A stretch of 64,000 nt of DNA from Cyclobacteriaceae bacterium. Its GTDB lineage: Bacteria; Bacteroidota; Bacteroidia; Cytophagales; Cyclobacteriaceae. The notes under the pieces were generated by a model. It had not been told where the DNA came from, did not search any database, and saw nothing but the letters and a program-made list of their open reading frames with translations. The stretch is taken from contig PXCO01000071.1 in NCBI GenBank assembly GCA_003565295.1, positions 1 to 64,000 on the forward strand, given 5' to 3'. Positions 1-64,000 of this stretch are shown here, in pieces. The position numbers and the translations under genes were made by a program. Numbering within the stretch: position 1 is the first letter of the stretch; every line of letters starts with the position of its first letter.

Positions 1-1
1 C

Positions 2-1045
2 CCTCCGGAGTTCAAGAAAACAGACAGCCTTACCATTCATCATAAAGGTGACTTGCAACTGTTGAACTGGACGCAAGGCATGGAATACTTTGTCCTTTAT
101 GAATCCGAAGAAAAAAGGGTACTTCTGGCAGATAGGCAGGGGGAAATCCTTCAAAAAAAAAGTCTAAGCAATACAGATACAGCAGGTTCGCTTCCCAGTA
201 AGTTTTATTCCCTTCATTTTTTGGACGAAAACCAATTATTGTTGGTTGGTGCCACCAAGCTCTATTGGTTGGACGATTCACTGCAAGTGATAAAGGAAAA
301 AGATATCCCTATAAACCAACTCTCGCTTTACTTCAACACCGGGCATTTAAACCTCCTCCACCAAAATCATCTCTTCACCTTTGGCTATCCCAAACATGTG
401 ATGGAATGGCAAAAGGATGCCCCGGACTTTTATTCCAGATACCCTTTTCTTTGGGTGTATGACATGGAGGAAGATGACTTTGTTGCTCAGGCAGAATTGC
501 CCTTTACCATTAAGCAAAGGCAGGCACAGGGGCACTTTTTGGACATAGCCCCATATGCACAAATTCAAGAAGACAAACTTTACCTGCTATTTCCCCACAG
601 CCCGTATATCTTCAGTTACTCCTTTCCTGCGCTAGAGTTGGAGGATAGTGTAAAGCTGGAGCCGGGGAAGGATTTCACAGCCTGGGAACCAATTCCTAAG
701 GATGAGCTTGCTCCTGGACTTGCTTATGAGCGCATGATCATCTCTTCTGCCTGGATAGGCTTTCATATTTCCGGGGATAGGATATTAGCTAGCTACCGCA
801 TGGCAGCCAGCCGCAAAGCCTATTATTCCTATCTTCATGACCCTTCCCCAAAAGGGTTTAAAGAATTTATGGAAACACACAAAGGTGCAGTATCCTTGAT
901 ATATGAAAAGGACAAAAAAAGATGGGAGGGGAAATTAGACCCTACCTTTGAGTTTCGAAATGGCCTCATTATCCGAAGGGAAAAGTCCAAAATTCAACCA
1001 ACCACGACTTTTTACTTTCTATCGCTGCCCACATTCACCGAATAA
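2..1045 (+). CDS. 6-bladed beta-propeller/DUF4221-like protein, 5'-truncated
   Basis: The reading frame is open from base 2, and the ORF-track start at 53 is a TTG inside that frame, so the gene most likely begins upstream of the window and this is its C-terminal part. The visible part is about 347 residues, rich in beta-strand-like stretches with recurrent aromatic and acidic turns. It resembles the Bacteroidota DUF4221/BF3164-like lipoproteins, which are predicted beta-propellers at the cell surface. I see no catalytic motif. It ends 63 bp before a heparinase-like gene on the same strand. The family assignment comes from general appearance only; it could be another propeller family. Confidence 0.6.
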   Translation, partial: PPEFKKTDSLTIHHKGDLQLLNWTQGMEYFVLYESEEKRVLLADRQGEILQKKSLSNTDTAGSLPSKFYSLHFLDENQLLLVGATKLYWLDDSLQVIKEKDIPINQLSLYFNTGHLNLLHQNHLFTFGYPKHVMEWQKDAPDFYSRYPFLWVYDMEEDDFVAQAELPFTIKQRQAQGHFLDIAPYAQIQEDKLYLLFPHSPYIFSYSFPALELEDSVKLEPGKDFTAWEPIPKDELAPGLAYERMIISSAWIGFHISGDRILASYRMAASRKAYYSYLHDPSPKGFKEFMETHKGAVSLIYEKDKKRWEGKLDPTFEFRNGLIIRREKSKIQPTTTFYFLSLPTFTE

Positions 1046-1108
1046 GGGGGTCAATTCTTTTTCCAATCCTTGAGATTTGCTATTTTCGGATAAATCCAAG
1101 TAACCTTT

Positions 1109-3100
1109 ATGAATTACCGATTTGCTATCCCCTGTTATTGGTTTCTCGCTATTTTATTATTCCAGTCTGAAGCTTATTCCCAATCCCAATTGAGGCCTAG
1201 GTTACTGGTGACTGCCGAAGAAAAGGAAGGACTTATCTCCTTGGAAGCATTAACTGCCTCGTTGAACGAGGGTCATGGTAAATTGCTTTGGGAAAGTGTG
1301 AAAAGTCTGGCGGATGAGGCAGTAAACCAGCCTCCATTTACCGCATTTACCCCATTGGAAGGCCGGACCGGCGAGGATATCAGAAAAGGCAACCGGGAAT
1401 TCACCATTACGCATGCAGCGGGAATGCGTGTGAAAGCCTGTGCTTTAGCTCATCTGATCACCGGGGAAGGCAAGTATAAGCAAGCTGCCCTCACCCAGGT
1501 CAAGGTACTTTTCAACGACCAAGCTTGGCCGGAGTGGCAGGATATCTACCATAGGGAAAGTTTTGGTTTGGATGCGGATTTACGTACAGGCATGCTCTGC
1601 AGGGACCTGGGTTTGGCCTTTGATTGGCTCTATCCCAGCTTAAGTGCAGGTGAAAAGGAATGGTACATTAAGGGATTAGACCGAAAAGGCATTAAGCCCT
1701 ACCTAAAAGCCGTGGGGGAAAATGCTTGGTGGCTGGAAAGAAACAACAACTGGACCACTGTGGTGGTAGGTGGGCTTGGCATTTTGGGCATGGCATTGGA
1801 AGGGGAGCATAAAGAGGCCAAGACCCTTGTGGACTTGGCAATACCTCGTTTTCAGGATTATTTAGATCATTATGGGCCGGAGGGGGAGTTTAATGAAAAC
1901 CCAGCATACGCAGGCAGCTCCGGCCAACCGATTCTTTTTTTTACTGCCTACAGGTATTTTCGGGAGAATCCTGAACTACCAGACGAATTAAGGTTTTTTC
2001 AAAACCATTGTCACTGGTTGATCTATTCTACTGTTCCACCCGGTCATATCGTGCCGTTCGGGGATGGAGGACCTGAAATTCTCGCCGGTCAAACCACCTC
2101 CTTCTTCCCCGCTGTGGCCGCAGCTACAAAGGATCCGGTAATCCAATGGTATTATCATCAATTTGGAGGAAAGGATGATCGGGATCCTGTGCTTTCCTTA
2201 TTGTATTATGATGCAGAGGTGGAAGCCAAAGCACCGGACATCACCAATTTTCCTTTGGGAAGGGTATTCCCTGCCTATGATGGAATCATCTCGAGCAGGT
2301 CTAGTTGGGACTTTGAGGCTCCCGCATCGGTGGTGATTAGCAAAGCAGGAGGTGGAGAGGTAAATCACAGCCATCCGGACGCAGGTCAAGTGTGTGTCTA
2401 TGGCTTTGGTGAAGAGCTGATCCGGGATTTGGGAAAAGTAAACTATCCTGTCTGGTCTGAAAGGCAACATTATTACCATTTCAACAGTAATGGCCATAAT
2501 GTACTCTCCTTTGAGGGTAAAGACTTAATCTGGAATGCTGATCATAAAGCTGAAATTACCCGGCAGGATTTTAATCATGAAGGAGGTGGAAGCTGGGAGA
2601 TAAACACCACAGCTCTTTATAAGGGTGGCAACAAGGTGGTGAGAGCTGTTATGCATAATGTAAAGGGAGTGGTGGCCGTACTTGATGATGCCACTTTTGA
2701 CAAAAAAGGCAAGATAAGGGTAAGATGGCATCCTCAAAGCCCCGTTGAGCCGGATTCAGAAGGAAACTTCCTACTGGAGGTAAATGGGGTCACCTTGGTG
2801 GGAAAGATGGTGGAGCTTAAAGGGCAATCCCTAGATTTCACTTCTTCAACTCATTTTTATCAAACCCCTTATCACAAAGACCGAATCGGTAATGAACTTC
2901 CACAGCGCAGAGAACCTTATCTGGATGCCGAATTAGAAAGCCAAAGTGCCAAAATCTTAACACTATTTGCAATTTATGAGGGTGAAAGTAATGTGGCCAA
3001 ATGGAAGGAAGGTCATGGGCAAACCTGGAAAATTGACCTGCCTGCTGGGGATGTGGTGGTTAAATGGGACGGCAATGATATGATGGTTTCTCAAGAGTAG
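1109..3100 (+). CDS. Heparinase II/III family polysaccharide lyase, secreted
   Basis: 663 residues with an N-terminal signal peptide (hydrophobic stretch to about residue 24, then SQSQLRPRLLVT). An alpha-helical toroid-like region occupies roughly 30-370 and contains WWLERNNNWTTV, typical of heparinase II/III-like lyases. A C-terminal beta-sandwich starts near 400 with NHSHPDAGQVCVYGFGEEL, the conserved histidine-rich segment of the Hepar_II_III domain. Such enzymes cleave uronic-acid polysaccharides (heparin-like glycans, alginate or ulvan oligomers) by beta-elimination in the periplasm or at the surface. There is no SusC/SusD pair nearby, so this is not a classical polysaccharide utilisation locus. 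The substrate cannot be told from sequence alone. Confidence 0.85.
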   Translation: MNYRFAIPCYWFLAILLFQSEAYSQSQLRPRLLVTAEEKEGLISLEALTASLNEGHGKLLWESVKSLADEAVNQPPFTAFTPLEGRTGEDIRKGNREFTITHAAGMRVKACALAHLITGEGKYKQAALTQVKVLFNDQAWPEWQDIYHRESFGLDADLRTGMLCRDLGLAFDWLYPSLSAGEKEWYIKGLDRKGIKPYLKAVGENAWWLERNNNWTTVVVGGLGILGMALEGEHKEAKTLVDLAIPRFQDYLDHYGPEGEFNENPAYAGSSGQPILFFTAYRYFRENPELPDELRFFQNHCHWLIYSTVPPGHIVPFGDGGPEILAGQTTSFFPAVAAATKDPVIQWYYHQFGGKDDRDPVLSLLYYDAEVEAKAPDITNFPLGRVFPAYDGIISSRSSWDFEAPASVVISKAGGGEVNHSHPDAGQVCVYGFGEELIRDLGKVNYPVWSERQHYYHFNSNGHNVLSFEGKDLIWNADHKAEITRQDFNHEGGGSWEINTTALYKGGNKVVRAVMHNVKGVVAVLDDATFDKKGKIRVRWHPQSPVEPDSEGNFLLEVNGVTLVGKMVELKGQSLDFTSSTHFYQTPYHKDRIGNELPQRREPYLDAELESQSAKILTLFAIYEGESNVAKWKEGHGQTWKIDLPAGDVVVKWDGNDMMVSQE

Positions 3101-3214
3101 ACAACGACTCTTTTCCCTAATTTTCTTAATACTGATATAATTTCTTTAGGAGAGCAAATTAAGAGAAAGTGAATTATTTAATTCATGTGTTTATATTTTC
3201 TTTTCAACGATCAT

Positions 3215-3365
3215 TACCTGTCCCGAACTTGTTTCGGGAACTTGCCACGTACCACCGGTCGGGGTGGAGGAATCTCGCATCTCCCCGATAGCCCCGATAG
3301 CTATCGGGGGGCACCCCGGTGTGTGACGTGCTCGCCATGCCCTGACTGCCGTCAGGACAGGCTCG
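3215..3365. repeat. Palindrome-rich intergenic element (left copy)
   Basis: The 375 bp between the lyase and the M1 peptidase hold a GC-rich block unlike the AT-rich surroundings. It contains several perfect inverted repeats: CCCGAA-5 nt-TTCGGG (about 3222-3238), the 18-bp palindrome CCCCGATAGCTATCGGGG (3292-3309) and CCTGAC-TGCC-GTCAGG (3341-3356). The ORF called at 3185-3439 runs through these and is not a gene. A 16-bp piece, CCCGATAGCCCCGATA (3284-3299), recurs inverted at 5171-5186 on the other side of the peptidase gene. This looks like a REP/BIME- or MITE-like dispersed element. Confidence 0.7.
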
Positions 3366-3475
3366 ATTTCATCTTGGGAAAAATACTGCCCAGGAATGCA
3401 TTAATTAAAAAATTGTATGTTTGTAAAGGTAAATGGTAAACCCTTTTTTAGATAAATACCTGCGCAAACATTCAG

Positions 3476-5110
3476 ATGAATTGGAAAATCGGTCTCCTTT
3501 TAGTTGGAATAGTGCTCAATATGCCTTCAAAAGCAATTGGTCAGCATAAGGTTTTCACCCGTGCGGATACCCTTAGGGGAAGCATTACCCCCGAACGGGC
3601 CTGGTGGGACCTAACCTATTACCATCTTAATATTGAAGTATTCCCGGAGACAAAATCCATAAAAGGTGAAAACAGGGTGCAATACAGGGTGGATAAACCT
3701 CACCAAGTGCTTCAAATTGATCTTCAGGAACCCCTTAGAATAACAGCCGTCACCCAAGACGAGATAGCATTGCACTTTAAAAAGGAAGGTGCGGCATATT
3801 TTATCCAACTTGCCAAAGAACAACAAGTGGGTCAGATAGAGCAACTGAGCATCCACTATGAGGGCATCCCCCAGGAGGCAGAACGTCCGCCTTGGGATGG
3901 TGGAATCACCTGGTCAAAGGATAAAAATGGTAATCACTTTATCGCCTCCTCCAATCAGGGCATTGGCTCCAGCATTTGGTGGCCAAGCAAAGACCACCCC
4001 GCAGATGAAGTGGATAGCATGCTCATCAGCGTAAAAGTTCCCAAAGGGCTGATGAACGTTTCAAATGGCCGGCTGAGACAGGTGGACGAACATGATGAGG
4101 GTAACACTTTTCACTGGTTTGTCAGTAACCCCATCAATGATTATGGGGTCAATATCAATATTGGGGACTACGTGCATTTTGGGGAAAAGTACATGGGGGA
4201 AGAGGGTATGTTGGACATGGATTACTATGTGCTTAGTTACAACCTGGAAAAAGCCAAAGGCCAATTTAAGGATGCGGCACGCATGATGGAAGCTTTTGAA
4301 CATTGGTTTGGGCCTTACCCTTTTTATGAAGATAGTTATAAGTTGGTGGAAGCCCCATATTTGGGTATGGAGCATCAAAGTTCCGTAACCTATGGCAATG
4401 GTTTTGAGAATGGCTATCTGGGCAGGGATCTTAGCGAAACAGGATGGGGAATGAAATTTGACTTCATTATCATCCATGAGTCTGGCCATGAGTGGTTTGC
4501 CAATAGCATCACTTATACCGACATTGCGGATATGTGGATCCATGAAAGCTTTACCAATTATTCCGAAAGCCTGTTCCTGGATTACCATTATGGTAAGGAG
4601 GCCGGGCAGGAATACGTGAGGGGCACCCGTCCCAAAATAGAAAACAAATTACCCATCATCGGTCGCTACTCGGTAAATCACCGGGGATCTGCGGATATGT
4701 ATTACAAAGGTGGTAACATTTTGAATACATTACGGGAAATCATCCAAAACGATGATAAATGGCGTGATATACTGAGAGGAATGAACAAAGAGTTTTTCCA
4801 TCAGAATGTAAGCAGTGCACAAGTGGAGAATTTTCTGTCCCAACAATCCGGGTTGGATTTAACTGCATTTTTTCATCAGTATTTGAGACATCCCTCCCTT
4901 CCTGTGCTGGAATATTACTTTTTCGACGAAAACACCCTCCGATTTAGATGGGTCAACTGTATCCCAAGCTTTGACATGCCCGTTGACCTTTTGCTCACAA
5001 ATGAGCGCATCCGGATTTATCCAACCACCAAATGGGGTGAAAAAGAAGTAAGACGGGAGAAAATCATCATCGAACCAAACTTCTACGTGGGTAGTTTTCA
5101 ATTAAGGTAG
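3476..5110 (+). CDS. M1 family metallopeptidase (aminopeptidase N-like), exported
   Basis: 544 residues with a signal peptide (cleavage probably after about residue 22, AIGQ). The gluzincin zinc site is complete: H334-E-S-G-H338 followed 19 residues later by E357 in HESFT, the HExxH-x18-E pattern. Just upstream, APYLGMEHQSS is the counterpart of the GAMEN substrate-binding motif. The protein is shorter than classic aminopeptidase N (about 850 residues) and ends soon after the catalytic domain, so the large C-terminal helical domain is absent. The likely role is trimming of peptides in the periplasm. The gene stands alone between two palindromic repeat elements. Confidence 0.93.
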   Translation: MNWKIGLLLVGIVLNMPSKAIGQHKVFTRADTLRGSITPERAWWDLTYYHLNIEVFPETKSIKGENRVQYRVDKPHQVLQIDLQEPLRITAVTQDEIALHFKKEGAAYFIQLAKEQQVGQIEQLSIHYEGIPQEAERPPWDGGITWSKDKNGNHFIASSNQGIGSSIWWPSKDHPADEVDSMLISVKVPKGLMNVSNGRLRQVDEHDEGNTFHWFVSNPINDYGVNINIGDYVHFGEKYMGEEGMLDMDYYVLSYNLEKAKGQFKDAARMMEAFEHWFGPYPFYEDSYKLVEAPYLGMEHQSSVTYGNGFENGYLGRDLSETGWGMKFDFIIIHESGHEWFANSITYTDIADMWIHESFTNYSESLFLDYHYGKEAGQEYVRGTRPKIENKLPIIGRYSVNHRGSADMYYKGGNILNTLREIIQNDDKWRDILRGMNKEFFHQNVSSAQVENFLSQQSGLDLTAFFHQYLRHPSLPVLEYYFFDENTLRFRWVNCIPSFDMPVDLLLTNERIRIYPTTKWGEKEVRREKIIIEPNFYVGSFQLR

Positions 5111-5159
5111 TGCAATTGAGTTGAATTCAAGCAAAACGCAAGCTACACACGAAGGAATG

Positions 5160-5262
5160 TTCTCCCTTAATATCGGGGCTATCGGGCAGAACTTGCGGAA
5201 TCCCCCGAATCGAGTTCCACGATCCCGATAGCTACGAGATGGGGCAGGAAATCGGGCCATTG
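5160..5262. repeat. Palindrome-rich intergenic element (right copy, inverted)
   Basis: This GC-rich segment begins about 50 bp after the M1 peptidase stop. TATCGGGGCTATCGGG (5171-5186) is the exact reverse complement of 3284-3299, and CCCGATAGCTA (about 5223-5233) is a decayed half of the palindrome found in the left copy. The block also carries AATCCCCCGAATCGAG-type short inverted pieces. It appears to be a degenerate, oppositely oriented relative of the element upstream of the peptidase. Confidence 0.55.
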
Positions 5263-5571
5263 AAAGGCAATTAAAAACAGATGTATTTCATGAAATTTGC
5301 ATACCTGTTAATCCCTGGCTTAAATTTTTACCAACCGATAAAATAGTATTCCCCTTTTCCCAAAAAAATTTTCGCCCTATATAAAAAGTATTTAGGTGTT
5401 TTCAATGAGTTTATTATTAATTTGAATTATTATTCTAATTTAATCGAATTGAAAGAATTTTAAGCGTAATTTTGTCTTTTTTATACATGTTTATTTTGCT
5501 TTACCTTAGCGAGCAGACAAGGTCACATTTTTGTACAACAAATTTATTTTATCAAAGTAATTCTATTTATC
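5263..5571. other. AT-rich intergenic leader, no gene seen
   Basis: About 300 bp of strongly AT-rich sequence with stops in all frames, leading into the beta-barrel gene at 5572. It probably carries that gene's promoter, but I could not find a clean TTG/TAnnTTTG pair and do not mark one. Confidence 0.5.
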
Positions 5572-6096
5572 ATGGTACCTAAAAATCTAAAACACATCTG
5601 TTTGATCGTATTATTCTTATTTCCTTTTTTCACTTCGGTGCAGGGACAGGCCTTCAAGGAAAAAGACCTGGTGTTACACGGTGGAATAGGTATTGGAAGC
5701 ACCTATACATTGGGTTTATTGGGCGGTTTTGGCCTCCCAGTTGGAGTGGGCGCAGAGTATGGCATCACTGATTTTGAAAGTGGAGCAATCGGGGTTGGTG
5801 GCGAACTTGGATATGTGAATTACAGTGGATTTTCCATTACGCACATAGGAGGCAGGGGCTCTTATCATTTCTCCGAGCTATTGGACATGGACCATGACAA
5901 GTTAGATCTCTATGGAGGCTTAGGCTTGTATTACCGAAGTTTTAATTTTAACGGTGCCGCTTTTGCCAGCAGTGGCATGGTGCTTTCCCTGCATGCAGGT
6001 GCAAGGTATTATTTTACCGAAAAATTCGGGGGTTATGGGGAAATTGGCAACAACTGGGCCTGGCTCAACCTAGGGGTGGTATATAAAATTAATTGA
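5572..6096 (+). CDS. Small outer-membrane beta-barrel protein of unknown function
   Basis: 174 residues: a signal peptide (hydrophobic core to about 20, then VQGQAF) followed by glycine-rich amphipathic strands such as LHGGIGIGSTY, GLPVGVGAEYG and GARYYFTEKFGGYGEIG. It ends in an aromatic/hydrophobic strand (NLGVVYKIN), the usual look of an 8-stranded OmpX/OmpW-like barrel. There are no catalytic motifs. It is monocistronic and followed by a likely terminator hairpin. Confidence 0.7.
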   Translation: MVPKNLKHICLIVLFLFPFFTSVQGQAFKEKDLVLHGGIGIGSTYTLGLLGGFGLPVGVGAEYGITDFESGAIGVGGELGYVNYSGFSITHIGGRGSYHFSELLDMDHDKLDLYGGLGLYYRSFNFNGAAFASSGMVLSLHAGARYYFTEKFGGYGEIGNNWAWLNLGVVYKIN

Positions 6097-6134
6097 TGAT
6101 TAGTCTCAGTTAAAGGAATCTTCAATTTAGATGG

Positions 6135-6200
6135 GGAAAGGGAGGCCATTCAAATCAGCCATTTTTTTGAATTGAGTCAGCCCCTTTCCTTTATCCTATC
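6135..6200. terminator. Nested hairpin, possible terminator
   Basis: The outer stem GGAAAGGG (6135-6142) pairs with CCCTTTCC (6182-6189), and an inner ATTCAAA/TTTGAAT pair lies inside. A T-rich tail (TTTATCC...TTTTTAT) follows. It sits 38 bp after the beta-barrel stop and lies on the side where the minus-strand giant gene ends. The large loop makes this a moderate call. Confidence 0.4.
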
Positions 6201-6531
6201 TTTTTATCGACTTAAGAATTTAATTGTTGAAGCCCAACTCCAATGCCATAAGTAGAAGTGTTTTCAATTTTAACAGATTTTGGAAATATTTAGTGGAAAA
6301 GCTATAGGAAAGAAAGCCTGGGGTAGGTTTAAATCCTTCAATTAAATTTCTTGATATTTAGCATTTGGTGAGTGTTTAACTAAATCCACCAATACCCATG
6401 AGACCCAATTTAAATACAACCATCATTTCATTCAAAAATTGGTTACTATGTTTCGGGAAGATCGGAAAGAAATCGCCAAAAAGCAGTAGATTTTAGGATA
6501 TTGATCCTTCCTGCAAGGGTTTTCTAACTGG
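6201..6531. other. Intergenic region between convergent genes, nothing recognised
   Basis: About 330 bp with no plausible ORF or RNA gene. It separates the plus-strand beta-barrel gene from the 3' end of the minus-strand lamin-tail protein. Confidence 0.5.
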
Positions 6532-9500
6532 TCACCTTAGCTTACTGGCCACCACCACGGTTTTCTTTATTTGATGCATCTGGCCACTTGGATGATATAG
6601 TTCTGCCCAAAGAATATAGTATCCTGCACTTACCCTGGCACCCTTCGCATCTGTTCCATCCCAGGTATAGAAGCCCTCCTGGCCCCAAAGTACATTGTGG
6701 CACAATTCTCTGACCATCCTTCCCGTAACACCGTAAATCCTCAACGTGGCCATATAACCCGGGTTATCCATCTTATAGGAAATGGTAGTAAATGGGATTT
6801 CCCCTGCGGCATCCGGGATAAAAACTTCTGGGGAAATGTGTAGCCCCTTTTCCAAGGGGTTTTCCAAATATACACTGGAATTCCTCCGGCCGGGGGTAGC
6901 AAACCCGGATGTCGCAGAAGCAGAATGCCAATTGCTGGGGTCATCTACAGGGGCCCTGGCCGAGTAACGCTCCAAAGACCCCCCCCGCACATCCCTCAAA
7001 TATCCATGATGCATTTTTTCGTGGTAGTCAAAGCGTTCCACAAATGTCTCATTTGGATCCAGCAAAACTACTGAACCACTACCCATTGGATAACTGGGAA
7101 GCACAAGCATCTTCATCTGCTCCCTGACTCCTTGGGGGTAAACCTGGTACAATTGATCAGGATCCGGAGTGAACACCAGGTAGGAATCTGGGGGCACTAT
7201 CATATCCCCTGTAGAAATGGCCCTTCGGTTACTGATCTGATCATTGGACACATTGGCAAGTTTCCACTGCTTTAGGTTTACCCAATGATCCGAGGCATTG
7301 TAAAGCTCCACGAATTTGGGGGTGCCCAATCTGGGATTAAATAGCACCTCGTTGATCACCACATCACCCGGTTCCGGCTCACCAGGCAGTATCAGGTGGG
7401 CAAGAGAAGCATCCTGATCGAGCTCTTCTCCCGAACAGTCCCTGAAGTTCGTGGCCTTAATGGTATAGAATTGGTTGATTCGAATTTCATCTTTCAGTTT
7501 TACCAGGATGATGGAAGGATCCACGCTATCCTGGACCATAAACTCAACCTCAAAATTCGGATCTATTTCCACCGCTGCCTGGGAAACATTGAAAACCGGT
7601 TTGGTAAAATGGAGAGAAAGTGTGTTAGCATCCATTTTTTCCACCTTTGACAGCCTAGGTAATTGAGGCATCTGTTCGGGGCCATATAAGGAGTTGACTT
7701 TTCCTGGCGTTCCCCTGTCAGGGGATACCGAAACTTGAATATTTTCAGCATCTGCACAGGCATAATAGGGATTTACCACTTCCAGGCTATAACCTCCCTG
7801 TGCGAAGGTTGAACCTCCAAAGGATTCAGTGGTATAAACTAACTCATCAATGATCTCACCATCGGCATTGAAGAGTGTTACATGGTCGCCGGCATTCAAA
7901 AGGGTAGGCCAAGAACTTAAACCCAGCACTTCTCCAAAACCTTCAAATGCAGCAACTTGACTCATGGGACATAAAATCAAATAGGAATTGGGGGATAGGT
8001 GGCTTCTGGGCAAATGGGTATTAGAGCGGCTATTGCCAATTTTCATTCCTCCTAGGTAAATGGTCTCTACAGAAGGGTTGTAAATTTCAATGTATTCCGC
8101 ATTGGGCAATTTCTGGTTTGGCCTCGGTGCAGGCATGATTTCATTGATGACCAGCTCCCGGTAAGCCGGGCTTCTGGGAGGGTCGAAGATTACCTCAAAA
8201 TGGGTATCCTCCATTACATTGCCATTCATATCCTCAAGTCCAGAGAGCTCTAGGGAAAGCACCGAACTATCTTCAAAGTTGTCGATAAATACCAATAAGA
8301 CCTGTTCTGAACTTTCGCCCAGCACTGCCTCTACGGGAGATTGGCCTTCTAGTGAGTAGAATTGGGGAATCACAGCGAACACGGGGGATAAAGGCTTATC
8401 AAAATACAATATAAATTCCTTGGCACTTATGACCCTCACATCCATAAGCCTAGGGGGGTTTGGATCCCATATCAAAGTTCTTGTGCTTCCTGCCAGCCAT
8501 TTCCCATCCTTTGATTTCCTGGGAGGAATTTTTAAGGTAAGAATCTCAGCTTCTGGCATAGGGCCATCCATAACTAGTTGAAGTCTCGTGGGATCACTTT
8601 GGTTGAGAATGGGGAAAACAGCTACTTCGTTGTCTAATAACTTGAAATCACCTAACCATGGATCCGAATCATCCAACGGCACCTGCTGAACAACCGAAAT
8701 ACTTTTACTGTTTTCTACCCAGATATCCTGAATGGCATCATCATACAAAAGCTCTAAGCTGATTTGGCTATCTGGAATACCTTCATCATTTCCTTGGAGT
8801 GAATAGGTGAATTGTAGCCATCCGTTAAGTTGAAGTGAATTTGAAAGTGAAAGGAGACAATCATAGCCCAAATCCCCCTTTCTTACCATTTCTGGCTTTA
8901 GGCCATTTATGGAAAATTGATCCGGGGTAAATTCATGATCCTCTTGCAAATATTGGGTGAACATAAGTTGAACCTCTTTTTCCCCCCAAATTCTGGCCTC
9001 TCCAATAGCCTTTAAGGAATGGTCCTTTTGATACGTTAAAGGTTCAAGCATTCTCCCCTTTTCGTCCTTAGCTCCGAAAATGTTGATTTCAATCAGCCCC
9101 TTGGGCAATGGCGTCTTGCTTTCAAGAATATATGGCTTGTCTGCTACAAAAAATTCCATACGTTTGCCGTTCACCAAGACCTCATCCAGTTCTTTAATGG
9201 GTTTACTGAGATATAGTTCTATGCGATAAGGAGAAAGCAAATGTACAGAATCGATGACAGGGGGAAGGGTATCCCAGACAAAGTCCAGGTTGATAGTTCG
9301 GTTCATGGGTTGACCGAATAAATCTTTTAATTGCCTAATGCTGAGCCTATAGTTTTGGCCCTGCTCCCAAGGATGTTGGAATCCTAAAGCGACCTCATCG
9401 GCAGATATCATCTTCACACTCTTAGGCTCACCAACACCGTTGTTCACCTGATAGTGGGCAGGAATGGCAGCCCATTTGGGATCTAAGGATTTATTAAAGG

Positions 9501-11790
9501 TTATGTTGAATTTTCCTGGCTGATCCGCTAAGAAAGCGCTTACGGAAATGGCACGTGTATCCCAGGTAAACGACTTCCTCAAGGTTTGTAGTTTTTCCCC
9601 ACTTAGGTCTTTTATGTTCTGTACGGTCAAGGTCATTGAGGTATTGGTAGGAAACTGCTTGGCAAAAAACAAATGAAATACACCAGTTTCCTCAATCCAG
9701 CTTACCTTTTCGGGGTGACCCATATCCCTGTCCAAGGTATAAAGAAGACGATTTTTGGCAGCAGCAGCTATTACCTCTTTTCCAAACTTAACGCCAAGCA
9801 CCGTGGGGCTTACCCAATAAACGGTATCCAAATGATCCTCCCAGGTCCAACTATGAAAAAGGCTATCGGCAATATTTCCGCTTAGATCGCTTACATTAAC
9901 AACCGTAAATATATAGCCCCTATTAATCTCCATGGGTTCCTTTACCTCGCAGTATAAAATGCTGTCCATTTCCATTCGGGATTTGACTATTTCATTCTGG
10001 CTGATGGATAATTGCTTTAAGGTAATGGGATGATCCGATAGCGATTTGTTGAAGTGCACCAAAAAGCCAGTTTTGTCCAAGCCGGAAATAGCATGGATCA
10101 AAGGGGCTTGGGTATCGTAAGTAAAAGAAACAAAGTTTGGAGTTAACGATTGACCATTACAATCATAAAAACCTTGAAACTCCAATCTATACGAAAGCCC
10201 ATCCCTCATGGGAGCATCGAGCCTCGCCCAAAGTTGATCTCTGCCTAAACTGTCCAAAATTAAAGGAGCTCCGTCTAAGTCACCCATAAAACCCGCATCT
10301 AAGTCGGATGGCAGGGGCTTCGAAAAAGAAATCATTAAACGTTGGTCATTCAGGGGCATCACAGAAATCACCTCAAAGGGACGCTCATCGGGTACATCAC
10401 TGTAAACAGAATTTATGTCCCCCGGAGTACCACCCATTGGAGCAGCAGAACCCCTCCAGTTTGTGGCATCCGAACATATCAGGTAAGGGTTGATGCGTTC
10501 AAGCGACCACCCCCCTTGTGACTTTTGGGCATCTCCATACCAGGAAGTATCATATGCCAGGCTATCCACCGTATCCTCAAAGGCATCTTTAATGGAAATA
10601 TGCCCTGAGTTATTGGGTAAAGCCCTAAACCCACTCACACCTGCCACCTTTGCGAATGCAGTGAAGCTTTCCTTTCTTGTGGCAGGGGTAAGTAGAAAGT
10701 ATTCCCCTGCTTCCACAGCGATTTCCTCCACTGGATTGCCATTATAGGTAAGCCCTTTTAACAACATGGGCTTATCTGTACTGTTCCAAAGTTCGATGTA
10801 CTCATCATTTGCCCCTGTCGGAAAAGTGGGCTGTGGAGGGGGCAATGCCTTTGGGTTGGGATCTGCCATAAACTCATTGATCAATAAACTGCCTGGCAAA
10901 AGAGGGGATAGCAGTTCAAAATCATGGGTGAGTTGGACAGGGTCATCGCTATCCTTCATCAATACCCCATCTATTACCAGAGAATAACGATTAGGGTAGA
11001 GGTACTCCTCAAACCATGCCAACAAGGAGCCATTCACTATTTCCATTTGTGTCGGCTCTCCATATTCGGGGGATAGTACCAGTCTTTGAGGCAGACTGGA
11101 AAGTTCCTGCGAAAATTCGAGGATCAATGCCTTATCTTCGTGAAGCGTTACCTGCTCCACCTTAAAGGTCTCCATCTGTTCAACATCCTCTGGATCATTT
11201 GTGAGGGGCTTTGGGATTGAAAAATTATCGATAAATAACCGTGCAGCACTACCGCTTCCTTCACCGTAGTGAACCGTGATAATTAAGGTAACTGTAGATA
11301 ATTCCATCCAATCCCCGGGAATTGTAAACCCGTATTCCTGATAGGCGGTATCCTCATTGGGAAAACTATTATCATCGCCGATAAATTGGGTTTCGGAACT
11401 ACTTTCGGTTTGAGGGTCAAAAATACGGTAAGAGATCAAAACTGGCCTTGTGCCGGTTCCGTTCCGCAGGGTTTTTGCAAAGAAGGAAATATTATTGTTT
11501 TTCAACCCAATAGTGGATGTTTTTACGTAAATTTGCGCGTCAAAACTACCGATGGTTTGTATGCCCAGTGCATGGGAACCATTCAGTCCTTCGCCTGCGG
11601 CTTGGAAAACCCTTGAAGTACCTGTGCGCACCTCATTGGCAGACCAACCCGGTAAAAATTCTTCAGGATAACTGACGATTTCAAAATTGCTTTCGAAATC
11701 CTGAAGGATAAAAGTTTCGGCTTTTGGCAAAAATCTAAAGCCTAGTATGGAAAAAGCAATCAAACCCCATACAGACAAGGAGGCTTTCAT
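6532..11790 (-). CDS. Giant lamin-tail-domain surface protein (LTD/Ig-like/FlgD-like)
   Basis: 1752 residues with a signal-like N-terminus. A jelly-roll-like region lies at about 28-195. Three lamin-tail domains each open with an INE motif: about 300-440 (LLINEFMADP), about 1213-1340 (LVINEIMPAP) and about 1476-1610 (VVINEVLFNP). Between them lie repeated Big_5/SbsA-like Ig modules, recognisable from recurring units such as FNITFNKSLDP and ILYFDKPLSP. The C-terminus (about 1667-1752) is a FlgD-like Ig fold (YGVTGRMVREL...GYYILWAEL), though there is no obvious canonical type IX sorting tail. Bacteroidota proteins of this type are secreted or surface-anchored and may bind DNA or polymers; the function here is unknown. 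Monocistronic. Confidence 0.85.
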   Translation of the reverse strand: MKASLSVWGLIAFSILGFRFLPKAETFILQDFESNFEIVSYPEEFLPGWSANEVRTGTSRVFQAAGEGLNGSHALGIQTIGSFDAQIYVKTSTIGLKNNNISFFAKTLRNGTGTRPVLISYRIFDPQTESSSETQFIGDDNSFPNEDTAYQEYGFTIPGDWMELSTVTLIITVHYGEGSGSAARLFIDNFSIPKPLTNDPEDVEQMETFKVEQVTLHEDKALILEFSQELSSLPQRLVLSPEYGEPTQMEIVNGSLLAWFEEYLYPNRYSLVIDGVLMKDSDDPVQLTHDFELLSPLLPGSLLINEFMADPNPKALPPPQPTFPTGANDEYIELWNSTDKPMLLKGLTYNGNPVEEIAVEAGEYFLLTPATRKESFTAFAKVAGVSGFRALPNNSGHISIKDAFEDTVDSLAYDTSWYGDAQKSQGGWSLERINPYLICSDATNWRGSAAPMGGTPGDINSVYSDVPDERPFEVISVMPLNDQRLMISFSKPLPSDLDAGFMGDLDGAPLILDSLGRDQLWARLDAPMRDGLSYRLEFQGFYDCNGQSLTPNFVSFTYDTQAPLIHAISGLDKTGFLVHFNKSLSDHPITLKQLSISQNEIVKSRMEMDSILYCEVKEPMEINRGYIFTVVNVSDLSGNIADSLFHSWTWEDHLDTVYWVSPTVLGVKFGKEVIAAAAKNRLLYTLDRDMGHPEKVSWIEETGVFHLFFAKQFPTNTSMTLTVQNIKDLSGEKLQTLRKSFTWDTRAISVSAFLADQPGKFNITFNKSLDPKWAAIPAHYQVNNGVGEPKSVKMISADEVALGFQHPWEQGQNYRLSIRQLKDLFGQPMNRTINLDFVWDTLPPVIDSVHLLSPYRIELYLSKPIKELDEVLVNGKRMEFFVADKPYILESKTPLPKGLIEINIFGAKDEKGRMLEPLTYQKDHSLKAIGEARIWGEKEVQLMFTQYLQEDHEFTPDQFSINGLKPEMVRKGDLGYDCLLSLSNSLQLNGWLQFTYSLQGNDEGIPDSQISLELLYDDAIQDIWVENSKSISVVQQVPLDDSDPWLGDFKLLDNEVAVFPILNQSDPTRLQLVMDGPMPEAEILTLKIPPRKSKDGKWLAGSTRTLIWDPNPPRLMDVRVISAKEFILYFDKPLSPVFAVIPQFYSLEGQSPVEAVLGESSEQVLLVFIDNFEDSSVLSLELSGLEDMNGNVMEDTHFEVIFDPPRSPAYRELVINEIMPAPRPNQKLPNAEYIEIYNPSVETIYLGGMKIGNSRSNTHLPRSHLSPNSYLILCPMSQVAAFEGFGEVLGLSSWPTLLNAGDHVTLFNADGEIIDELVYTTESFGGSTFAQGGYSLEVVNPYYACADAENIQVSVSPDRGTPGKVNSLYGPEQMPQLPRLSKVEKMDANTLSLHFTKPVFNVSQAAVEIDPNFEVEFMVQDSVDPSIILVKLKDEIRINQFYTIKATNFRDCSGEELDQDASLAHLILPGEPEPGDVVINEVLFNPRLGTPKFVELYNASDHWVNLKQWKLANVSNDQISNRRAISTGDMIVPPDSYLVFTPDPDQLYQVYPQGVREQMKMLVLPSYPMGSGSVVLLDPNETFVERFDYHEKMHHGYLRDVRGGSLERYSARAPVDDPSNWHSASATSGFATPGRRNSSVYLENPLEKGLHISPEVFIPDAAGEIPFTTISYKMDNPGYMATLRIYGVTGRMVRELCHNVLWGQEGFYTWDGTDAKGARVSAGYYILWAELYHPSGQMHQIKKTVVVASKLR

Positions 11791-11911
11791 ATGTTGAATA
11801 TAATCATTAATGATTTAAATAAATACATAAAAAAGGAATAATTAACCAAAAAAATGCAAGTGTCTTTCTGAGTCACCTGCTTTTAATACCTTTTAAATAA
11901 AAAGAAGCGAG

Positions 11912-12901
11912 ATGAAATTAGCCGTAGTGGGAGCCACTGGATTAGTGGGCTCCGAAATCCTGGAAGTGCTGGAAGAGCATAGTTTTCCATTCGACGAATT
12001 GTTGCTGGTGGCCAGTGAACGATCCGCCGGAAAGAAAATGACCTTTAAAGGGGTGGAATATACCGTCATTGGTCTTAAGGAAGCGGTGGATAAAAAACCG
12101 GATATGGCCATTTTTTCGGCCGGTGGTAGCACCTCCTTGGAGTGGGCACCAAAATTTGCAGAGGTTGGCACCATCGTGATCGATAACTCCTCCGCCTGGA
12201 GAATGGATCCCACCAAGAAGCTGGTGGTACCTGAAATCAATGGGAAATCCCTGCGTATTGACGACCGTATCATCGCCAATCCCAACTGCTCCACCATTCA
12301 AATGGTCTTGCCCCTTTCACCCCTTAGGCAAAAATATGGCATAAAACGCATAGTGGTGTCCACCTACCAATCGGTGACCGGAACAGGAAAAGCTGCGGTG
12401 GATCAAATGATGGCCGAGAGAAATGGGGATAAAGCCGAAATGGTGTACCCCTATAAAATAGACCTCAATGTACTTCCTCATATCGATGTGTTTCAGGAAA
12501 ACGGATACACTAAGGAGGAAATGAAGATGATCAATGAGACCAAGAAAATCTTCGAAGATCCCAGCATCCAAGTTACCGCCACCACAGTACGTATTCCCGT
12601 GATGGGCGGGCACAGTGAATCGGTAAATGTGGAATTCAAAACAGACTTCGACCTGGAAGAAGTTAAAAAAATCCTTTCCACTACACCAGGGGTGGTCCTA
12701 CAGGATGATCCTGCCAACAATGTATACCCCATGCCCATCAATGCCCATAAAAAGGATGAGGTATTTGTGGGAAGATTAAGGAGGGACGAAAGTCAGCCCA
12801 ACACGCTGAACATGTGGATAGTGGCTGATAACCTTCGTAAGGGTGCGGCCACGAATGCGGTGCAAATCGCTTCCTACTTAATGGAACACAGCATGGCCTA
12901 G
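11912..12901 (+). CDS. asd: Aspartate-semialdehyde dehydrogenase
   Basis: 329 residues, normal for the family. The N-terminal NADP-binding loop is VVGATGLVGSE (5-15). The catalytic cysteine is C126 in IANPNCSTIQM, and the active-site histidine is in PVMGGHSES. The enzyme reduces L-4-aspartyl phosphate to aspartate semialdehyde, the branch point to lysine/diaminopimelate, threonine and methionine, in the cytoplasm. dapF, in the same pathway, is 32 kb away in this window. The stop is 3 bp before the next ATG, so it is probably co-transcribed with the methyltransferase. Confidence 0.97.
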   Translation: MKLAVVGATGLVGSEILEVLEEHSFPFDELLLVASERSAGKKMTFKGVEYTVIGLKEAVDKKPDMAIFSAGGSTSLEWAPKFAEVGTIVIDNSSAWRMDPTKKLVVPEINGKSLRIDDRIIANPNCSTIQMVLPLSPLRQKYGIKRIVVSTYQSVTGTGKAAVDQMMAERNGDKAEMVYPYKIDLNVLPHIDVFQENGYTKEEMKMINETKKIFEDPSIQVTATTVRIPVMGGHSESVNVEFKTDFDLEEVKKILSTTPGVVLQDDPANNVYPMPINAHKKDEVFVGRLRRDESQPNTLNMWIVADNLRKGAATNAVQIASYLMEHSMA

Positions 12902-12904
12902 GCC

Positions 12905-14110
12905 ATGGATATTCTTTCCCTTTATACACAGGAATTACAAGCATTTGTGCAGGATCATTTATGGGATGATCCTGCTCATTTACTGCTCAAATATGCGGGA
13001 AGATCCCATTTGGACATCAAAGTCGCAGCAGCTCAAATAGCCGCTAGGCAGAAATCCGCGAATAAATTGCCCGAATGGAGTAAAAACCCTTCCATTATTT
13101 TCCCTCCTAGTCTATCTTTGGAGCAATGCTCTTCCCAAGCCACTGCCCTCTACAAGGCTCAACTGACTCATGGCCAATCCTTTGCAGACCTTACCGGAGG
13201 TTTCGGTGTGGACACCTTTTACATAGGACAACATTTTAAAAGTATTGTATATGTGGAAAAGCAAAATGACTTGTTTCATCTTGCAAGCCACAATCTGAAA
13301 TTTCTATTGCCAAACCAGGATATTCGTTTGGTAAATGGAGATGGCATAGCTTATATTAATAAATCGGATCAAAGGTTTGACCTGGTATATGTCGACCCTG
13401 CTAGGAGAGGGGAGGGGAATCAAAAGCTCTTTGAACTTAGCCTAAGTGAGCCAGATGTGGTAAAGCACTGGGGCCTATTATGCAATAACGCCAACATGGT
13501 CATGATCAAGGCTTCTCCCATGTTGGATATACATGCAGCCGTTCGCCAATTGAAGGGACTTTCTTCCATACATGTGGTAGCACATAAACAAGAGGTCAAA
13601 GAATTGCTACTTATCAAAGATTCTCGAATAAAAAGAACGGATCCTGAAATTGTTGTTGTGGAGTTGAGCAGGGATAATGTTTCTTTATTTACTTTTAGGC
13701 TTTTAGATGAAAAAGAAAGCAAGCCCACTACCGGCCCATTGGAACGGTTTCTGATTATTCCGCATCCAGGAATAATCAAGTCAGGAGGGTTCAACACTTT
13801 CGGTAAGCGATATGAACTTCTAAAGGCCCATGCCAACACACAAATTTACACCAGTCATAAGTTTCCAAGTTCAAAAATACCAGGAAAAGTATTGGAAGTG
13901 ATCAGTGAAATTAAATTGGACAGGAAACATATCCGCAGAGAGTTTCCGGATGGTTTGGTAAATGTAATTGCTAAAAACCATCCCTTGAAAGCCGAGGCCT
14001 GCAAAAAAAAATTCAAACTCAAAGATGGTGGGGATGATTATTTGGTTTTAGTGACAGATTCTGAAAACCGTGGCAGGGCATTAAAGTGTCAAGTGGCAAA
14101 ACAAGATTAA
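12905..14110 (+). CDS. Class I SAM-dependent methyltransferase with THUMP-like domain (PG_1098 type)
   Basis: 401 residues. The SAM-binding Rossmann core starts near 85 with FADLTGGFGVDTFY. The catalytic-type motif YVDPARRGEGNQK lies near 160-175; DPxR is typical of this PG_1098-like family. The C-terminal half corresponds to a ferredoxin-like/THUMP-like region that in relatives suggests RNA binding. The substrate is unproven, probably a structured RNA. It begins 3 bp after asd and ends 1 bp from the convergent lipoprotein gene, with no terminator in between. Confidence 0.85.
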   Translation: MDILSLYTQELQAFVQDHLWDDPAHLLLKYAGRSHLDIKVAAAQIAARQKSANKLPEWSKNPSIIFPPSLSLEQCSSQATALYKAQLTHGQSFADLTGGFGVDTFYIGQHFKSIVYVEKQNDLFHLASHNLKFLLPNQDIRLVNGDGIAYINKSDQRFDLVYVDPARRGEGNQKLFELSLSEPDVVKHWGLLCNNANMVMIKASPMLDIHAAVRQLKGLSSIHVVAHKQEVKELLLIKDSRIKRTDPEIVVVELSRDNVSLFTFRLLDEKESKPTTGPLERFLIIPHPGIIKSGGFNTFGKRYELLKAHANTQIYTSHKFPSSKIPGKVLEVISEIKLDRKHIRREFPDGLVNVIAKNHPLKAEACKKKFKLKDGGDDYLVLVTDSENRGRALKCQVAKQD

Positions 14111-14111
14111 G

Positions 14112-15035
14112 CTACCTTAGCTCTACCACCTCCCTTCGAAACACTAAGAGGTCCTGCTTCATCAGCTCAATGTAAGCTGCAAATAAGTCCAACATAGATG
14201 CCCTATTCTGAAGCTGGTCCACAGAATATTGACCTCCATCCGACAGGTACAAATCCAGGTTTTCACGAATATTGAAAGTTTCCCAAGAATGCATCATGTT
14301 ATCACGAATGGTTTCCCCATGAATTTCCACTTTTTTTTCATTGATATAATACCATACGGATGGAGGGATGTATTCGCTCCAATCCAGGTCTTCTGCATAC
14401 ACATCCCTAAGTAAGTTTACCTCGTGATCCACCTCCACAGTATACGTTTTCACCTTATTGAGCACGTTCAACACAATTGTAGCCAGCGATGCACCAACCC
14501 CCATAAGCTGCCGGAAAGTATTGGCATTGGCCACCCAAATGACCACCACTCCGCTAAGGATGTTAGCGGAAGCGTCCGTTACAATCCCCCCTACAGTTCT
14601 TTGGTTGGAAATATTCCTTTCCTTTCGGTTAAGATACCAGGCCAATTGCTCTGTTTTATCCTCCTCACATCTTATTGCCGCATTGAGAGATGAGACCTCC
14701 AATTCAGCCAAATTGATTTTATTTAGGATTTCTTGATAGTGCATAAAATAAAGAAGCTGATCCTCCTCACTGTCCAATTTGACAATTACCCTAAGTGGAT
14801 CTTTGAGGTTCAATGCATTGGCAACCACCAGGGCTCTTTCACTAAAGATATCCTGCAAATCATCATCAAAGTCATCTATTTCAAAATCGTCGGGTTTGGT
14901 CGCCTTAATGCCTTCGATGAAAGTATAACATGCTCCTTGAAAATCGTCCACTTTTTCCTCCACTATCCTAGTACCCCTACACGAAAAACCAATAAAAATA
15001 AGAACAATTAATAAGATTTGACGAAGGGTTTTCAT
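14112..15035 (-). CDS. Lipoprotein of unknown function, paralogue B of the fluoride-riboswitch operon
   Basis: 307 residues. A signal sequence with lipobox (IFIGFSC) gives a lipidated Cys near 19. It is clearly paralogous to the gene just upstream: both share CEE-x-K-x-EQ-x-A, an N-x-RTV-x-x-IVT segment leading into a Gly/Ala/Val-rich hydrophobic stretch (about 150-195), SVWxYIN, and a C-terminal RANMLD...LMKQDL helix. The hydrophobic centre could insert into a membrane, and the ends look helical. I do not recognise a family. It is the third gene after the CLC antiporter, 14 bp behind paralogue A, so it is expected to be under the same fluoride riboswitch. Confidence 0.75.
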   Translation of the reverse strand: MKTLRQILLIVLIFIGFSCRGTRIVEEKVDDFQGACYTFIEGIKATKPDDFEIDDFDDDLQDIFSERALVVANALNLKDPLRVIVKLDSEEDQLLYFMHYQEILNKINLAELEVSSLNAAIRCEEDKTEQLAWYLNRKERNISNQRTVGGIVTDASANILSGVVVIWVANANTFRQLMGVGASLATIVLNVLNKVKTYTVEVDHEVNLLRDVYAEDLDWSEYIPPSVWYYINEKKVEIHGETIRDNMMHSWETFNIRENLDLYLSDGGQYSVDQLQNRASMLDLFAAYIELMKQDLLVFRREVVELR

Positions 15036-15049
15036 GTAACTTATGATGT

Positions 15050-15979
15050 TTAGTGCAAACTATAAAAAAATTTGGTAAAAAGCATCAGGTCTTGCTTCAT
15101 CAAATAAATTTGCGCCTCCAATTGATCCAACATATTGGCCCTGGTTTTCAATAATTCGGAATCATATTTGCCACCTTTTGAACGCAAAATTTCCAACGAG
15201 CTTACATCTACTTCAAAATCCTCCCATCGATCCACTAACCTATCTCTTTTTGAAACCGAGTCATCATTAACGTCAATATTGATGTATGCCCATACCGACT
15301 CAGGAAACACACGGTCTGAATTGTCTTTTAGGTAAATCATATCAATTACATTGAAAGGATGTTCAATTTCCACATATTTCTCCAGTCTAAGAATGGATAC
15401 ACCCAGCCAAACCTCTGCCAAACCTCCTACTATCCCAAGAACCTCCAACAAGGCTCCTGATGCTCCTGCCACAAGTGCCACTCCAGTCCCGGTGGAAATG
15501 GCTGCGCCTGTTACAATGGCTGCAACTGTTCGGTTGGTTTCTTTATTTTTGACTCTTTTATCGAGAAAAGTGGCAATTTGCTCAGCTTTCTCCTCCTCGC
15601 AATCTATGCCTCCGGTAATTGCAGAAATCTCGAAAGAGGCCATCTGAATGGCCCGCTCAATCTTCCTCCCCTCCTGATTGAGAAAATCCTCATCTGGTGA
15701 TTCTTTATTTATCTCCTTGATGTATCTGTGCATGGTGCCGCTTATCCCAAGGACTTTGGCCATTAGGAAAATTCTCTGGTCAGATATTTCGAGCTTCCAG
15801 CTTTCTGTCTCCTCATTCTCTTCAGAAATTTCGTAATTAATCTCGTTCATCATGACCAGCTCTTTGAGGCATTCTGCTTGGAAGGGCCTATCTAAGGACA
15901 CTCTAGCACGGTCGGTAGCACATCCGGCTACACCTATGAAAATGAAGGAAAAAGTCCAGAGTTTTATGTATTGCCTCAT
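15050..15979 (-). CDS. Lipoprotein of unknown function, paralogue A of the fluoride-riboswitch operon
   Basis: 309 residues with a lipobox FIGVAGC, so lipidation is predicted at Cys20. The middle (about 150-200) holds glycine-zipper-like hydrophobic segments (VAAIVTGAAISTGTGVALVAG and following) flanked by charged helical regions. The motifs CEEEKAEQIA, SVWAYIN and TRANMLDQLEAQIYLMKQDL are shared with the next gene, showing tandem duplication. Its start codon overlaps the stop of the CLC antiporter by 4 bp, a sign of translational coupling. No known family was recognised. A role in fluoride or envelope stress is inferred only from operon position. Confidence 0.78.
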   Translation of the reverse strand: MRQYIKLWTFSFIFIGVAGCATDRARVSLDRPFQAECLKELVMMNEINYEISEENEETESWKLEISDQRIFLMAKVLGISGTMHRYIKEINKESPDEDFLNQEGRKIERAIQMASFEISAITGGIDCEEEKAEQIATFLDKRVKNKETNRTVAAIVTGAAISTGTGVALVAGASGALLEVLGIVGGLAEVWLGVSILRLEKYVEIEHPFNVIDMIYLKDNSDRVFPESVWAYINIDVNDDSVSKRDRLVDRWEDFEVDVSSLEILRSKGGKYDSELLKTRANMLDQLEAQIYLMKQDLMLFTKFFYSLH

Positions 15980-17277
15980 TCTAGTTTCCCCAATTTTTTG
16001 CCTTTATTCCTAAGTTGCCTGTGATGTTTTGGCGAGCCGATGATTTGAGAATTATAGATTCCTGCATGACCACTAAAGAGATAGGCCACCACACAAGCCA
16101 GCCCTACATATACTCCGGAGGGTGCACCAAACAATTCTATTCCCATCAGGGTGCAGGCCAAGGGGGTATTGGTGGCACCGGCGAAGACCCCCACAAATCC
16201 CATACCTGCAAGCAAGGCAACCGGTAAGGGTATTACCCCACTCAATGCATTGCCCAAGGTGGCGCCTGTGTAAAACAAGGGTGTAACCTCCCCTCCTTTG
16301 AATCCGGCACCAAGGGTTAGTGAAGTCATCCCGATCTTAGCCAAAAAATCATACCAGGGCAAATCCTCACTAAAGGCATCCACAATAGTAGGGATACCAA
16401 GCCCAATATATTTTGTAGTGCCCATCGCAAAAACAATCAGTGCCACCAGGATTCCCCCGATCACAGGCCTGAGAGGGGGATATGGAATTTGGTTTGAAAA
16501 GAGCTGGCTCCAGAAGTGTGTAGCCTTGGCAAATAGCCGACCTGAAAGCCCAAAGCAAATCCCAGCGGGAATAATCCAGAATATATTGATTAAATCCAAT
16601 CCTGGCACAAATGGAATTTCATAATGGGTATGAGGTACTTCCCACAAAACTGCGCAGGCGTAATCCGCCACAAAGGCCGAAAGGAAGGCAGGCAAAATGG
16701 ATTCATACCTGATCCTTCCAATGATCAACCATTCCAAAGCAAATACCGCCCCGGCCAATGGTGTTCCAAATACAGATGCAAATCCTGAAGCCACACCAAT
16801 CGTAATTAAAATTTTCCTATCGTCTTTTTCCAACCTGAACCATTTGGTGAACTGATCCGCAATAGCGCCCCCCATTTGGACGGCCGTACCTTCTCTCCCT
16901 GCCGAACCTCCAAAAAGGTGGGTCATGACTGTACCGAATAGCACCAAAGGCGCCATTCTTAAAGGAATGACCTTCAGTGGATTGTAAAATTCCTCAAGCA
17001 ATTGGTTATTCCCCTTTACCACCGATTCTCCGAATTTATGGTATACCCAACCAATGATAAAACCCCCCAAAGGAAGCAGGGCAATGATCCAAAGATTGGA
17101 TTCCCGGTAATTGGTGGCCCATTTCAATGAAATTAAAAAGACCGCAGAAGCAGAACCTGCCAAAAGACCCACTACAGTGGATACAAGAAGCCACTTTAGG
17201 GTATACTGGACGTTGGGAAAAAACTCTTCTCTGAGAAATTTTTGAAATTGCAGAAACTCATTGATCCTCTTCAACAT
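15976..17277 (-). CDS. CLC-F type fluoride/proton antiporter
   Basis: 433 residues from the chosen start, a normal CLC length with about ten hydrophobic segments. The motif set is that of the fluoride-specific clade. The usual GSGIP is replaced by G89-N-N-Q-L-L. GREGP is replaced by G127-R-E129-G-T, keeping the gating glutamate. KGGEVTPLF (327-335) has the second glutamate described for CLC-F proteins. The family exports F- in exchange for H+ across the inner membrane. The ORF track starts at 17457, but the 60 extra codons lie over a fluoride riboswitch, so the ATG at 17277 (MLKRINEF) is the real start. Two lipoprotein genes follow with overlap. Confidence 0.93.
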   Translation of the reverse strand: MLKRINEFLQFQKFLREEFFPNVQYTLKWLLVSTVVGLLAGSASAVFLISLKWATNYRESNLWIIALLPLGGFIIGWVYHKFGESVVKGNNQLLEEFYNPLKVIPLRMAPLVLFGTVMTHLFGGSAGREGTAVQMGGAIADQFTKWFRLEKDDRKILITIGVASGFASVFGTPLAGAVFALEWLIIGRIRYESILPAFLSAFVADYACAVLWEVPHTHYEIPFVPGLDLINIFWIIPAGICFGLSGRLFAKATHFWSQLFSNQIPYPPLRPVIGGILVALIVFAMGTTKYIGLGIPTIVDAFSEDLPWYDFLAKIGMTSLTLGAGFKGGEVTPLFYTGATLGNALSGVIPLPVALLAGMGFVGVFAGATNTPLACTLMGIELFGAPSGVYVGLACVVAYLFSGHAGIYNSQIIGSPKHHRQLRNKGKKLGKLE

Positions 17278-17340
17278 AAAGTTTTCAAATTTTTGCACAA
17301 ATAGATCTTCAATCCAGATAAACCTAGATGCACAGTTGAA

Positions 17341-17428
17341 GTAGGAGTCATCAGCCACTAAAAAACGGCGGTTTAAAAACTTACCGAATGCACAACCTTC
17401 GGTAATTTTTGGGCGGTACCCCATCACC
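17341..17428 (-). ncRNA. Fluoride riboswitch (crcB motif)
   Basis: Read on the minus strand. P1 is GGUG (17428-17425) with CGCC. The pseudoknot half GGGGU in GAUGGGGUACC pairs with ACUCC in the 3' core CUGAUGACUCCUAC. The conserved AAAC is followed by GCCG, which pairs with UGGC immediately before UGAUG. An optional hairpin UUACCGAA/UUCGGUAA fills the variable loop. The layout matches the known crcB/fluoride aptamer (compare GAUGGCAU...CUGAUGAUGCCUAC in Pseudomonas). It ends 64 nt before the CLC-F start. I see no clear intrinsic terminator downstream, so the mode of control (translation or another mechanism) is open. Confidence 0.93.
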
Positions 17429-17436
17429 ATAGCGCA

Positions 17437-17444
17437 CAAATATA
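17437..17444 (-). promoter_or_regulatory. Promoter -7 box for the fluoride operon
   Basis: On the minus strand TATATTTG fits the Bacteroidota -7 consensus TAnnTTTG. A weak -33-like TTC lies about 22 bp upstream. Transcription starting about 7 nt downstream would begin almost exactly at the 5' edge of the riboswitch, which supports both calls. Confidence 0.6.
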
Positions 17445-17637
17445 CAACTTGAATCAACTATTTCCCGAAGTCGGAACCTTTTTTAAGCATTTAATGAATT
17501 TTTATCTGATCCTACCTACGTATCCTTATTGTTGGGATTTATAAATTTCCTGTTGCATTTTCACCTATGGAATACTTTTTGAGCTGGGAGAAGTTATCCA
17601 GTTTCGGAAAAAAATTAAGGGGTTTGAACTATCACAA

Positions 17638-18534
17638 ATGAAAAACATACTAGTAACAGGAGGTTCGGGTTTAATAGGAAAAGAGCTTACGTCCAAATTA
17701 ACAGATCAAGGTTATCAAGTGGCTTGGTTGAGTCGAAACCCGGAGAATAAGCCTCAAAAATCATTTGCCTGGGATATTCAAAAGCAGGAAATGGATAAAG
17801 AGGCTTTAGATTGGTGCGATGCTATCATACACTTGGCAGGAGCGGGGGTAGCTGAAAAAAAATGGACTCAAGAGAGAAAACAAGAAATCCTAGAAAGCAG
17901 AACCCTTTCCACTCAGCTCCTTGTAAACAACTTGAGAACCATGGATAAACGACCCGCAGTAGTGATCGCTGCAAGTGGCATAAATTATTATGGTTATGAT
18001 ACTGGGGATAGATTGGTTGCAGAGGGAGAGCCCGCAGGGGAGGATTTTCTCGCCGAAGTAGTAAAAAAGTGGGAAAAAGCCACCGAAGAATTTGAGGTTT
18101 TCGGAATAAGGACTGTTCGATTTAGGTTAGGAATAGTTTTGTCCGCAGCGGGAGGCGCACTTACCGAACTGGTAAAACCCCCAGTCACTGCCCCATTGGG
18201 AAACGGAAAACAATACATGAGCTGGATCCACATTGAGGATATAGCCAACATGTTCATCCATGCCTTGGCAAACTCAGGTATACATGGTATATATAACGCC
18301 GTGGGACCCACACCAGTAAGCAACGCCATTCTCACGCAGCGCGCTGCAAAATTTAAAGGAAAACCATTTATAAATATTGGGGTACCTGGATTTGCCTTGA
18401 AATTAGCATTAGGAGAATTGGCCAATTTAGTGCTTGGGGGCATCAGAGTCAGTAATGACAAGATCCACTCATCTGGTTTTAAATACCAATTTCCTGAACT
18501 GGATGCTGCTCTGAAGAATATTTTTAAAAAATAG
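17638..18534 (+). CDS. TIGR01777-type NAD-dependent epimerase (SDR family)
   Basis: 298 residues. The N-terminal Rossmann loop is ILVTGGSGLIGKEL. Motifs of the TIGR01777/YfcH-like group follow: IIHLAGAGVAEKKWT, then a region around ASGINYYG. The C-terminal DUF1731-like part contains GPTPVSNA. The physiological reaction of this group is not established. The gene is monocistronic, with its 5' region back-to-back with the fluoride operon. Confidence 0.9.
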   Translation: MKNILVTGGSGLIGKELTSKLTDQGYQVAWLSRNPENKPQKSFAWDIQKQEMDKEALDWCDAIIHLAGAGVAEKKWTQERKQEILESRTLSTQLLVNNLRTMDKRPAVVIAASGINYYGYDTGDRLVAEGEPAGEDFLAEVVKKWEKATEEFEVFGIRTVRFRLGIVLSAAGGALTELVKPPVTAPLGNGKQYMSWIHIEDIANMFIHALANSGIHGIYNAVGPTPVSNAILTQRAAKFKGKPFINIGVPGFALKLALGELANLVLGGIRVSNDKIHSSGFKYQFPELDAALKNIFKK

Positions 18535-18609
18535 GGCAAATCATAATTTTGGGGTTAATTTTATCTGTCGGCATTAAACCCCCTATGTTTTCGGTAAAAC
18601 CATTCATCC

Positions 18610-21177
18610 ATGCATTTCTCAAAAAATTCATTGCTAACTTACTTGGCTTGTTGCTTTTTATCTCTAAGTGTTTTGGGGCAAGAGACAAGTCTAGACTATT
18701 ATTTGCCAAGTGGATACACCTATGATCCCAATGTTCCTACCCCTGCAAGTCATTTAGGCTTTGAAGTTGGGGAGTGGCATGCCAGCCATGACCAGGTGGT
18801 CAGCTATTTCAAGGCCTTGGCAGCTTCATCAGACCGGCTTTCTCTACTTGAATACGGTAGAACCTACGAAAAGAGGCCATTAGTCATCCTAGTGGTCAGT
18901 TCCCCTACCAACCAACAAAACTTGGAAGAGATCAAAGAAAGCCGTAAAGGATTGCGCAGTGGCCGATTGGAAGGTCAGATTCAGGAAATGCCTCTGGTAA
19001 TGTATTTAGGCCATACCGTTCATGGCAATGAACCATCCGGGGTACAGGCTGCCCTACTTACGGCTTATCATTTTGCCGCGGCCAGGGAAATTGAGGAAGA
19101 GCTGGAAAACATCGTCCTACTGATAGATCCTGTTTTAAATCCTGATGGCATGAATCGGTTTTCATCATGGGTGAACATGCATAAAAGCTATATCCCTAAT
19201 GGTGACAGGAACAATAGAGAGCTCAATGAAGCCTGGCCAAGAGGCAGAACCAATCACTATTGGTTTGACTTGAACAGGGACTGGCTGCCTGTACAACACC
19301 CCGAATCCAGGGGAAGAATTACCCAGCTACAGGAATGGATCCCAAACATAGTCCTGGACTTTCACGAAATGGGCAGTGACAACACTTACTTCTTTCAGCC
19401 AGGGATACCCAGCCGAAACCACCCCCTTACCCCCGAGAAGAATTTTGAGCTCACCGAACGAATTGCCCAGTACCATGCAAAATACCTGGATGAAATAGGT
19501 TCGCTCTATTACAGCCAGGAAAGCTTTGATGATTTCTATTACGGGAAAGGCTCAACTTATCCCGATGTTCAGGGAGCTATTGGTATTCTGTTCGAACAAG
19601 CATCCTCAAGGGGCCATGTGCAAGAAAATGTGTTCGGCAAAATTACCTTCCCCTTCACCATCCGAAACCAGGTAAGGACCACTTTTTCCTCCTTTGAGGC
19701 TGCTCTGGATATGAAGGAGGAGCTGAATCAATACATGATAGATTTTTATAGGGAGGCCAAAGAAGAGGCCGATGCTGATAATAACAAAGCCTTTATTTTT
19801 GGTAATCGGGATGATTATGCGCGTTCATACCACTTAGCCGACCTGATTCTTCACCACGACATACATGTGTACGAATTGCAGGAAGATGTGGTAGTCAATG
19901 GGGTTCCTTTCCAAGCCAACAAAGCCTTTATCGTACCCTTTAATCAACCTCAGTACCGGTTGGTCAAGTCCATGTTTGAAACCAGGACCAGTTTTCAAGA
20001 CAGCCTATTTTATGATGTATCCTCCTGGACCTTGCCTATGGCCTTTAACCTGGACCATATGGCCTTGGGAAGCAGGATTTTTAATCTAGCTGAAGTGGAA
20101 GAATTAGAAAAGGGTTTTCCTATGAAAAACGGCAGAGTAATAGGAAGCCTGGGGGCAAATACCTATGTTTTTGAATGGCATGAATACTATGCGCCAAGAG
20201 CCGTATATAGCTTACTTGATAAAGGGTACCAGGTTAGGGTGACCCATGAACCCTTTGAAACCGACCTGGGCATAAATTTCAGAAGAGGAAGCATCCTTGT
20301 CGAAAAAGGCAATAATGATATCAATGACCAGCAGTTATATGATGACTTGCAGGAGGTGGCTACTCATTCAGGACTGAGTATTTATGCCATGGGAACGGGT
20401 TACACCGGAGGTATCAATCTTGGATCTCCTAGCATTGACGTATTAGAGAAACCAGAAATAGCGATTTTGGTGGATGGAGGGGCTTCCAGTAGTGATGCGG
20501 GCGAAGTCTGGCATTTATTGGATCAAAGAATGGAAATCCCTCTTACCCTTATGCCATTGGACCGTTTTGGGAATGCAGATTTGAACAGGTATAACGTTTT
20601 GATCTTACCTACAGGCTCATACGGAGCTCTCGGAAAATCTGGAGCAGAAAAGCTTAAAAACTGGGTACAAAGAGGTGGAACCTTAATCGCCAGAGGAAGT
20701 GCCATGATTTGGCTCTCCCAGCAGGAGTTGGCCAATTTTTCATGGAAATCAACTGACAAGGACGAAGATGCCATTCAAAAGGCCTATGCCGACTTAGAAA
20801 AAGAAAGAGGGGCGCGAGTAACTGGAGGAGCCATCTTCAAAGGAAAGCTAGATATCACCCATCCCTTGGGTTATGGGTATTCCAACGCTAATATTTTCCT
20901 TTTTAAGAATGGCAACCAATTCCTCAAACCTTCTTCTAACCCCTATGCCAATCCACTGCTCTACACTGAGGATCCACTTGCCAGTGGTTACATTCATCCC
21001 GAAAACCTGGAAAACTTAAAGGAAACAGGAATGATTCAGGTGGCCAGCCTCGGTCAGGGAAGGATCATTGGGTTTGTGGATAACCCCAACTTCAGGGCAT
21101 TTTGGTTTGGCACAAATAAACTTTTCTTGAATGCTGTCTTTTTTGGATCCACCATTAATCTACAGTCAGGAAAGTAA
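18610..21177 (+). CDS. M14 family zinc carboxypeptidase-like protein, secreted
   Basis: 855 residues with a signal peptide (cleavage near 23, VLGQ). The zinc site has H138-G-N-E141 in GHTVHGNEPSG and the third ligand His in VLDFHEMGS (about 255). The catalytic glutamate is in ILFEQASSRG (about 330). The C-terminal half (about 600-855) resembles a class I glutamine-amidotransferase-like fold (ILVDGGASSSDAG, ILPTGSYGAL, RGGTLIARGSAMIW) without an obvious catalytic triad, a common pairing in Bacteroidota M14 proteins. The likely role is periplasmic peptide degradation. A strong terminator follows. Confidence 0.93.
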   Translation: MHFSKNSLLTYLACCFLSLSVLGQETSLDYYLPSGYTYDPNVPTPASHLGFEVGEWHASHDQVVSYFKALAASSDRLSLLEYGRTYEKRPLVILVVSSPTNQQNLEEIKESRKGLRSGRLEGQIQEMPLVMYLGHTVHGNEPSGVQAALLTAYHFAAAREIEEELENIVLLIDPVLNPDGMNRFSSWVNMHKSYIPNGDRNNRELNEAWPRGRTNHYWFDLNRDWLPVQHPESRGRITQLQEWIPNIVLDFHEMGSDNTYFFQPGIPSRNHPLTPEKNFELTERIAQYHAKYLDEIGSLYYSQESFDDFYYGKGSTYPDVQGAIGILFEQASSRGHVQENVFGKITFPFTIRNQVRTTFSSFEAALDMKEELNQYMIDFYREAKEEADADNNKAFIFGNRDDYARSYHLADLILHHDIHVYELQEDVVVNGVPFQANKAFIVPFNQPQYRLVKSMFETRTSFQDSLFYDVSSWTLPMAFNLDHMALGSRIFNLAEVEELEKGFPMKNGRVIGSLGANTYVFEWHEYYAPRAVYSLLDKGYQVRVTHEPFETDLGINFRRGSILVEKGNNDINDQQLYDDLQEVATHSGLSIYAMGTGYTGGINLGSPSIDVLEKPEIAILVDGGASSSDAGEVWHLLDQRMEIPLTLMPLDRFGNADLNRYNVLILPTGSYGALGKSGAEKLKNWVQRGGTLIARGSAMIWLSQQELANFSWKSTDKDEDAIQKAYADLEKERGARVTGGAIFKGKLDITHPLGYGYSNANIFLFKNGNQFLKPSSNPYANPLLYTEDPLASGYIHPENLENLKETGMIQVASLGQGRIIGFVDNPNFRAFWFGTNKLFLNAVFFGSTINLQSGK

Positions 21178-21182
21178 ATTCC

Positions 21183-21230
21183 AGCGGGGGTTGAAAAGGA
21201 CATTCAACCTCCGCTTACTTCTTCTTTCAA
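21183..21230 (+). terminator. Intrinsic terminator-like hairpin after the M14 gene
   Basis: A 13-bp stem (one G-U pair): AGCGGGGGTTGAA (21183-21195) with TTCAACCTCCGCT (21203-21215), loop of 7, followed by the pyrimidine run TACTTCTTCTTTC. It starts 6 bp after the stop codon. Confidence 0.7.
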
Positions 21231-21450
21231 GGCCTATCTTGGCTTCAGTGAGCAGACCTGGACAACACTCCTTCCTTGAAATGGTTACTCACCTCCAACC
21301 CTCGGTTTATCTTAACCCTCCACCTCTAAGAACCCTTTTTCAGAAATCCCTAGCTTAACCCATTGATACTAGGGAAATTGCCATTTTTAACCATACAACT
21401 TTTTAGTTTGCTTAAAAATTGTTTTTATTTGTGGTAGTTTACCCAACAAA

Positions 21451-21954
21451 ATGATTCAAAAGCTTTTCCCCTTAGATAAGAACTATCTGCTAAGACAAGC
21501 CCAGATGGGCGTGCAGGATGAGGCCATTTCCCTGATGATGGAAGAGCTCAGAATCTCATACACAAGGCTCTATAATCCGCTTCAGCTCAGGGACGACACC
21601 TATATCCGTATTATTTCCAATCGTAGATTTCCGATAAACCACGTTAAGTTCATCTACGAACAATTATGTGGAATATACAGGTATCGCTATGGCTCCAACC
21701 AATTGGAAATTTTGTTTGATGGAAAAAGTCATTTGGAAAAATACAAGGAGGATTGGCTTGAACAGTTAAGCAATTGGGTTAAAGACCTGGGAGCCCATGA
21801 AGCCTATGTTAAAAATTTGCTCAGAATGACCTTGTTGTTTGATACTGAAAACCGGGCTATTTTTTCCGAAAACCGCTGTAAGGGCTTTATTAATGAGTAT
21901 TTTGAAATTAAAATCGTTAAGCGCAAAGGGGATTTGGTATTGAAAAGCGCCTGA
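21451..21954 (+). CDS. Hypothetical cytoplasmic protein
   Basis: 167 residues with no signal peptide or membrane segment. It is rich in charged and aromatic residues with mixed alpha/beta character (for example DTYIRIISNRRFPINHVKFIYEQLCG). I do not recognise a family. It is preceded by about 230 bp without genes and ends 3 bp before the convergent DUF4286 gene. The ATG at 21451 is the only good start. Confidence 0.6.
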   Translation: MIQKLFPLDKNYLLRQAQMGVQDEAISLMMEELRISYTRLYNPLQLRDDTYIRIISNRRFPINHVKFIYEQLCGIYRYRYGSNQLEILFDGKSHLEKYKEDWLEQLSNWVKDLGAHEAYVKNLLRMTLLFDTENRAIFSENRCKGFINEYFEIKIVKRKGDLVLKSA

Positions 21955-21957
21955 TTT

Positions 21958-22263
21958 TTACTCTACTGATTGCAATAACGATCTAAAAGAAACAAACTGG
22001 TCCCCAAACTTTCGCTCCAAATCCCCTCTTAGCCCTTTGGCAAATTTATCCTCAAATGCTCTCATTTCCTTTATGGAGGTAGTATGAAATTGTACAGAGA
22101 AATTTATACCCTCACCTGGTTCCTGATGGAGCAGGCGCATAAACCTATGTTCAAAGAAACATCCCGTGTCCAAAACCTTCGGAATATATTTGGCCTTCAT
22201 CCAATTGATGAATTCATTCTCAATTTCAGGGGAAATACTTATAGTAATATTATACAAGATCAT
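21958..22263 (-). CDS. DUF4286 family protein
   Basis: 101 residues. The start MILYNITISISPEIENEFINWMK and later FSVQFHTTS are characteristic of DUF4286, a small dimeric alpha/beta-barrel-like family common in Bacteroidota with no assigned function. It is cytoplasmic, divergent from the carotenoid operon and convergent with the hypothetical protein at 21451. Confidence 0.85.
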   Translation of the reverse strand: MILYNITISISPEIENEFINWMKAKYIPKVLDTGCFFEHRFMRLLHQEPGEGINFSVQFHTTSIKEMRAFEDKFAKGLRGDLERKFGDQFVSFRSLLQSVE

Positions 22264-22294
22264 CGATAGCGTAAAACAAATGGGAGAACCGTGT

Positions 22295-22302
22295 TAACTT
22301 TG
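22295..22302 (+). promoter_or_regulatory. Possible -7 box of the carotenoid operon
   Basis: TAACTTTG fits the TAnnTTTG consensus and lies 23 bp before the first ATG (22318) in the gap divergent from DUF4286. No clear -33 TTG is visible. If real, the CarH-type regulator encoded in the operon would be expected to bind around here. Confidence 0.4.
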
Positions 22303-22317
22303 AAACTTAATACAATA

Positions 22318-22392
22318 TGGACGGACAGGAAATACCTCCAAAACAAATAGCTTGCAAAATGGATTGTAATGCCTGTACCATACAAAGATAAA
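22318..22392 (+). CDS. Possible 24-residue leader peptide before cruF
   Basis: This short ORF, too small for the track, reads MDGQEIPPKQIACKMDCNAC and four more residues. It ends 6 bp before the ATG at 22399 of the carotenoid gene. It has three cysteines spaced CxxxCxxC. The position would allow translational coupling. No homologue was recognised, and it may be chance or a remnant. Confidence 0.25.
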
Positions 22393-22398
22393 AACAGG

Positions 22399-23055
22399 AT
22401 GACTCAGTTGATGACTTTTTCAACAAAATTACGCCCCGCCCTACTGGCCAAAATCGCCATTAGCCTCGTATATGGTGTAGGGATAATTGGCTTGCTGTGG
22501 GAAGAAAGTAGAGGCCTTTTTCAACAAATGACCCCATTTCACCTACTTCTGAACGCCATAATTTTATTATATTTTCATCAAGATTGGGATTGGCGTTTTG
22601 TTTTCTTTGCTGTGTTCGCATTTGTGGTGGGAATGATTTCAGAAATCATCGGTGTAAAAACAGGGCTGATCTTCGGGGACTACAGCTACGGACCTGTATT
22701 GGGGTGGAAAATAATGGGAGTTCCTATCATCATAGGGGTAAATTGGCTGCTTCTTGCTTATATGTGGGGTAAATTGGCTGCTACAAAGAAATGGCATCCC
22801 TTGGTTTCGGCAATACTGGCGGCTTTGGGAATGGTGATGATGGATTTTCTTATTGAGCCGGTAGCCATAAGCTTGGACTTTTGGTCCTGGTCTCAGGAAG
22901 ATATACCTTTGTCCAATTATGTGGGTTGGTTAGCTATCGCTTTTCTGATTCAACTTTTTTTTCAGTTTTTGAATTTTAGGAAGAAAAACACAATATCAGA
23001 CTACTTGTTGCTGAATATGTGCATTTTTTTTGCAATTTTGAAGGTTCTACTTTAG
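22399..23055 (+). CDS. cruF: Carotenoid biosynthesis membrane protein, CruF-like hydratase
   Basis: About 218 residues with six to seven hydrophobic segments. The motif IFGDYSYGPVLGWKIMGVPIIIGVNW is typical of the CruF/DUF422 family, which adds water across the 1,2 double bond of carotenoid psi-ends in the inner membrane. The track starts at 22369, and ATGs at 22399 and 22411 are alternatives. I chose 22399 because it follows the leader-like ORF and precedes the hydrophobic region closely. crtZ follows after 30 bp. The pair fits synthesis of hydroxylated monocyclic carotenoids such as flexixanthin or saproxanthin; phytoene synthase and desaturase are not in the window. Confidence 0.85.
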   Translation: MTQLMTFSTKLRPALLAKIAISLVYGVGIIGLLWEESRGLFQQMTPFHLLLNAIILLYFHQDWDWRFVFFAVFAFVVGMISEIIGVKTGLIFGDYSYGPVLGWKIMGVPIIIGVNWLLLAYMWGKLAATKKWHPLVSAILAALGMVMMDFLIEPVAISLDFWSWSQEDIPLSNYVGWLAIAFLIQLFFQFLNFRKKNTISDYLLLNMCIFFAILKVLL

Positions 23056-23085
23056 TTCTTTAAACAATCTACCCCCCTCAATGTT

Positions 23086-23538
23086 ATGTTGCAATATATG
23101 TATGCAATTGTGTTCATAGTGACGGGTTTCATAATAATGGAGCTATCTGGATGGCTTATACACAAATACATCATGCATGGTCCTCTTTGGAACATTCATA
23201 AAACCCATCATCAGCATAGCAGAGGTTGGTTTGAATTAAATGATTTGTTCTCCTTGGTATTTGGCCTTATAGCGATCATTTTAATTGTTCTAGGTGCTAA
23301 AAATTTAGATGCAAGGTTTTGGATAGGGATAGGAATTTCCCTTTATGGAATGAGTTATTTTATCCTTCATGATATCTTAATTCATAGAAGAGTAAAATGG
23401 TTGAAAAAACCCAAATCCGGATATCTGCTTGGAATTTTCAGGGCCCACCAAGCCCATCACGTTAATAATAAAAGAGACGATGCCGTCTCATTCGGTTTGT
23501 TCCTGGTACCTTTTAGGTATTTTAAAAGTAAAAAATAA
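23086..23538 (+). CDS. crtZ: Beta-carotene hydroxylase-like fatty acid hydroxylase (CrtZ)
   Basis: 150 residues, about four membrane segments, and the di-iron histidine clusters of the superfamily: HKYIMHG, HKTHHQHS, HDILIHRR and HQAHHVNN. CrtZ adds the 3-hydroxyl to beta-ionone rings in the membrane. It is co-transcribed with cruF, and its stop overlaps the start of the MerR/B12 regulator (TAATG), a strong sign of one operon. Confidence 0.93.
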   Translation: MLQYMYAIVFIVTGFIIMELSGWLIHKYIMHGPLWNIHKTHHQHSRGWFELNDLFSLVFGLIAIILIVLGAKNLDARFWIGIGISLYGMSYFILHDILIHRRVKWLKKPKSGYLLGIFRAHQAHHVNNKRDDAVSFGLFLVPFRYFKSKK

Positions 23539-24428
23539 TGGTGAGAAATTATTCAATCAAAGATTTGGAGCAGCTCTCTGGAATTAAGGCACACACCTTG
23601 CGCATATGGGAGCAAAGGTATAATCTCCTCTCACCTAAAAGAACGGAAACCAATATACGTTATTACGATGATGCTGACCTCAGGCTGATTCTTAATGTGG
23701 CTTTATTGAACGAACATGGTTACAAAATAAGTAAGATAGCCAAACTTTCCGAAGAAGAACTGAAGGCCGAAGTGATGAATCTAACAGATCGTACTTACAC
23801 TTTTGACGATCAGATCCATTCACTTACCATAGCCATGGTGGACTTGGACGAACCCAGGTTCGAAAAGATCATATCGACCAATATTTTGAAGCTGGGTTTT
23901 GAGGAAACTATGCTCAACATCATCTACCCCTTTCTTTCCAAAATCGGGGTTCTTTGGCAGACAGGTTCCATACATCCCGGCCAAGAGCACTTTATCAGTA
24001 ATTTGGTGAGACAAAAATTAATTGTTGCCATCGATGGTCAGGTATATACCGGTGGGGGTAAGAAATTCCTGTTGTTCCTTCCTGAAGGTGAATTGCATGA
24101 AATTTCCCTTTTGTTCTCTTGCTATCTTTTAAAAACAAAGGGACACCAGGTCATTTATTTAGGACAAAATACCCCCGATGATGATTTGTACGCTGTCTAT
24201 AAGGTTCATCGGCCGGATTATTTGGTATCCGTCTTTACTACCCACCCCACCGCTGAGGAGGTGCAGGGTTATATTGAGGAATTAAGCGACAAATACAGAA
24301 ATAGCCATATTTGGATCTCCGGGTATCAGGTGATCGGCAAAGATTTATACATCCCCGAAAATGTCAGGGTGTTGCATTACCTAAAAGAAATTAAGGAATT
24401 CCTGGAAGAACTAAGTGAGGTGGCCTAA
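23538..24428 (+). CDS. carH: MerR-type, adenosylcobalamin-binding photoreceptor regulator (CarH/LitR-like)
   Basis: 296 residues. A MerR winged helix lies at 1-70 (YSIKDLEQLSGIKAHTLRIWEQRY), then a four-helix B12-binding cap (about 90-165) and a Rossmann B12 domain (about 175-290). The light-sensing signature is complete: W140-x9-E150-H151 in the cap, and the lower cobalt ligand H187 in EGELHEIS (D/E-x-H-x-x-G with Ser in place of Gly). CarH proteins bind as tetramers in the dark with AdoCbl, repress carotenoid genes and fall apart in light. Overlap with crtZ points to autoregulated light control of this operon. Confidence 0.88.
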   Translation: MVRNYSIKDLEQLSGIKAHTLRIWEQRYNLLSPKRTETNIRYYDDADLRLILNVALLNEHGYKISKIAKLSEEELKAEVMNLTDRTYTFDDQIHSLTIAMVDLDEPRFEKIISTNILKLGFEETMLNIIYPFLSKIGVLWQTGSIHPGQEHFISNLVRQKLIVAIDGQVYTGGGKKFLLFLPEGELHEISLLFSCYLLKTKGHQVIYLGQNTPDDDLYAVYKVHRPDYLVSVFTTHPTAEEVQGYIEELSDKYRNSHIWISGYQVIGKDLYIPENVRVLHYLKEIKEFLEELSEVA

Positions 24429-24600
24429 AAGCTTAAACCTAATTTTATTCATTTTTTTTCCACTTATCCTTTTTTTTATTTTTACGCTCACAAATTATGT
24501 AATTTTTTTATCCAAATCCCTTATATTTCTAGAAATATGATTCCTGTTCAGTTTGATGATAGAGGTTCAAAACTGATTTAAAGTTATAGTTTACCGTACC

Positions 24601-26346
24601 GTGAAAAACTCATTGATTAAATCTTGTGGAATTTGTTACCAGTTCATTTTGTTGGCTATTGTGGCTTGCAGCGATCAAACGGGGTTACCCCCTGGCGATG
24701 AAGACCATGGGGGGTTATTTTTACCGGAAGGTTTTGAAGCCGTAGTGGTAGTGGATAGCGTAGGTAGGTCCCGCCACCTTACCGTCACCGAAAATGGAGA
24801 TATATATGTAAAACTTCGGGTGCCAGATAAGGAAGGGAGGGGATTGGTGGCTATCCGTGACGAATCTGGAAATGGAAAAGCTGATATTGTCCAATATTTT
24901 GGCGACTATGAGGATGTGGGCAATTATGGAACCGGGATGCGTATCTATGATGGCTATATGTACTTTAGCACTGCCGGAGAAGTCTACCGCCAAAAATTGG
25001 AAAAAGACGAATTGATTCCCACAGGGCCTGTGGAACTTATCCTCAAAGACGATTATAAAAACGCCGAACATGGATATGAACATATTGCCAAACCCATCGC
25101 CTTCGATGATGATGGATATATGTATGTGCCGTTTGGTTCTCCCGGTGATGTGTGCCAAGAACTCAACCGCAAGCCAGGTGCACCGGGTATGGATCCATGC
25201 CCCCAATTAGAGTGGCATGCAGGGATATGGAGATTTGATGCCAATAAGCTCAATCAGACACAAGCCGATGGATACAGGTTTGCCACTGGAATAAGGAGTG
25301 TGGTTGCGATGGACTGGAACTCTACAGACCGAACTTTGTATGTGGTGCAACATGGTAGGGACAATTTACACCGCACCTGGCCCAAACTCTATAATAGATG
25401 GGAAAACGCCGTTTTGCCTTCGGAGGAATTCTTCCGGGTAAAGGAAGGGACTGACGGAGGTTGGCCTTATTATTATTATGACCAAATACAAGGCAAAAAG
25501 CTCCTCAATGCTGAATATGGTGGAGATGGGCAAGATGAAGGTGATGCACAAAATTATGAAATGCCGATAGTAGGCTTTCCCGGTCATTTTGCGCCGAACG
25601 ACCTGCATTTTTACCATGGAAATCAATTTCCGGATCGCTATAAAGAAGGTGCATTTGTGGCTTTCCACGGCAGCACCATTCGGGCACCTTATCCTCAAGC
25701 CGGTTATTTTATTGGGTTTGTGCCTTTTAAGGACGGAGAACCTTCTGGAGACTGGGAGGTATTTGCCGATGGGTTTGCCCAATTAGATACCATCGTAAAT
25801 ACCAGCGATGCTGCGGCCAGGCCCATGGGCATATCCATGGGGCCAGATGGATCGTTATACATAACCGAAAGTGTAAAGGGCAAAATCTGGAGAATCATGT
25901 ATAAGGGCAAAAAAAATGGTTTTGGAGAAAGTCAGTTAGCAAAATTGGAAGAAAGAAAAAGAACCAGAACAAACATTAAAGATCCACACCCTGAGGATGA
26001 CAATTTGGAAAAAGGGTTGATAGAGGCAGGGGCATCCATTTACAATTTATATTGTGGGCCCTGTCACCAAAGAGACGGCAAGGGCGATGGTACCAGGTTC
26101 CCTCCATTGGCAGGAACAGACTGGGTGACAGGCGACAAAACAAGGTTAATCACTCTTTTACTGGAAGGTATGGAAGGGCCCATCACTGTGAATGACATTT
26201 CCTATAATGGCATAATGCCCTCCCACAGTTTTCTTAGCGATGAGGACGCCGCAGCTGTGCTCACCTATATCCGAAAAAGCTTTGGAAATGAAGCCAGCAG
26301 TATTTCTGCGGTAGAAGTGAAAAAAATTAGAGAATCACTTGAATAA
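24601..26346 (+). CDS. PQQ-type sugar dehydrogenase (sorbosone-dehydrogenase-like) fused to cytochrome c, lipoprotein
   Basis: 581 residues from a GTG start. The lipobox LLAIVAC gives lipidation near residue 23. A six-bladed glucose/sorbosone-dehydrogenase-type propeller spans about 40-440 (LPEGFEAVVV, DDDGYMYVPFGSPGDVCQ, RPMGISMGPDGSLYITE). A class I cytochrome c domain spans about 470-575 with CGPCH (heme binding, about 482) and the probable Met ligand in GIMPSHS. Such fusions oxidise sugars or sugar alcohols in the periplasm and pass electrons through the heme. It is the first gene of a five-gene run of exported proteins, 9 bp from the next. Confidence 0.88.
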   Translation: MKNSLIKSCGICYQFILLAIVACSDQTGLPPGDEDHGGLFLPEGFEAVVVVDSVGRSRHLTVTENGDIYVKLRVPDKEGRGLVAIRDESGNGKADIVQYFGDYEDVGNYGTGMRIYDGYMYFSTAGEVYRQKLEKDELIPTGPVELILKDDYKNAEHGYEHIAKPIAFDDDGYMYVPFGSPGDVCQELNRKPGAPGMDPCPQLEWHAGIWRFDANKLNQTQADGYRFATGIRSVVAMDWNSTDRTLYVVQHGRDNLHRTWPKLYNRWENAVLPSEEFFRVKEGTDGGWPYYYYDQIQGKKLLNAEYGGDGQDEGDAQNYEMPIVGFPGHFAPNDLHFYHGNQFPDRYKEGAFVAFHGSTIRAPYPQAGYFIGFVPFKDGEPSGDWEVFADGFAQLDTIVNTSDAAARPMGISMGPDGSLYITESVKGKIWRIMYKGKKNGFGESQLAKLEERKRTRTNIKDPHPEDDNLEKGLIEAGASIYNLYCGPCHQRDGKGDGTRFPPLAGTDWVTGDKTRLITLLLEGMEGPITVNDISYNGIMPSHSFLSDEDAAAVLTYIRKSFGNEASSISAVEVKKIRESLE

Positions 26347-26355
26347 TCCTATGAT

Positions 26356-27117
26356 ATGTGGAAAAATACCTGCTATTTATTTGGCATTACATTATTGATA
26401 CTATGGGTAATTTCCCCATTTCAGAATGCAGCTATGACTAAAAAATCAGAACAGCCCAACACCTACCATGTAAAGCCGATAACAGGACTTATGGTAATAG
26501 ATGCCAAATGGAACAAGGCTACGTGGGCAGCGATACCGAGTATCAATATTACGCACATCATGGGGGATAAACCCCACTTCATGCCGGAAACAGAGGCCAA
26601 ACTCGCCTATGACCAACACCATTTATATGGTATATTTCAAGTAAAGGATAGGTATGTTATCAGTGAAGAAACTAAAACCAATGGGCCGGTTTCCAGAGAC
26701 AGCTGTGTAGAATGGTTTTTTGCCCCAAATGAAGATAACCCTTTGCAATATTTTAATATTGAAATTAATGCTGGGGGTACCACACTTTTTCATCATGTGA
26801 CCGTACCAAGAAAAGAATACCTGGTAATTGATGAGGAGGATATTTCAAAAATTACGGTGGCCACTAGTCTGCCAAGTGTAATATCCCCGGAAATTACCTC
26901 CGATACCACTTGGACAGTGGAATTTAAAATACCTATTTCGCTACTTGAAAAATATAGCAAGGTGAGTGCGCCCAAAAAAGGGGTGGAGTGGAGGGCCAAT
27001 TTTTACAAGACTGCCAACAGAAACAGTAACCCCCATTATATTACCTGGAACAAAGTAGAAAACCCAAGACCTGACTTTCATTTACCACAATATTTTGGGA
27101 AATTGATATTTGAATAA
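26356..27117 (+). CDS. CBM9-like (carbohydrate-binding family 9) exported protein
   Basis: 253 residues with an N-terminal hydrophobic segment (signal peptide or anchor, about 5-25). The body matches CBM9-like proteins of Bacteroidota: IDAKWNKATWA near the start, then AKLAYDQHHLYGIFQVKDRYV, DSCVEWFFAP, YFNIEINAGGT, and a closing HLPQYFGKLIF. The role is probably glycan or sugar binding in the periplasm or at the surface. It lies between the PQQ dehydrogenase and the RidA gene in the same operon. Confidence 0.87.
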   Translation: MWKNTCYLFGITLLILWVISPFQNAAMTKKSEQPNTYHVKPITGLMVIDAKWNKATWAAIPSINITHIMGDKPHFMPETEAKLAYDQHHLYGIFQVKDRYVISEETKTNGPVSRDSCVEWFFAPNEDNPLQYFNIEINAGGTTLFHHVTVPRKEYLVIDEEDISKITVATSLPSVISPEITSDTTWTVEFKIPISLLEKYSKVSAPKKGVEWRANFYKTANRNSNPHYITWNKVENPRPDFHLPQYFGKLIFE

Positions 27118-27140
27118 ATCACCACTAACGAGAAAAGAAG

Positions 27141-27680
27141 ATGAAAAATTTGATGATTACTTTGATTTGCCTTTTGCTGGTTTGCTCCATGGAGTCCACA
27201 TTTGCACAGGGAAGCCATGATCCGGAGGCCAAACTTGCGGAAATGGGATTAAGCCTGATTCCCCCTTCTGATGCACCATCGAAAATCATGAAGGCCGTTC
27301 GAACTGGAAACTTGATTTTTCTCTCCGGACACGGCCCAACCAATGCCGAAGGGGAAACTACACGAGGAAAGCTGGGTGTGGATCTTACAGTAGAACAGGG
27401 GCGTGAAGCCGCTCAGCTAACGGGGGTTCAGCTTTTGTCCTCACTAAAAGCGGAAATCGGTGATTTAAAAAAGGTAAAGAAAGTGGTAAAAGTACTGGGC
27501 ATGGTCAACAGCGCCCCTGATTTTACCCAACAACCTGCGGTGGTCCATGGGTTTACCGACTTAATGATTGATGTTTTCGGTGAGGAAATAGGCAAACATG
27601 CCAGATCTGCGGTGGGCATGGCCTCGCTGCCTGGCGGAATGGCCATAGAAATAGAAATGATCGTAGAAGTAGAAGACTGA
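27141..27680 (+). CDS. RidA/YjgF family enamine/imine deaminase, exported
   Basis: 179 residues, of which about 22 are a clear signal peptide (ICLLLVCSMESTFAQG), unusual for a family that is normally cytoplasmic. The RidA core has VRTGNLIFLSGHGP and the catalytic-type arginine in HARSAVGMASLPGG, followed by MAIEIEMIVEV. RidA proteins hydrolyse reactive enamine/imine products of PLP-dependent ammonia-lyases. The next gene encodes exactly such a PLP enzyme, also exported, so the two probably work together. Confidence 0.92.
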   Translation: MKNLMITLICLLLVCSMESTFAQGSHDPEAKLAEMGLSLIPPSDAPSKIMKAVRTGNLIFLSGHGPTNAEGETTRGKLGVDLTVEQGREAAQLTGVQLLSSLKAEIGDLKKVKKVVKVLGMVNSAPDFTQQPAVVHGFTDLMIDVFGEEIGKHARSAVGMASLPGGMAIEIEMIVEVED

Positions 27681-27694
27681 TTATCAGTCCCTAT

Positions 27695-27715
27695 GATTAC
27701 ACTAGTGGTGTAATC
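27695..27715. promoter_or_regulatory. Perfect inverted repeat between ridA-like and selA-like genes
   Basis: GATTACAC-TAGTG-GTGTAATC, 8-bp perfect arms and a 5-nt loop, placed 15 bp after the RidA stop and 26 bp before the next ATG. There is no T-run, so it is not an ordinary terminator. It may be a regulator site or an mRNA-processing/stability hairpin. Confidence 0.5.
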
Positions 27716-27740
27716 GGCAAGCATATTAAATCCAATTGTC

Positions 27741-28964
27741 ATGATATCAAGACGAAAATTATTGAAAAGACTATCTACTTTCCCCTTGGTGGGAGGTATG
27801 ATAGGAACAGGATTACCCATTCATTCTGCCATAAGCCAACCATTGGAGGAAGCTCCTAAACGCGACGTGATGAAAGAATTGGGCATTCGCACCTTTGTTA
27901 ATGCTGCAGGTACCTATACCGCAATGACAGCCTCATTGATGCCTAAGGAAGTAATGGAAACCATCCAAATTTCAGGGACTCAGTTTGCCATGCTAGATGA
28001 AGTACAGGACAAAGTTGGTGAAAAAATAGCCAAACTCTGTCACGCAGAAGCCGCAACTGTCACGGCTGGATGTTGGTCAGCCATGGTGTTGGGATTGGCG
28101 GGAGTACTCACTGGCACCGATAAAAAAAAGGTAGCTCAATTGCCCAATCTCGAGGGGATGAAAAATGAGGTGATCGTGCAAAAATCCCATAATGTGGGCT
28201 ATGTCCATGCGCTAACCAATACCGGGGTCACCATGATAGAAGTAGAAACAGCACAGGATGTGGAGAGAGCCGTCAATGATAAAACCGCTATGATGTGGTT
28301 CTTGAATTATCAGGCACCTGAAGGAAAAATAGCTCATGAGGAATGGGTGTCCCTTGGCAAAAAACACAACATCCCAACCATGATAGATATGGCAGCGGAT
28401 GTGCCGCCTGTAGAAAATCTATGGAAATACAATGATATGGGCTTTGATTTGGTTTGTGTTTCAGGAGGAAAAGCCATGAAAGGCCCCCAAAGTGCCGGAA
28501 TTCTTATGGGCAAAAAAGACCTTGTCGAAGCCGCACGGCTAAGTGCTCCCCCAAGAGGAGGCAATATTGGCAGAGGCATGAAAGTGAACAAGGAAGAGAT
28601 TTTGGGCATGTATGTGGCCTTAGAAATGTACATCAACAAAGACCACGAAAAAGAGTGGAAATCATGGGAGGACAAGGTAGCTCAAATAGAAAATGCCGTA
28701 AAGGACCTTCAAAGCGTGAAAACGGAAGTGTCTGTACCGCCCATAGCTAACCACACCCCTTATTTGAATATTAGCTGGGACCTAGATGTGATTAAAATTA
28801 CCCGTGCTGAACTTCAGGACAAACTCAGGAGTGGCGAGCCTTCCATAGAGGTAATAGGTAGCAAGGACAACGCCATCAGCCTCACCGTATTTATGCTTAG
28901 GCCCAAGGAAGAAAAAATTGTTGCCAAACGAATTCGGGAAGAATTAAAAGCAGCCTTAGTTTAA
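27741..28964 (+). CDS. SelA-like PLP-dependent ammonia-lyase/transferase with Tat signal
   Basis: 407 residues. A Tat-type leader (SRRKLLKRL, then a hydrophobic core to about 31) points to export of a folded cofactor protein. The fold-type I PLP core has D217 in MIDMAADVPP and the Schiff-base lysine K244 in SGGKAMKGPQSAG. The sequence belongs with the SelA-like/COG1921 group, which includes D-glucosaminate-6-phosphate ammonia-lyase (DgaE), rather than with true selenocysteine synthase. There is no selenoprotein machinery nearby. The likely reaction is an alpha,beta-elimination of ammonia from an amino acid or amino-sugar acid, with the imine cleared by the adjacent RidA. Confidence 0.87.
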   Translation: MISRRKLLKRLSTFPLVGGMIGTGLPIHSAISQPLEEAPKRDVMKELGIRTFVNAAGTYTAMTASLMPKEVMETIQISGTQFAMLDEVQDKVGEKIAKLCHAEAATVTAGCWSAMVLGLAGVLTGTDKKKVAQLPNLEGMKNEVIVQKSHNVGYVHALTNTGVTMIEVETAQDVERAVNDKTAMMWFLNYQAPEGKIAHEEWVSLGKKHNIPTMIDMAADVPPVENLWKYNDMGFDLVCVSGGKAMKGPQSAGILMGKKDLVEAARLSAPPRGGNIGRGMKVNKEEILGMYVALEMYINKDHEKEWKSWEDKVAQIENAVKDLQSVKTEVSVPPIANHTPYLNISWDLDVIKITRAELQDKLRSGEPSIEVIGSKDNAISLTVFMLRPKEEKIVAKRIREELKAALV

Positions 28965-29049
28965 CTTAAAACCAATGCTCAATATCTATTCGCATTAAAC
29001 TTGATTAGTGAGCCTAGCTCACGTGCATGTGTCAATTAACTCTTTTCTA

Positions 29050-30306
29050 ATGAAAAACAATTTAATAGTTATTGCAATATGTGGCTTTCTCTGTTTCGGA
29101 GGGGTCACTTATGCCCAGGATTACGATTTAGTCATCAAAAATGGACATGTAATTGATCCAAAAAGCGGCACAGATGCCCTCAATGACGTAGCCATAAAAG
29201 ATGGGAAGGTAGCTAGAATAGCGGCTTCAATCCCCGGAAATGGGGCCAAGCAGGTGGTGAACGCAGAAGGAATGTTGGTGGTTCCAGGATTGATTGATAT
29301 TCATGGACACAACTTTGCGGGAACCAGGGAAAACAGTTACCTAAGTGACGGCCTTACGGCAGTGGATCCAGATGGCTATACTTTCCGTGTAGGGGTTACC
29401 ACTATTGTAGATTGTGGTGGTCCGGGATGGAAGAACATCCACATTTTTAAACAAAATATCATAGATCCATCAAAAACCCGGGTATTGGCCTTCTTAAACA
29501 TTGTGGGGGAAGGAATGCGTGGAGGAGCCTGGGAACAGGACACTACAGATATGGATGCAGAAATCACTGCTCAAGCCGCTTTAAAATACAAAGAGCATGT
29601 GGTGGGATTCAAGGTGGCCCATTATAGCCGAAGAGATTGGATTCCCATTGATCGTGCGGTGGAGGCTGGAAACATTGCCAGTATGCCTGTTATCATCGAC
29701 TTTGGAGGTTCAATGTCCTTTGCACCATTAAGATTGCGGGAACTGTTTTTTGAACGTTTACGCCCCGGCGACATCTATACACACACCTTTGCAGAACTTG
29801 GTGGTGCAAGGGAACCTATTGTGGAATATGAAACTCGGCAGTTTAAGCCTTTTGTCAGAGAGGCACAGGAAAGAGGAATAATTTTTGACGTGGGATACGG
29901 TGGTGCCAGTTTTGATTTTCGCCAGGCTTTACCTGCTTTGGAAGCAGGATTCTTGCCCAACACCATCAGTACTGACCTCCACAAAGGAAGTATGAATGCC
30001 GCTATGAAAGACATGTTGAACATCATGTCAAAGTTTTTGGCAATGGGAGTGGATCTTCCAAAGGTGATAGAAATGAGCACCTGGGAACCTGCAAAAGTCA
30101 TTCAGCGTGAAATGCTTGGAAATCTTTCCGAAGGAGGAATCGCTGACGTGGCCATCCTTGGGCTCAGAGATGGAAACTTTGGTTTTTGGGACAGGAACGG
30201 TTACAAAATTAACGGAGACAAACGCTTTGAATGCCAGATGACCATTAAAGAGGGTAAGATTGTCTATGACCTGAACGGGATAGCTGATCCTGTGGTGCTA
30301 AAATAA
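29050..30306 (+). CDS. Amidohydrolase/deacetylase family metallohydrolase (COG3964-like), exported
   Basis: 418 residues from ATG 29050; the track's GTG at 29008 would add 14 residues before a typical signal peptide (MKNNLIVIAICGFLCFGGVTYAQ), so I reject it. The amidohydrolase metal site is visible: IDIHGHNF (HxH), the likely carboxylated lysine in GFKVAHYS, a His in YTHTFAE and the Asp in ISTDLHKG. COG3964 members hydrolyse esters or amides of acylated 2-hydroxy or amino acids and often neighbour SelA-like genes, as here. It closes the operon before a strong terminator. Confidence 0.88.
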   Translation: MKNNLIVIAICGFLCFGGVTYAQDYDLVIKNGHVIDPKSGTDALNDVAIKDGKVARIAASIPGNGAKQVVNAEGMLVVPGLIDIHGHNFAGTRENSYLSDGLTAVDPDGYTFRVGVTTIVDCGGPGWKNIHIFKQNIIDPSKTRVLAFLNIVGEGMRGGAWEQDTTDMDAEITAQAALKYKEHVVGFKVAHYSRRDWIPIDRAVEAGNIASMPVIIDFGGSMSFAPLRLRELFFERLRPGDIYTHTFAELGGAREPIVEYETRQFKPFVREAQERGIIFDVGYGGASFDFRQALPALEAGFLPNTISTDLHKGSMNAAMKDMLNIMSKFLAMGVDLPKVIEMSTWEPAKVIQREMLGNLSEGGIADVAILGLRDGNFGFWDRNGYKINGDKRFECQMTIKEGKIVYDLNGIADPVVLK

Positions 30307-30328
30307 ACGTGTTAATATTGAAACATTT

Positions 30329-30360
30329 GCCTTCGGCCAATGGCCGGGGGCATTTTTTTT
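30329..30360 (+). terminator. Rho-independent terminator
   Basis: GCCTTCGGCC (30329-30338) pairs over 10 bp (two G-U) with GGCCGGGGGC, with a 3-nt loop, directly followed by ATTTTTTTT. It ends the PQQ-CBM9-RidA-SelA-amidohydrolase operon. Confidence 0.92.
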
Positions 30361-30404
30361 GCGGTAGATCTTTCCAGTTTTTATTTTAACCAAGCCTCGT
30401 AAAA

Positions 30405-30986
30405 ATGAACCATCGCATTAAGATTTTGAAAGATGAAATCCTTTCCAATCATTTTTACACCCTCAAAAAGATCACCTTTGAATACCATCTCCCCAATGGG
30501 GAAAGGCAGGTCCAAACACGGGAAGCTTTTGACAGAGGGAACGGAGCGGCTGTATTGCTATATCACCCCGGGCGAAAAACGGTGATCCTTACCCGGCAGT
30601 TTAGGATGCCCACTTTTATCAACGGGAATGCAGACGGAATGATGATAGAGGTATGCGCGGGCATGTTAGATGAGGACAATCCAGAGGAATGTGCACGCCG
30701 GGAAAGTGTAGAGGAAACCGGCTACCGGGTGGACAAGTTAGAAAAGGTGTTTGAGGCCTATATGTCACCCGGTGCTGTGACCGAAATTCTTCATTTTTAT
30801 ATCGGCACCTATTCTGATCAACAAAAAGTCGAAGATGGTGGAGGACTTGATGAAGAACAGGAAAATATAGAGGTTATGGAGATACCCTTAGACAGGGCCA
30901 TGCAGATGGTCAAATCCGGAGAAATCAAGGATGCCAAAACTATAATGTTGTTGCAGCAAATTCAATTAAAATTAATATCAACTTAA
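30405..30986 (+). CDS. Nudix hydrolase, NudK/ADP-ribose pyrophosphatase-like
   Basis: 193 residues. The Nudix box is GMLDEDNPEECARRESVEETGY, close to the slightly extended form seen in GDP-mannose pyrophosphatase NudK. The family hydrolyses nucleoside-diphosphate-linked compounds (GDP-mannose or ADP-ribose) in the cytoplasm with Mg2+. The front half has the usual HFYTLKKITFEYHLPNG. Standalone gene after a terminator. Confidence 0.92.
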   Translation: MNHRIKILKDEILSNHFYTLKKITFEYHLPNGERQVQTREAFDRGNGAAVLLYHPGRKTVILTRQFRMPTFINGNADGMMIEVCAGMLDEDNPEECARRESVEETGYRVDKLEKVFEAYMSPGAVTEILHFYIGTYSDQQKVEDGGGLDEEQENIEVMEIPLDRAMQMVKSGEIKDAKTIMLLQQIQLKLIST

Positions 30987-31010
30987 TTATTTTTGTTGTC
31001 CGTCATGTTT

Positions 31011-31045
31011 TTCATCCTATCTTCATCTTCACTATTTTATTTTAC
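31011..31045 (+). promoter_or_regulatory. Direct-repeat operator and promoter upstream of the two-component operon
   Basis: TTCATCCTATC-TTCATCTTCAC is an 11-bp-spaced direct repeat (TTCATC at 31011 and 31022), followed by a TATTTTA-type -7-like box (about 31033-31045). The same arrangement occurs at 34401-34434 before the DUF4382 gene. OmpR-type regulators bind direct repeats at about this spacing, and one is encoded in the operon. Confidence 0.5.
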
Positions 31046-31069
31046 GGACGAAATAATTTCCAAAAAGTA

Positions 31070-31504
31070 ATGAAACATCTACTATTTTCCTTTATTTTAA
31101 CTTTTTGTTTATCAATTGGATACGGACAAGAGGGCGATAAAAAAGCGGAGAAAATTCCTATAATTGAAAAAGCCACAGATACCAAAAAAAATGAAATTGG
31201 TGACAAAAGTAGCGAAAGGAGTAGGTTTAGCATAAGTAGTGCTGCTAGAAGAAGATCGCTTCCAAATCGAAATGCTAACAATCATAGGGAAAATGAAGCT
31301 GTAGAGAAACCTGAAGGAAATAACGGATTAGAAACAGCTGAGCAGGCAACACAACTACGGGGAAGTACTCCATCAAATAGGCCAAATATAAATGTTCCTG
31401 CAGCTAGGCCTACTCCGCCTGTGGTCCGGCCTGGAAGGGTACCGGGAAGCCCTCCCAGGCCAAGAAATATTCCACAGCCGCCCTCAAGGCCGAACATACC
31501 TTGA
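31070..31504 (+). CDS. Small exported proline-rich protein of unknown function
   Basis: 144 residues: a signal peptide (hydrophobic core, cleavage near SIGYGQ), a highly charged middle (KAEKIPIIEKATDTKKNE), a serine/arginine-rich patch, and a proline/arginine-rich C-terminal third (NVPAARPTPPVVRPGRVPGS). Low complexity suggests a disordered, possibly wall-binding or linker protein. It is the first gene of the operon with the beta-barrel, response regulator and histidine kinase, 37 bp before the next gene. Confidence 0.6.
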   Translation: MKHLLFSFILTFCLSIGYGQEGDKKAEKIPIIEKATDTKKNEIGDKSSERSRFSISSAARRRSLPNRNANNHRENEAVEKPEGNNGLETAEQATQLRGSTPSNRPNINVPAARPTPPVVRPGRVPGSPPRPRNIPQPPSRPNIP

Positions 31505-31541
31505 CTAATTGAAAATTATCCAATTAACGTGAAGGAATGAG

Positions 31542-32360
31542 ATGAAGAAATGGAATTTTGGTTGTTTACTTTTATATTGGTTTTGTTGCAGTTTTTCATT
31601 TGCCCAAGAGCAGGATTCAATAGCTACTGAGCCTGTTTCCAAATATGATTATTTGATAATCAATGGGAAATTCTCTGATCGATTTATGTTTGCAGGAAGA
31701 GATTTTGGCATGAAAGTACCCATTTTCACCTCGGATATGATGTATTTATTTCATTCTGGCTGGTACCTGAATGCAACTGCTGTACAAATAATGGATCCTT
31801 ATATACCCAGCCAATATGCCCTTTCCGTGGGTTATCTTAGGGACATATCTGATAAAGTGGCGCTTAATGCCGCCTATTCCCAATTTTTGGTAGCCGGGGA
31901 AAGCCAATTAGCTGGTGTGCAAAACCTTGGGTTTTTGCAGGCAGGAATTGGGTTTGATTGGAATATATTGTACTCCACCATTCAATTTCAAGGCTTAATT
32001 CACCAATATCCGGATCTATTCATTACTTCAAAACATTCAAGGTATTTTGAATTTGACCAAAGGATTTTCCGACAAATAGTAGTGTCTTTTGAACCTTCCC
32101 TATCATTTATGATTGGAACCAGCCAATTCTATCACCTCGCTGTAAATGAGCAATACATAGGACAACAAAACTGGGACAAGCTCATGGCTTTAAATATGGA
32201 ATTTGCTATCCCTGTGCTTTTTGAATTGAATAATTGGGGACTAGAACTCCAGGCAAAATATGTGCACCCTCTTAATTTGGCCGAGTTTGATGAATCGGGT
32301 CAAAGAATAATATTAGGGGGAACGCTATCGTATACAATACCGGTCAAAAAGAAAAAATAA
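31542..32360 (+). CDS. Outer-membrane protein, probable beta-barrel, unknown function
   Basis: 272 residues with a signal peptide (cleavage near SFSFAQ). Alternating hydrophobic/aromatic strands (YALSVGYLRDISDKVALNAAYSQF, GLELQAKYVHPLN) and a strand-like C-terminus followed by a lysine tail suggest a barrel. No family was recognised. It is translated 12 bp before the response regulator, so it is likely part of the same regulatory or sensing unit. Confidence 0.6.
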   Translation: MKKWNFGCLLLYWFCCSFSFAQEQDSIATEPVSKYDYLIINGKFSDRFMFAGRDFGMKVPIFTSDMMYLFHSGWYLNATAVQIMDPYIPSQYALSVGYLRDISDKVALNAAYSQFLVAGESQLAGVQNLGFLQAGIGFDWNILYSTIQFQGLIHQYPDLFITSKHSRYFEFDQRIFRQIVVSFEPSLSFMIGTSQFYHLAVNEQYIGQQNWDKLMALNMEFAIPVLFELNNWGLELQAKYVHPLNLAEFDESGQRIILGGTLSYTIPVKKKK

Positions 32361-32372
32361 AATCCATAGACG

Positions 32373-33050
32373 ATGAGAGTGCTGTTGGTAGAAGATGAAG
32401 AGATGATAGGTAGGGAAATTCAAGAATACCTGAATGGTGAATCCCTCATATGTGACTGGTCGTCCAACTATGGAGATGCATCCGAAAAAATCTTTGTGAA
32501 TGAATACGATTTTATTCTTCTGGATTTAGGTCTTCCTGATGGAGATGGGCTGGGGTTGATAAAAGAAATTAAAGAAAACAGCCCAAATTCTCTAATAATC
32601 ATTTTAACGGCCAGATCAAATGTGGAGGATAGAGTACACGGGCTAGAATTAGGTGCCGATGATTACTTGGCTAAGCCCTTTTCATTTTTAGAATTGAAAG
32701 CACGAATGCAGGCCATCCTCAGAAGAAAATCAGGATGGGTGAAAAACATCATTAATATCGGTAAATTCTCTATTGATATTGAGGCTAGAAAGGTGTACTA
32801 TTTGAAAAATTCCATTGAATTGACTCACAAAGAGTTTACCGTACTCCACTTTCTTTTAATTCACTGCAACAAAGTGATCAACAGGTACCAGATTGCCGAA
32901 CATTTATGGGGAGATCATCTAGAAGAAGAGTATCAATCAAATTTTATAGATGTACATATCAAAAACATCAGAAAAAAATTAGGGGCTTTTGAACCTATCA
33001 ATTGGCTCGAGACAGTAAGGGGGGTAGGTTATAAAATTAATACAGGATAA
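32373..33050 (+). CDS. OmpR/PhoB-family response regulator
   Basis: 225 residues. The receiver domain has the acidic pair in VEDEE, phospho-acceptor D51 in FILLDLGLPDGDG, T in IILTARS and K in DDYLAKPFS. A C-terminal winged helix (about 125-225) contains LTHKEFTVLHFLL and the closing VRGVGYKI. It is a DNA-binding transcription factor partnered with the kinase that starts 6 bp later. Shared direct repeats before 31070 and 34460 are its likely targets. Confidence 0.95.
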   Translation: MRVLLVEDEEMIGREIQEYLNGESLICDWSSNYGDASEKIFVNEYDFILLDLGLPDGDGLGLIKEIKENSPNSLIIILTARSNVEDRVHGLELGADDYLAKPFSFLELKARMQAILRRKSGWVKNIINIGKFSIDIEARKVYYLKNSIELTHKEFTVLHFLLIHCNKVINRYQIAEHLWGDHLEEEYQSNFIDVHIKNIRKKLGAFEPINWLETVRGVGYKINTG

Positions 33051-33056
33051 GATCCA

Positions 33057-34370
33057 ATGCGACTGTCAACGAAATTACTTCTGTATAATGTCCTTGCAAA
33101 AGGAATCATCCTCCTCATTTTCCTGATGGGAGGCCCCATATTTCTACATTATTTTGCACTGAAAAATATTGATACCGAATTACTGGAAAAAAGAGAATAT
33201 ATTCTGACCCTCATCTCAAACAATGGCATTGAAGGTTTTTTTTATGAGGAAGACAGTCTAGCGGGCTTTGGAAGCTACAATATACTTAAGGAAGAATACA
33301 TACTATTAGAAAAACTGGATGTGGCGTACCCTCTTGACAGTATTTTTAATGAAGAAAGGATATTAGATGAGGTTGCTGTCCCGTATAGGGTTTGTGCATA
33401 TGTATTTGGATTCGAGAATGATTACTTTTTACTTGAGATAGGTAAAAGCCTGGAAACCATCCAAGATTTGAACGCCATTATTTTCAGACTAATGGTTATC
33501 CTCCTGATTTTGTTCATCTTTTTTTCCTTTATATTGGATCATTCATTCAATAAGCACATTTTTCACCCTTTCAAGTTAATTATACAGGATAAAATAGCTA
33601 AAATCAACGAGCCTTTAGCTTTTGACCACTCTCCCATCAAGAGTAGTACTGAGGATTTCAGGATTCTCGATGAAGCCATTAGTCAAATGATATGGAGGAT
33701 CCAAAAAGCCTTTAACCAAGAAAGGGTTTTTATTTCTCACGCCTCTCATGAATTGAAAACACCGATATCAATACTCCAATCTAAAATTGAGGCACTATTT
33801 TCCAAGGGGAAATTGAATCATTCAGAAATGGAGAAGCTTATGGATATGCAAAGGACCATACAGAGAATGAAGAAAACCCTAAACTCTCTCTTGTTACTGT
33901 CCAAGGTAAACAATGCACAATATATAAAAGAGGAGGAGTTTTCATTAAATCAACTTATTGTAGAAGTTGTGGAAGAATGGGAACCAATAGCAGAAGATAA
34001 GGGAATCAAACTAACCACGTCCCGGCCCCTGGATTTCAACTTAAAAAACAGTAATAGATCTCTCTGCCATATCTTGATCAGAAACCTTTTATCAAACGCC
34101 ATAAAATATTCTCCTAGCAACTCTGAAGTAAAAATTAATGGCTCAAGCATTTCGAATGGGTTCCTTATAGAAATAATTGACGAGGGGCCGGGTATCTCTG
34201 AGGAAAGAATCAATCAGATTCAAAATGGTCAGGTATTCTTGAAAGATGCCCATACAGATTCTTCGGGATATGGATTGCAAATTGTTTTTAAAATAGCTTC
34301 TTTCTTAGGTATTGACATCCATATCCTAAACACTTCCACCGGTACCAATTTTCAACTCACCTTCAAATAA
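33057..34370 (+). CDS. Membrane sensor histidine kinase
   Basis: 437 residues. Two membrane segments (about 8-33 and 141-162) flank an extracytoplasmic loop of about 105 residues. A HAMP-like linker is followed by the H-box with H231 (SHASHELKTPI), N-box (RNLLSNAIKYSP), G1 (IIDEGPGISEE) and G2 (GYGLQIVFKIA). All catalytic elements are present. It pairs with the OmpR-type regulator. The ligand is unknown; co-encoded envelope proteins suggest an envelope signal. Confidence 0.94.
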   Translation: MRLSTKLLLYNVLAKGIILLIFLMGGPIFLHYFALKNIDTELLEKREYILTLISNNGIEGFFYEEDSLAGFGSYNILKEEYILLEKLDVAYPLDSIFNEERILDEVAVPYRVCAYVFGFENDYFLLEIGKSLETIQDLNAIIFRLMVILLILFIFFSFILDHSFNKHIFHPFKLIIQDKIAKINEPLAFDHSPIKSSTEDFRILDEAISQMIWRIQKAFNQERVFISHASHELKTPISILQSKIEALFSKGKLNHSEMEKLMDMQRTIQRMKKTLNSLLLLSKVNNAQYIKEEEFSLNQLIVEVVEEWEPIAEDKGIKLTTSRPLDFNLKNSNRSLCHILIRNLLSNAIKYSPSNSEVKINGSSISNGFLIEIIDEGPGISEERINQIQNGQVFLKDAHTDSSGYGLQIVFKIASFLGIDIHILNTSTGTNFQLTFK

Positions 34371-34400
34371 AGTAAACAATTTCTTCAATTTTAATTCTTC

Positions 34401-34434
34401 TTCATTTTAGCTTCATCTTGTTGACCTACTTTTG
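34401..34434 (+). promoter_or_regulatory. Direct-repeat operator and -7 box upstream of DUF4382 gene
   Basis: TTCATTTTAGC-TTCATCTTGTT (repeats at 34401 and 34412, 11-bp spacing), then TACTTTTG (34427-34434), an exact match to TAnnTTTG starting 15 bp after the second repeat. This mirrors the layout before 31070, suggesting common control by the response regulator. Confidence 0.55.
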
Positions 34435-34459
34435 AAGTATAAACTTAAATTTTATAGAT

Positions 34460-35266
34460 ATGAAAAAGTTGAAAGTTAACTTGTGGGTTTCAGGAGTGGT
34501 TTCACTTCTTTTTTTTATGGGCTGCAACGATCAGGACGATATGAGGGAAGGACATGCTAAATTGAATGTTTCTTTAATCGACGCTCCTGCCGATTATGAT
34601 GAGGTTTGGGTAGAGGTACTCTCGGTAGAGATCTTGCCTGATAAGGAAAATGAGAATAATGAATCTGCCTGGATCAGTATATCGAATGAGGCAGATGACA
34701 AGAAACTGAACCTATTAACCTTGACAGGGGGAAATTCAGCCTTTATAGGATCCAAAGAGGTGAGTGCCGGAAAGATTTCACAAATCCGCCTAGTATTGGG
34801 AAATGACAACTATATCATACAAGAAGGCGAAAGAATTGACCTGACCACACCAAGTGCACAACAAAGTGGCTTGAAACTTCAAGTAAACAAAGAGCTCTTG
34901 CCTGGTATACAGTATGATTTGGTAATTGACTTCGACGCTGCACAATCCATTGTAAGGGCGGGGGCATCTGGCATGTTTATTTTGAAGCCCGTACTGAGAG
35001 TTGTCGCAGAGGAATCTGCATCCATAAAGGGAAAAATTATACCTGAAGAAGCGGGTACAGTGGTTTGGGCGATCAAAGACCTTGATACACTTGCCACGCA
35101 CAGTAATGACAATGGGGAATTCCTTGTAAAGGGTCTACAAACCGGATCATACCGGGTTGAAATCCACCCTAAAAGTCCTTATTTGGGAGACACTTTATTC
35201 AACGTGGCCACTCAAAAAGGGGAGGTCACCATTTTGGACCCAATAATACTTGAAATAGAGGAATAG
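34460..35266 (+). CDS. DUF4382 domain lipoprotein
   Basis: 268 residues with a lipobox (FFMGC, Cys near 22). A DUF4382 domain (about 35-190) has KLNVSLIDAPADYDEVWVEVLSVEI and the later QIRLVLGNDNYI. It is followed by a carboxypeptidase-regulatory-like beta-sandwich (about 195-265: IKGKIIPEEAGTVVWAIKD...GSYRVEIHP). It is a surface or periplasmic lipoprotein of unknown role. It lies 89 bp after the kinase with its own promoter and is followed by a terminator, so it is a probable target of the two-component system. Confidence 0.9.
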   Translation: MKKLKVNLWVSGVVSLLFFMGCNDQDDMREGHAKLNVSLIDAPADYDEVWVEVLSVEILPDKENENNESAWISISNEADDKKLNLLTLTGGNSAFIGSKEVSAGKISQIRLVLGNDNYIIQEGERIDLTTPSAQQSGLKLQVNKELLPGIQYDLVIDFDAAQSIVRAGASGMFILKPVLRVVAEESASIKGKIIPEEAGTVVWAIKDLDTLATHSNDNGEFLVKGLQTGSYRVEIHPKSPYLGDTLFNVATQKGEVTILDPIILEIEE

Positions 35267-35293
35267 TTTTGTGAACAATTATAAATTCTTTAA

Positions 35294-35330
35294 AAAAGGT
35301 GCCTTGAATTTTTCAGGCACCTTTTCTATT
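35294..35330 (+). terminator. Rho-independent terminator
   Basis: AAAAGGTGCCT (35294-35304) pairs perfectly with AGGCACCTTTT (35315-35325) around a 10-nt loop; the T-run is part of the stem. It lies 27 bp after the DUF4382 stop. Confidence 0.9.
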
Positions 35331-35405
35331 CTTATTTGAGCTTGGGTTATTTCTTTTATTTTTACTTTCGATTTCCTAATTTAGGATTCTTTAAAATTTT
35401 ATTCC

Positions 35406-35918
35406 ATGCCAGTAGCCCAACCCATCAATTTCAATAAATGGATAGCCGAAAACCGGCACCTGCTGAAGCCTCCTGTAGGTAACCAACAAATGTATAAAGG
35501 CAACGATGATTTTATCGTTATGGTGGTGGGGGGTCCAAATGCCCGTAAGGACTTTCATTACAATGAGGGCGAGGAGTTTTTCTTTCAGGTGGAAGGCGAC
35601 ATTACCCTAAAGATCGTAGAGGACGGGGAAATCAAAGATATAAATATTCATGAGGGGGAGATGTTTTTGTTGCCCCCAAAAGTACCGCACAGCCCCAGGC
35701 GCCCGGCCAATACCATAGGCCTGGTCTTCGAACGATACCGGAAACCCGGTGAAAAAGACGGTTTCATATGGCATTGCGAAAATTGTGGGAATAAACTTTA
35801 TGAGGAATACGAGGAAATTACCGACATCGTCAATCAACTTCCGCCAATAATGGACCGATTCTGGAGCAATCCCGCCAACACCAGGTGTAAACATTGTGGA
35901 ACGGTAATGAGCAAGTAA
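35406..35918 (+). CDS. nbaC: 3-hydroxyanthranilate 3,4-dioxygenase
   Basis: 170 residues. The cupin metal site has H51 and E57 in DFHYNEGEEFFF and H95 in PHSPRRP. The bacterial rubredoxin-like second iron site is present with C124-x2-C127 and C161-x2-C164. The enzyme opens 3-hydroxyanthranilate to 2-amino-3-carboxymuconate semialdehyde, which cyclises to quinolinate for NAD or is degraded further. It is followed by kynureninase and KMO in pathway context, about 90 bp upstream of kynU. Confidence 0.96.
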   Translation: MPVAQPINFNKWIAENRHLLKPPVGNQQMYKGNDDFIVMVVGGPNARKDFHYNEGEEFFFQVEGDITLKIVEDGEIKDINIHEGEMFLLPPKVPHSPRRPANTIGLVFERYRKPGEKDGFIWHCENCGNKLYEEYEEITDIVNQLPPIMDRFWSNPANTRCKHCGTVMSK

Positions 35919-36007
35919 GCAAAAGATAAATTATTTTTTCCAAACAAGTAATCACCAATTTGGTTTTTACTTGTGATTTTTATCTTTGCAGGCATTAACC
36001 GAACGCT

Positions 36008-37297
36008 ATGCCCCCTTTCCAATACCGTGCTACGCTTTCTTTCGCCAAGCAGATGGATGAGGCCGACCCATTGAGAGAATTTAGGTCCAAATTCCTATTG
36101 CCAAAAACAAACAGTGGAGACAAAATTTATCTCTGTGGAAATTCCTTGGGACTTCAACCCACAACCGTAAGCAGCTACCTTTCAAAGGAACTTGAAAAGT
36201 GGGAAACACTTGGCGTGGAGGGCCATTTTAAGGGAGAGAACCCATGGGTGTTTGCCCGGAAAACTTCCAAACCCGCCTTGGCGATACTCCTCGGGGCAAA
36301 GGAAAGCGAGGTTACCCCAATGAACAGCCTAAGCACCAATTTACATTTGTTACTTGTTTCCTTCTATAGGCCTAGGCCGGGCAAATATAAAATCCTCGCT
36401 GAGGCAGGAGCCTTTCCCTCTGACCAGTTCATCCTCGCTTCACAGGCAAAGTTTCACGGCTATGACCCAAATGAGGCCATCCTTGAAATTAAACCCAGGG
36501 AGGGTGAACATACCTTACGAACAAATGACATTATAACCAAGATTGAACAACATGCCCATGAATTGGCCATGATAATGATGGCAGGGGTCCAATATTACAC
36601 AGGGCAATGGTTTGATATGGAAAAAATCAGTGCTTGTGCAAAGGCACATGGTGTTCCCGTTGGCTTTGACCTTGCCCACGCCATTGGCAATGTACCTTTG
36701 CAACTTCATCAATGGAAGGTAGATTTTGCCACATGGTGCAGTTACAAATACCTGAATGCAGGACCAGGAAATGTCTCTGGGGTTTTCGTGCACGATGATC
36801 ATGGACAGCATTTTAATGGCCCAAGGTTTACGGGTTGGTGGGGCACAAATGAGAAAACAAGGTTTCAAATGCAAAATGATTTTCAGGCCCTTCCAGGAGC
36901 AGATGGGTGGCTACTCTCTAATGACAACGTATTAGGTCTTTCAGCCTTACAGGCTTCTTTGGATATATTCATAGAAGCCGATATGGGGCGGATCAGGAAA
37001 AAAAGTGAACTATTGACCGGGTACTTGGAGTTCTTAATCAGGGATAGCTGTGACGATCCTTCTCTAATTAATATCATAACCCCCTCAAATCCAAAAGAAA
37101 GAGGTTCCCAGTTGTCATTATTTATCCATAAAAGGGGAAAAGAGATCTTCGAGCATATGCACTCAGAAGGGGTAGTGGCAGACTGGAGAAACCCAAATGT
37201 GATCCGGGTAGCCCCTTGCCCTCTATATAACAGTTTTACCGATTTATATAATTTCGGTAAAATTATTAAGCAATCCATCCGGAAATTCGTTGAGTAA
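36008..37297 (+). CDS. kynU: Kynureninase
   Basis: 429 residues. The fold-type I PLP enzyme has the Schiff-base lysine K247 in WCSYKYLNAGPG, the pyridine-contact Asp in GFDLAHAIGN, and an N-terminus IYLCGNSLGLQP typical of kynureninases. It cleaves kynurenine or 3-hydroxykynurenine to (3-hydroxy)anthranilate and alanine. The next gene (KMO) starts 31 bp downstream at the preferred ATG. Confidence 0.97.
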   Translation: MPPFQYRATLSFAKQMDEADPLREFRSKFLLPKTNSGDKIYLCGNSLGLQPTTVSSYLSKELEKWETLGVEGHFKGENPWVFARKTSKPALAILLGAKESEVTPMNSLSTNLHLLLVSFYRPRPGKYKILAEAGAFPSDQFILASQAKFHGYDPNEAILEIKPREGEHTLRTNDIITKIEQHAHELAMIMMAGVQYYTGQWFDMEKISACAKAHGVPVGFDLAHAIGNVPLQLHQWKVDFATWCSYKYLNAGPGNVSGVFVHDDHGQHFNGPRFTGWWGTNEKTRFQMQNDFQALPGADGWLLSNDNVLGLSALQASLDIFIEADMGRIRKKSELLTGYLEFLIRDSCDDPSLINIITPSNPKERGSQLSLFIHKRGKEIFEHMHSEGVVADWRNPNVIRVAPCPLYNSFTDLYNFGKIIKQSIRKFVE

Positions 37298-37328
37298 CTA
37301 TTCTAGTCGAAAGCACAAACATCAAACC

Positions 37329-38681
37329 ATGAACCAACCCATCAGTATTTTAGGAGCAGGTCTTATAGGATCTCTTTTAAGCGTATATTTAAAGAAAAGG
37401 GGGCTGGATGTCACCATATTCGAAAAGCGAAAAGATTGGAGAACCTCTCAAACAGTTTCCCATGGAAAGTCCATTAATATGGCATTAAGTTATAGGGGGT
37501 GGAAAGCGCTGGAAAAAGGAGGACTTAAAGAGGCCGTGATTCCGCATACTATCCCTATGTATGGAAGACGTATACATGATGAACATGGCAGCACCTATTT
37601 CCAGCCCTATGGCAAAGAACAGGAAGCCATTTATTCCATATCCAGAAACACCCTAAACGGCATTCTGTTAGACGCGGCAGAAGCTTCTGGGGTGAATTTG
37701 GCTTTCGAGCATAAGGTAGAAAATGTGGATGTTCACCAAAACGAAATTACTTTCTCACTACCCGATCAATCCTTCAAAAAACGGGAATCAGCAATCATAT
37801 TTGGTGCGGACGGTGCTTATTCTTCCCTACGCAATGCCATGCAAAGGCAAAGTAGATTTAACTTCAAACAGGAATACATTTCGCACGGATACAAGGAACT
37901 GAGCATCCCCCCCACCAGAGGTGGTGAATATGCCATGGACCCAAATGCCCTACACATTTGGCCCCGTGGAAAGTTTATGCTCATTGCTCTACCCAATACC
38001 GACAAATCTTTTACTTGTACACTATTCCTCCCCTTTGAAGATTACAAAGTATGTTTCGACAAAATCCGAGACAAGGAGGATGTAGACCATGTGTTTCAGA
38101 CCTATTTCAACGATGCCTACCATTTAATGCCTAACCTGGGAAAAGAATTTTGTGAAAACCCCACTTCGGCATTAATTAATACCGAATGTTATCCCTGGAC
38201 AGTTAATCATTGCCTACTCATAGGTGATGCTGCCCATGCCATGGTGCCCTTTTATGGGCAAGGCATGAATTGCGGCTTTGAGGATTGTCATATTTTGGAT
38301 GACCTTATAGAAAAGTACGGTACTTTTTCATGGGATTTGGTTTTTGAAAAATTCCAGAAAGGCAGGAAACCAGATACGGATGCCATCTGCCAATTGGCCA
38401 TGAACAACTTTGTGGAAATGAGCGAAAATGTGGCGGATCCCAAGTTTTTGGTAAGGAAAAAGATAGAAGCTAAACTGCATGAACTTTTCCCTGAAGATTG
38501 GGTACCTCTCTATAGCATGATTACCTTTTCCGCTATTAAATATTCGGAGGCCTACGCCATAGGCAAAATCCAGGATGAGGTAATGGAAAAGGTGATGAAG
38601 GAACCTTTTATTACCCAAAACTGGGAGAACCTAGATTATCACGAAATACTCAACAAGGTGGAAACTGCCAAAGCAGTCTAA
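37329..38681 (+). CDS. kmo: Kynurenine 3-monooxygenase (FAD-dependent)
   Basis: 450 residues from ATG 37329; the track start at 37290 is a TTG overlapping kynU that would add 13 residues before the FAD motif, so I reject it. Group A flavoprotein hydroxylase features: ILGAGLIGSLL (GxGxxG), FGADGAYSSLRNAM (DG motif) and LIGDAAHAMVPFYGQGMNCGFED (GD motif). It hydroxylates kynurenine to 3-hydroxykynurenine using NADPH and O2. Together with kynU and the dioxygenase it covers kynurenine to quinolinate precursor; tryptophan dioxygenase and formamidase are not in the window. Confidence 0.95.
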   Translation: MNQPISILGAGLIGSLLSVYLKKRGLDVTIFEKRKDWRTSQTVSHGKSINMALSYRGWKALEKGGLKEAVIPHTIPMYGRRIHDEHGSTYFQPYGKEQEAIYSISRNTLNGILLDAAEASGVNLAFEHKVENVDVHQNEITFSLPDQSFKKRESAIIFGADGAYSSLRNAMQRQSRFNFKQEYISHGYKELSIPPTRGGEYAMDPNALHIWPRGKFMLIALPNTDKSFTCTLFLPFEDYKVCFDKIRDKEDVDHVFQTYFNDAYHLMPNLGKEFCENPTSALINTECYPWTVNHCLLIGDAAHAMVPFYGQGMNCGFEDCHILDDLIEKYGTFSWDLVFEKFQKGRKPDTDAICQLAMNNFVEMSENVADPKFLVRKKIEAKLHELFPEDWVPLYSMITFSAIKYSEAYAIGKIQDEVMEKVMKEPFITQNWENLDYHEILNKVETAKAV

Positions 38682-38706
38682 AGCAGCAGGTAAAATTACG
38701 ACCCAA

Positions 38707-39795
38707 TTAGCTGCTTTTCTCCGATGGAATTGTTCTCCAAAAAGAAGCTAAAATGGAACCTGTAATATTCATGATTACACTAAATACTGCAGGGGCCAGC
38801 CCCATGGTGGCAATTTTACCCATGCTACCTGCCAAGGCACCTGCTAAACCACCATTTTGAGAGCCCACCTCAATGGAGATGGTTCTGCTATCTTTTTCAT
38901 TCATCCCCAGGACTCTACCTGCGAAATATCCAAGAAAAAGGCCCAATACATTATGAAGCACCACTAATGCCAGTAAGAGCCATCCCATTTTCACTAAATA
39001 GGGTTTTCCTGATGCTGTGATAATGGCAATTACCACGGCAATGGTAAGCATGGACAGCAAAGGCAGGACCTGATGAAGGAATTTTGCCTTATCCTTGAGT
39101 ACATGATTGATCAATAAGCCTGCTGCGATCGGCACCAACACCATTTTGGCAATGTTCCACATCATCTCCACCATAGCGATTTCCACCAAAGTACCCGCCA
39201 GGTATTTCATTAGCAAAGGGGTAAAAACAGGAGCCAAAAGGGTGGAAACCACCGTGATCGAGATGGATAATGGCAAGTTGGCCTTAGCCAAATAACTGAG
39301 CACGTTAGATGCTACACCACTCGGCGCACAACCAACAAGAATGATCCCCGCAGCAATTTCTGCAGGCATTTGACTCATTAGTGCCAAAAGAGTGCCCGAT
39401 AATGGCATTATGGTGAGTTGACAGGCCAACCCTATAAATACCCCTTTAGGGGATTTGGCTATTGCCAAAAAATCTCTAATGGTCATGGTGCAGCCCATGC
39501 CAAACATTACAAATTGTATCAATGGGGTAATTAGCAAAGTAAGTTCTAGAGAACCAAAATTGGTAAAGGAACCAGGAAAAAGCAATGCAGCAAGGGAAAA
39601 GCCGGCGACCAATAAGGTATATAAGTAAGGCTTTAGGTTTTTCGAGAGATAAAATGCTATAAACAACATAGCTATCCCCAACAAAACAAATTTGCCTGCC
39701 ATTAAAGCCCCGATTTTCCACCAAGTTACAAACGCCAGCAAAAAGCAGCACAATCCTAGATAAACGATGAATTGCTGCAAGTATTTATTTTTCAA
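38707..39795 (-). CDS. Bile acid:sodium symporter (BASS) family transporter, copy 1
   Basis: 362 residues with about ten hydrophobic segments. The BASS core motif GCAPSGVASNVLSYLAKANL is present, as are EVGSQNGGLAGALAG and FTPLLMKYLAG near the predicted sodium sites. The family moves organic anions (bile acids, pyruvate, pantoate and others) with Na+; the substrate here is unknown. It is clearly paralogous to the next gene upstream in the operon (gap of 4 bp). It faces the kynurenine genes tail to tail. Confidence 0.92.
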   Translation of the reverse strand: MKNKYLQQFIVYLGLCCFLLAFVTWWKIGALMAGKFVLLGIAMLFIAFYLSKNLKPYLYTLLVAGFSLAALLFPGSFTNFGSLELTLLITPLIQFVMFGMGCTMTIRDFLAIAKSPKGVFIGLACQLTIMPLSGTLLALMSQMPAEIAAGIILVGCAPSGVASNVLSYLAKANLPLSISITVVSTLLAPVFTPLLMKYLAGTLVEIAMVEMMWNIAKMVLVPIAAGLLINHVLKDKAKFLHQVLPLLSMLTIAVVIAIITASGKPYLVKMGWLLLALVVLHNVLGLFLGYFAGRVLGMNEKDSRTISIEVGSQNGGLAGALAGSMGKIATMGLAPAVFSVIMNITGSILASFWRTIPSEKSS

Positions 39796-39799
39796 GGCC

Positions 39800-40882
39800 T
39801 TAGTCCTTAGGGGGTTTCCTATGCCAATAAGAAGCCAACATGGAACCTGTAATGTTCATCAATGGCCCGAATACCGCAGGAGCTAAGCCCACGGTTGCTA
39901 TCTTGCCCATTTCTTTGGCCAAACCGGAGGCAAGTCCCCCGTTTTGCATTCCAACTTCCAGGGCCACCGTGCGGGCGTCCCGCTCCGAAAGGCCAAGTCC
40001 TCTGCTTATCCAATAGCCAAAATTGTATCCGCAAAGGTTATGGATAAGCACAAGTAAAATTAACAATAACCCGATTTCCAATAAAGAATCCCTACCCGCA
40101 GCGGTGATGATGGTAATGATCACCCCTATACCTATCATGGAAACCAAAGGCATGGCATCATCCAGCCATTTTGCCTTTCCACTCAAAAACCGATTAAATA
40201 ACAGGCCTCCTCCAATGGGGATAATTACCATTTTGATGATGCTCCACATCATGTCCAAGACATCAATGGCGATAAATTCTCCTGCCAGAAACTTCATCAA
40301 TAGAGGTGTAGTAAAAGGAGCGAGTAGAGTTGCAATGGCTGTAATGGTGATGGAAAGGGCCAGATTTGCTTTTGCCAAAAAGCTCATCACATTTGAAGCC
40401 AAGCCACTTGGGGTACATCCAATCAGTATAATACCGGCTGCAATTTCCGAGGTAAAGGGACTTAAAGTGGCGATGGTAAAACCCAGTAAGGGCATGATGG
40501 AAAACTGGCAAATTAGTCCCACAAATACACCTTTTGGCATTTTTGCCACTCCCACAAAGTCCTTGACGGACATGGAAGTGCCCATACCAAACATGATGAT
40601 TTGAATCAATGGAGTTATCAAATTACTAAATTCATAATCCCCGTAAGAAACGAAAGTAGCCGGGTAATACATGGCAGCAGTCACCCCTGAAAAAATCATC
40701 ATGGTATAAGTAAGGCCTTTTAACCTCTCGTATCCCCTAAAACCTATTCCCAATAAAGCGAAGAAAACTATCAAATAAGGGCCTCCGTTTTCCGGTACTC
40801 CCATAAACCAAAGGGTCAAAAATATAAAAAATGATATAAAGCCAATAATAATTAAGACCTGGTAAAGCTTCTGATTTTTCAA
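39800..40882 (-). CDS. Bile acid:sodium symporter (BASS) family transporter, copy 2
   Basis: 360 residues with about ten membrane segments and the same signature: GCTPSGLASNVMSFLAKANLAL, EVGMQNGGLASGLA and FTTPLLMKFLAGEF. Tandem duplication with copy 1. The pair is translated together and lies 51 bp after the exported RidA gene in the same direction, so the three could form one operon. The substrate is unknown. Confidence 0.92.
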   Translation of the reverse strand: MKNQKLYQVLIIIGFISFFIFLTLWFMGVPENGGPYLIVFFALLGIGFRGYERLKGLTYTMMIFSGVTAAMYYPATFVSYGDYEFSNLITPLIQIIMFGMGTSMSVKDFVGVAKMPKGVFVGLICQFSIMPLLGFTIATLSPFTSEIAAGIILIGCTPSGLASNVMSFLAKANLALSITITAIATLLAPFTTPLLMKFLAGEFIAIDVLDMMWSIIKMVIIPIGGGLLFNRFLSGKAKWLDDAMPLVSMIGIGVIITIITAAGRDSLLEIGLLLILLVLIHNLCGYNFGYWISRGLGLSERDARTVALEVGMQNGGLASGLAKEMGKIATVGLAPAVFGPLMNITGSMLASYWHRKPPKD

Positions 40883-40932
40883 GGCGATCTGGGTTTAGGT
40901 TTTAGGTGATAAGGTATATTTTGGGTGAATAC

Positions 40933-41397
40933 TTATACGTAGGCGATACAGTCCATTTCTACCAAAGAGTCGCCGGGGACTCCTCCATAAGTGGCCACCG
41001 TGGTCCTTACTGGAGGCTTGGAACCAAATCTTCCCCTGTATACCTCATTCATACCTTTGTAATCATTTAGGTCATGCAGATATACGTTTACTTTCAATAC
41101 CTTTTCCATGCTAGATCCTGCTTTCTTTAGCTCCTTTTCTAATTCTTTGAGTACATGATCCGTATGGTCTTTGATGTCGCCGTCGAAGTGGGCACCCTTC
41201 CCGGCCACAAAGATCATATTGTTGAATTTCGTTGAACCCGCAAATAAGGGTACATCTTGGTCTTCGGTTACATTAAAAACCTCCTTTTCTCCAGAGCCTT
41301 GTTGATGATCCGCTTTGGCCACCAGACTTATGCCTGCAAAACCTGCTAAAGAGGTAAACAGCTTTTTAATGGTACTCCTTCTTTCTAGTTTTTTCAT
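40933..41397 (-). CDS. RidA family protein with Tat-like export signal
   Basis: 154 residues from ATG 41397; the track start at 41493 adds 32 residues without signal character. The leader RRSTIKKLFTSLAGFAGISLVAKA looks like a twin-arginine signal. The RidA core contains LFAGSTKFNNMIFVAGKGA and the conserved arginine in PPVRTTVATYGGVPGDSLVEMDCIAYV. The expected activity is hydrolysis of enamine/imine intermediates, here outside the cytoplasm. It is the second exported RidA in this window. The downstream BASS transporters could carry its substrate or product; this is inference. Confidence 0.88.
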   Translation of the reverse strand: MKKLERRSTIKKLFTSLAGFAGISLVAKADHQQGSGEKEVFNVTEDQDVPLFAGSTKFNNMIFVAGKGAHFDGDIKDHTDHVLKELEKELKKAGSSMEKVLKVNVYLHDLNDYKGMNEVYRGRFGSKPPVRTTVATYGGVPGDSLVEMDCIAYV

Positions 41398-41668
41398 ATG
41401 TGATAAGATTAAAATGTGTTTTGAATTAGATTCTACATGGGTCAAAATTAAATCCGTTGAATTTATGGCTTTCTCGATGAATGTGCAAACCATTTAGGTA
41501 GTAGTCCGCAAAATTCCTTTCCATTGGGCAAATATCTCCAGAGTCAACCCTGCCTAATATGTGTAAGCCTTCCATTCAATTCAAACATTATTTTGGGCAA
41601 AGGATTGCTTTTTCCCTAATATTTCACTTTGTTTAATCCTTCACTCACATCTAAACTTTCTCTATACG

Positions 41669-42592
41669 ATGACCACTTCCAATATGCCCTTGGTCGGATT
41701 ATGCCTTTTGTCAACATTGTTCGCCTGTCAACCCAAAAAAGAAAAAGCGATGAACCATTCAGAAAATGAAAAAGCACCTTATGCAAGTTTTCACTTTACC
41801 ACCGGAGGAGAATTTACATCCGGCATAGAAGGCCCCGCAGTTGATAAGGAGGGGAATTTGTATGTGGTAAATGTTTTTAAAGAAGGTACAATTGGCAAAG
41901 TCACTCCTTCTGGGGAAGTAAGCCAATTCATTACCTTACCGGAAGGCAGCACAGGGAACGGAATTAGGTTCAACAGCAAAGAGGAAATGCTTATTGCCGA
42001 TTACACGGGGCACAATGTCTTGCAAGTGAATATGGAAACAAAGGAAATTTCCGTATTTGCCCATGACCCTTCCTTAAACCAACCTAATGATTTGGCCATT
42101 ATGGATAATGATATTCTTTTTGCCAGCGATCCTGATTGGAAAAATGGCAAAGGACAAATCTGGAGAGTGGAGAGGAATGGAACCTTTGTTTTGCTGGAAA
42201 CAGATATGGGTACGACCAATGGGATAGAAGTGAGCCCTGATAACAAAACCCTATATGTAAATGAGAGTCTGCAAAGAAATGTTTGGGCTTACGACCTTAA
42301 TGAATCCGGAGAAATCTCCAATAAACGCCTGTTGATCCAATTTGAGGATTTTGGGATGGATGGAATGCGGGCAGATGTGGATGGCAACCTATACATTACC
42401 CGGCACGGGAAAGGTACAGTGGCAAAAATATCCCCGGAAGGGGAATTACTGGAGGAAATAGCACTATCTGGAAAGCTTCCCTCCAATATTGCTTTTGGAG
42501 GTAGTGATGGCAAAACTGCCTATGTCACCTTGCAGGATAATGGTAATATAGATGCCTTTTATGTAGAATCACCCGGAAGAGAATTTAGGTGA
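41669..42592 (+). CDS. SMP-30/gluconolactonase-like beta-propeller lipoprotein
   Basis: 307 residues with a lipobox (LSTLFAC, Cys near 19). Six-bladed propeller signatures include GPAVDKEGNLYVVN, GNGIRFNSKEEMLIADYTGHNVLQV, LNQPNDLAIMDND, TNGIEVSPDNKTLYVNES and MRADVDGNLYITRHGKGTV, with the metal-binding type E, N and D positions of the SGL family. The likely role is lactone hydrolysis in the periplasm. Standalone gene, divergent from the RidA/BASS group. Confidence 0.9.
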   Translation: MTTSNMPLVGLCLLSTLFACQPKKEKAMNHSENEKAPYASFHFTTGGEFTSGIEGPAVDKEGNLYVVNVFKEGTIGKVTPSGEVSQFITLPEGSTGNGIRFNSKEEMLIADYTGHNVLQVNMETKEISVFAHDPSLNQPNDLAIMDNDILFASDPDWKNGKGQIWRVERNGTFVLLETDMGTTNGIEVSPDNKTLYVNESLQRNVWAYDLNESGEISNKRLLIQFEDFGMDGMRADVDGNLYITRHGKGTVAKISPEGELLEEIALSGKLPSNIAFGGSDGKTAYVTLQDNGNIDAFYVESPGREFR

Positions 42593-42711
42593 ATAAACCG
42601 GATAAGTATGGATAAGAGGTAAAAATTGTCTTATTTTAAAGAAAAATTATGAAGTCCAAAGGCTTAAGAATATTTTTAAGGACTATATAGATAGGGACTA
42701 ATTTAACAGCT

Positions 42712-43755
42712 ATGGCTAATCCGCATTCCACCTATAAAATTTTAGTGGTTGAAGACAATGAGGGTGATGCAATGCTCATCGAAGAATACTTACGTGAGGC
42801 TATAGATACAGCCATTTTAGCATTTGCCACCACATTTGAGGAAGCAAAAAGGGTTTTAACATCAAAGGGAAAAACTTTTGATGTGATTGTATTGGACCTA
42901 ACATTACCCGATAAATTTGGTGAAGCACTCATCAAAGAAATGTCGAACCTTTGCCAAGATACCTGCTTGATTGTACTTACCGGGTATACCGATGTGGAAT
43001 TCGGAGCAAAGTCGCTTGCCTTTGGAGTTTCTGATTATCTTCTGAAAGATGAGATGACACCCACGAGCCTGTACAAAAGTATTTTGTACAGCATTGAAAG
43101 GAAGCAAGCTTCAGATCAGTTATTAGAATCGGAGAGAAGGTACAAGGAGCTATTCCATCTCAGTCCGCAGCCCATGTTTCTTTACTGCCTGGAAACAGAT
43201 TATATTCTGGACGTAAATGAAGCGGCTATTGATCATTATGGCTACAAGCGGTCAGAGTTTCTCAAAATGGCAATGGACACGCTTAAGCCAAGGGAAACTG
43301 ACAAGTCTTCCCCAATAGTCCAACCAGATAAAACAAGTGATCAAAAACCCTTTTCCCTCTCCAATATCTTTCATCACCAAAAGAAAAACGGAGAAATAAT
43401 ACAAGTGGACTTAAAAGGAAATCAAATTGAATACCTGGGGAAGCCCGCTAAGATAGTATTAGCCAATGATATCACGGACCGAATGAGGTACGTGCATGCC
43501 ATAGAAGCTCAAAACAACAGGTTACAGGAAATTGCCTGGACCCAGTCTCACATCGTCCGTGCACCATTGTCCAGGCTAATGGGTCTGGTACAATCCATGG
43601 AAGAACTGGAAAAGGAAATTGGGAGAAGCGAAGTAAAAATATTGATCAATAAATCTGCCAAGGAACTGGACGATGTGATCCGATCCATCGTAAGCAAAAC
43701 TGACAATATTCAGGTAGGGGGGAAAATTATCCCTGGTTCAAAAAAAAGCCTGTGA
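42712..43755 (+). CDS. Receiver-PAS-DHp signalling protein lacking an ATPase domain
   Basis: 347 residues. The receiver domain (about 8-125) has VEDNEGD and phospho-acceptor Asp in VIVLDLTLPD. A PAS domain spans about 140-260. A histidine-kinase dimerisation-like helix follows with IAWTQSHIVRAPLSRLMGL, the H-box form common in Bacteroidota. The protein then stops about 60 residues on (PGSKKSL) with no N, G1 or G2 box, so it cannot itself be a kinase. It may act as a phosphotransfer or dimer-exchange partner. The stop codon is inside the terminator stem. Confidence 0.9.
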   Translation: MANPHSTYKILVVEDNEGDAMLIEEYLREAIDTAILAFATTFEEAKRVLTSKGKTFDVIVLDLTLPDKFGEALIKEMSNLCQDTCLIVLTGYTDVEFGAKSLAFGVSDYLLKDEMTPTSLYKSILYSIERKQASDQLLESERRYKELFHLSPQPMFLYCLETDYILDVNEAAIDHYGYKRSEFLKMAMDTLKPRETDKSSPIVQPDKTSDQKPFSLSNIFHHQKKNGEIIQVDLKGNQIEYLGKPAKIVLANDITDRMRYVHAIEAQNNRLQEIAWTQSHIVRAPLSRLMGLVQSMEELEKEIGRSEVKILINKSAKELDDVIRSIVSKTDNIQVGGKIIPGSKKSL

Positions 43756-43780
43756 AACAGCAATTCCACAGGCTTTTCTT
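43744..43780. terminator. Bidirectional intrinsic terminator
   Basis: AAAAGCCTGTG (43744-43754) pairs with CACAGGCTTTT (43767-43776 region), with T-runs on both strands. It serves the plus-strand receiver-PAS gene and the convergent superoxide dismutase gene that ends at 43800. The TGA of the plus-strand gene (43753-43755) lies at the stem/loop edge. Confidence 0.92.
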
Positions 43781-43799
43781 AATGTGTAATTAGCTTTAA

Positions 43800-44570
43800 T
43801 TAGCCTTTGAGTGTTTCATATCTTTCATTGATTTTCGCCCAATCCACCACATTCCACCAGCTAGAAATATATCTTCCCCGCTCGTTTTGGTAGTTAAGGT
43901 AATATGCATGCTCCCACACATCTATGCCCATTAAAGGCTGACCCTTGAAATCCGAAATGTCCATCAAAGGATTATCCTGATTGGGCGTGGAACCAACTTT
44001 GAGGGATCCATTGTCCAAAACTAACCAGGCCCATCCGGAACCAAACCTGGTCATACCTGCATTTTCGAATGCCTCAACGAAGGATTGGAAGTTCCCGAAA
44101 TCCCCGTCTATTGCCTCGGCAAGTGAACCTGTGGGATTACCTCCTCCATTCGGAGACATGATTTTCCAAAAAAGTTCGTGGTTGTAATGGCCTCCGGCAT
44201 TGTTTCTCATCTTAGTGGAGTAGTTGGATATGTTGGCCAAGACATCTTCCAGAGGTTTCTCGGTATCGACATCCTCCTCACCTGCAGCCTCCTGGGCGTT
44301 ATTGGCATAGGCGGCAGCATGCTTATTATAGTGGATATCCATGGTCATGGCATCAATATGGGGCTCCAGCGCACTATAATCATATGCCAAATCAGATTGG
44401 CTGAATCCCGTTGATAACTTTGCCTTGTCGGACTCTTTAGGAGACTCGCATCCGGCGAAAAATGATGTTCCGACCATCCCCGCCCCCAGTCCAATGGACA
44501 ATGATGCCTTGGTGCTGTGGGATAGGAAAGACCTTCTCGATGGATCAAAGGAAGTTTTTTTCATTTTCAT
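43800..44570 (-). CDS. sod: Exported Fe/Mn superoxide dismutase
   Basis: 256 residues, longer than the usual 195-210 because of an N-terminal leader with a twin-arginine motif (SRRSFLS), a hydrophobic stretch and a lipobox-like FFAGC. The SOD fold is complete with metal ligands in MDIHYNKHA (His), HYNHELFW (His), and DVWEHAYYLNY (Asp and His). It detoxifies superoxide, here apparently in the periplasm, possibly as a lipoprotein. Fe versus Mn preference cannot be decided by eye. Monocistronic. Confidence 0.95.
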   Translation of the reverse strand: MKMKKTSFDPSRRSFLSHSTKASLSIGLGAGMVGTSFFAGCESPKESDKAKLSTGFSQSDLAYDYSALEPHIDAMTMDIHYNKHAAAYANNAQEAAGEEDVDTEKPLEDVLANISNYSTKMRNNAGGHYNHELFWKIMSPNGGGNPTGSLAEAIDGDFGNFQSFVEAFENAGMTRFGSGWAWLVLDNGSLKVGSTPNQDNPLMDISDFKGQPLMGIDVWEHAYYLNYQNERGRYISSWWNVVDWAKINERYETLKG

Positions 44571-44927
44571 AGCTTTTACTTATATATGGTTCAGTGTAAG
44601 AATTTGGTAGCTTATCGGTCTTCTGCTAAATTAACCAAATAATTACTAATGGGAAGTAATTTTTAGAGAATTAAGCTAATAATTATTTTCCCTTTTTTAT
44701 GAATTTATTGACAAATCTATGGATTGGCTGTACAATTGTTGTAGCCACAAATTTTGTGCCCTGCATTATTGGCATAGTTGCCATTGATTACTCTGTATTA
44801 ATTCCCATAAAGCCCAAATATTCCTTCAAGTTCCTTATTTTTGTATTTCATTGCCTCCCCAAAATAATGAAAGATCACTTTTGCAGGCAAGTAAAAGGCG
44901 GAAGTTTGACCTTGATACAGTAATTAT
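44571..44927. other. Divergent intergenic region, no gene seen
   Basis: About 357 AT-rich bases between the divergent SOD and dapF genes. The ORF at 44699-44923 is hydrophobic but has neither a plausible context nor family features, so I do not call it. Both promoters probably lie here, but I could not define their boxes. Confidence 0.5.
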
Positions 44928-45743
44928 ATGGAAATCGAGTTTTATAAATATCAGGGAACCGGAAATGATTTTGTCATGCTAGATGACCGATCATGTACGT
45001 TGAATATCCAAGACACCTCATGGATTAAACTATTATGCCAACGAAGATTTGGTATTGGTTCCGATGGGCTAATTGTATTGCGGAATCATGAGAAATTTGA
45101 TTTCCATATGCATTATTTCAATGCAGATGGTTCCCAAAGTATGTGTGGGAATGGTGCCCGATGTGCAGTGGCTTTTGCTTCCTTTTTGGGAATGGTGGAG
45201 AACAAGGCTAAGTTCGTCGCCATAGACGGGCCACATATTAGCTTCCTCAAAAATGATCTGGTGGAGTTAAAAATGGGAGATGTGGAAAAGATTGATAAAG
45301 CAGATGAAGACTGGTTTGTGGATACTGGCTCCCCGCACCATGTAAGATATGTAGCTAAAGTGGAAGATTATCCGGTTTTGGAGGAAGGAGCCAAAATCCG
45401 CTATAGTGACCAATACCCCAATGGAGCAAATGTAAATTTTGTAGAAACTATAAGCGATAAAGCTATCTTGGTCCGAACCTATGAAAGAGGGGTGGAAGAC
45501 GAAACCTTATCTTGTGGAACGGGTGTAACGGCCTGTGCATTAGTCCATGGTAAGCTCAAAAATAGCAACGAAATAGCTATTAAAACTAAGGGGGGGGATT
45601 TGAAGGTCAACTTCAGCCTTCACCCCAATGGGAAAATTACGGACATTTGGCTTGTGGGCCCTGCAAAACAGGTTTTTTCAGGAAAAGTAGATTTAGAGAA
45701 AATGGCCACTAAAAGTGAAAAAAGTGGCATAATAATAGGATAG
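44928..45743 (+). CDS. dapF: Diaminopimelate epimerase
   Basis: 271 residues. Both catalytic cysteines are present: C73 in SMCGNGARCAVAF and the second in TLSCGTGVTACA. The start MEIEFYKYQGTGNDFVMLDD is typical. It interconverts LL- and meso-diaminopimelate for lysine and peptidoglycan synthesis. secA follows after 23 bp on the same strand. Confidence 0.97.
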   Translation: MEIEFYKYQGTGNDFVMLDDRSCTLNIQDTSWIKLLCQRRFGIGSDGLIVLRNHEKFDFHMHYFNADGSQSMCGNGARCAVAFASFLGMVENKAKFVAIDGPHISFLKNDLVELKMGDVEKIDKADEDWFVDTGSPHHVRYVAKVEDYPVLEEGAKIRYSDQYPNGANVNFVETISDKAILVRTYERGVEDETLSCGTGVTACALVHGKLKNSNEIAIKTKGGDLKVNFSLHPNGKITDIWLVGPAKQVFSGKVDLEKMATKSEKSGIIIG

Positions 45744-45766
45744 AAAAAGCGGAAAAGAATTCATAT

Positions 45767-48700
45767 ATGATAGAACTGATCGCAAAAGGACTCGCAAAGG
45801 TGTTCGGAACAAAATCAGACAGGGACATTAAACAACTTATGCCCCTTGTCGAAAATATAAAAGAAGCATATGCCAAATTATCCGGACTTACGGATGATGA
45901 ACTGCGGGGTCAAACTAGGGAGATTCGCTCCATCATAGATAAGGAGCTAAAAGTTTTTGACGATAAAATTGAAGATTTAAGAGCGCAGATAAATGCTCTT
46001 GACCCTGATAAAGTTCAGGCAAAAGATGCCCTGTTCACAGAAATAGAGAAAGTAGAAAAGGACAGAAATGAAGAGCTCGAAAAAGTACTGGAAAAGGTGC
46101 TGCCCAGGGCTTTTGCCGTCGTAAAGGAAACTGCCAAGAGGCTGAAGGAAAATCAACAATTGGTGGTAACTGCCAGCACGCAAGACCAGGAGATGGCTGC
46201 CGCCAAGGATTATGTGACCATCGATGGGGAAAAAGCGATTTGGGCAAATAAATGGATGGCCGCTGGCAGCGAAGTAACATGGGACATGGTCCATTATGAT
46301 GTGCAGCTCCTTGGCGGGGTGGCATTGCATAATGGAAAAATCGCCGAAATGGCCACGGGTGAAGGTAAAACCTTGGTATCCACGCTTCCTGCTTTTCTCA
46401 ATGCATTGTCCGGAAGGGGGGTTCACATTGTAACGGTAAACGATTATTTGGCCAAGCGGGACTCGGAATGGAATGCGCCACTCTTTGAGTTTCATGGGTT
46501 AAAGGTGGATTGTATAGATAAATACCCCCCCAACTCCCCAGGTAGAAGAAATGCATACAGCTGCGATATTGTATATGGCACCAACAACGAGTTTGGTTTT
46601 GATTACCTCAGGGATAATATGGCAAGAGATGCCAAAGATCTTGTGCAGGGAAAACATCATTTTGCCATGATCGATGAGGTGGATTCAGTACTCATTGACG
46701 ATGCCCGTACCCCTCTGATCATATCAGGCCCTATCCCTAAGGGAGATCAGCATGAATTTTACGACATGAAGCCCAGGGTATCCACCCTGGTAGACGAGCA
46801 GCGAAAATTGGTGCAGGGTTACCTGACAGATGCTAAAAAACTGATCAAAGGGGGCAACGAGAAGGAAGGAGGACTTGCCTTGTTTAGAGCCTTTAGGGGT
46901 TTACCGAAGTATAAGCCCTTGATCAAATACCTTTCTGAACCAGGCATACGTGTAATATTACAAAAGACAGAAAACTATTACCTTCAAGACAATAAGCGAA
47001 ACATGCCCGAGGCGGATGAACCGCTATTGTTTACTATAGACGAAAAGACCAACAGCGTGGACCTCACCGATAATGGCATAGAGGTAATCACAAAGAAAAA
47101 TGAAGATGCCAGCTTTTTCATTCTTCCCGACATAGGCACTGAAATCGCCGAAATGGAAAAAGATGAAAATGTGGATGAGAAGGAGAAGCTGATCAGAAAA
47201 GAAGAAATCATCAAAGATTACGGGGTAAAAGCGCAACGGATCCATACGGTAAACCAACTTCTGAAGGCTTATTGTATGTTTGAAAAGGACACCGAGTACA
47301 TCCTAGTGGATGGAAAGGTAAAAATCGTGGATGAGCAAACGGGACGGGTAATGGAGGGCCGAAGATATTCGGACGGACTTCACCAGGCAATTGAGGCAAA
47401 GGAAAACGTAAAGGTAGAAGATGCCACACAGACCTATGCCACCATTACCTTGCAAAACTATTTCCGTATGTACCACAAACTTGCCGGAATGACGGGTACC
47501 GCAGAAACAGAAGCCGGGGAATTTTGGCAAATTTATAAATTGGACGTGGTGGTGATCCCCACTAACAAACCCATACAACGGGCGGACAGGGAAGACAAGG
47601 TGTACAAAACGGTAAGAGAGAAATTCAACGCCGTGGTAGATGAGATCAACGAGCTCACCGAAGCCAACAGGCCAGTGCTCGTGGGTACCACCTCGGTGGA
47701 AATCTCAGAATTACTGAGTATGATGCTTACCCTGCGCAAAATCAAACACCAGGTCCTCAATGCGAAACAACATGCCAAAGAGGCAGACGTGGTGGCAGAG
47801 GCAGGGAAACCAAAGACCGTGACCATTGCCACTAACATGGCAGGTAGAGGAACGGACATAAAACTCACGCCAGAATCCAAGAAAGCCGGGGGTCTAGCCA
47901 TTATTGGTACCGAAAGACACGAATCCCGAAGGGTGGACAGACAGTTAAGGGGTAGAGCCGGGAGGCAGGGGGATCCCGGATCCTCTCAATTCTTTGTTTC
48001 TCTGGAGGACAACCTCATGCGGCTTTTTGGTTCAGAAAGAATTGCCAAATTGATGGATAGGATGGGACTGGAAGAAGGGGAAGTGATTCAGCACAGCATG
48101 ATCACCAAGTCCATTGAGCGGGCCCAACGTAAGGTAGAGGAAAACAATTTTGGCATCAGAAAAAGGCTGCTCGAATATGATGATGTCATGAACAGCCAAA
48201 GAGAAGTTGTCTACAAGCGTAGAAAGAACGCTCTAATAGGCGATAGATTGGAACTGGATATCCTCAACATCATGTATGATGTTTCGCAAGATGTGATAGA
48301 AATGGCCAAATCCACAGAAGATGTGGAAAACCTAAGAATGAACATTTTTAGTTCATTAGGAATTGACTATCCCATTACAGCGGAGGAGCTCAAGGAAAAA
48401 GACAGCCCCACGCTTACCAAGGAAGTATTTGATAAGGCTTATGAAAACTACGTGACCAAAAATAAGGGCATTTTAGAGAAGGCCATGCCTATCCTAAAAA
48501 ATGTCCACTTACAAAGAGGTGCAACGGTTAAGGAAATCCTTGTTCCCATTTCGGATGGGATAAAGCAGATCGGCGTTGTGATCAATTTGGAATCCACCTT
48601 GCAAAACGAAGGGAGAGACCTCATCAGAGCCGTGGAGAAAACGGTCACCTTGGCCATTATCGACCAAAACTGGAAAGAACATCTGCGGGACATGGACGAT

Positions 48701-49156
48701 CTTAAGCAATCCGTACAAAACGCAGTATATGAACAGAAAGACCCATTGCTGATTTATAAATTCGAGGCTTTTGAGATGTTCAAACGCTTCTTGGGCAAGC
48801 TTAACGACGATATCATCTCTTTCATTTCTAAATCCGACTTACCAAAACAAGACCCCGAGCAGGTAAAAGCAGCTCAAAGGGAGAGAAGGGAAGAAGCCAA
48901 AGTAACTGCCTCCAAAGAAGAGGCAGGAAGCACCTTGGGAGGGGGAGCTACAGCCACCGGACAGCGGGTAGCTGCTCAACAGGCCCAGGCAAGGGCCAGG
49001 AGAGAACCTGTACAACCCAGAAAAAGTGAAAGGGTATATGGAAGAAATGACCGGGTATCCGTGAAATACGCAGATGGCAAAGTAAAAAAAGACGTGAAGT
49101 ACAAAAGCGTGGAACAGGATATCGCTAATGCGAAATGTGTGGTAATAGAAGACTGA
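45767..49156 (+). CDS. secA: Preprotein translocase ATPase SecA
   Basis: 1129 residues, longer than the E. coli protein (901) because of the Bacteroidota-type N-terminal coiled insertion (about 60-110) and a large insertion around 340-490. Walker A is MATGEGKTLVSTLPA, Walker B is MIDEVDSVLIDDARTPLIISG, and the arginine-finger region is RGRAGRQGDPGSSQFFVS. The C-terminus is a low-complexity linker ending CVVIED without the cysteine-rich zinc tail, so SecB-type binding through that tail is absent. It drives Sec-dependent export at the inner membrane. Probably co-transcribed with the next two genes. Confidence 0.97.
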   Translation: MIELIAKGLAKVFGTKSDRDIKQLMPLVENIKEAYAKLSGLTDDELRGQTREIRSIIDKELKVFDDKIEDLRAQINALDPDKVQAKDALFTEIEKVEKDRNEELEKVLEKVLPRAFAVVKETAKRLKENQQLVVTASTQDQEMAAAKDYVTIDGEKAIWANKWMAAGSEVTWDMVHYDVQLLGGVALHNGKIAEMATGEGKTLVSTLPAFLNALSGRGVHIVTVNDYLAKRDSEWNAPLFEFHGLKVDCIDKYPPNSPGRRNAYSCDIVYGTNNEFGFDYLRDNMARDAKDLVQGKHHFAMIDEVDSVLIDDARTPLIISGPIPKGDQHEFYDMKPRVSTLVDEQRKLVQGYLTDAKKLIKGGNEKEGGLALFRAFRGLPKYKPLIKYLSEPGIRVILQKTENYYLQDNKRNMPEADEPLLFTIDEKTNSVDLTDNGIEVITKKNEDASFFILPDIGTEIAEMEKDENVDEKEKLIRKEEIIKDYGVKAQRIHTVNQLLKAYCMFEKDTEYILVDGKVKIVDEQTGRVMEGRRYSDGLHQAIEAKENVKVEDATQTYATITLQNYFRMYHKLAGMTGTAETEAGEFWQIYKLDVVVIPTNKPIQRADREDKVYKTVREKFNAVVDEINELTEANRPVLVGTTSVEISELLSMMLTLRKIKHQVLNAKQHAKEADVVAEAGKPKTVTIATNMAGRGTDIKLTPESKKAGGLAIIGTERHESRRVDRQLRGRAGRQGDPGSSQFFVSLEDNLMRLFGSERIAKLMDRMGLEEGEVIQHSMITKSIERAQRKVEENNFGIRKRLLEYDDVMNSQREVVYKRRKNALIGDRLELDILNIMYDVSQDVIEMAKSTEDVENLRMNIFSSLGIDYPITAEELKEKDSPTLTKEVFDKAYENYVTKNKGILEKAMPILKNVHLQRGATVKEILVPISDGIKQIGVVINLESTLQNEGRDLIRAVEKTVTLAIIDQNWKEHLRDMDDLKQSVQNAVYEQKDPLLIYKFEAFEMFKRFLGKLNDDIISFISKSDLPKQDPEQVKAAQRERREEAKVTASKEEAGSTLGGGATATGQRVAAQQAQARARREPVQPRKSERVYGRNDRVSVKYADGKVKKDVKYKSVEQDIANAKCVVIED

Positions 49157-49160
49157 CAGC

Positions 49161-49712
49161 ATGAAAAACTTTAGATTACTATATGGATTGTTCCTGCTCT
49201 TGTTTTCAAGTTGTGGACTGATCAACATTAAGAAAACCGGAGGTGCCGAGCGTTTTGTGGGATACACCGAAGATTTGGAAAGTAGTAGGATCCGATTTGA
49301 CGAGTTGCCCGAACCAAGCACAAGAGCAGGTAGCTTCGTGGAGGTAAATGCCGTGGATGAAGATTTGAAGGAGGCCATAGACAACTACATCCGGGAGAAA
49401 GAAAGAGATGATTTCATTTCTGGCTTTACCATTCTGGTTTACAGTGGTGTGGATAGAGAAGAAGCCTTTAAAACCCGTAACAAGTTATATTCCGAACATG
49501 AAGATATCCTCACCTTTATGCAATACCAGCAACCCAGATATTTGGTGAAAGTTGGCAAATACATCAATAGAATAGAAGCGCTCGCCTGGTATGAAAAGAT
49601 CAAGGAGGAATTTCCAGCTGCCAGAATCATCCAAGATAGATTCGAAAGGGAGAAAGTAAGAAAAAGACAAGAACAAGAAGAAACCCTAGAAAATGTCAAT
49701 ACAGAAAATTAA
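49161..49712 (+). CDS. SPOR-like domain lipoprotein
   Basis: 183 residues with a lipobox (LLFSSC, Cys near 19). The C-terminal half (about 90-165) reads GFTILVYSGVDREEAFKTRNKLY...QPRYLVKVGKYINRIEALAWYEKI, the pattern of SPOR-like repeats that bind denuded peptidoglycan. A charged, glutamate-rich tail follows. It begins 4 bp after secA and its end overlaps the M20 gene by 20 bp. Confidence 0.78.
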   Translation: MKNFRLLYGLFLLLFSSCGLINIKKTGGAERFVGYTEDLESSRIRFDELPEPSTRAGSFVEVNAVDEDLKEAIDNYIREKERDDFISGFTILVYSGVDREEAFKTRNKLYSEHEDILTFMQYQQPRYLVKVGKYINRIEALAWYEKIKEEFPAARIIQDRFEREKVRKRQEQEETLENVNTEN

Positions 49713-50880
49713 GGATTTGGCAGCGGCCTACAAAGAAGAAGTGATCGCCAACAGAAGGCACTTGCATCAGCATCCTGAACTTTCATTTGAAGAGCACCAA
49801 ACTGCATCCTATGTAGAGGGCCAATTGAGAAAAATTGGAATTAGCGATGTTGAACGAAAGGCGGAAACGGGGATTGTGGCTTTGATCAGAGGAAAAAACC
49901 CAGAAAAAAAGACCATTGCCCTTAGGGCTGACATGGATGCTTTACCGATTCAAGAAACGAACGAAGTTCCTTATAAGTCTAAAAATCAAGGGGTCATGCA
50001 CGCATGTGGACATGATGTGCATACTTCTTCTTTGTTAGGATCTTCCAAAATTCTACATGAATTAAGAAACGAATTTGAAGGCACCATCAAATTGATTTTC
50101 CAACCTGGAGAGGAACGTGTTCCAGGAGGGGCGTCTTTGATGATTAAGGACAAGGCCTTGGAAAACCCGAAACCAACAGCCATCATAGGCCAGCACGTGA
50201 TGCCCCTTATCCCTGCCGGAAAAGTGGGTTTCAGGCCGGGCATGTACATGGCCAGTGCAGATGAGCTATACCTTACCATCAAAGGTAAAGGAGGCCATGG
50301 GGCCATGCCGGAAACCTTGGTTGATCCTGTGTTGGTAACTTCTCATATCATCGTTGCATTACAACAGGTGGTGAGCCGGAGGGCAAGTCCTAAAATTCCA
50401 TCTGTGCTTTCCTTCGGTAAAGTGATTGCAGATGGTGCTACCAATGTAATTCCAAATGAGGTAAAGGTAGAAGGTACTTTCAGGACCTTAGATGAAGATT
50501 GGCGACAAAAAGCCCATGAAATTATGGTCAAGATAGCAAAGGGAATCGCTGAAGGAATGGGAGCAGAAATTGATTTCGAAGTGAGAAAAGGATACCCTTT
50601 TTTAAAAAACGACCCCCTGCTTACAGCCAACAGCATCTCCGCAGCAAAGGATTATCTGGGAGAGGAGAATGTGGTGGACTTAGATATATGGATGGCTGCA
50701 GAAGATTTTTCCTACTATACGCAGGAAATGGACGGTTGTTTTTACCGCCTGGGAACCCGCAATGAAGAAAAAGGAATTATCTCCGGAGTACATACCCCCA
50801 CCTTTGATATAGATGAAAATGCCTTGGGGATTAGCACAGGTTTGATGGCTTATTTGGCCATTCAAGCATTAAAGGAATAA
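49693..50880 (+). CDS. M20 family amidohydrolase (hippurate/IAA-amino-acid hydrolase-like)
   Basis: 395 residues. Metal-binding motifs include HACGHDVHTSSLLG, QPGEERVPGG and GQHVMPL, with the late ligand His in SGVHTPTFDID. The lid domain has GKGGHGAMPE. The family removes acyl groups from amino acids or cleaves dipeptides in the cytoplasm. It has no signal peptide and overlaps the preceding SPOR gene by 20 bp. About 230 bp without recognisable genes follow. Confidence 0.94.
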   Translation: MSIQKIKDLAAAYKEEVIANRRHLHQHPELSFEEHQTASYVEGQLRKIGISDVERKAETGIVALIRGKNPEKKTIALRADMDALPIQETNEVPYKSKNQGVMHACGHDVHTSSLLGSSKILHELRNEFEGTIKLIFQPGEERVPGGASLMIKDKALENPKPTAIIGQHVMPLIPAGKVGFRPGMYMASADELYLTIKGKGGHGAMPETLVDPVLVTSHIIVALQQVVSRRASPKIPSVLSFGKVIADGATNVIPNEVKVEGTFRTLDEDWRQKAHEIMVKIAKGIAEGMGAEIDFEVRKGYPFLKNDPLLTANSISAAKDYLGEENVVDLDIWMAAEDFSYYTQEMDGCFYRLGTRNEEKGIISGVHTPTFDIDENALGISTGLMAYLAIQALKE

Positions 50881-51110
50881 TTTCTGATTGAACGGATATG
50901 CCATTGTTTATCCCTTTTTTTCCATTTTGGATAGGCAATAAAAATAGCGTTGAGCATGATATACTTGCTCAAGGCCCATTAGCCGATAGCTTATTCAACG
51001 GGGGTATTCTCTATCCTGTGAGAAGGTATTCCATTCTTTGCTGCTTAGCGAAAAGCGGTTCTTGGGTTGCAGCATTCAGCTTTTCTGAAGGAAACTTGCA
51101 GGGCCGATGG

Positions 51111-51803
51111 CTAATTTCCGGCCGCAATCACCGCTAGGTCTACAGAGGTAGGCTGGCTCTCCTCCAAACAAGTGGCGCAGGATGCAAGGGTGGCTCCGGT
51201 GGTGAGCACGTCATCTACCAGTAGAAGGCGCTTTCCCGAGAATAATTCCTGCTGCTTGACTTCAAAAACATTGTCCACGTTTATCCATCTTTGCAGTCTG
51301 GATTTTTTGGTTTGCGTACTGGTATCCACTTTTCTGGAGATACCCTGCACCACTTCCACGCCCAAAACTTCTCCTATTCCTTGAGCAAAACAAAAACTTT
51401 GGTTGTATCCTCTTCTTCTTAATTTATGGGGATGCAGGGGCACGGGTATGATATAATCCCATTCGGACCCAAAACCATTTTCCAGTAATAGTCTGCCATA
51501 TCTCTTTCCCAACATGATGCCCAAATTAGGTCTATTTTTATATTTCAACTGGTGGAGTAATTTTTGACTGCTGCCCTTTTTGGCGAATCTCAAAAAAGCC
51601 ATGACCCTACCCACCTTTGCCAGTCCCTTGATTTTTTGACTAAGGTCGTTTTCAAAGGGCATCAGATGGTAATCTGCAATGGGCAGTTTCATTTCACAAA
51701 ACCGACAGATCTGATCCTCAAAGGCATAAAGGCTTCTTTTGCACACTGCACAGGTGCTGGGGAAAACAAGTGCCAAAAAATCTTCCCAAAATGTGAAACG
51801 CAT
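51111..51803 (-). CDS. ComF family phosphoribosyltransferase-like protein
   Basis: 230 residues. The N-terminal double zinc-finger is CAVCKRSLYAFEDQICRFC, and the PRPP-binding loop is LLLVDDVLTTGATLASCA near the C-terminus. YIIPVPLHPHKLRRRGYNQS is the typical ComF middle. ComF proteins take part in DNA uptake for transformation in some bacteria; the biochemical role is unclear. Monocistronic, divergent from the gene at 51901. Confidence 0.94.
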   Translation of the reverse strand: MRFTFWEDFLALVFPSTCAVCKRSLYAFEDQICRFCEMKLPIADYHLMPFENDLSQKIKGLAKVGRVMAFLRFAKKGSSQKLLHQLKYKNRPNLGIMLGKRYGRLLLENGFGSEWDYIIPVPLHPHKLRRRGYNQSFCFAQGIGEVLGVEVVQGISRKVDTSTQTKKSRLQRWINVDNVFEVKQQELFSGKRLLLVDDVLTTGATLASCATCLEESQPTSVDLAVIAAGN

Positions 51804-51900
51804 AGAGAATTCGACTTGTTAATTCATTGAGCCATCAATAACTATTATATTTGTAGGCTATAATTGAGTAATTTAGCACTTAGGTGTTAATTTGACAAAC

Positions 51901-52263
51901 ATGTTTCGAAAAGACCTAGATTTAGAAATACGCTGGAAAAAACTTTGTGTAGGCCTGGGAGAGCTTCTGGGCAAGCAACCTACAGACTTAAATGCCGTAC
52001 TCTTTATCATCGGTGTGCAGGAATTAGGCAAGGGTAATCTTTCATTTTCAAAGGAGGAAAAACAAGATTTAATGCATATAGCGGTATGTAAGGTCTTGAG
52101 TTATTCCGGTTTTTATGAACTGGATTTCCTGGATCAGGAGGGTTGGCCCCATTGGAAATTGACAAAAGAGCTTCCCCATTTGGATACGGCTGAACAAGAA
52201 AAGATGCTGAAACTCCATGTGTTAGAATATTTTGAGAAAGAGTTTGAAACGGAAATCAAATAA
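51901..52263 (+). CDS. Conserved hypothetical protein upstream of xth
   Basis: 120 residues from ATG 51901 (the track uses a TTG 9 bp earlier). Predicted cytoplasmic and helical, with FRKDLDLEIRWKKLCVGLGE at the N-terminus and a region LNAVLFIIGVQELGKG. I do not recognise a characterised family. Its stop is directly followed by the xth ATG (TAAATG), indicating an operon. Confidence 0.7.
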   Translation: MFRKDLDLEIRWKKLCVGLGELLGKQPTDLNAVLFIIGVQELGKGNLSFSKEEKQDLMHIAVCKVLSYSGFYELDFLDQEGWPHWKLTKELPHLDTAEQEKMLKLHVLEYFEKEFETEIK

Positions 52264-53028
52264 ATGAAACTTATTTCCTATAACGTGAACGGAATTCGTG
52301 CGGCCTTGCGAAAAGGTTTTCTGGATTGGCTAAAGGCATCGGATGCGGATGTGGTGGCATTACAGGAAGTTAAGTCCACACTGGATCAAATCAGCCCTGC
52401 AATGTTTGAAGACCTAGGTTATAACGTTTACTGGCACGCAGCCGGTAAAAAGGGATATAGTGGAGTGGCCACCTTAAGCCGGATTACCCCTAAGAAGGTT
52501 CATTACGGAATAGGTAAGGAATTATTCGATATGGAAGGAAGGGTGCTCCGTTTGGATTTTGATGAATTTGCCTTCATAAACACCTATTTTCCCTCTGGCA
52601 CCACAGGGGAAATAAGACAGACCATAAAATATGAATTCTTGGATGATATCTACGAATTAAGCAAGGACTTAAAAGAAGCAGTTCCAGGAATCATTTGGAG
52701 TGGTGATTACAACATTTGCCATAAAGCAATAGATATCCATGACCCGGTGTCCAATAAAAAAAGTTCAGGCTTTTTACCTGAGGAGCGTGCTTGGATGGAT
52801 AAATTCACCTCATCGGGTTTTACCGATACCTTTAGACTCATTCACCCTGAGATTCCCCACCAGTACACTTGGTGGAGTTACAGGGCCAATTCCCGCAGTA
52901 AAAACAAGGGTTGGAGGATAGATTACCACATGGCCACAGAAAATTTAAGGGAAAGGGTAAAAGATTCAAAAATTTTATCAGATATTGTTCATTCTGACCA
53001 TTGTCCGATTTTGCTGGAGATGGATTAG
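52264..53028 (+). CDS. xth: Exodeoxyribonuclease III (AP endonuclease)
   Basis: 254 residues with the family's conserved blocks: KLISYNVNGIRAALRKG, VVALQEVK (metal-binding Glu), SGDYNICHKAID (catalytic Asp and Asn) and HSDHCPILLEMD at the C-terminus. It incises abasic sites and trims 3' ends in base excision repair. First position of coupling with the preceding hypothetical gene. Confidence 0.96.
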   Translation: MKLISYNVNGIRAALRKGFLDWLKASDADVVALQEVKSTLDQISPAMFEDLGYNVYWHAAGKKGYSGVATLSRITPKKVHYGIGKELFDMEGRVLRLDFDEFAFINTYFPSGTTGEIRQTIKYEFLDDIYELSKDLKEAVPGIIWSGDYNICHKAIDIHDPVSNKKSSGFLPEERAWMDKFTSSGFTDTFRLIHPEIPHQYTWWSYRANSRSKNKGWRIDYHMATENLRERVKDSKILSDIVHSDHCPILLEMD

Positions 53029-53070
53029 ATGGAATATTAAATATATTCATCACATAAGGAAAAAATCTTA

Positions 53071-53472
53071 ATGAAATCGATTAAAATTTCTATTCCATCA
53101 TTAATTGAGAATATTACCATCATTGAGAGCTTCATTGATAATGCAAAAGAGAGGTTCCATATTAATGACGATATTTACGGTAATATCATGATATCAGTAA
53201 CGGAATGTGTGAGCAATGCCATCATACATGGAAACAAACAAAACAGTAAGAAGACCGTAAACATAGAACTTAAATTTTTAGACAACCAGATTAAGTTCAT
53301 TATCCAAGACCAGGGCGAAGGCTATGATTTCCAACATTTGGAGGATCCTACCTCACCAGAAAACCTGGAAAAATCAGGAGGAAGGGGAGTGTTCATCATG
53401 AAGCATCTCTGTGACGAAATTGAATTTGAAGATGAAGGAAGAAAAACCATCCTTACTTTTTACATGAACTAG
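53071..53472 (+). CDS. RsbW-like ATP-binding protein (anti-sigma/serine kinase fold)
   Basis: 133 residues, a single HATPase domain. The N-box is VTECVSNAIIHGNKQN, the G1 box is DQGEGYDF and the G2-type box is GGRGVFIMKHLCDEIEF. Proteins like this bind ATP and act as anti-sigma or switch kinases in partner-switching systems; no antagonist gene is adjacent. Its stop is 1 bp before ybeY, so the two are co-translated. Confidence 0.9.
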   Translation: MKSIKISIPSLIENITIIESFIDNAKERFHINDDIYGNIMISVTECVSNAIIHGNKQNSKKTVNIELKFLDNQIKFIIQDQGEGYDFQHLEDPTSPENLEKSGGRGVFIMKHLCDEIEFEDEGRKTILTFYMN

Positions 53473-53473
53473 G

Positions 53474-53890
53474 ATGCCTATCAGGTTTTTTACGGAAGAG
53501 ATAAACTTTAACCTCAAAGAAAAGAAGAAGCACCGTAATTGGTTGACAGACTTTGTCAAGGAGGAGGGTTTTATAATCGGAGAAATCAATTATGTGTTTT
53601 GTTCCGACGAATACCTTCACAAAATCAACATAGCGTACCTTGGCCATGACACCTATACGGATATCATTACCTTTGATCAGAGTGATTCATCTGAAGAAAT
53701 CTCAGGAGATATTTTTGTGAGCATTGAGCGTGTAATTGAAAACGCAAAACAAAACAAAACAGGATTCGAAGAAGAGCTCCGAAGGGTAATCGCACATGGT
53801 ATTTTACACCTTATGGGCTATAAAGATAAATCTAGCCAGGATGTAGAACAAATGAGGGAAAAAGAGAACAATGCATTACAGAAATATTGA
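53474..53890 (+). CDS. ybeY: rRNA maturation endonuclease YbeY
   Basis: 138 residues with the zinc motif HGILHLMGYKD. The canonical motif is HGxLHLxGYDH; the third histidine is replaced by Asp in the sequence seen here, a variant I believe is usual in Bacteroidota. YbeY takes part in 16S rRNA 3' maturation and ribosome quality control. It is followed 12 bp later by the first of three parS-like sites. Confidence 0.94.
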   Translation: MPIRFFTEEINFNLKEKKKHRNWLTDFVKEEGFIIGEINYVFCSDEYLHKINIAYLGHDTYTDIITFDQSDSSEEISGDIFVSIERVIENAKQNKTGFEEELRRVIAHGILHLMGYKDKSSQDVEQMREKENNALQKY

Positions 53891-53902
53891 ATAAACAGAT
53901 GG

Positions 53903-53918
53903 TGTTCCACGTGGAACA
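53903..53918. promoter_or_regulatory. parS: parS-like site 1
   Basis: TGTTCCACGTGGAACA, a perfect 16-bp palindrome identical to classic chromosomal parS sequences bound by ParB. Confidence 0.9.
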
Positions 53919-53948
53919 TTCCCCGAGAAGACCAAAGGCATAGGCAGG

Positions 53949-53964
53949 TGTTCCACGTGGAACA
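53949..53964. promoter_or_regulatory. parS: parS-like site 2
   Basis: TGTTCCACGTGGAACA, identical to site 1 and 46 bp downstream of it. Confidence 0.9.
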
Positions 53965-53993
53965 CAAGCAAAGAACCAAAAAGATTAAACTGA

Positions 53994-54009
53994 TGTTTCA
54001 CGTGGAACA
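53994..54009. promoter_or_regulatory. parS: parS-like site 3
   Basis: TGTTTCACGTGGAACA, one base off a perfect palindrome and 45 bp after site 2. All three lie in the ybeY-mnmG gap. Confidence 0.88.
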
Positions 54010-54152
54010 TTGCAAACGGAAATCGGGGTGAAAATAGGGCGGATGGGGGTTTCATAAAAGTTGATAAATTCACCAAAAATAATTTCCTATCGGGTCAGTT
54101 ACCTTAAGAGATCAAAACCGACAACCGAGGGAATAATTAAAAATTGAACAAT

Positions 54153-56018
54153 ATGTTTGAAAAATACGATGTGATAGTGGTTGGTGCAGGACATGCCGGC
54201 TGCGAAGCTGCGCATGCGGCAGCTCAGATGGGCTCAAAAGTACTCCTATGCACCATGAATATGAACACTATTGCTCAAATGTCATGCAACCCCGCAATGG
54301 GAGGAGTGGCAAAAGGACAAATTGTTAGGGAAATTGATGCATTAGGAGGAATGTCAGGAATTATTTCAGACAAATCCATGATACAGTTTAGAATGCTCAA
54401 CCGATCAAAGGGTCCGGCAATGTGGTCTCCTAGAACACAGAATGACCGAATGCGCTTCGCAGAGGAATGGAGATTGGCTTTGGAAAAAACACCCAACGTT
54501 GATTTTTGGCAAGAGATGATAAAGGGAATCATCGTAAAAAAGGGTAGGGTAGTTGGTGTGAAAACAGGACTTGGAATAGAAATTCCAGGAAAATCCGTAA
54601 TTCTTACGAATGGCACCTTTCTCAACGGCATCATACATATCGGTGAAAAACAGTTTGGTGGCGGCAGAACAGGGGAAGCGGCGGCAAAAGGAATCACAGA
54701 ACAGCTGATTGAACTTGGGTTCGAATCAGGAAGAATGAAAACGGGTACACCCCCACGGGTAGATGGTAGATCTCTAAACTATGAAAGAATGGAAATCCAA
54801 CATGGTGACGAGAAACCAGAAAAATTTTCATATGGAGATGAAACAAAAATATTAGAACAACAAAAAAATTGCTGGATAACCTATACCAACAAAGCAGTAC
54901 ATGAAACCTTGGAAACTGGATTTGATCGATCCCCTATGTTCAATGGAAGAATAAAAGGTCTAGGCCCAAGATACTGCCCTTCCATAGAAGATAAAATAAA
55001 CAGATTTGCTGAAAGGGAAAGACATCAAATTTTCGTAGAACCGGAAGGTTGGGATACTGTAGAAATCTATGTAAATGGATTTTCTACGTCTTTGCCAGAA
55101 GATATTCAACAAAAAGCATTGAGAAGTATCTCCGGATTTGAACAAGCGAAAATGTTCAGACCGGGATATGCAATAGAATACGATTTCTTCCAACCTACAC
55201 AGTTGAAAGCAACTTTAGAAACAAAATTGATCCAAAACCTGTTTTTTGCGGGACAAATCAATGGAACCACAGGATATGAGGAGGCTGCATCACAAGGTTT
55301 GATCGCAGGCATAAATGCCCACCAAAACATAAACGAGAATGAACCATTTGTCCTAAAAAGAGCAGATGCCTATATAGGCGTATTGATTGACGATCTCATT
55401 AATAAGGGTACCCAGGAGCCATATAGAATGTTCACATCCCGTGCAGAATTCAGGTTATTACTGCGACAGGACAATGCAGATATCCGACTCACAAAAAAAG
55501 GGTATGATATAGGTCTTGCAAAAGAACACAGATGGAAAGCCGTTCAGCAAAAAATGGAGGAAACAAAGGAAATCTTAAAGGTGGTAAAAAACATAAAACT
55601 AGACCCTGAATGGATAAACCCATTTCTTAGAAAGAAGAAAACTGCAGAAATAAAAGAAAAAACCAATATGGAAAAATTGATCAAAAGACCACATCTAGGA
55701 ATAGCTGACCTCTTAGAGGCAAATGTGATAATAAGTGATCAATTATCCACTTTCTCAAAAGAAGCATTAGAGCAAGCAGAAATCCAGATAAAATACGAAA
55801 GCTATATCAGTAAAGAAAAACAGATGGTAAATAAAATACATCAGCTAGAAGGATATAAAATACCATCAGATTTCCGATATGAGCAGCTAAAAGCATTGTC
55901 AGCAGAAGGCAGACAAAAATTGCTCAACATCCGACCCGAAACCCTAGGTCAGGCTTCCCGTATAAGTGGTGTTTCCCCAGCAGATTTATCAATTTTAACC
56001 GTTTACCTAGGAAGATAA
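54153..56018 (+). CDS. mnmG: tRNA uridine-5-carboxymethylaminomethyl modification enzyme MnmG (GidA)
   Basis: 621 residues from ATG 54153; the track's TTG at 54144 adds only three residues. The FAD-binding start is YDVIVVGAGHAGCEAA. Family motifs include MSCNPAMGGVAKGQIVREIDALGG, MKTGTPPRVDGRSL and the C-terminal tRNA-binding helices ending ASRISGVSPADLSILTVYL. With MnmE it installs cmnm5 at the tRNA wobble uridine. gidA is a classical origin-proximal gene, which fits the parS sites just upstream. Confidence 0.97.
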   Translation: MFEKYDVIVVGAGHAGCEAAHAAAQMGSKVLLCTMNMNTIAQMSCNPAMGGVAKGQIVREIDALGGMSGIISDKSMIQFRMLNRSKGPAMWSPRTQNDRMRFAEEWRLALEKTPNVDFWQEMIKGIIVKKGRVVGVKTGLGIEIPGKSVILTNGTFLNGIIHIGEKQFGGGRTGEAAAKGITEQLIELGFESGRMKTGTPPRVDGRSLNYERMEIQHGDEKPEKFSYGDETKILEQQKNCWITYTNKAVHETLETGFDRSPMFNGRIKGLGPRYCPSIEDKINRFAERERHQIFVEPEGWDTVEIYVNGFSTSLPEDIQQKALRSISGFEQAKMFRPGYAIEYDFFQPTQLKATLETKLIQNLFFAGQINGTTGYEEAASQGLIAGINAHQNINENEPFVLKRADAYIGVLIDDLINKGTQEPYRMFTSRAEFRLLLRQDNADIRLTKKGYDIGLAKEHRWKAVQQKMEETKEILKVVKNIKLDPEWINPFLRKKKTAEIKEKTNMEKLIKRPHLGIADLLEANVIISDQLSTFSKEALEQAEIQIKYESYISKEKQMVNKIHQLEGYKIPSDFRYEQLKALSAEGRQKLLNIRPETLGQASRISGVSPADLSILTVYLGR

Positions 56019-56022
56019 TAAT

Positions 56023-56904
56023 ATGTACGAAAAATTGAATAAATGCCCCCTATGCGAAAGTGGGCATTTTTCTAATATGAGCGTCATTAAAGACCATGCA
56101 GTTTCCAAGGAATCGTTTTCAATTTGTAAATGCAAAACCTGTGGCTTAATATTTACAAACCCGAGACCAGACGAAAAAAACATCCAAAACTATTACCAGT
56201 CACCAAACTATATATCACACACAAACCAAACGAATAATTTCATTGATTTCCTCTATAAACTAGTTAGAATTTACACTACCAGACAAAAATTATCATGGAT
56301 CAATAAGTTTCACCCTAAAAAGGGGAGACTATTAGATCTGGGTTGCGGGACAGGCCATTTTTTATCAATGGCTATGAAGAAAAATTGGAAAACAATAGGG
56401 ATTGAACCTAATGAAATAGCAAGAAAACAAGCATTGCTAAAGCATTTGGATATCAGAAAAGACATAGATTCCATTAAAAATGAAAAAAAATTTGATGTCA
56501 TCACTCTTTTTCATGTACTGGAACATATTCATCAACTTGATCCTACAATCAAAGATCTTTTAAAAGCTCTTAAAAAAAGAGGAAGTTTAATCATAGCCTT
56601 TCCCAATCATGATTCACATGATAGAGCCCACTATGAAGAAAAATGGGCATCCTATGATATTCCCCGACATCTCTATCATTTTAATAAAAATTCAATGGAG
56701 CATTTGGCAAATAAATACTCCCTGACAATAAGAGAAATATTACCAATGAAATTTGACAGCTATTACATCAGTCTACTATCTGATAAGTATCAAGGAAATA
56801 CAAAAAATCCAACAGGTGCTTTCTTAAAGGGTCATCGGTTTAATAAAATGGCAAAAACAGATGGCAATTATTCAAGTTTAGTTTTCGTTCTGAGAAAGAA
56901 ATGA
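56023..56904 (+). CDS. Class I SAM-dependent methyltransferase with N-terminal zinc ribbon
   Basis: 293 residues. The N-terminal CPLC...CKTCGLIFTNPRP is a four-cysteine zinc ribbon. SAM-binding motif I is LLDLGCGTGHFLSMA (about 105), followed by FDVITLFHVLEHIHQ (motif II/III). It is typical of the Methyltransf_23 group, which often modifies sugars, lipids or small molecules; the substrate is unknown. It starts 4 bp after mnmG, and its end overlaps the next gene by 4 bp. Confidence 0.9.
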   Translation: MYEKLNKCPLCESGHFSNMSVIKDHAVSKESFSICKCKTCGLIFTNPRPDEKNIQNYYQSPNYISHTNQTNNFIDFLYKLVRIYTTRQKLSWINKFHPKKGRLLDLGCGTGHFLSMAMKKNWKTIGIEPNEIARKQALLKHLDIRKDIDSIKNEKKFDVITLFHVLEHIHQLDPTIKDLLKALKKRGSLIIAFPNHDSHDRAHYEEKWASYDIPRHLYHFNKNSMEHLANKYSLTIREILPMKFDSYYISLLSDKYQGNTKNPTGAFLKGHRFNKMAKTDGNYSSLVFVLRKK

Positions 56905-58655
56905 ATAAACTGATCTCATACATTTTGGGAATCATCAGCATCGCTTTGTTACTATCCTGTGCAAAACAAAGTAGTCCCATGGGAGGACCTAAAGATGAGG
57001 CACCACCAGAATTGGTTTCGATGGATCCAAAAAATGAAAGTACAAACATAAACCCATCGGAAATTAATTTAATCTTTAATGAATTCGTCAAATTAGAAAA
57101 CCCAAATAAACAAATTATCATCACTCCCAAAATCAATGTAGATGAAGTTGAGTTCCTAGCCACAAGAAATAGGGTAAACATAAAACTAAACCAAGAGCTG
57201 GAAGAAAACACTACCTATGTTTTCAACTTTCAAAAAAGCATCCAGGATATCACAGAAAGCAATCCGGTAGAAAATATGAAACTAGTGTTTTCAACAGGGG
57301 ATAAAATAGATAGCCTAAAGGTTAGTGGTAAAACTGCTTATATATTTCCTCCAAAAAACAGGGAAATTAAAGATGTACTGGTAGGTCTATATGAAGATGC
57401 TGACACTACAGATTTGTTTATTGCTCCACCCTATTATATCGCACAAACAGATACGGCTGGAAACTTTGAAATAACCAATATTAAAGCAGGCAGATACAGG
57501 GTTTACGCTTGGCATGATGATAACAATTCCTTGAAAGCTGAATATAAAACAGAGGCATATGGGTTTCTGGAAGAACCAATCGATGTGGTAGAAGACATAA
57601 ATAATATACACATCAATCTCTTCAAGGGAGACCTTACAGAGTTAAAAATAAACAGAACTGGAACTACAGGCAGCAATTTTGACATCATCCTCAGCAAACC
57701 ACCCTTAGAATATGAGGTCATTCATGAAGACCTCAACGAAAGCCTGTTTTACAGACTAAATGATAAAAATCTAAGAGTTTACCATACAAACATACGGGAA
57801 GACAGTACACAAATTCAATTAAAAGTAAGGGACTCTGTAGGCTTTGAAATTGACACTACCCTATACGCAAAATTTATGGAAAGTGACAGGAAAAAAGAAG
57901 AGCTCGAAATCACAACAAACAGTGGCAAATCTTTTCTAAAAACCATCCGATCAGAATGGAGATCCAATAAACCATTAAAATCCATCAATTTTGATTCGTT
58001 GTTGGTCAAATATGATACGGCAGGAATAATTCCCATAAAACCGGAAAACGTATATTTCACTGATAGCATAAAACGAACAAAGTTCATCATTGAAATAAAT
58101 ATTCCCGATACACTTACTTTTGAAACATACAAAATCTACGCAGGGGATTCCACATTACAGGACATAGAAAATGTCTATAATAAAGATAAGATCGAGGCAA
58201 ACTATAAGAAATTAAAGGAAGATAGACTAGCAGACGGACTTTCCGGAAAAGTAAATACAGAAGAACGTCCAATAATTTTACAATTATTAAATAAAAATGG
58301 AGATATTTTACAGGAAAAATACTTAGAAGAATCAAATATATTCAATTTTGATAGAATAGAAGCTAGTGAATACAGGCTAAGGGCAGTAATAGATCGAAAT
58401 AAAAATAAACGATGGGATACAGGCAACTACTATGAAAAAAGACAACCCGAGCCCGTATATTTTTTCTTTGATCAAGAAAACAAATCAGGAGAGATCATGT
58501 TAAGGGGAGGTTGGACACTTACAGATTTGATGATTGATCCAAGAAGAGATACGGGTATTTATAGAACCGAAAAACCCACGCCAAACCTGGAAGATGAAAT
58601 AAAACTGGAATGGCCGGAAATCACTGAAAAAGACCTTGCCATTAATAGCCCATAG
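56901..58655 (+). CDS. Ig-like domain lipoprotein (SbsA/Big_5 type)
   Basis: 584 residues with a lipobox (ALLLSC, Cys near 19) followed by the family hallmark MGGPKDEAPPELVSMDP. A Big_5 Ig-like domain spans about 35-130 (INLIFNEFVKLENPNKQIIITP), then carboxypeptidase-regulatory-like sandwiches (about 145-250, GNFEITNIKAGRYRVYAW) and a long C-terminal region. It is widespread in Bacteroidota as a surface lipoprotein of unknown role. It overlaps the methyltransferase by 4 bp and closes the mnmG operon before the candidate origin. Confidence 0.88.
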   Translation: MNKLISYILGIISIALLLSCAKQSSPMGGPKDEAPPELVSMDPKNESTNINPSEINLIFNEFVKLENPNKQIIITPKINVDEVEFLATRNRVNIKLNQELEENTTYVFNFQKSIQDITESNPVENMKLVFSTGDKIDSLKVSGKTAYIFPPKNREIKDVLVGLYEDADTTDLFIAPPYYIAQTDTAGNFEITNIKAGRYRVYAWHDDNNSLKAEYKTEAYGFLEEPIDVVEDINNIHINLFKGDLTELKINRTGTTGSNFDIILSKPPLEYEVIHEDLNESLFYRLNDKNLRVYHTNIREDSTQIQLKVRDSVGFEIDTTLYAKFMESDRKKEELEITTNSGKSFLKTIRSEWRSNKPLKSINFDSLLVKYDTAGIIPIKPENVYFTDSIKRTKFIIEINIPDTLTFETYKIYAGDSTLQDIENVYNKDKIEANYKKLKEDRLADGLSGKVNTEERPIILQLLNKNGDILQEKYLEESNIFNFDRIEASEYRLRAVIDRNKNKRWDTGNYYEKRQPEPVYFFFDQENKSGEIMLRGGWTLTDLMIDPRRDTGIYRTEKPTPNLEDEIKLEWPEITEKDLAINSP

Positions 58656-58659
58656 AAAC

Positions 58660-59098
58660 CGTGTGGATGAAATGTGTAAAACTGAGGATAATGAAAGGAT
58701 AAAGCATCGATTTTCCACAAGACAAATAGGAAAGCAATTTCAAAACTTACACGATGCTGATAACTCTCCACTTATCCCCAATTATTCACAAATAGGTTAA
58801 CAAGGATTTATTCACTCCATTATAAGAAACTCTTTCCACAGGCTTAAATCCATATATTACAAGTGACATAAATTCAACCAGTTAAGGCATAAATCAAAGT
58901 GGACAAAATGTAGACAAGTCAAAGAAGTTGAGCATAAAAAGGTGAACAAATCAGAAACCATTACTTATCTACATATCCACAGTATAATAACCATAACCGT
59001 TTTTTCTTAAATTAAATAACTATAATAATTAGACTGTGGGTAACTTCTGTCCATAAGGTCAAAAACCATTTTTTGGTTAAATTTTTTTATAAATTTAG
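58660..59098. other. Candidate chromosome replication origin (oriC)
   Basis: About 500 gene-free AT-rich bases with many DnaA-box-like 9-mers (consensus TTATNCACA). TTATTCACA (58782-58790) is exact. One-mismatch forms on the plus strand are TTTTCCACA (58711), TTATCCCCA (58772), TTATTCACT (58808), TTATCTACA (58965) and ATATCCACA (58973); on the minus strand, TGTGGATGA (58662), TGTGGGTAA (59035) and TGTCCATAA (59048). CTTTCCACA (58832) has two mismatches. A very AT-rich stretch (about 58984-59030) could be the unwinding element. parS sites and mnmG lie within 5 kb. The function is inferred; genes on both sides run in the plus direction, which is not the ideal pattern. Confidence 0.6.
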
Positions 59099-59110
59099 TA
59101 TGCATGCATA
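59099..59110. promoter_or_regulatory. 12-bp palindrome, likely MarR operator
   Basis: TATGCATGCATA is a perfect palindrome 51 bp before the MarR gene start. MarR proteins usually autoregulate through such palindromes. Confidence 0.5.
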
Positions 59111-59161
59111 ATTTTTGTAGCTATTTTGAGCTAAAGGCTTTCAATATCCGTATTAACATTA

Positions 59162-59608
59162 ATGGGTAAAGAAGAAACATTCGATTTTCATATCAAGCAA
59201 ACCTGGCATGCTATTTCCAGGATGTATAATCAGATGGCACTTCAGGAGGGAATCACTACATCAATGGGATATGTTTTGATTAACATCAATTCCAAGGAGG
59301 GCACAGCTGCTACAAAAATAGCCCCTTTGATGGGCTTGGAGTCCAGAAGTCTTACCAGGGTATTAAAAAGTTTGGAGGAAAAAGGTTTGATCAAAAGAGT
59401 TCCAGACTTAAAGGACAAGCGTTCAGTGAAGGTGTATTTAACCAAAGAAGGTAAGGATAAACGCTCCACTGCCATTAAGACCATTAAAGATTTTAATCGG
59501 CAAATAGAGGAAACCTTAAATTCCAAAGAAATTGAATGTTTCTATAGCACCTTTGAAAAAATCAATCAAGTAATCTATCAATTACAAAACCGAATAAACC
59601 AACGATAA
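59162..59608 (+). CDS. MarR family transcriptional regulator
   Basis: 148 residues. The winged helix has GTAATKIAPLMGLESRSLTRVLKSLEEKGLIKRVPDLKDKRSVKVYLTKEGKD, the classic MarR recognition helix and wing. It starts a fatty-acid beta-oxidation operon: the stop is 1 bp before the fadB-like ATG. It probably represses the operon until an acyl-CoA or fatty acid is bound; this is inferred from position. Confidence 0.94.
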   Translation: MGKEETFDFHIKQTWHAISRMYNQMALQEGITTSMGYVLININSKEGTAATKIAPLMGLESRSLTRVLKSLEEKGLIKRVPDLKDKRSVKVYLTKEGKDKRSTAIKTIKDFNRQIEETLNSKEIECFYSTFEKINQVIYQLQNRINQR

Positions 59609-59609
59609 C

Positions 59610-62015
59610 ATGAAGAGAACCATTAAAAAAGTTGCCGTATTAGGTTCAGGTATCATGGGCTCAAGAATTGCATGTCATTTTGCAAATATTGGTGTCCAGG
59701 TATTGTTATTGGATATAATCCCAAGAGAACTCAACGAAGACGAGAACAAAAAAGGCTTAACGTTAGAGGATAAAGAGGTGCGGAACCGTATAGTTAACCA
59801 ATCCCTGACACAGGCACTAAAAGCAAAACCTTCTCCCATTTACAGCAAGGATTTAGCGACCCGCATTCAAACAGGAAATTTTGAGGACGACTTATCTAAG
59901 GTAAAGGATTATGACTGGGTAATAGAGGTGGTAGTGGAAAATTTGGAGATCAAAAAACAGCTTTTCGAAAAAGTGGAACTCCACCGTAAAGCAGGGACAT
60001 TGATCACCAGCAATACTTCCGGGATCCCTATGCATTTGATGTGTGAAGGAAGGTCAGAAGATTTCAAACGTCATTTTGCAGGTACCCACTTTTTCAACCC
60101 TCCCAGGTACCTCAGGTTATTGGAAATCATTCCTGCCCCTGAGACCCATCCGGACATCGTCGAATTTTTAATGGAATATGGAGATAGGTTTTTAGGTAAG
60201 GAGACAGTACGCTGCAAGGATACCCCTGCATTCATCGCTAACCGCATAGGCGTATATGCTATCATGTCTGCTATCCATATTATTGAGGAGATGGATATGG
60301 GAGTATCTGAGGTGGATAAATTAACGGGAACAGTAATCGGCAGGGCCAAGTCGGCAACCTTTAGAACCTTGGACATAGTAGGCTTGGATACCACCGTAAA
60401 TGTGGCCAACAATTTACGGGAAGTGCTGGAACATGATGAATCCAAAGACAGGTTCAACTTGCCAAAAAGTGTTCAAGTATTGCATGAAAATGGTTGGCTG
60501 GGAGATAAATCAGGAAAAGGATTTTTCCATATGATCCGTCACAAAGACGGAAGCAAGGAACTTAAAGAAATTGATTTCAATACCTATGAGTACAAGGACG
60601 TTGAAAAGCCTAAGCTCAAAGCTCTTGATGAAGCCAAGGGCATAGAGGACCTAAAGAAAAGGATTAGGTTTTTGGTCAATTATGAAGACAAATCAGGCGA
60701 GTTTTATAGGGCGGTTTTCTATGACCTTTTCAGGTATTGTTCCTTCCGCATTCCCGAAATTACAGACGATCTTTATAAAATAGACCAAGCCATTTGCGCT
60801 GGATTTGGCTGGGAATATGGGCCATTTGAGAATTGGGATATCCTAGGTTTGAGGGACACTTTAACCAATATGGAAAAGGCAGGACAAAAACCCGCTGACT
60901 GGGTGTATGAAATGTTGGAAAATGGTCATCAGTCTTTCTACAAAGTGGAGAAAGGCAAAAATCATTACTATGATATTCCGTCAAAATCTTACAAAGAAAT
61001 TCCAGGTCAGGAAGATTTTATCTTATTGGATACCCTTACTGCGGCAGGCAAAGAGTTATGGTCCAATGAGGGAGCCACCATTTATGATTTGGGTGATGAT
61101 GTCATCGGACTTGAATTCCATACGAAAATGAATTCATTAGGTCAGGAGGTCATAGAAGGCATAAACACTGCAATTGGCATGGCCGAAAAATCACACAAGG
61201 GACTGGTGATAGGAAATGAGGGACAGAATTTTTCCGCTGGTGCCAACCTTTCCATGCTCTATATGTTTGCAGGCGACCAGGAATATGATGAGATCAATCT
61301 TATGATTGCTCAATTCCAGAAAACCATGATGAGGGCAAGATTTAGCAGTGTGCCTGTGGTAGTAGCCCCTCATAATATGGCGCTAGGGGGTGGCTGTGAA
61401 TTGTCACTGCATGCCGATGCCATACAAGCGCACGCAGAGCTGTATATGGGATTAGTTGAGGTCGGGGTAGGTTTAATTCCTGCCGGGGGTGGTACCAAAG
61501 AGATGACCTTGAGATTTTCTAATCAGGTGACCTCAGGAGATGTGGAGTTAAATAGGCTTCAGGAAGCTTTTATGAATATTGCAATGGCCAAAGTCTCCAC
61601 CTCGGCAGAGGAGGCCAAAGGTTTGGGCTATTTGCAGGCTAAAGATGATATTACCTTGAATAGAAAAAGACAATTGGCAGAAGCCAAGCAAAAGGTAATT
61701 TCACTGTACGAGGCCGGCTATACCCAACCTATGGAACAAAACAATATCAAGGTATTGGGAAAAACGTCTTTGGCATTGTTTGAGGCAGGAATTACCAGCA
61801 TGCTCTATGGGGCTTATATATCTGAGCATGACGCAAAAATTGCCAGAAAACTGGCATGGGTGATGAGTGGGGGTGATCTTTCCTCCCCGACGGAGGTTAG
61901 CGAGCAGTATCTGCTTGATTTGGAAAGGGAAGCCTTTTTGAGCCTTACGGGTGAGAAAAAGACCTTGGAAAGAATCCATAGTATTTTGTTTAAGAATAAA
62001 CCCTTGAGAAACTAG
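59610..62015 (+). CDS. 3-hydroxyacyl-CoA dehydrogenase/enoyl-CoA hydratase (FadN-like)
   Basis: 801 residues. The dehydrogenase half comes first: NAD-binding VAVLGSGIMGSRIACHFANIG (about 8-28), then the C-terminal dehydrogenase domain with DTPAFIANRIGVYAIM. The enoyl-CoA hydratase/crotonase domain follows from about 490 (GLVIGNEGQNFSAGANLSML; oxyanion region ALGGGCELSLHADAIQA). This order is that of Bacillus FadN rather than E. coli FadB, where the hydratase is N-terminal. It catalyses the two middle steps of beta-oxidation, with the thiolase next. Confidence 0.94.
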   Translation: MKRTIKKVAVLGSGIMGSRIACHFANIGVQVLLLDIIPRELNEDENKKGLTLEDKEVRNRIVNQSLTQALKAKPSPIYSKDLATRIQTGNFEDDLSKVKDYDWVIEVVVENLEIKKQLFEKVELHRKAGTLITSNTSGIPMHLMCEGRSEDFKRHFAGTHFFNPPRYLRLLEIIPAPETHPDIVEFLMEYGDRFLGKETVRCKDTPAFIANRIGVYAIMSAIHIIEEMDMGVSEVDKLTGTVIGRAKSATFRTLDIVGLDTTVNVANNLREVLEHDESKDRFNLPKSVQVLHENGWLGDKSGKGFFHMIRHKDGSKELKEIDFNTYEYKDVEKPKLKALDEAKGIEDLKKRIRFLVNYEDKSGEFYRAVFYDLFRYCSFRIPEITDDLYKIDQAICAGFGWEYGPFENWDILGLRDTLTNMEKAGQKPADWVYEMLENGHQSFYKVEKGKNHYYDIPSKSYKEIPGQEDFILLDTLTAAGKELWSNEGATIYDLGDDVIGLEFHTKMNSLGQEVIEGINTAIGMAEKSHKGLVIGNEGQNFSAGANLSMLYMFAGDQEYDEINLMIAQFQKTMMRARFSSVPVVVAPHNMALGGGCELSLHADAIQAHAELYMGLVEVGVGLIPAGGGTKEMTLRFSNQVTSGDVELNRLQEAFMNIAMAKVSTSAEEAKGLGYLQAKDDITLNRKRQLAEAKQKVISLYEAGYTQPMEQNNIKVLGKTSLALFEAGITSMLYGAYISEHDAKIARKLAWVMSGGDLSSPTEVSEQYLLDLEREAFLSLTGEKKTLERIHSILFKNKPLRN

Positions 62016-62063
62016 CAATAGCATTTTCCTGACTCAATTAACATCAATTCAAATTTTAATCTT

Positions 62064-63236
62064 ATGGAAGCGTATATAGTCAATGGATATAGATCGGCAG
62101 TAGGAAAAGCCAAAAAAGGCGGCTTCAGGTTTTATAGACCGGATGATCTCGCCGCCGACGTGATAAAACATCTAATGTCTCAAACCCCTGGCATTGAAAA
62201 TAAAATGGTGGATGACCTTATTGTAGGGAACGCCATTCCGGAGGCTGAGCAGGGTATGCAGATGGGAAGGATGATTTCTCTCCTTGCATTAGGTGAAGAG
62301 GTGCCAGGATTCATTATCAACAGGTATTGTGGTTCTGGCCTCGAAGCAATTGCCTTGGCCACATCAAAAATCAAAATGGGAATGGCGGATTGTATCATAG
62401 CAGGAGGTACAGAATCCATGTCCTTGGTACCGATGATGGGGTATAAGACCGCCCTTAATTGGAATATAGCCAGTAAAAATCCTGATTATTACTTGAGCAT
62501 GGGACTTACAGCCGAGGAATTGGCCAAGGATTATTCCATCAGCAGGGAAGATGCAGACCAGTTTGCGGTGGGATCTCATGAAAAAGCTTTAAAAGCGATT
62601 GAAGAAGGGAGATTCAAAGATGAGATTGTTCCCGTGAGTGTGGAAGAAACGTTTTTGGATCAAAACAAGCAAAGAAAAACCCGGTCCTTCACGGTGGATA
62701 CCGATGAAGGCCCAAGGCCCGGCACCAATATGGAGGTGTTGTCGAACTTAAAACCTGTCTTCAAACAGGGAGGACAAGTGACTGCTGGTAATTCTTCCCA
62801 AACTTCAGATGGAGCAGCCTTTGTTATGGTAATGTCCGAAAAAATGATGAAATCCCTCAACTTGGAACCCATTGCAAGGTTGGTTAGCTACAGCGTCGCC
62901 GGAGTAGAGCCTAGAATCATGGGAATTGGTCCTAAAGAAGCTGTCCCAAAAGCTTTGAAGCAGGCAGGTATTTCACAGAATGAGATTGACCTTATAGAGC
63001 TCAACGAGGCTTTTGCTACACAGGCGCTGGCAGTGATCAGGGCATTGGACTTTAATCCTGATATAGTAAACGTAAATGGAGGTGCTGTGGCACTAGGCCA
63101 TCCTCTTGGTTGTACCGGCGGAAAACTTACCGTTCAAATCATTAACGAGCTGAAAAAGAGGCAAAAAAAATATGGACTTGTCACTGCCTGTGTGGGAGGG
63201 GGACAAGGTGTGGCTGGAGTTATTGAAATGATGTAG
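62064..63236 (+). CDS. fadA: Acetyl-CoA C-acyltransferase (thiolase)
   Basis: 390 residues. Catalytic Cys in NRYCGSGLEAIALA (about 90), His in GGAVALGHPLGCTGG (about 345) and the second Cys in TACVGGGQGVAG (about 375) are all present. It cleaves 3-ketoacyl-CoA to acetyl-CoA and shortened acyl-CoA. It forms a unit with the FadN-like protein 48 bp upstream and the acyl-CoA dehydrogenase 81 bp downstream. Confidence 0.96.
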   Translation: MEAYIVNGYRSAVGKAKKGGFRFYRPDDLAADVIKHLMSQTPGIENKMVDDLIVGNAIPEAEQGMQMGRMISLLALGEEVPGFIINRYCGSGLEAIALATSKIKMGMADCIIAGGTESMSLVPMMGYKTALNWNIASKNPDYYLSMGLTAEELAKDYSISREDADQFAVGSHEKALKAIEEGRFKDEIVPVSVEETFLDQNKQRKTRSFTVDTDEGPRPGTNMEVLSNLKPVFKQGGQVTAGNSSQTSDGAAFVMVMSEKMMKSLNLEPIARLVSYSVAGVEPRIMGIGPKEAVPKALKQAGISQNEIDLIELNEAFATQALAVIRALDFNPDIVNVNGGAVALGHPLGCTGGKLTVQIINELKKRQKKYGLVTACVGGGQGVAGVIEMM

Positions 63237-63317
63237 AGTAGGAGCTGTTTCCCTTGATTCAAAGTAAAGAACAAATGTGATTTTCCGTATTTGCTTTTAA
63301 AACAAAAGGAGTGAGAG

Positions 63318-64000
63318 ATGAAAAATTCGATAAATGGTGGTGAGTTCCTCATAAAAGAAAGTCGTGCCGAGGATATTTTTATTCCGGAACATTTCAATGA
63401 GGAACAATTAATGATGGCTCAGGCATGTCAGGATTTTGTAGATACCGAAATCATGACTAAGATCGAGGCAATCGACAGTATGAAGGATCCTGAACTGGTA
63501 CCAGGAATTCTAAAAAAGGCAGGTGAGATGGGTCTTTTGGGGATTTCTGTGCCAGAAGAATTTGGGGGTCTTGGCATGAGTTTCAATACCTCCATGTTGA
63601 TTGCTGATGTTATTGGAGCCGCAGGTTCTTTTTCTACGACTTATGGCGCACATACAGGAATAGGCACCTTGCCCATCCTTTATTATGGAACCGAAGAGCA
63701 AAAGCTAAAATACCTTCGCAAGTTGGCCACAGGAGAATGGGCGGCCTGTTATTGTCTCACGGAGCCGGATGCCGGCTCAGATGCCAATAGCGGAAAGACA
63801 AAGGCCATTTTAAATGAGGAGGGTACACATTACCTTATCAATGGCCAAAAAATGTGGATCTCCAATGGTGGTTTCGCTGATCTGTTCATCGTTTTTGCCA
63901 AAATAGATGATGATAAAAATCTTTCTGCCTTCATCGTGGAAAAAGGATTTGGGGGTATAACCATGAATGAGGAGGAGAAAAAAATGGGCATCAAGGGTAG
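63318..64000 (+). CDS. Acyl-CoA dehydrogenase, cut by window end
   Basis: This gene is not in the ORF track because it has no stop inside the window. ATG 63318 follows a purine-rich AGGAGTGAGAG, an unusually good ribosome-binding site for this phylum. About 227 residues are visible: N-terminal helical domain, MGLLGISVPEEFGGLGMS, and the FAD/substrate motif CLTEPDAGSDANSGKTKA followed by GQKMWISNGGFADLFIVFAK. It performs the first step of beta-oxidation and completes the operon's set. The catalytic glutamate lies beyond the window. Confidence 0.93.
   Translation, partial: MKNSINGGEFLIKESRAEDIFIPEHFNEEQLMMAQACQDFVDTEIMTKIEAIDSMKDPELVPGILKKAGEMGLLGISVPEEFGGLGMSFNTSMLIADVIGAAGSFSTTYGAHTGIGTLPILYYGTEEQKLKYLRKLATGEWAACYCLTEPDAGSDANSGKTKAILNEEGTHYLINGQKMWISNGGFADLFIVFAKIDDDKNLSAFIVEKGFGGITMNEEEKKMGIKG

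Follow-up and report, generated by a model that had tools for sequence, protein, structure and literature searches.

The window (the whole stretch of DNA that was analysed, 64,000 nucleotides) carries on its minus strand a gene predicted to encode a CLC-F type fluoride/proton antiporter, here called clcF, with a fluoride riboswitch aptamer in its 5' leader, 57 nt ahead of the start codon. Two lipoprotein genes follow directly after it. The features discussed below are listed in the order in which they would be transcribed, each with its basis.

17437..17444, minus strand: Bacteroidota-type -7 promoter box, TATATTTG (sequence; box in relatives)
17335..17437, minus strand: aptamer of the fluoride (crcB) riboswitch family RF01734 (cmscan score 44.2 bits; gathering score 34)
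17412..17428, minus strand: stem P1, GGUG 17428-17425 with CGCC 17415-17412, the 5' pseudoknot strand in its loop (cmscan alignment)
17418..17422, minus strand: 5' pseudoknot strand, GGGGU (sequence and cmscan alignment)
17381..17405, minus strand: extra 8-bp hairpin (UUACCGAA/UUCGGUAA; 17405-17398 with 17388-17381) in the insert that follows P1 and precedes AACCGCC (cmscan insertion, fold, relatives)
17354..17369, minus strand: stem P3, GCCG 17369-17366 with UGGC 17357-17354 (cmscan alignment)
17344..17348, minus strand: 3' pseudoknot strand, ACUCC, common to the aptamer and the predicted start-codon helix (cmscan alignment, duplex calculation)
17335..17341, minus strand: aptamer tail, CUUCAAC, predicted 5' arm of the start-codon helix, pairing with 17275-17269 (arm conserved in 27 Cyclobacteriaceae loci)
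17276..17334, minus strand: linker between both arms, 59 nt (variable and unconserved in relatives)
17265..17275, minus strand: predicted 3' arm, GUUGAAG-AGGA, made of the last base of AUG and codons 2-5 (duplex energy; synonymous identity)
15976..17277, minus strand: clcF, 433 aa, ATG at 17277 (6d0j match, PF00654, relatives)
15050-15979 and 14112-15035, minus strand: two tandem paralogous lipoprotein genes

The clcF protein, read from the ATG at 17277, matched the Pfam family Voltage_CLC (PF00654). Its best match in the PDB was 6d0j (E 4.7e-65), the CLC-F of Enterococcus casseliflavus and the closest solved structure, whereas the best entries for CLC-ec1 (chloride CLCs) reached about 1e-11. 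Alignment with 6d0j showed that the external gating glutamate (Glu-ex, in GREGT) and the GGEVTPLF segment are retained in clcF, the two proteins being alike in GREG and in GGEVT (E318, V319, T320). The roles of Glu318 and Thr320 in CLC-F have been described (PMC12035849, PMC11077948). At the position of Met79, however, clcF has Asn (KGNN, compared with QGMN in 6d0j), which is neither Met nor the chloride-coordinating Ser. By its E values clcF is closer to CLC-F than to the chloride CLCs, and fluoride export is predicted for it.

For the two lipoproteins no Pfam family passed its cut-off, the first (15050-15979) giving a weak sub-threshold match to SpoIIE_N. Homologs occurred in 17 of 98 relatives, and the invariant residues of the family include C37, C127, H207, N210, W230, W252, G269 and G270. 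Homologs adjoin genes for MgtE (L177, L178), Nqr subunits (L181, L188), an Ion_trans channel (L179) and NhaA (L186), and FeoB is flanked by a copy on each side in L176. Another member lies beside FluC under a fluoride riboswitch (L182), and in genome G011 (L012/L175, about 5425-6002) a riboswitch stands before a small PepSY-like gene, divergent from a member of this family. Going by neighbourhood only, it might be guessed that these lipoproteins are accessory to ion transporters.

A fluoride riboswitch upstream of the CLC gene had been proposed by the sequence-only reading, and a search of the whole 64-kb window with Infernal against all families of Rfam 15 agreed. RF01734 (Fluoride) was matched at 17437-17335 on the minus strand with 44.2 bits (E 5.6e-9, full model 1-64), above the gathering score of 34 bits, and this was the single Rfam match above gathering score in the window. 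A search of the entire genome found no second copy of RF01734. The location first given for the aptamer was right, while its coordinates (17341-17444) were off by about 6 nt and are corrected to 17335-17437. The parts listed for it (P1, pseudoknot, joint, P3 and 3' segment) are all present in the cmscan alignment, which contains the features of RF01734 membership, namely P1, P3 and the pseudoknot of GGGGU (17422-17418) with ACUCC (17348-17344, one G.U wobble), as well as the AACC joint and CUGAUGACUCCUAC. An insertion of about 35 nt separates P1 from the AACCGCC segment; about ten relatives have a different insert at the place of the extra hairpin.

The -7 box TATATTTG (17444-17437), also noticed beforehand, has its 3' end at the start of the Rfam match, and a TAnnTTT(G/A) box is equally placed, about 9-10 nt 5' of P1, in 17 of 19 loci, the window included. 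At the window locus no convincing -33 element was found at the proper spacing from this box. The order of aptamer and CLC gene is repeated in about 27 Cyclobacteriaceae loci. A chance or relic aptamer was ruled out by the covariance model score, the genome search and the RF01734 matches at the loci of relatives. By family membership the window aptamer is a genuine fluoride riboswitch, which presumably binds fluoride.

The view that such riboswitches are rare in Bacteroidota did not hold, since RF01734 scored above gathering in 46 of 396 sampled genomes and in 20 of 98 relatives. Some matches have neither CLC nor FluC directly downstream (L012, L021, L022, L065, L076, L078, L109-L111, L116), those at L021 and L022 falling below the gathering score. 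By eye, the product of the next ORF looks like a PAP2-type membrane phosphatase at L110/L111, a cation antiporter at L078 and long unknown proteins at L076 and L116, and it is possible that the ORFs in these positions are further fluoride-responsive genes. At L112 (genome G331) the first gene, about 150 nt past the aptamer, looks by eye like an enolase gene and is followed by FluC. Enolase is a classic target of fluoride.

An ORF caller would add 60 codons to clcF, as an open frame extends in the window from TTG 17457. A start at 17277 instead, as the sequence-only reading had advised, is upheld by the family: of 27 Cyclobacteriaceae loci, 26 have an in-frame stop between the aptamer 5' end and the conserved ATG, only the window lacking one, and in the nearest relative, Pleomorphovibrio marinus (89% identity), this stop is 9 nt upstream of the ATG. 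Translation through the aptamer was ruled out on these grounds. Because 26 of the 27 loci are closed upstream of the ATG, the start at 17457 is regarded as an accident of the open frame, and the start of clcF, judged by comparison with relatives, is 17277.

The aptamer ends in a 14-nt stretch, ACUCCUACUUCAAC (17348-17335), that is complementary to GUUGAAG-AGGA, which consists of the G of AUG and codons 2-5 (UUG AAG AGG AUC), the pairing comprising 7 bp, a bulged A and 4 bp. The calculated energy of this start-codon duplex was -14.4 kcal/mol; when the downstream region was shuffled 300 times with its dinucleotides preserved, one shuffle did as well. The helix is included in the minimum-energy (MFE) fold of the leader. 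The 4-bp part takes the UCC of the 3' pseudoknot strand, so that the pseudoknot and the full start-codon helix are mutually exclusive. A helix over the AUG that is incompatible with the ligand-bound aptamer is thus predicted for this leader. It is not followed by a U-run (UCAAUGAGUUU stands there), by which an intrinsic terminator in the window was ruled out.

Vienna folding leaves the pseudoknot outside its model. With both pseudoknot strands kept unpaired in the calculation, the predicted openness of positions +0..+11 rose on average across loci from 0.18 to 0.39; for the window the values were 0.15 before and 0.51 after. For the AUG triplet itself the mean predicted openness barely shifted (0.47 to 0.52). 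The calculation supports a release of codons 1-4, not of the AUG triplet itself.

The CLC gene was found in 25 genomes (of Pleomorphovibrio, Litoribacter, Lunatibacter, Lunatimonas, Anditalea, Rhodonellum, Belliella, Cyclobacterium, Pontibacter, Nitritalea and Cesiribacter), and RF01734 was above gathering score at 19 of the 20 of those CLC loci that were scanned. Across 27 Cyclobacteriaceae loci, the window among them, the arms read CUUCAAC on the 5' side (CUCUAAC in L003) and GUUG(A/G)AG on the 3' side, joined by a linker of 27-91 nt without conserved sequence. The exact two-arm pattern with a linker of 26-55 nt was present in 17 of 198 genomes of the family; the reversed control gave 0. Where codons 2-4 (UUG, AAG/GAG, AGG/CAG) belong to the coding sequence (24 loci), their synonymous identity was 100%, whereas the later codons (n=414) had a median of 0.34, with only two at 1.0 and no other run of three.

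In the Belliella-group loci (L008/L092, L100, L107) the ATG has shifted downstream and the helix partner is now non-coding; two of the three partners contain an in-frame stop. These loci retain GUUGGAGU(A/G)GG and pair better, with 11 uninterrupted pairs. Since the partner is kept while non-coding, its conservation argues for selection on the RNA rather than on the peptide. L003 carries a compensatory change in the helix, from U-A to C-G. Within the family, the covariation of the 7-bp helix alone was not significant (210 of 500 shuffles reached the pair count) because its arms scarcely vary; the case for the helix rests on synonymous-site conservation, non-coding persistence and the cross-locus permutation described below. 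No SD motif was found before the ATG in 24 of the 27 loci, and in the other three the motif is the (non-coding) partner arm itself.

Across Bacteroidota, 46 of 55 distinct CLC loci, as well as 11 of 20 FluC loci, had a downstream partner of the switching strand better than 95% of shuffles. This partner lies over the AUG in the CLC loci of Cyclobacteriaceae, ends directly at the AUG in the CLC groups L057, L058, L061, L063, L082 and L114, and ends about 5 nt before it in L072, L074, L077, L083 and L117. At FluC of one genus (L055, L153, L154, L156) and of genome G301 (L120/L157) it runs over the AUG into the coding sequence; no further FluC cases came from the family of G301, where the riboswitch is in one member only. 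No significant partner was found at the CLC loci L009, L015, L062, L066, L103 and L104, which lie outside the family Cyclobacteriaceae. For the permutation, 29 non-redundant Bacteroidota loci with dissimilar switching strands were chosen to remove relatedness, and their partners were permuted. The mean energy with the own partner was -10.64, compared with -7.46 (sd 0.41) for permuted partners, and none of 100,000 permutations was as low. In swapped controls outside Cyclobacteriaceae the own median was -11.9 against -7.1.

From these comparisons the fluoride riboswitch is probably a translational ON switch for the CLC-F exporter, in which the start-codon helix is set against the pseudoknot. At low fluoride, ACUCCUACUUCAAC (the 3' pseudoknot strand and the tail) would leave the aptamer and pair with GUUGAAGAGGA, and the resulting helix would hide codons 2-5 together with the last base of the start codon, blocking the start of the ribosome. 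In the presence of fluoride the pseudoknot GGGGU/ACUCC would be held and the 4-bp part and the junction lost. Only the 7-bp tail helix could then persist, and it would be expected to open, freeing the start codon. An SD site would play no part in the switch. Fluoride binding, switching and the ON direction are what we infer here, the first and the last from family membership and from the role of the exporter. In transcriptional fluoride riboswitches that have no fluoride bound, the pseudoknot is known to be displaced by a downstream strand (PMC11077080). In Flavobacterium johnsoniae initiation depends on RNA structure between -20 and +20 (PMC6847099), and Bacteroidia ribosomes, including those in the work on F. 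johnsoniae, fail to recognise SD (PMC9976891); an SD-free platform fits such ribosomes. Rho-dependent or decay effects may also be involved.

It is unlikely that the riboswitch acts instead on transcription, with the same hairpin as an attenuator that is either intrinsic or exposes a Rho site when translation is blocked. In most studied fluoride riboswitches the pseudoknot strand is indeed also part of a terminator at the end of the element (PMC2864571, PMC11077080), and terminator-like loci with a GGAGUUUUUU-type end were found in Bacteroidota, both at FluC (L125, L118, L079) and at L116, where the downstream gene is neither CLC nor FluC. The window, however, has no U-run behind the helix, which lies inside the coding sequence, and the conserved codons and the placement of the helix on the AUG fit translation. 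Considerably less likely still is that the aptamer binds fluoride but matches the start codon only incidentally, MLKR being kept for the protein and the CUUCAAC tail for the aptamer. Although the near absence of covariation in the 7-bp helix within the family speaks for this, the freezing of codons 2-4 at synonymous sites is not shared by the rest of the gene, and the partner persists as non-coding sequence in three Belliella-group loci. Moreover, other RF01734 members have no conserved tail, and there tail and partner change together. It is scarcely credible that translation runs along the long ORF from 17457 and that the RNA motif arose by chance or is a relic, for although no stop interrupts the frame across the aptamer in the window genome, which has an in-frame AUG at 17430, the family stops and the 44-bit score contradict it, and the -7 box lies downstream of TTG 17457, so that a transcript from this box would lack that codon.

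Beyond the CLC-F switch of Cyclobacteriaceae, the fluoride riboswitches of Bacteroidota seem, on balance, to form an SD-independent translational class. In this class the pseudoknot strand would pair with the start codon itself or with a short stretch just 5' of it, and the pairing would have evolved repeatedly into coding sequence (CLC-F in Cyclobacteriaceae, FluC in at least one other genus, that of L055/L153/L154/L156, and in G301), so that the regulated genes have their first codons frozen.

Fluoride binding and riboswitch-controlled CLCs reportedly go back to the original reports of Baker 2012 and Stockbridge 2012. The pairing of aptamer and gene is textbook and already known: CLC-F type genes under fluoride riboswitches have been reviewed (PMC7266159), and the RF01734 (crcB) motif, with the same aptamer sequence and fold, stands before fluoride exporter genes, its 3' pseudoknot strand being the shared switching strand, as in the window (PMC2864571, PMC11077080). 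The window differs from these known systems in that the predicted partner of this strand is the start codon with codons 2-5, where the known ones would have a terminator or an SD site, and in the additional hairpin inserted after P1. P. syringae and B. pseudomallei use SD sites, whereas the window leader has none. The translational fluoride riboswitches of these two hosts (translational controls in PMC13273304) have the same aptamer and presumed control of translation. A precedent for sequestration of a start codon by a riboswitch is the TPP riboswitch of E. coli thiC (PMC5234074), but it has a different aptamer and the opposite logic, being an OFF switch in which the ligand promotes a stem that includes the SD. 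In the open-access literature no report was found of a fluoride riboswitch with a start-codon or first-codon platform, or of one adapted to SD-less initiation, and a platform on the start codon that does without SD looks like a novel form of this switch.

Bacteroidota ribosomes largely ignore SD, so the textbook hiding of an SD site by a translational riboswitch is unavailable to these bacteria. The window locus and its relatives offer a concrete alternative, in which the start codon itself would be hidden and the protein's first codons would bear the constraint of a regulatory RNA.

Follow-up and report, generated by a model that had tools for sequence, protein, structure and literature searches.

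Predicted exported enzymes for probable amino-sugar breakdown outside the inner membrane of a Cyclobacteriaceae bacterium

The bacterium from which the analysed window (the whole 64,000-nucleotide stretch of DNA) derives probably exports a linked set of enzymes, namely a sugar oxidase, a deacylase, a PLP ammonia-lyase and RidA proteins, whose combined action would degrade amino sugars outside the inner membrane. To our knowledge, the amino-sugar breakdown chemistry of described bacteria takes place inside the cell. The general view places PLP ammonia-lyases and RidA in the cytoplasm, where RidA has a known role in protecting PLP enzymes from enamines. The system is split into a five-gene operon (24601-30306) and a second block at 38.7-42.6 kb, 8-12 kb downstream, which carries a second, Tat-type RidA, two SBF symporters and an SMP-30 protein (Table 1).

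Table 1 Features of the proposed system, with positions in the window
Feature	Position	Strand	Basis
PQQ-type sugar dehydrogenase (beta-propeller) fused to cytochrome c	24601..26346	+	PF07995 GSDH, PF00034 Cytochrom_C; lipoprotein-type signal
CBM9-like protein, predicted exported, probable sugar binding	26356..27117	+	PF16011 4e-35 (CBM9_2); hydrophobic N-terminus
Operon RidA, predicted exported	27141..27680	+	PF01042 (Ribonuc_L-PSP); nearest Rid1 proteins
DgaE/SelA-type PLP enzyme (fold-type I), predicted Tat-exported, core	27741..28964	+	TIGR01437 5e-52; model vs 7lc0
COG3964 amidohydrolase, predicted Sec-exported, probable N-deacylase, core	29050..30306	+	PRK09237 4.8e-127; PDB relatives 8je0, 2ogj
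Intrinsic terminator	30328..30352	+	11-pair stem then T8
SBF/BASS-family Na+ symporter 1, possible product importer	38707..39795	-	PF01758
SBF/BASS-family Na+ symporter 2	39800..40882	-	PF01758; 91% to Pleomorphovibrio homologue
Tat-RidA, core, predicted exported	40933..41397	-	84% to L047 member of cluster c9; co-occurrence with PLP enzyme
SMP-30/gluconolactonase-like lipoprotein	41669..42592	+	PF08450 3.6e-43

An earlier note on this DNA had described five consecutive genes closed by a strong terminator, and the open reading frames (all on the same strand, with gaps of about 9, 23, 60 and 85 bp), their domains and the terminator stem bore this out. The terminator was the strongest of the 12 kb scanned, within which terminator-like sites as a class were not enriched over shuffles. 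For the amidohydrolase, a start at 29050 (ATG, with the signal peptide MKNNLIVIAICGFLCFGGVTYAQ) is more likely than one at 29008 (GTG). The order dehydrogenase-CBM9-RidA-PLP enzyme-amidohydrolase was retained in Pleomorphovibrio, Lunatimonas and Lunatibacter, and also in Cyclobacterium, where an extra amidohydrolase was inserted in several species.

Export of all five products, as the earlier note had it, agreed with their N-termini, which were of export type in every case according to a simple home-made scan and inspection, a heuristic distinct from SignalP or TatP. The scan predicted a Tat signal in 52/59 homologues of the PLP enzyme, and a Sec or lipoprotein signal in 21/23 RidA, 41/55 amidohydrolase and 27/29 dehydrogenase homologues; in control neighbour families an export call was obtained for about 3/68. 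The CBM9 protein had the weakest call of the five (10/23 homologues). A twin-arginine motif lay close to the start in 75 of the 76 PLP-enzyme sequences and was found in 28 of the 32 Tat-RidA sequences, and TatC is encoded in the genome.

The distribution of the genes across genomes pointed to a narrower core. The PLP enzyme, the amidohydrolase and Tat-RidA occurred in an identical set of 40 of the 149 family genomes and were all missing from the other 109, and they co-varied in each of the nine genera having both carriers and non-carriers (g2, g6, g26, g46, g53, g64, g71, g75 and g84). In a phylum sample (n=396), the PLP enzyme was found in eight genomes, and a strong Tat-RidA match (E <= 1e-40) was obtained in 8/8 of these versus 0/388 others. 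These three genes thus very probably constitute an exported functional unit, and conservation of the gene set, which the earlier note had put forward as a check, was upheld. Tat-RidA lay within 500 bp of the PLP-enzyme gene in 21/40 genomes and within 3 kb in 30/40. For 13 of the 59 short PLP-enzyme genes there was no amidohydrolase within 10 kb, several of these genes being near contig ends. Gene clusters from 13 other genomes all contained the trio, accompanied by the PQQ-type dehydrogenase/cytochrome c (10), an RraA-like aldolase (8), an SBF symporter (7) and an SMP-30 lactonase (6); SusC/SusD was a further recurrent partner. SBF and SMP-30 homologues occur inside these clusters of relatives. 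Another locus of the genome studied here repeats the set as two amidohydrolases, a SelA-like protein (535 aa) and RidA, and the genome has five RraA genes. The kynurenine genes at 35406-38681 were not accepted as components, since Pleomorphovibrio (L033) was the only one of the fetched loci from other genomes in which they neighbour the system.

The identity of the RidA partner differed from what had been assumed. The operon RidA had been taken as the partner of the PLP enzyme, but its homologues occurred in 122/149 family genomes, so it is not system-specific, and only 11/59 short PLP-enzyme genes had such a homologue within 10 kb; the operon RidA was rejected as the dedicated partner in favour of Tat-RidA, which lies beyond the operon interval and co-occurs with the PLP enzyme in 40/40 genomes. 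The nearest PDB relative of the operon RidA is 3d01 (PA0814), which is assigned to Rid1, and Arg155 of the operon RidA type, equivalent to Arg-105 of RidA, was present in 29/29 sequences. Tat-RidA has the consensus PPvRTTV, carrying the same arginine, and the L067 member of cluster c9 matched PF01042 at 2.4e-19. Rid proteins with an Arg-105 equivalent are imine deaminases (PMC5619798), and by this residue both types are predicted to belong with them. The wide distribution of the Rid1-type homologues, far beyond the 40 genomes with the PLP enzyme, would suit a different role for the exported enzymes, in which they clear reactive imines or modified amino acids from the cell surface (detoxification or scavenging) and serve no carbon pathway. 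We regard this as very improbable, as the clusters contain SusC/SusD, sigma/anti-sigma pairs, symporters and the RraA-like aldolase, which indicate that nutrients are taken up and used as carbon sources.

The PLP enzyme matched TIGR01437 with 146.5 bits in a profile search, and its model had the fold of the SelA/DgaE-like fold-type I superfamily, with DgaE as the nearest solved structure (7lc0; TM 0.78/0.86; 23% identity in the structural match). It shares with DgaE the fold, the PLP lysine (K244, in 76/76 sequences), a basic residue at the carboxylate-binding position R226 (64/66) and, presumably, elimination on a 2-amino-aldonate. It differs from DgaE in its Tat signal and in the loss of the phosphate-binding arginine cluster: R301, R332 and R346 of DgaE correspond to Y341, I372 and F384 in the operon enzyme, and across the family arginine was found at the R332 position in 4/66 sequences and was not a common residue at either of the remaining positions. 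Furthermore, His-162 and His-163 of DgaE are missing in nearly all members; the latter position holds Q191 in the operon enzyme and histidine in 2/66 sequences, and L075, in which the histidine is retained, has a Tat-RidA gene upstream. His-163 is the proton donor of DgaE, and the H163A mutant releases a free enamine (PMC9529869), which is likely a RidA substrate. His-163 is absent from nearly all members of the family, and every carrier genome has Tat-RidA. We consider it likely that the PLP enzyme carries out an alpha,beta-elimination and that RidA clears the enamine.

The second structural match, nearly level with DgaE, was Cap15 (8t7j), which shares the SelA-like fold and a substrate of the beta-hydroxy-amino-acid type; its substrate glycyluridine is a nucleoside-sugar-linked beta-hydroxy-alpha-amino acid (PMC6411801). 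The PLP enzyme could accordingly be an O2-dependent oxygenase/decarboxylase instead of an ammonia-lyase. Cap15 itself is a secondary-metabolite enzyme using O2. Such a function was judged improbable for the PLP enzyme, since the sequence profile favoured DgaE (176 versus 143 bits), and products of the imine and keto-acid type would agree with the strict co-occurrence with RidA and with the frequent presence of an RraA-like aldolase.

The amidohydrolase scored above the PRK09237/COG3964 cut-off (423.7 versus 371 bits). Like other members of this family (2ogj, 8je0), it has mostly identical metal-site residues: the ligands HxH, Lys, His, His and Asp were kept in 72 sequences (Lys in 71/72) except for one His, position 217 being Asp/Glu in 72/72 where 2ogj aligns His. 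This substitution and the signal peptide set it apart from those proteins. For the dehydrogenase, an AlphaFold model (mean pLDDT 77) best matched AA12 PQQ pyranose dehydrogenases (6jt5, 6h7t) and soluble GDH, and H161, R232, R253, R407 and CxxCH were present in 40/40 sequences. The propeller fold, the catalytic His and the PQQ-site Arg, whose equivalence was judged by motif, suggest a PQQ sugar dehydrogenase (GSDH/AA12). The AA12 enzymes have the predicted fold, the His/Arg motifs and haem-domain coupling in common with the present protein, which differs in being a bacterial lipoprotein with a C-terminal cytochrome c (16-18% identity). In this genome no PqqE scored above cut-off and no PQQ synthesis gene was found, which would make the dehydrogenase dependent on PQQ acquired from elsewhere.

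From the families, N-termini, active sites and co-occurrence described above we infer a route whose reactions, order, substrate and location are all proposals. The PQQ-type dehydrogenase would oxidise C1 of an aldose, with its own cytochrome c domain as the electron acceptor; SMP-30 would open the lactone to the aldonate; the COG3964 amidohydrolase would take off the N-acyl group; the PLP enzyme would eliminate the C3 hydroxyl of the unphosphorylated 2-amino acid, giving a free enamine in the absence of His-163; and an exported RidA would hydrolyse the enamine/imine, yielding ammonia together with a 2-keto-3-deoxy acid. The keto acid may be converted further by an exported RraA-like enzyme in many relatives, and an SBF/BASS symporter may import the keto-acid product. 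We lean slightly towards the operon and the downstream Tat-RidA, SBF and SMP-30 genes serving such an extracytoplasmic oxidative breakdown of (N-acylated) amino sugars or closely related 2-amino-3-hydroxy acids; that most of the route lies outside the inner membrane is somewhat likely, and an amino-sugar acid has an even chance of being the substrate. Sugar oxidation, PLP elimination, RidA action and deacylation outside the inner membrane, as first suggested, thus remained the best fit, strengthened by the SMP-30, RraA-like aldolase and SBF partners, of which the earlier note makes no mention. The suggested placing of deacylation as the last step did not stand: because PLP chemistry needs a free amine, deacylation must precede the PLP step. 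More tentatively, amino-sugar catabolism might be nearly complete outside the cytoplasm, from oxidation through imine hydrolysis plus, in many relatives, RraA-like keto-acid conversion, with only the keto acid imported and the exported RidA replacing enamine quenching by His-163.

In some clusters, M81/MlrC, GGT or aminotransferase genes replace the sugar-oxidising genes, and the substrates may therefore differ. These clusters, with GGT or M81 in place of the PQQ dehydrogenase and SMP-30, would also suit an exported set whose substrates are not amino-sugar acids but N-acyl-D-amino acids (D-serine, D-threonine and relatives): deacylation by the amidohydrolase and dehydration by the PLP enzyme would leave enamines of the 2-aminoacrylate type for RidA to hydrolyse, and the symporter would import pyruvate or 2-oxobutyrate; OngC, which catalyses the matching step of the Ong pathway, also accepts D-Ser and D-Thr (PMC9537276). 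This was held to be rather unlikely, since the cluster here and most of those of relatives include a sugar dehydrogenase, and SMP-30, CBM9 and the RraA-like aldolase recur, none of which is needed for D-Ser or D-Thr.

The earlier note knew of no described pathway of this kind. The same logic is nevertheless found in the Ong oxidative chitin pathway (OngB-OngC-OngD-KdgK) of Pseudoalteromonas prydzensis, which acts on GlcNAc1A (PMC9537276). As in the proposed amino-sugar route, an N-acetyl aldonate is deacetylated and deaminated by a PLP enzyme to a 2-keto-3-deoxy acid without prior phosphorylation, and the RidA protein OngD is essential in vivo (PMC9537276). In contrast, the Ong catabolic enzymes are predicted to be cytoplasmic, OngB is D-aminoacylase-like, OngC is of fold-type III, and the product is phosphorylated by KdgK (PMC9537276). 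The set here has predicted export signals, a COG3964 deacylase and a fold-type I DgaE/SelA PLP enzyme, and the RraA-like aldolase and SBF symporter recur. Searches of open-access papers turned up no description matching an exported PLP-enzyme/RidA/amidohydrolase system.

If true, a conserved exported PLP-enzyme/RidA pair would mean that amino nitrogen is released, by way of a reactive enamine, outside the inner membrane. An enzyme family that nearly always lacks the DgaE-type proton donor and always comes with a dedicated RidA would allow the reason for the existence of RidA to be tested directly, and could help to explain the role of OngD. The system would add a route of amino-sugar turnover in Bacteroidota beside the hydrolytic and Ong pathways.

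The five ORFs proposed in the earlier note to form an exported amino-sugar or amino-acid breakdown route are consecutive on the + strand and are followed by a strong hairpin-T8 terminator, and domain searches concurred with the identities assigned there to all five products. Among solved structures, the PLP enzyme is closest to DgaE (7lc0) and Cap15 (8t7j), and the amidohydrolase to 8je0 and 2ogj. The operon RidA has its nearest relatives in 3d01 and in two Rid1 proteins, PA0814 and ACIAD3089, and the dehydrogenase is nearest by fold to AA12 pyranose dehydrogenase and soluble GDH. In 72/72 amidohydrolases (alignment A3; residue 217 of P0005, the protein of the operon), the position of one COG3964 metal-ligand His was taken by Asp (66) or Glu (6).

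Features of the operon and its surroundings
Feature	Position	Strand	Basis
GSDH + cytochrome c dehydrogenase	24601-26346	+	domain search
CBM9_2 protein	26356-27117	+	domain search
Ribonuc_L-PSP (operon RidA)	27141-27680	+	domain search
SelA/DgaE-like PLP enzyme	27741-28964	+	domain search
COG3964/PRK09237 amidohydrolase	29050-30306 (mechanical ORF listing: from 29008)	+	domain search
Kynurenine-pathway genes, between operon and SBF/Tat-RidA/SMP-30 group	35406-38681		NCBIfam (3-hydroxyanthranilate dioxygenase); inspection (ORFs resembling kynureninase and kynurenine monooxygenase)
Tat-RidA and two SBF genes (one unit); SMP-30	38.7-42.6 kb	- (unit); + (SMP-30)	
Superoxide-dismutase-like protein with twin-Arg, lipoprotein-like N-terminus	43800-44570		by inspection

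The gene set was conserved, a point that the earlier note had named as a check on its reading: Pleomorphovibrio, Lunatimonas and Lunatibacter retained the exact order, which is slightly altered in Cyclobacterium. Genomes of Chitinophagaceae, Dyadobacter, Parapedobacter and others carried the same families in larger, re-ordered clusters, together with an SMP-30 lactonase, an SBF symporter, an RraA-like aldolase, SusC/SusD and a further RidA, this one bearing a Tat signal (Tat-RidA). Members of the SBF/BASS family such as PanS and BASS2 carry keto acids, a role that the symporters found here may share. The kynurenine-type genes were ruled out as members, being found there, among the fetched loci outside the window's own genome, only in one from Pleomorphovibrio (L033). 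In three other loci (L065, 8004-17033; L055, 2724-7981; L063), M81/MlrC, gamma-glutamyltransferase and a protein that has a Tat signal but matches no Pfam family adjoin SelA and RidA, possibly a variant for another substrate.

Three genes, those for a strong COG3964 amidohydrolase, for the exported PLP enzyme and for Tat-RidA, occurred in the identical 40 of 149 family genomes, whereas operon-RidA homologues were found in 122/149. The core is therefore the PLP enzyme, the amidohydrolase and Tat-RidA; the first two had been listed in the earlier note, while the operon RidA listed with them is auxiliary. Fisher's test for amidohydrolase against PLP enzyme gave 3e-37, uncorrected for relatedness; more telling, all three core genes co-varied in nine genera in which the set was present in one sampled species and absent in another. 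Tat-RidA lay within 3 kb of a PLP gene in 30 of the 40 genomes, and the two were together in 8/8 cases in a phylum-wide sample of 396 genomes. Many family genomes that lack the PLP enzyme nevertheless have homologues of the exported operon RidA, many of these with an N-terminal extension. The window's genome also holds a second set (L078, G000:C311 4467-9450), in which a pair of COG3964 amidohydrolases is accompanied by a SelA-type enzyme of 535 aa, longer by an additional C-terminal portion, and by a RidA that may carry a lipoprotein signal. A 60% PLP-enzyme paralogue near a contig end (L077, G000:C356:12403-13632) has no amidohydrolase or RidA nearby.

Export-type N-termini were predicted as the earlier note had proposed, the CBM9 protein having the weakest signal of the five. 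A simple N-terminus scan, used in place of SignalP/TatP, called a Tat signal in 52/59 PLP-enzyme homologues. For RidA, amidohydrolase and dehydrogenase homologues it called a Sec or lipoprotein signal in the majority, whereas neighbour families taken as control gave about 3/68. A twin-arginine motif stood close to the start in 75/76 PLP enzymes, and TatC is present in the genome. The alignment to DgaE starts only beyond residue about 40, so the N-terminal extension comes on top of the enzyme fold.

In the residue comparison with DgaE, the PLP lysine was invariant and a basic residue was retained at the carboxylate-binding Arg-226 position. The phosphate cluster Arg-301/332/346 was lost, which fits a substrate encountered outside the cytoplasm. 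His-163, the stereospecific proton donor of DgaE, was found in just 2/66 short-form members. The DgaE H163A mutant is still active but releases free enamine (PMC9529869), and Rid proteins with a conserved Arg hydrolyse enamine/imine-type species (PMC5619798); loss of His-163 may thus account for the tight link between PLP enzyme and RidA. Locus L075 keeps His at this position and has RidA too, showing that the two can coexist.

The PQQ-type dehydrogenase (by its fold and invariant residues), SMP-30, CBM9 and the RraA-like enzymes suggest sugar chemistry; those RraA-fold enzymes that have been characterised take 4-hydroxy-2-oxo acids or 2-keto-3-deoxy sugar acids as substrates, with varied chemistry (PMC5065237, PMC8563752). 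No PqqE was found above cut-off in the genome, so PQQ would need an outside source. The earlier note knew of no such pathway, but the Ong pathway for GlcNAc1A follows the same series, deacetylation and then PLP deamination with RidA essential; it differs in being placed in the cytoplasm and in using other protein families at the two main steps (PMC9537276). The open-access literature searched, which was of limited scope, yielded no account of an exported counterpart. The route idea is thus supported in part and improved by Tat-RidA and the partner genes: the conserved gene set, with its predicted export, is real, and amino-sugar acids are favoured over N-acyl-D-amino acids as substrate.
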